Source: JBFLYE01 sp040756715 [NCBI: bacterium] | GTDB lineage: Bacteria; UBA9089; UBA9088 | NCBI GenBank assembly: GCA_040756715.1 | Contig: JBFLYE010000095.1 | Location: 3,098 to 11,559, forward strand | Direction: 5' to 3' | Length of the DNA stretch: 8,462 nt | Part shown: positions 1 to 8,462 of the stretch, in pieces | How the letters are laid out: each line of letters opens with the position of its first letter | Numbering within the stretch: position 1 is the first letter of the stretch | Notes under the pieces: model-generated | What the model was told of the DNA's origin: nothing | The model's input: only the letters and a program-made list of their open reading frames with translations | Databases searched by the model: none | Position numbers and translations under genes: made by a program

Positions 1-28
1 TATTTAAGAAATTTTAAATATTACCTTA

Positions 29-58
29 TTTTAATCCAAAATTCAACATTCAAAATCC
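29..58 (-). repeat. AT-rich dispersed repeat, left copy
   Basis: Read on the minus strand, this 30-nt segment contains the core ATTTTGAATGTTGAATTTTG and matches the segment at 8427-8456 on the plus strand at 28 of 30 positions. The two copies are therefore inverted relative to each other and lie close to the two window ends. It sits just downstream of rho, in non-coding DNA. The GAATTTT periodicity resembles short intergenic repeats found in many AT-rich bacterial genomes. I see no gene, and no GC-rich terminator stem, in bases 1-66. Confidence 0.6.
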
Positions 59-66
59 AACATTCC

Positions 67-1326
67 CTAAGTTATCTTATTTATCATCTCAAGGAATTCC
101 TTGTTTGTCTTTGTAAATTTCATCTTTTCTATAAGAAGCTCAATCATCTCAGCTGGGCTCATTGTGCTTAATGCCTTTCTTAATAACCAAACCCTTGAAA
201 GCTCCTCTTGTGTCAATAAAAGCTCTTCCTTCCTTGTTCCTGATTTGTTAAGGTTTATGGCGGGAAATATCCTCTTATCAGAAATAGACCTGTCAAGGTT
301 CACCTCCATATTCCCCGTTCCTTTGAATTCCTCAAAGATGATATCATCCATCCGAGAGCCTGTCTCTACAATGGATGTTGCAATAATGGTCAGAGAACCG
401 CCATTTTCAATTTGCCTTGCTGCCCCCAAAAATCTCTTTGGTTTATAGAGGGATGTAGATTCTATACCACCCGATAAAACCCTTCCTGTCTGAGGGGCAA
501 GAAGATTATGTGCCCTGGCAAGCCTGGTTAATGAATCAAGAAGAACAACCACATCATATCCCTGCTCAACCAGCCTTTTTGACTTCTCAATAACCATATC
601 AGCCACCTGAATATGCCTCTCTGGAGGCTCATCAAATGTAGAGGATATAACCGTTCCCTTAACATTTCTCTCCATATCTGTAACCTCTTCTGGTCTTTCA
701 TCTATAAGCAAAACAATCAGTTTTATTTCGGGGTGATTTGTGGTTATTGAATTTGCAATCTTCTGTAATATGGTTGTCTTTCCTGTTCTCGGCGCTGCAA
801 CAATAAGACCCCTTTGTCCCTTTCCAATGGGTGTAAATAAGTCCATAATCCTCATAGAAATATCACTGTCCCTTTCCAGATTTATCTTTTTATAGGGATA
901 TAATGGGGTAAGGTTATCAAAAAATATGCGATTTCTTGCCTTTTCCGGGTCTTCAAAATTCACCGCCTCTATCTTAAGGAGGGCAAAGAATTTCTCATTA
1001 TCCTTTGGAGGTCTTATCTGGCCTGATACGGTATCCCCGGTTAATAGGCTAAATCTTTTTATCTGTGAGGGCGAAATATATATATCATCAGGGCTTGGAA
1101 GGTAGTTATAATTTGGAGAACGCAAAAATCCATATCCATCTGAAAGGATCTCTAATACACCTTGACCAAACAATAGGCCTTCTTTTTCTATTTGTGCTTG
1201 AAGGATGGCAAAGATAAGGTCTTGTTTTTTTATCCTTGAGGATGCATCTATATTTAGAGAATGAGCCCTTTCAGAGAGCTCCTGAATATCCAATGCCTGT
1301 AATTCTGCAATATTTAACTTTTCCAT
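67..1326 (-). CDS. rho: Transcription termination factor Rho
   Basis: Rho is a hexameric RNA-dependent ATPase and helicase that loads on unstructured nascent RNA and releases RNA polymerase in the cytoplasm. The 419-residue length is standard. An N-terminal Rho_N helical domain covers roughly residues 1-45. An RNA-binding OB/cold-shock domain follows, with the DGYGFLRS motif at 63-70. The RecA-like ATPase core carries Walker A PRTGKT at 179-184, Walker B VVVLLD at 259-264, and the highly conserved block from GGIES (286) through [19 protein letters not shown] and SGTRKEELL near 370. The P-loop reads AAPRTGKT where E. coli has APPKAGKT, a tolerated change. No Shine-Dalgarno sequence is visible before the ATG and no convincing promoter stands out, so transcription could start in the spacer or upstream at ssrA. 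The product is certain from the motifs; the start is well supported because the Rho_N domain begins there. Confidence 0.97.
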
Positions 1327-1548
1327 TTAATATTTAGTACGTGTGTAGCTTCTCTCTTAACCAAATTACCATAGCCGTTGTTTAGCTGTCCTATATACCT
1401 AGACACAAAGGGGTAAAGGGACAAAGAAAGCAAGTAATAAATAAACTCTCTCGCCTTAAGTGCTTATTTCCCAATTTTATTCTCACCGAGCTAAACACAT
1501 ACAATATTTAGGATTTAAGATTTAAAAACAATTAGGGCTAAATCATAC
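1327..1548. other. Intergenic spacer between rho and ssrA
   Basis: This 222-bp non-coding stretch has no credible ORF. It should hold the rho promoter and the ssrA 3' end, but I cannot point to a good -35/-10 pair for rho or a clear stem-plus-U-tract terminator for tmRNA. It does contain a pair of 9-bp inverted repeats (annotated separately) and a short direct repeat, ACAAAG, around 1404-1425. Confidence 0.6.
1379..1497. repeat. Segment bounded by 9-bp inverted repeats TGTTTAGCT
   Basis: TGTTTAGCT at 1379-1387 and its exact reverse complement AGCTAAACA at 1489-1497 bracket 101 bp of non-coding AT-rich sequence. The same two 9-mers occur back to back at 6188-6207, and a related TGTTTAGAT lies at 8390-8398. 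The arrangement resembles the ends of a very small non-autonomous element (MITE-like). I see no target-site duplication and no transposase, so this label is only a possibility. Confidence 0.35.
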
Positions 1549-1898
1549 TGGAGGTGGTGGGATTTGAACCCACGTCCAAAGGTATCACAAAAAAGGTATC
1601 TACCAGCATAGTCTATATTTTGTTCTCCCTCTTTAAATCTCCTATAGACAGGATATTCAAAGATGTAGCTTATTTTTATTTCGTTTTTTCAATTCTTAAG
1701 CAAGATTGAAAAAACTAGCCCCTTTTCCTGACATCCTTTAAAACCCAAGAGGCGAGGTTAGAAAGGATGTTGCTACTTTTAAGCAGCAAGTGCCAGATCG
1801 TAGTTGGCGCTTATTCTTTTGTCTATTTTTTAAAAAGAATAGACAAACTTTACTGGCAACCTTTCCTCTGATAGCCTCTGTCGAAACCAATCACCCCC
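1549..1898 (-). ncRNA. ssrA: Transfer-messenger RNA (tmRNA, trans-translation)
   Basis: tmRNA rescues stalled ribosomes by acting first as alanyl-tRNA and then as a short mRNA encoding a degradation tag. The 5' end GGGGGTG pairs with the 3' CACCTCC (one G-U) to form a 7-bp acceptor stem. The conserved GGTTTCGAC follows the 5' strand, and the T-arm GTGGG-TTCAAAT-CCCAC precedes the 3' strand. The discriminator is A. The next bases are GTA, so CCA is not encoded and must be added after transcription. Helix P2 can form from GCCAG and CTGGT. Inverted repeats at 1818-1827/1838-1847, 1731-1739/1762-1770 and 1684-1693/1705-1714 fit the pseudoknot domains. At 350 nt it has the usual one-piece size. 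The tag frame ends with codons for ALAA and TAA, as in other bacteria. Confidence 0.96.
1779..1808 (-). other. tmRNA tag reading frame (ANYDLALAA)
   Basis: Within ssrA the frame GCC AAC TAC GAT CTG GCA CTT GCT GCT TAA encodes ANYDLALAA. With the alanine carried by tmRNA the added tag would be AANYDLALAA, close in form to E. coli AANDENYALAA. The stop and the ALAA end are clear. I chose GCC as resume codon because 12 A-rich nucleotides separate it from the upstream hairpin ending in TAGAC and because alanine is a common first codon. An earlier resume codon in the same frame (for example AAA at 1818-1820, giving KRISANYDLALAA) cannot be excluded. Confidence 0.72.
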
Positions 1899-1910
1899 TA
1901 TTTTTAAAAA

Positions 1911-1939
1911 ATTATACAAACTACAATTAATCTTGTCTA
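1911..1939 (-). promoter_or_regulatory. Sigma-70-type promoter for ssrA
   Basis: On the minus strand TAGACA (5 of 6 matches to TTGACA) is followed after exactly 17 nt by a perfect TATAAT. The predicted start near 1904 is about 6 nt upstream of the mature tmRNA 5' end, which suits a precursor with a short leader trimmed by RNase P. It lies back to back with the bioB promoter. Confidence 0.75.
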
Positions 1940-1953
1940 CTATTTTTTTATAT

Positions 1954-1982
1954 TTGACTTATCTTGCATTTTTATTTATGCT
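1954..1982 (+). promoter_or_regulatory. Probable promoter of the bioB operon
   Basis: TTGACT (5 of 6 matches) and TATGCT (4 of 6) are separated by 17 nt. The predicted start at about 1989-1991 coincides with the bioB ATG at 1991, so the mRNA would be leaderless or nearly so. No BirA-type operator or other large palindrome is seen here. Confidence 0.55.
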
Positions 1983-1990
1983 TAAATATT

Positions 1991-2914
1991 ATGAAAAATC
2001 TCCTTAATCTTCCTACAAATGAGCTTATCTGCCTTGCAAATTCTTTTAGAAAAGGGCTTCCCCTTGAGCTTTGTTCTATAATGAATGCAAAATCGGGAAT
2101 GTGTCCTGAGGATTGCAAATTCTGTGCCCAATCATCACATTATAAAACAGGGATTTTAAGCTATCCATTAAAAAGCAAAAATGAGATTTTAGAAAGGGCA
2201 GAATTTGCAAAATCTATTGGTGCAAAGAGATTTGCAATTGTTACATCTGGAAGCAAGCCAACGCATAAAGAGCTTGAGGCAATAGCAGATGCAATTTCAG
2301 AAATAAAAGGCATTTTATGTTGTGCTTCACTTGGAAGGCTTGATAAATCCAGCCTTTTAGCCTTAAAAGATGCAGGCTTAAAAAGATTTCACCATAACAT
2401 TGAGACATCAGAGAGGTTCTTTCCAAACATTGTAACCACATATCCATTCTCTGAGAAGATAAGGACAATAGAATATGCAAAAGAAGTAGGCCTTGAGGTC
2501 TGTTCCGGCTGTATCATTGGAATGGGAGAATCCTGGAAAGATAGACTTAACATTGCAAATTTATTAAAAAGCCTTGGAGTCAATTCCGTTCCAATAAATG
2601 TTTTGATTCCTATAAAAAATACGGCTTTTGAGAAAATTTCTCCCATATCACCAATAGATGTTATAAAAACAATTGCTATATTTAGGATAATCTTGCAAGA
2701 TAAAACGATAAAAATAGGAGCGGGAAGGGAAAATTTAGGTAGGGCTGAATTATTGGCATTTCTTGCAGGAGCAAATGGAATGATAATAGGAGGCTATTTA
2801 ACCATAAAGGGAAGGGAGATATCCGAAGACCAGCAGCTTATTTCAGAAATAAAATCCCTATTTAAAAATAAAGACCACAAAATATCTTGCAATATTTCTG
2901 GATTTCTTTTATAA
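1991..2914 (+). CDS. bioB: Biotin synthase (radical SAM), atypical [2Fe-2S] ligand set
   Basis: BioB inserts sulfur into dethiobiotin, the last step of biotin synthesis, using a SAM-bound [4Fe-4S] cluster and an auxiliary sulfur-donating cluster. The 307-residue protein has the radical-SAM motif CPEDCKFC (Cys38, 42, 45) followed by AQSSHY, FHHNIETS at 133-140, CSGCIIGMGE at 171-180, SVPINVL at 199-205 and GAGREN at 243-248. Aligned by eye to E. coli, Cys128, Cys188 and Arg260 correspond to Cys111, Cys171 and Arg246, but Cys97 is replaced by Ala82 (RFAIVTSG). Extra cysteines occur at 28, 110, 174 and 300. An ATG nine codons upstream at 1964 was not chosen because it lies between the -35 and -10 elements. 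No Shine-Dalgarno is present. It is the first gene of the operon; no other bio genes are in the window, so the dethiobiotin source is unknown. Confidence 0.92.
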   Translation: MKNLLNLPTNELICLANSFRKGLPLELCSIMNAKSGMCPEDCKFCAQSSHYKTGILSYPLKSKNEILERAEFAKSIGAKRFAIVTSGSKPTHKELEAIADAISEIKGILCCASLGRLDKSSLLALKDAGLKRFHHNIETSERFFPNIVTTYPFSEKIRTIEYAKEVGLEVCSGCIIGMGESWKDRLNIANLLKSLGVNSVPINVLIPIKNTAFEKISPISPIDVIKTIAIFRIILQDKTIKIGAGRENLGRAELLAFLAGANGMIIGGYLTIKGREISEDQQLISEIKSLFKNKDHKISCNISGFLL

Positions 2915-2923
2915 TTAAAAAAT

Positions 2924-4303
2924 ATGAATATTTTATTGCTTACGCCAGAGCTTATTCTTGTCTTATTCTCTTTTCTTGTTTTAATAGGAGGGTTTTTTAG
3001 GCTTAATATAGGTTTTGAGATTGCAATCATCGCTTGCGGTGCTTCCATTGCCTCGCTAATTGCCATTTTTATCATCAAACAACCAATAGATAGCCTTATC
3101 ATTTCTCCATTCTCAAGCCTTCTTAAAATTTTATTTATCTCCTCCCTTTTTATTGTCATTCTTATGTCCAAAGATTTCCTAAAGGGCTTAAAAAACCAGA
3201 ATGAATATTACTTCTTTCTCCTAACAGGAACAACTGGGATGCTACTTGCTGTATCAAGCAATGATATGGTTATCCTTTATATTTCAATTGAGCTTATAAG
3301 CATAAGCTCCTATATCCTTACTTGTTTCATTAGGGATAAAAGGGGCATTGAGGGAGGGATAAAGTATCTCCTCTTTGGTGCATTTTCCTCAGCCTTTCTT
3401 ATTTATGGAATGAGCCTTCTCTATGGGCTTACCGGAGGAACAAATTTTTCCCATATATCATCCAGGCTGCTTGGATTAGGCTTCGCTCCTATTCCTGTTT
3501 TAGCCATTATCTTTATCTTTGCTGGGATTTGCTTTAAGGCAGACATTGTTCCATTCCATTTCTGGATTCCCGATGTCTATCAAGGTGCACCAACGCCAAT
3601 AACAGGCTTTCTTGCCACAGCCTCAAAGATAGCTGGATTTGCTATTATTATGAACCTTTTGTTTGCTCCTCTTGGCTCAATATTATTTGATTACAGAAGG
3701 CTATTTTTCATTCTTTCTGTAATTACCATAATCCTGGGAAACCTCTCTGCAATACCGCAGAAGAATATTAAAAGGATGCTTGGATATTCTTCCATTGCCC
3801 ATGCTGGCTATCTCCTCATTGGTCTTTCTGCCTATTCTGGAGAGGGAATAGTTGCTATGCTTTTCTATTTTGTTGCCTATTCAATTGCCACCATCTCATC
3901 ATTCCTTGTAATATCTGCAACGAAGCTGGAGGAGATTGATGACTACAATGGATTTTCAAAAAGAAGCCCCCTTCTTTCACTCCTTATGCTTCTTTCATTA
4001 TCATCTTTGGCTGGACTTCCTCCCTTGGTTGGATTTTTTGGAAAATTTTCCCTTTTCTATTCAGCTATTAAACAGGGTCTTATACCCCTTGCCATAATTG
4101 GTGTTGTTTTTTCCGTTGTCTCAATTTATTACTATTTTATTGTGGTAAAGGCAATATATCTTGGAAAAGAAGAAAATGGGCCTATTTCTATCCCAGGATA
4201 CATAAAATGCCTTGCAATCCTTTTAACCCTTTCCCTCGTTATTCTCGGGCTATTTCCAAACCCCATTGCAAATCTAGCCTTTTTTGCCAATCAGAGCTTA
4301 TGA
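2924..4303 (+). CDS. nuoN: NADH-quinone oxidoreductase subunit N
   Basis: NuoN is one of the antiporter-like membrane subunits of respiratory complex I and takes part in proton translocation. The 459-residue product is hydrophobic throughout, with about 13-14 likely membrane helices, and is close to the usual 460-490 length. Charged residues known to matter in E. coli NuoN have counterparts at sensible spacing: Glu123 (ISIELISISSY), Lys147 (GGIKYLLFGAFSSA), Lys205 and His212 (FKADIVPFHFWIPDVYQGAPTP), Lys235 (ATASKIAGF) and Lys374 (GFFGKF). The IKRMLGYSSIAHAGY block at 282-296 is also characteristic. It starts 9 nt after bioB without a Shine-Dalgarno and its last bases overlap the next start. 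No other nuo genes are here, so it is detached from any complex I operon. MrpD or hydrogenase-type homologues are less likely given the YQGAPTP and SIELISISSY signatures. Confidence 0.93.
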   Translation: MNILLLTPELILVLFSFLVLIGGFFRLNIGFEIAIIACGASIASLIAIFIIKQPIDSLIISPFSSLLKILFISSLFIVILMSKDFLKGLKNQNEYYFFLLTGTTGMLLAVSSNDMVILYISIELISISSYILTCFIRDKRGIEGGIKYLLFGAFSSAFLIYGMSLLYGLTGGTNFSHISSRLLGLGFAPIPVLAIIFIFAGICFKADIVPFHFWIPDVYQGAPTPITGFLATASKIAGFAIIMNLLFAPLGSILFDYRRLFFILSVITIILGNLSAIPQKNIKRMLGYSSIAHAGYLLIGLSAYSGEGIVAMLFYFVAYSIATISSFLVISATKLEEIDDYNGFSKRSPLLSLLMLLSLSSLAGLPPLVGFFGKFSLFYSAIKQGLIPLAIIGVVFSVVSIYYYFIVVKAIYLGKEENGPISIPGYIKCLAILLTLSLVILGLFPNPIANLAFFANQSL

Positions 4304-5199
4304 GGATAGAGGAAATATATGCTCCTATTGAAAATAATCTCTCCCTTGTAAAACAAAGGCTTAAGATAAAAGAGGATGATAATGAAGCCTTAAGTGAAAT
4401 ACTTAACTATATTCAGGAAACAAAGGGAAAGCTTATCAGGCCTGCCCTTTTTCTCTTTTCAACTACCCTAAATGGAGATAGCTCAATTAATCTTGCCTCA
4501 TCCATTGAGCTTATCCATTGTGCATCCCTTCTTCACGATGACATCATTGATTGCTCAAATTTAAGGAGGAATAAGGAAACCATTGTCTCCAAATGGGGAA
4601 AAAATTGGGCACTCCTTGTGGGTGATCTATTTTTAGCCTCTGCCTTTAATATTCTGGTAGATTATGGGGATATGAGGATTGTTAAGCTATTTGCTAAGGG
4701 ATGCCTCCTTATGTGCAGGGGCCAGATGTCAGAACTTGAAAGGGGAATAAAAATGGATGAGGAAAGGTATTTAAGGATAATCTATGAGAAAGCAGCCCAT
4801 CTATTTGAGCTTTCCTGCTTAACCGGTGCTATGGTTGGAAATAATGATTGTGAAAGCCTTTCCAATTATGGAAGAAATTTGGGGCTAGCATTTCAGATAA
4901 TTGATGATATGCTTGATATTAAAGGAGATGATATAAAAAATAAAAAGGCAACCCTTCCGATTATTCATACAATGAAAATGGCTTCCCCTGCCGATAAAGC
5001 TATGCTTGATAAGCTGATAATTGAATCCAATCTCGATGGAATAAGTGAGATGATTGAAAAATACAAAGGGATTGAGTATGCTAGAGGTGTGGCAAAAGAA
5101 TACACAGAAAAGGCAAAATCTTCCATTGCTAATGCTTCCTTAGCCCACAAAGAATCCCTTCTCTCCCTCTCTGACTTTGTTCTCTATAGAAATGAGTGA
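4300..5199 (+). CDS. Polyprenyl diphosphate synthase (long-chain trans type)
   Basis: This cytoplasmic trans-prenyltransferase condenses IPP onto an allylic diphosphate to build an all-trans chain, most likely a quinone side chain. The 299-residue protein has GKLIRP at 43-48, the first aspartate-rich motif DDIID at 80-84 preceded by small residues (CASLLH, which usually permits long products), RRNKET at 89-94, GDLFLASAF at 108-116 and the second motif DDMLD at 202-206. The loop between DIKGD and KATLP is shorter than in most homologues, which usually have GKPxGxDLxxGKxTLP. I chose the ATG at 4300 because it forms an ATGA overlap with nuoN; the 31 codons upstream in this frame lie inside nuoN. 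The downstream gene ispH supplies its substrates. Exact chain length (heptaprenyl, octaprenyl or other) cannot be read from sequence, so no symbol is given. FPP/GGPP synthase activity remains possible. Confidence 0.88.
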   Translation: MRIEEIYAPIENNLSLVKQRLKIKEDDNEALSEILNYIQETKGKLIRPALFLFSTTLNGDSSINLASSIELIHCASLLHDDIIDCSNLRRNKETIVSKWGKNWALLVGDLFLASAFNILVDYGDMRIVKLFAKGCLLMCRGQMSELERGIKMDEERYLRIIYEKAAHLFELSCLTGAMVGNNDCESLSNYGRNLGLAFQIIDDMLDIKGDDIKNKKATLPIIHTMKMASPADKAMLDKLIIESNLDGISEMIEKYKGIEYARGVAKEYTEKAKSSIANASLAHKESLLSLSDFVLYRNE

Positions 5200-6029
5200 A
5201 AATTGAGGTTGCAAAGGGTGCTGGTTTTTGCTCGGGAGTAAAAAGGGCAATATCGCTTGCTTTATCATCCATTGAGAAAGATCAAGCTGTATTTAGCCTT
5301 GGTCCTTTAATCCATAACAACCAGGTGATTGAAGACCTCAAAAAAAGGGGAATAACCCTTGTCTCATCAATAGATGAAGTAGAAAAAGGAATTATTATAT
5401 TTCGCTCACATGGAGCAAGTCCAGATGATTATATAAAGGCAAGGGAAAAGGGTCTTTTGATAGCTGATGGAACCTGCCCAATTGTTGCAAAGGTTCAACG
5501 CATTGCAAAGAGCCTTAATGACGAGGGCTACCCTGTTGTTATTCTTGGAGATAAAAACCATCCAGAGATAAAAGGGATTGTTGGGTTTGCAAAGGATGCA
5601 ATTGTAATAAGCAAGCCAATAGAGGCAATCTCTATAAAGGAGAAAAGGATTGGCTTGATTGCCCAAACAACCCAAAGCCTTGATGACTTTAAAAGCCTCA
5701 TTAACATCCTTTTGGATTCCGCCTCTTGTATTAAGGTTTATAATACAATTTGTAAGGCTGTTTTAAGGCTTCAGAGGTCATCTATATCTTTGGCAAAAAA
5801 ATCGGACCTGTTTATTGTGATTGGTGGAAAGAATAGTGCAAACACAAAGAGGCTCTTTCTCCTTACAAAAAATATAAATCCAAATACATATCATATTGAA
5901 AAATTTGAAGAGATTGATAAATCCCTGTTTTTGGACAAGAAAAAGATTGGAATTACAGGAGGAACATCAACGCCGCCAGAGGTCATCAGCGAGGTGGTTG
6001 AGAAGATAAAGGGGGTGAAATATGGTTGA
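5196..6029 (+). CDS. ispH: 4-hydroxy-3-methylbut-2-enyl diphosphate reductase
   Basis: IspH catalyses the last step of the MEP pathway, reducing HMBPP to IPP and DMAPP with a [4Fe-4S] cluster. The three cluster cysteines are present: Cys12 (GFCSGVKRAI), Cys94 (DGTCPIVAKV) and Cys186 (NTICKAV). Substrate-site residues match as well: His40, His72 (SHGASP), His122 and Glu124 (NHPEIKG), Thr158 (AQTTQ), and the SDLFIVIGGKNSANTKRL block at 203-220. The C-terminal GITGGTSTP differs slightly from the common GITAGASTP. Length (277) is typical of the stand-alone enzyme, without the S1-domain extension seen in some anaerobes. It starts with GTG in a GTGA overlap with the prenyl synthase stop, which implies translational coupling. 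Its products feed the upstream synthase. Confidence 0.97.
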   Translation: MKIEVAKGAGFCSGVKRAISLALSSIEKDQAVFSLGPLIHNNQVIEDLKKRGITLVSSIDEVEKGIIIFRSHGASPDDYIKAREKGLLIADGTCPIVAKVQRIAKSLNDEGYPVVILGDKNHPEIKGIVGFAKDAIVISKPIEAISIKEKRIGLIAQTTQSLDDFKSLINILLDSASCIKVYNTICKAVLRLQRSSISLAKKSDLFIVIGGKNSANTKRLFLLTKNINPNTYHIEKFEEIDKSLFLDKKKIGITGGTSTPPEVISEVVEKIKGVKYG

Positions 6030-6183
6030 TAAAGAGCTTTTGGATATATTGGCATGCCCAAAGTGTAAAGGAGATATTGAGTATCTGGAACAAGAAAACA
6101 AGCTCCTTTGCAAGGCTTGCAATTTAAAATATCCTATTAGGGATGATATTCCTATAATGCTTATTGAAGAGGCAGAGAAATAG
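6022..6183 (+). CDS. Trm112/UPF0434 family small zinc-binding protein
   Basis: This 53-residue protein begins VDKELLDILACPKCKGDI, then LLCKACNLKYPIRDDIPIML, matching the Trm112-like (UPF0434, YcaR) pattern: CPxC and CxxC pairs (Cys12, Cys15, Cys31, Cys34) that probably bind zinc, followed by the invariant YPIRDxIPxML. In eukaryotes and archaea Trm112 activates methyltransferases of translation components; bacterial members are less well understood. The ATG at 6022 overlaps the ispH stop by 8 nt and has a purine-rich GGGGGTGA just upstream. It is the last gene of the operon. Family assignment is firm; a specific function is not. Confidence 0.9.
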   Translation: MVDKELLDILACPKCKGDIEYLEQENKLLCKACNLKYPIRDDIPIMLIEEAEK

Positions 6184-6187
6184 TGTG

Positions 6188-6207
6188 TGTTTAGCTAAAG
6201 CTAAACA
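6188..6207. repeat. Palindromic repeat TGTTTAGCT-AA-AGCTAAACA
   Basis: Two perfect 9-bp arms are separated by 2 bp, starting 4 bp after the Trm112 stop. The arms are identical to the 9-mers that bracket 1379-1497. It could form a hairpin in RNA with a loop opened to 4 nt or more. There is no U-tract after it, so it is not a standard terminator. Confidence 0.6.
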
Positions 6208-6293
6208 ATTAAACAAAGCGTTTATAGTAAGAATGAAGAATGAAGACTGGTGCTCTGGTGCACTATTTCAAGACCTGATGAATACGAAGTATC

Positions 6294-6313
6294 TTGCGAG
6301 CGAAGCGAAGCAA
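6294..6313. repeat. GCGAAGCGAAGC-type intergenic repeat
   Basis: TTGCGAGCGAAGCGAAGCAA is a short tandem GCGAA/GCGAAGC array with TTGC and GCAA ends. Similar 'TTGCTTCGCTTCGCTCGCAA' strings are common between genes in many bacterial genomes. It is clearly richer in G+C than its surroundings. Only one copy is visible, so the repeat status is inferred from general experience. Confidence 0.35.
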
Positions 6314-6327
6314 AATAAGGGATTGCG

Positions 6328-6354
6328 ACTTCCACGCCAAGGCCGGAAGTTTTT
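6328..6354 (+). terminator. Possible intrinsic terminator of the bioB-Trm112 operon
   Basis: ACTTCC (6328-6333) pairs with GGAAGT (6345-6350), enclosing an 11-nt GC-rich loop that can partly pair (GCC/GGC). Five T residues end the element. The stem is short, so strength is uncertain. Its place after the last operon gene and before the next promoter supports the call. Confidence 0.5.
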
Positions 6355-6366
6355 AAGATAAAATCC

Positions 6367-6394
6367 TTGATGTAAGAGAAAAAAGGGGTATAAT
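6367..6394 (+). promoter_or_regulatory. Promoter of the DUF4258/DUF2283 pair
   Basis: TTGATG (4 of 6 matches) is followed after 16 nt by a perfect TATAAT. The expected start point, 6-7 nt after the -10 box, falls at about 6401, the A of the start codon, so the message would be leaderless. The only purine run before the ATG (AAAAGGGG) would then lie outside the transcript. Confidence 0.6.
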
Positions 6395-6400
6395 AAAGCA

Positions 6401-6658
6401 ATGAAAGAAATTAGATTTACACCCCATGCAAAGATGAAGTTTGAAATTTTAAAAAGGCATAATTTTGTTGTTTTGGAAGAAGAGGTGAAAGGGGTTATTT
6501 TGAAGCCTGAAAAAAGAGAAATTGGAAGAAAAGGAAGGGAAATTGCTCAGAAAACAATTAGCGAAAGACATATTTTAAGGGTTATTTATGAAGAAAAAGA
6601 TAGAGGAATAGAGGTTATCACCTTCTATCCTGCAAGGAGGGAGAGGTATGAAGATTAG
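6401..6658 (+). CDS. DUF4258 family protein, probable toxin-like partner
   Basis: The 85-residue protein resembles the DUF4258 family: an N-terminal FTPHAKMKFEILKRH (His8 and a basic helix), a central region with an EIGRKGREIAQK stretch, then HILRVIYEE and VITFYPARRERY near the C-terminus. This H...RVxYE...VITxYPxRxxRY layout is like small RelE/BrnT-type nucleases, and DUF4258 genes often sit next to a DUF2283 gene, as here. That suggests a type II toxin-antitoxin pair with the toxin first. No catalytic residue can be proved from sequence, and toxicity is inference. The gene has its own promoter, and its last 11 bases overlap the next gene. Confidence 0.75.
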   Translation: MKEIRFTPHAKMKFEILKRHNFVVLEEEVKGVILKPEKREIGRKGREIAQKTISERHILRVIYEEKDRGIEVITFYPARRERYED

Positions 6659-6866
6659 TTATGACAGGGAATTAGACATTATGATGTTAGAGGTTGACGG
6701 AGGAACGATTGACTATGCAGAAGAATTAGGCTCAGTAATTGTCCACTTTACCAAAGAAGGCAAACCCGTTTTGTTAGAGATTCTTGATGCAAGCGAAATT
6801 CTCTCAGTAGCAACCAAGATAGGAATGAGGGCAGAGAAGGAAAAATTGGTTGAGGCAAGCATTTAG
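6648..6866 (+). CDS. DUF2283 family protein, probable antitoxin-like partner
   Basis: The 72-residue protein fits DUF2283: N-terminal KISYDRELDIMMLEVDGG, then SVIVHFTKEGKPVLLEILDAS at about 29-49, followed by a charged helical tail. In the family the Y-D-x-x-x-D start and the G-x-x-V-x-x-E-I-L-D-A-S block are typical. DUF2283 members are commonly encoded beside small DUF4258 proteins and are proposed antitoxins; the function is not established here. A strong Shine-Dalgarno AAGGAGG at 6634-6640 lies 7 nt before the ATG, inside the end of the upstream gene. If the upstream gene is translated leaderlessly, this site could let the second protein be made in excess, as expected of an antitoxin. Confidence 0.78.
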   Translation: MKISYDRELDIMMLEVDGGTIDYAEELGSVIVHFTKEGKPVLLEILDASEILSVATKIGMRAEKEKLVEASI

Positions 6867-6951
6867 ATTTCCCTAAAACAAGTTCTGCTCTTTGAAAAAT
6901 AAATATGCATTGATGAAGGGATGATGGAAATTTGTCATTTAATCGGATTAC

Positions 6952-6965
6952 CTTATAACTATAAG
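6952..6965. promoter_or_regulatory. Small palindrome upstream of the ATPase promoter
   Basis: CTTATA-AC-TATAAG is a perfect 6+2+6 palindrome 20 nt before the -35 box of the ATPase gene. It could be an operator, but AT-rich DNA produces such palindromes by chance. Confidence 0.25.
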
Positions 6966-6985
6966 TAAAAATCCTGCAAAAATAT

Positions 6986-7014
6986 TTGCAATTTTATTAT
7001 AAATATTGTATAAT
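6986..7014 (+). promoter_or_regulatory. Promoter of the ATPase gene
   Basis: TTGCAA (4 of 6) and a perfect TATAAT at 7009-7014 are separated by 17 nt. The expected start near 7021 leaves a 30-nt leader containing the AAGGAG ribosome site at 7041-7046. This gene is thus transcribed separately from the DUF4258/DUF2283 pair. Confidence 0.65.
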
Positions 7015-7051
7015 ATACGCAATAATAATGCACATATTATAAGGAGCATCT

Positions 7052-8326
7052 ATGAACAAGGAATACTTGAAGAATGTAATTATTGACCAACAAAAAGACA
7101 TTCTTGAGAAAATTATGAATACAAATGTCATATCCCGTGAAGGTGCGGATAGATGTGAAAGGTATATAAGATACCCGAATGTCTTGTTAATAACTGGGTT
7201 ACGAAGAGCGGGTAAGTCATTCTTTGCCAGCCAGCTTGTGGAAAACAAAAAATATGCATATTTAAACTTTGATGATGAAAGATTGATTGAATTTAATATC
7301 CAGGATTTTAATCTTATTCTGGAATGTTTTTATGAACTCTATCCGGATTTTGAGTATTTGTTATTTGACGAAATACAAAATGTAGGTGGCTGGGAACTCT
7401 TTGTTAGTAGATTAAGGGATAAATACAAAATAATTATCACTGGTTCAAACGCAAATCTATTAAGTAAAGAAATGGCGACCCATTTAACAGGAAGGTATAG
7501 TGATTTTGTCCTCTTTCCGATGAGTTTTAGAGAATACCTTGATTACAATAATGTTGGGATTAAAAGAATATCATCATATTCTACCACTGAGCGAAGTAAG
7601 ATTACTTCATTCTTTGACAGATATGTCAAGGAAAGTAGTATTTTTGATTATTATAAATTCGGTAAGGAATTTTTAAGAAATTTATGGGCTTCTGTAATTA
7701 TCAAGGATATCACTATTCGTTACAAGATAAAGTATCCTTCAGTGTTGGAGAAACTATCGGTTATGCTGATAAATTATTTTACTTCTAAAATTTCTATTAG
7801 TAATCTAACCAGAAATCTAAAAGTAAAAAGTCCAAATACAATGGCTGAATATATAAGGTATCTGGAAAACAGTTTTCTCGTTTTTAGCTTAAATAAATTT
7901 TCATATAAAATCAAGGAACAGTTAGCCACATTTAAAAAGATATATATTATGGACAATGGTTTTATTAATGCTATTCTCTTTAATTTCAGTGAAAACAGAG
8001 GAAAACTCCTGGAAAACATTGTGGCTATTGAATTGAAGCGCAGAAGCATAAGAGACGATTTTGAAATATTTTACTGGGATAATTACTATGTAGAATGTGA
8101 TTTTATAATAAAAAAGGGGAAACAAGTTATTTCTGCATATCAGGTATGTTCTGAACTAAATATCAATAATAAAGAAAGAGAGATTAGTGGATTAACTGCG
8201 GCAATGAAAGAATTTGGTTTAAAAAACGGCACGATTCTTACTTCTTCAACGGAAGATGAAATATCAATAAACAGTTCTAAAATACAAGTAACACCAGTAT
8301 GGAAATGGCTTTTGTCTGAATTTTAA
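7052..8326 (+). CDS. AAA-type ATPase with DUF4143-like C-terminal domain
   Basis: The 424-residue protein has an N-terminal P-loop domain with Walker A GLRRAGKS at 49-56, Walker B YLLFDE at 102-107, a sensor-like IIITGSN at 127-133 and HLTGRYSDF at 144-152, all typical of the large family of predicted ATPases with DUF4143. A helical, winged-helix-like middle follows (ISNLTRNLKVKSPNTMAEYIRYLENSFLVF, about 248-277). The C-terminal region LLENIVAIELKRR to VECDFIIKKGKQVISAYQVC (about 319-366) resembles the restriction-endonuclease-like fold of the family. The Q-V-C ending, where many members have E-V-K, suggests no nuclease activity. The GG-x-P loop usually found before the second helical region is not seen near 190-203. 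The cellular role of these proteins is unknown. A good Shine-Dalgarno (AAGGAG, 5-nt spacing) supports the start. It is accessory in character and probably horizontally acquired. Confidence 0.85.
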   Translation: MNKEYLKNVIIDQQKDILEKIMNTNVISREGADRCERYIRYPNVLLITGLRRAGKSFFASQLVENKKYAYLNFDDERLIEFNIQDFNLILECFYELYPDFEYLLFDEIQNVGGWELFVSRLRDKYKIIITGSNANLLSKEMATHLTGRYSDFVLFPMSFREYLDYNNVGIKRISSYSTTERSKITSFFDRYVKESSIFDYYKFGKEFLRNLWASVIIKDITIRYKIKYPSVLEKLSVMLINYFTSKISISNLTRNLKVKSPNTMAEYIRYLENSFLVFSLNKFSYKIKEQLATFKKIYIMDNGFINAILFNFSENRGKLLENIVAIELKRRSIRDDFEIFYWDNYYVECDFIIKKGKQVISAYQVCSELNINNKEREISGLTAAMKEFGLKNGTILTSSTEDEISINSSKIQVTPVWKWLLSEF

Positions 8327-8462
8327 AGGTAAAAATGATAGATATACCATAAAATATAGTTAATTCCATAACGCTTTACAAAATGTATGTGTTTAGATAA
8401 TCTTAAGGAAAACTTTATAAAATTATGAATTTTGAATGTTGAATTTTGAATTAAAAGGGAAA
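8327..8462. other. Non-coding right end
   Basis: These 136 bases hold no gene and no clear terminator for the ATPase gene. They contain TGTATGTGTTTAG at 8384-8396, which is identical to the minus-strand sequence at 1491-1503. An imperfect palindrome, TTTAGAT-A-ATCTTAA, begins at 8392. The right copy of the 30-nt AT-rich repeat follows. Confidence 0.5.
8427..8456 (+). repeat. AT-rich dispersed repeat, right copy
   Basis: It contains the core ATTTTGAATGTTGAATTTTG and matches 28 of 30 positions of the reverse complement of 29-58. It ends only 6 bp before the window ends. Confidence 0.6.

What the first reader, a model, noticed from the sequence alone, without database searches (positions are those of the whole stretch)
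2231..2239. BioB lacks the conserved Cys97-type [2Fe-2S] ligand but has extra cysteines
The codon at 2234-2236 is GCA (Ala82) in RFAIVTSG, where E. coli has RFCMGAAWK and B. subtilis has FCIVASG. The other ligands (Cys111, Cys171, Arg246) are kept, and additional cysteines occur beside them (Cys110 in GILCCASLG, Cys174 in CSGCIIG). This could mean an alternative auxiliary cluster. BioB enzymes in anaerobes with a different auxiliary cluster ([4Fe-5S]) have been reported, and this protein may be related or a further variant. The alignment was done by eye from memory.
Basis: partly seen in the sequence, partly recalled or inferred. Interest (0 to 1): 0.6.

Follow-up and report, generated by a model that had tools for sequence, protein, structure and literature searches.

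The report
Biotin synthase with relocated cluster cysteine
The gene encodes a biotin synthase that lacks one classical iron-sulfur cysteine but carries another in its place, as the known oxygen-avoiding "type II" enzymes do; it is largely ordinary, apart from also lacking the fourth cysteine found in the two type II enzymes with solved structures.

Summary
In detail: codon 2234-2236 is GCA (Ala82), at the E. coli BioB Cys97 position, and no cysteine aligns there. The protein is a clear BioB (NCBIfam bioB 340 bits, cut-off 225). Its closest solved relatives are the V. parvula and B. obeum biotin synthases 8VDW and 8VCW, which I recall as the 2024 "type II" [4Fe-5S] enzymes and which have Ser at that position. 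So losing Cys97 is expected for this kind.

It sits at the E. coli Ser43 position, beside the [2Fe-2S] cluster. In 195 aligned BioBs, 133 lack the Cys97 equivalent and all 133 have Cys28.

One real deviation remains. Both solved type II enzymes have a fourth cysteine where this protein has Val148; 32 of 33 rows in its tree group share the gap, with no new cysteine common to them. The site is probably Cys28, Cys111, Cys171 and Arg246. Most likely it is a type II-like, sulfur-inserting biotin synthase whose auxiliary cluster rests on three cysteines. Cluster type is inferred, not shown. Low-to-moderate interest.

The parts
1991..2914 (+). bioB, biotin synthase, 307 aa from ATG 1991 (an upstream TTG at 1964 would give 316 aa)
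   Evidence: NCBIfam TIGR00433 bioB 340.4 bits, cut-off 225 (on the 316-aa frame); Pfam Radical_SAM and BATS; AlphaFold2 model pLDDT 87.9 matches 8vcw Z 40.0, 8vdw Z 38.5, 1r30 Z 38.0
2072..2074 (+). Cys28, column of E. coli Ser43; proposed auxiliary-cluster ligand in place of Cys97
   Evidence: Cys in 177 of 195 rows and in all 133 rows that lack the Cys97 equivalent; Cys in 8vcw and 8vdw, Ser in 1r30
2102..2125 (+). CX3CX2C (Cys38, Cys42, Cys45): radical SAM [4Fe-4S] site
   Evidence: Cys in 146 of 146 rows at each of the three positions
2234..2236 (+). Ala82 at the E. coli Cys97 column (the finding)
2318..2320 (+). Cys110, not conserved, unlikely ligand
   Evidence: Cys in 6 of 195 rows
2321..2323 (+). 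Cys111, E. coli Cys128 equivalent; proposed auxiliary ligand
   Evidence: Cys in 143 of 195, Asp or Glu in 41
2432..2434 (+). Val148 where 8vcw and 8vdw have Cys (E. coli Ile165 column, residue number counted by me)
   Evidence: Cys in 118 of 195 rows
2501..2503 (+). Cys171, E. coli Cys188 equivalent; proposed auxiliary ligand
   Evidence: Cys in 195 of 195 rows
2510..2512 (+). Cys174, lineage-restricted, unlikely ligand
   Evidence: Cys in 6 of 195 rows
2726..2728 (+). Arg246, E. coli Arg260 equivalent
   Evidence: Arg in 189 of 195 rows

Best explanation
The gene is a functional biotin synthase of the type II-like kind. A radical SAM [4Fe-4S] cluster at Cys38/Cys42/Cys45 cleaves SAM, and the 5'-deoxyadenosyl radical activates dethiobiotin. 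Sulfur comes from an auxiliary Fe-S cluster deep in the barrel, held by Cys28, Cys111 and Cys171 near Arg246. Cys28, on strand beta1, takes over from the missing Cys97 of strand beta2. Of the cluster types, a [4Fe-5S] cluster (three cysteines plus a sulfide on the fourth iron) fits best and is the form reported for type II enzymes. The family, the predicted fold and the residue columns are shown; the ligand roles, the cluster type and the activity are inferred. Confidence is about 0.9 for biotin synthase, 0.8 for Cys28/111/171 as auxiliary ligands and 0.6 for [4Fe-5S].
For: Best PDB matches by sequence are 8vdw (E 1.6e-69) and 8vcw (3.2e-63), ahead of E. coli 1r30 (8e-53); both have Ser at the Cys97 column. 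The model matches 8vcw best: Z 40.0, rmsd 1.6 over 290 residues. Beyond CX3CX2C, the only columns with Cys in both 8vcw and 8vdw (within the stretches printed) are window 28, 111, 148 and 171; the window has 28, 111 and 171. Across 195 rows, 18 lack Cys28, 133 lack Cys82 and none lacks both, against 12.3 expected if independent. Ser43, the E. [quoted passage not shown] In the model, residues 28, 82, 111 and 171 are each the third residue of strands 26-35, 80-86, 109-113 and 169-171, which suggests one layer. The genome also has bioF, bioD, bioA and birA matches over cut-off and no COX1 oxidase match, consistent with an anaerobe that makes biotin.
Against: Val148 replaces the fourth cysteine of the two solved type II enzymes, so the ligand set is not identical to theirs. 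By structure 8vdw (Z 38.5) and type I 1r30 (Z 38.0) are tied. No coordinates could be measured, so ligand distances are untested. The Cys28/Cys82 exclusion rests on few independent changes (5 and 10 on the tree): the independent-pairs test had only 4 supported pairs and no significance. The shuffle test for at least three C/D/E/H among five sites found 0 rows below three against a shuffle mean of 3.0, but 0 was also reached by chance. A further ligand is not excluded: column 26, two residues before Cys28, is Glu, His or Asp in 42 of 48 rows that have Cys28 and Cys111 but neither Cys82 nor Cys148, against about 42 percent of 62 rows with Cys148; the window has Glu26.
Confidence: 0.78

Rival explanations
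1. A third auxiliary-site type: Cys28, Cys111, Cys171 and Arg246 hold a [2Fe-2S] cluster, i.e. the type I ligand count (three Cys plus Arg) with Cys28 swapped for Cys97, so the enzyme sacrifices a [2Fe-2S] cluster as in E. coli.
For: The window has three candidate Cys plus Arg246, the same number as E. coli. The fourth cysteine of the solved type II enzymes is absent here and in 32 of 33 rows of the window's tree group, window included.
Against: By sequence the protein is nearer to 8vdw and 8vcw than to 1r30; by structure only 8vcw stands clear of 1r30. Cys148 changes state 13 times over the whole tree and is missing in 52 of 133 rows that have Cys28 and no Cys82, which suggests that it is dispensable rather than a switch of cluster type.
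Confidence: 0.2
2. One reading: Cys110, Cys111, Cys171 and Cys174 bind one novel cluster.
For: Cys174 recurs in two separate groups that each lack one of the usual site cysteines: window and L046 (no Cys148), and L124, L136, L139 (Asp at 111).
Against: Cys110 is absent in the same-genus protein and found in 6 of 195 rows; its column tolerates Pro and Arg. Cys174's column is Gly in 173 of 195 and otherwise small or hydrophobic; the sixth Cys174 row, L122, has all four type II cysteines. Alternation along the strands would put 110 and 174 on the other face from 111 and 171 (inference, not measured).
Confidence: 0.05
3. The protein has lost the auxiliary cluster and is a non-sulfurating radical SAM enzyme, or a degenerate bioB.
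For: The Cys97 equivalent and the fourth type II cysteine are both missing. Related folds such as HydE work without this cluster (recalled).
Against: Cys28, Cys111, Cys171 and Arg246 are all kept in the window's same-genus and same-family rows, the bioB score is well over cut-off, and the genome has bioA, bioD, bioF and birA matches but no other bioB over cut-off.
Confidence: 0.04

Closest known systems
Type II biotin synthase: B. obeum 8VCW and V. parvula 8VDW
   Same: No Cys at the Cys97 column; Cys at window columns 28, 111 and 171; Arg at 246; same fold (Z 40.0 and 38.5).
   Different: They have a fourth Cys at column 148, where the window has Val; the window has Cys110 and Cys174, which they lack. 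That these two structures are the [4Fe-5S] enzymes of Lachowicz et al. is recalled; the paper itself was not held.
Type I biotin synthase: E. coli BioB 1R30
   Same: CX3CX2C, Cys128, Cys188 and Arg260 equivalents; a non-Cys residue (Ile) at column 148, as in the window (Val).
   Different: Cys97 is replaced by Ala82 and Ser43 by Cys28.
Mycobacterial BsaP-dependent BioB
   Same: Another BioB with one of the auxiliary ligands missing (Cys128 to Ala, PMC11099021, passage).
   Different: It loses a different ligand, has Glu at the Ser43 position, and needs a helper protein; no BsaP search was done here.

Membership tests
Biotin synthase (BioB) | Score over the curated bioB cut-off, radical SAM and BATS domains | tested here: met
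   340.4 bits against 225; Pfam PF04055 and PF06968 over cut-off
Biotin synthase (BioB) | Converts dethiobiotin to biotin | not testable with these tools
   Needs an assay; pathway genes are present
Type II biotin synthase | No cysteine at the Cys97 position | tested here: met
   Ala82
Type II biotin synthase | Cysteines at columns 28, 111 and 171, shared by 8vcw and 8vdw | tested here: met
Type II biotin synthase | Fourth cysteine at column 148, shared by 8vcw and 8vdw (whether it defines the type is not known to me) | tested here: not met
   Val148; also not Cys in 77 of 195 rows, and in 52 of 133 rows with Cys28 and no Cys82
Type II biotin synthase | Auxiliary [4Fe-5S] cluster as sulfur source | not testable with these tools
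   Needs spectroscopy or a crystal structure
Type I biotin synthase | Cys97, Cys128, Cys188 and Arg260 bind [2Fe-2S] | tested here: not met
   The Cys97 equivalent is Ala82

The most novel reading that the evidence does not exclude
The window belongs to a third auxiliary-site group of biotin synthases, found in at least three phyla of the sample, in which three cysteines (28, 111, 171) and Arg246 hold the sulfur-donating cluster, in some relatives with an aspartate at the old Cys97 position and often with an acid or His two residues before Cys28. Its cluster could differ from both the E. coli [2Fe-2S] and the four-cysteine type II site and would show which type II cysteine is not needed.
Probability: 0.25. 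Interest if true: 0.45.

Novelty: new member of a known kind. Interest (0 to 1): 0.22.

Why it matters
It turns an apparent oddity into a readable rule: in these 195 rows every BioB without the Cys97 equivalent has a cysteine at the Ser43 position. The three-cysteine relatives are useful natural variants for asking which residues a [4Fe-5S] biotin synthase really needs, and how its sulfide is placed. More productive biotin synthases are also wanted for biotin production (PMC11089781, passage). As a discovery, the missing Cys97 itself is already explained by the type II enzymes.

Tried and rejected
Rejected: Cys110/111/171/174 as one cluster (see rivals). Rejected: sequencing error or frameshift at Ala82, because same-genus and same-family proteins also lack Cys there.

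Sought: a ligand that appears when Cys148 is lost (48 rows with Cys28 and Cys111, without Cys82 and Cys148, against 62 with Cys148). No Cys column is gained by the group as a whole; the largest gain is Cys at column 221 in 12 of 48, where the window has Pro. Acids or His do rise at some columns: 26 (Glu 29, His 7, Asp 6 of 48), 104 (Glu 24 of 48) and 237 (Asp 35 of 48). Column 104 is the last residue of a helix in the model and 237 lies between elements; column 26 starts the strand that bears Cys28 and is the one I cannot set aside.

Led nowhere: a test for dependence between loss of Cys111 and Cys148 (2 supported independent pairs). A single-clade test of 39 rows without Cys148 gave p-AU 0.242, which neither shows nor rejects a clade. 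The first tree (146 rows) had a 15-row clade at SH-aLRT 97 with 15 of 15 lacking Cys148. With 195 rows the window's nearest set without any Cys148 is only 3 rows; L196, which has Cys148, falls inside at 82; the 33-row node has SH-aLRT 94 with 32 of 33 lacking it, and inner and outer nodes are weak (16 to 87, and 31 for 40 rows). Synteny: of rho, nuoN, ids, ispH and the ATPase, none was found in the 8 loci tested (L005-L008, L046-L049), some of which are short.

Limits: the 195 rows are not a random sample. They are 191 sequences fetched as matches to the bioB family or to the window protein, plus the window and three PDB stretches; 165 matching frames were cut to 143 by removing duplicates, one of them the window's own. 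Of 174 genomes with a match and 94, not all matches were fetched (49 new loci). Literature searches listed no held paper in which I found the type II cluster ligands named. The primary paper is not held, so whether its survey already lists the three-cysteine group is unknown to me.

Full report
What is there. The window carries a complete bioB gene at 1991-2914 (+), 307 aa. It scores 340.4 bits on NCBIfam bioB against a cut-off of 225 and has the radical SAM and BATS domains. Around it lie rho (minus strand), a tmRNA gene (1549-1898, minus strand), and downstream a nuoN-like gene, a polyprenyl diphosphate synthase-like gene and ispH.

Why Cys97 is missing. The nearest solved proteins by sequence are two biotin synthases, 8vdw and 8vcw, before E. 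coli 1r30. The predicted structure (mean pLDDT 87.9) puts 8vcw (B. obeum) first at Z 40.0, with 8vdw (V. parvula, 38.5) and 1r30 (38.0) tied behind it. I recall 8vcw and 8vdw as the structures behind the 2024 report of type II biotin synthases with a [4Fe-5S] auxiliary cluster. That report is not held. [quoted passage not shown] Both solved enzymes have Ser at the Cys97 position. So the missing Cys97 is the type II condition.

Which residue replaces it. Outside CX3CX2C, the only columns where both 8vcw and 8vdw have Cys (within the printed stretches) are window 28, 111, 148 and 171. The window has 28, 111 and 171. Cys28 is at the position of E. [quoted passage not shown] I aligned 195 BioB rows (191 fetched, the window, three PDB stretches). 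The Cys97 column is not Cys in 133 rows and the Cys28 column is not Cys in 18; no row lacks both, where 12.3 would be expected if the two were independent. The 14 rows with His at column 28 all have Cys at column 82. The number of independent changes is small, so this is a strong pattern but not a significant phylogenetic test. In the model, residues 28, 82, 111 and 171 are each the third residue of their strand (strands 26-35, 80-86, 109-113, 169-171), which suggests one layer inside the barrel; distances were not measured.

Cys111 and Cys171 are the normal Cys128 and Cys188 equivalents. Cys110 is in 6 of 195 rows, is Val in the same-genus protein, and its column mostly holds Pro, Val, Leu, Ile or Arg. 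Cys174 is in 6 of 195 rows: window, L046, L122, L124, L136, L139. I take neither as a ligand.

What is still unusual. The window has Val148 where both solved type II enzymes have Cys. That column is Cys in 118 of 195 rows; it is not Cys in 52 of the 133 rows with Cys28 and no Cys82. In the 146-row tree the window falls in a 15-row clade (SH-aLRT 97), all 15 without Cys148, including two Fusobacteriaceae genomes (L005, L006). In the 195-row tree the comparable node has 33 rows (SH-aLRT 94), 32 without Cys148 and 14 with Asp at column 82; one row with Cys148 (L196) falls close to the window, most other nodes on the way are weak, and the test of a single clade is undecided. No new cysteine is common to the rows without Cys148. 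Column 26, two residues before Cys28, is Glu, His or Asp in 42 of 48 of them (Glu26 in the window) and could be a further ligand or only a neighbour. The auxiliary site here is most simply Cys28, Cys111, Cys171 and Arg246. A [4Fe-5S] cluster should need only three protein ligands plus the sulfide (inference from the 'ligated sulfide' wording, and from other [4Fe-5S] enzymes, where a hydrosulfide sits on the unique iron, PMC12647591, passages). A [2Fe-2S] cluster on the same residues cannot be excluded.

Context. The genome (1.55 Mb in 218 contigs, completeness 96) has bioA, bioD, bioF and birA matches over cut-off, one bioB over cut-off, and no COX1 match. This fits a biotin-making anaerobe; absence of COX1 alone does not prove anaerobic life.

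Verdict. The enzyme is best described as a type II-like biotin synthase with Cys28 in place of Cys97, belonging to a subset that lacks the fourth cysteine of the solved examples. It is a new member of a known kind, with a modest question left open about its cluster.

Noticed in passing
L062 and 13 of the loci between L172 and L194 (counts): 14 of 195 BioBs have Asp at the Cys97 position (RFD[IV]V.SG) together with Cys28, Cys111 and Cys171 and no Cys148. Asp could be a cluster ligand; this looks stranger than the window's Ala.
   Followed up: partly
alignment column 111 (E. coli Cys128), e.g. L019, L023, L110, L199-L216: Asp in 35 and Glu in 6 of 195 rows replace the Cys128 equivalent, often with Cys82 present.
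   Followed up: partly
alignment columns 26 and 221 in rows without Cys148: Glu, His or Asp at column 26 in 42 of 48 rows, and Cys at column 221 in 12 of 48, against about 42 percent and none of 62 rows with Cys148.
   Followed up: partly
window 1549-1898, minus strand: tmRNA gene with tag ANYDLALAA, between rho and bioB.
   Followed up: no
window 6401-6658: 85-aa open frame with no NCBIfam or Pfam match at E 0.001.
   Followed up: no
window 7052-8326: 424-aa AAA_14/DUF4143 ATPase.
   Followed up: no
G000 contigs C95, C213, C144, C3: The biotin genes bioB, bioF, bioA and bioD lie on four different contigs of this fragmented assembly, so no biotin operon is visible.
   Followed up: no
L031, L036 (Gln), L090, L209 (Lys), L037 (Ser, in a stretch with a gap): A few BioBs lack Arg at the Arg260 position in the alignment.
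   Followed up: no
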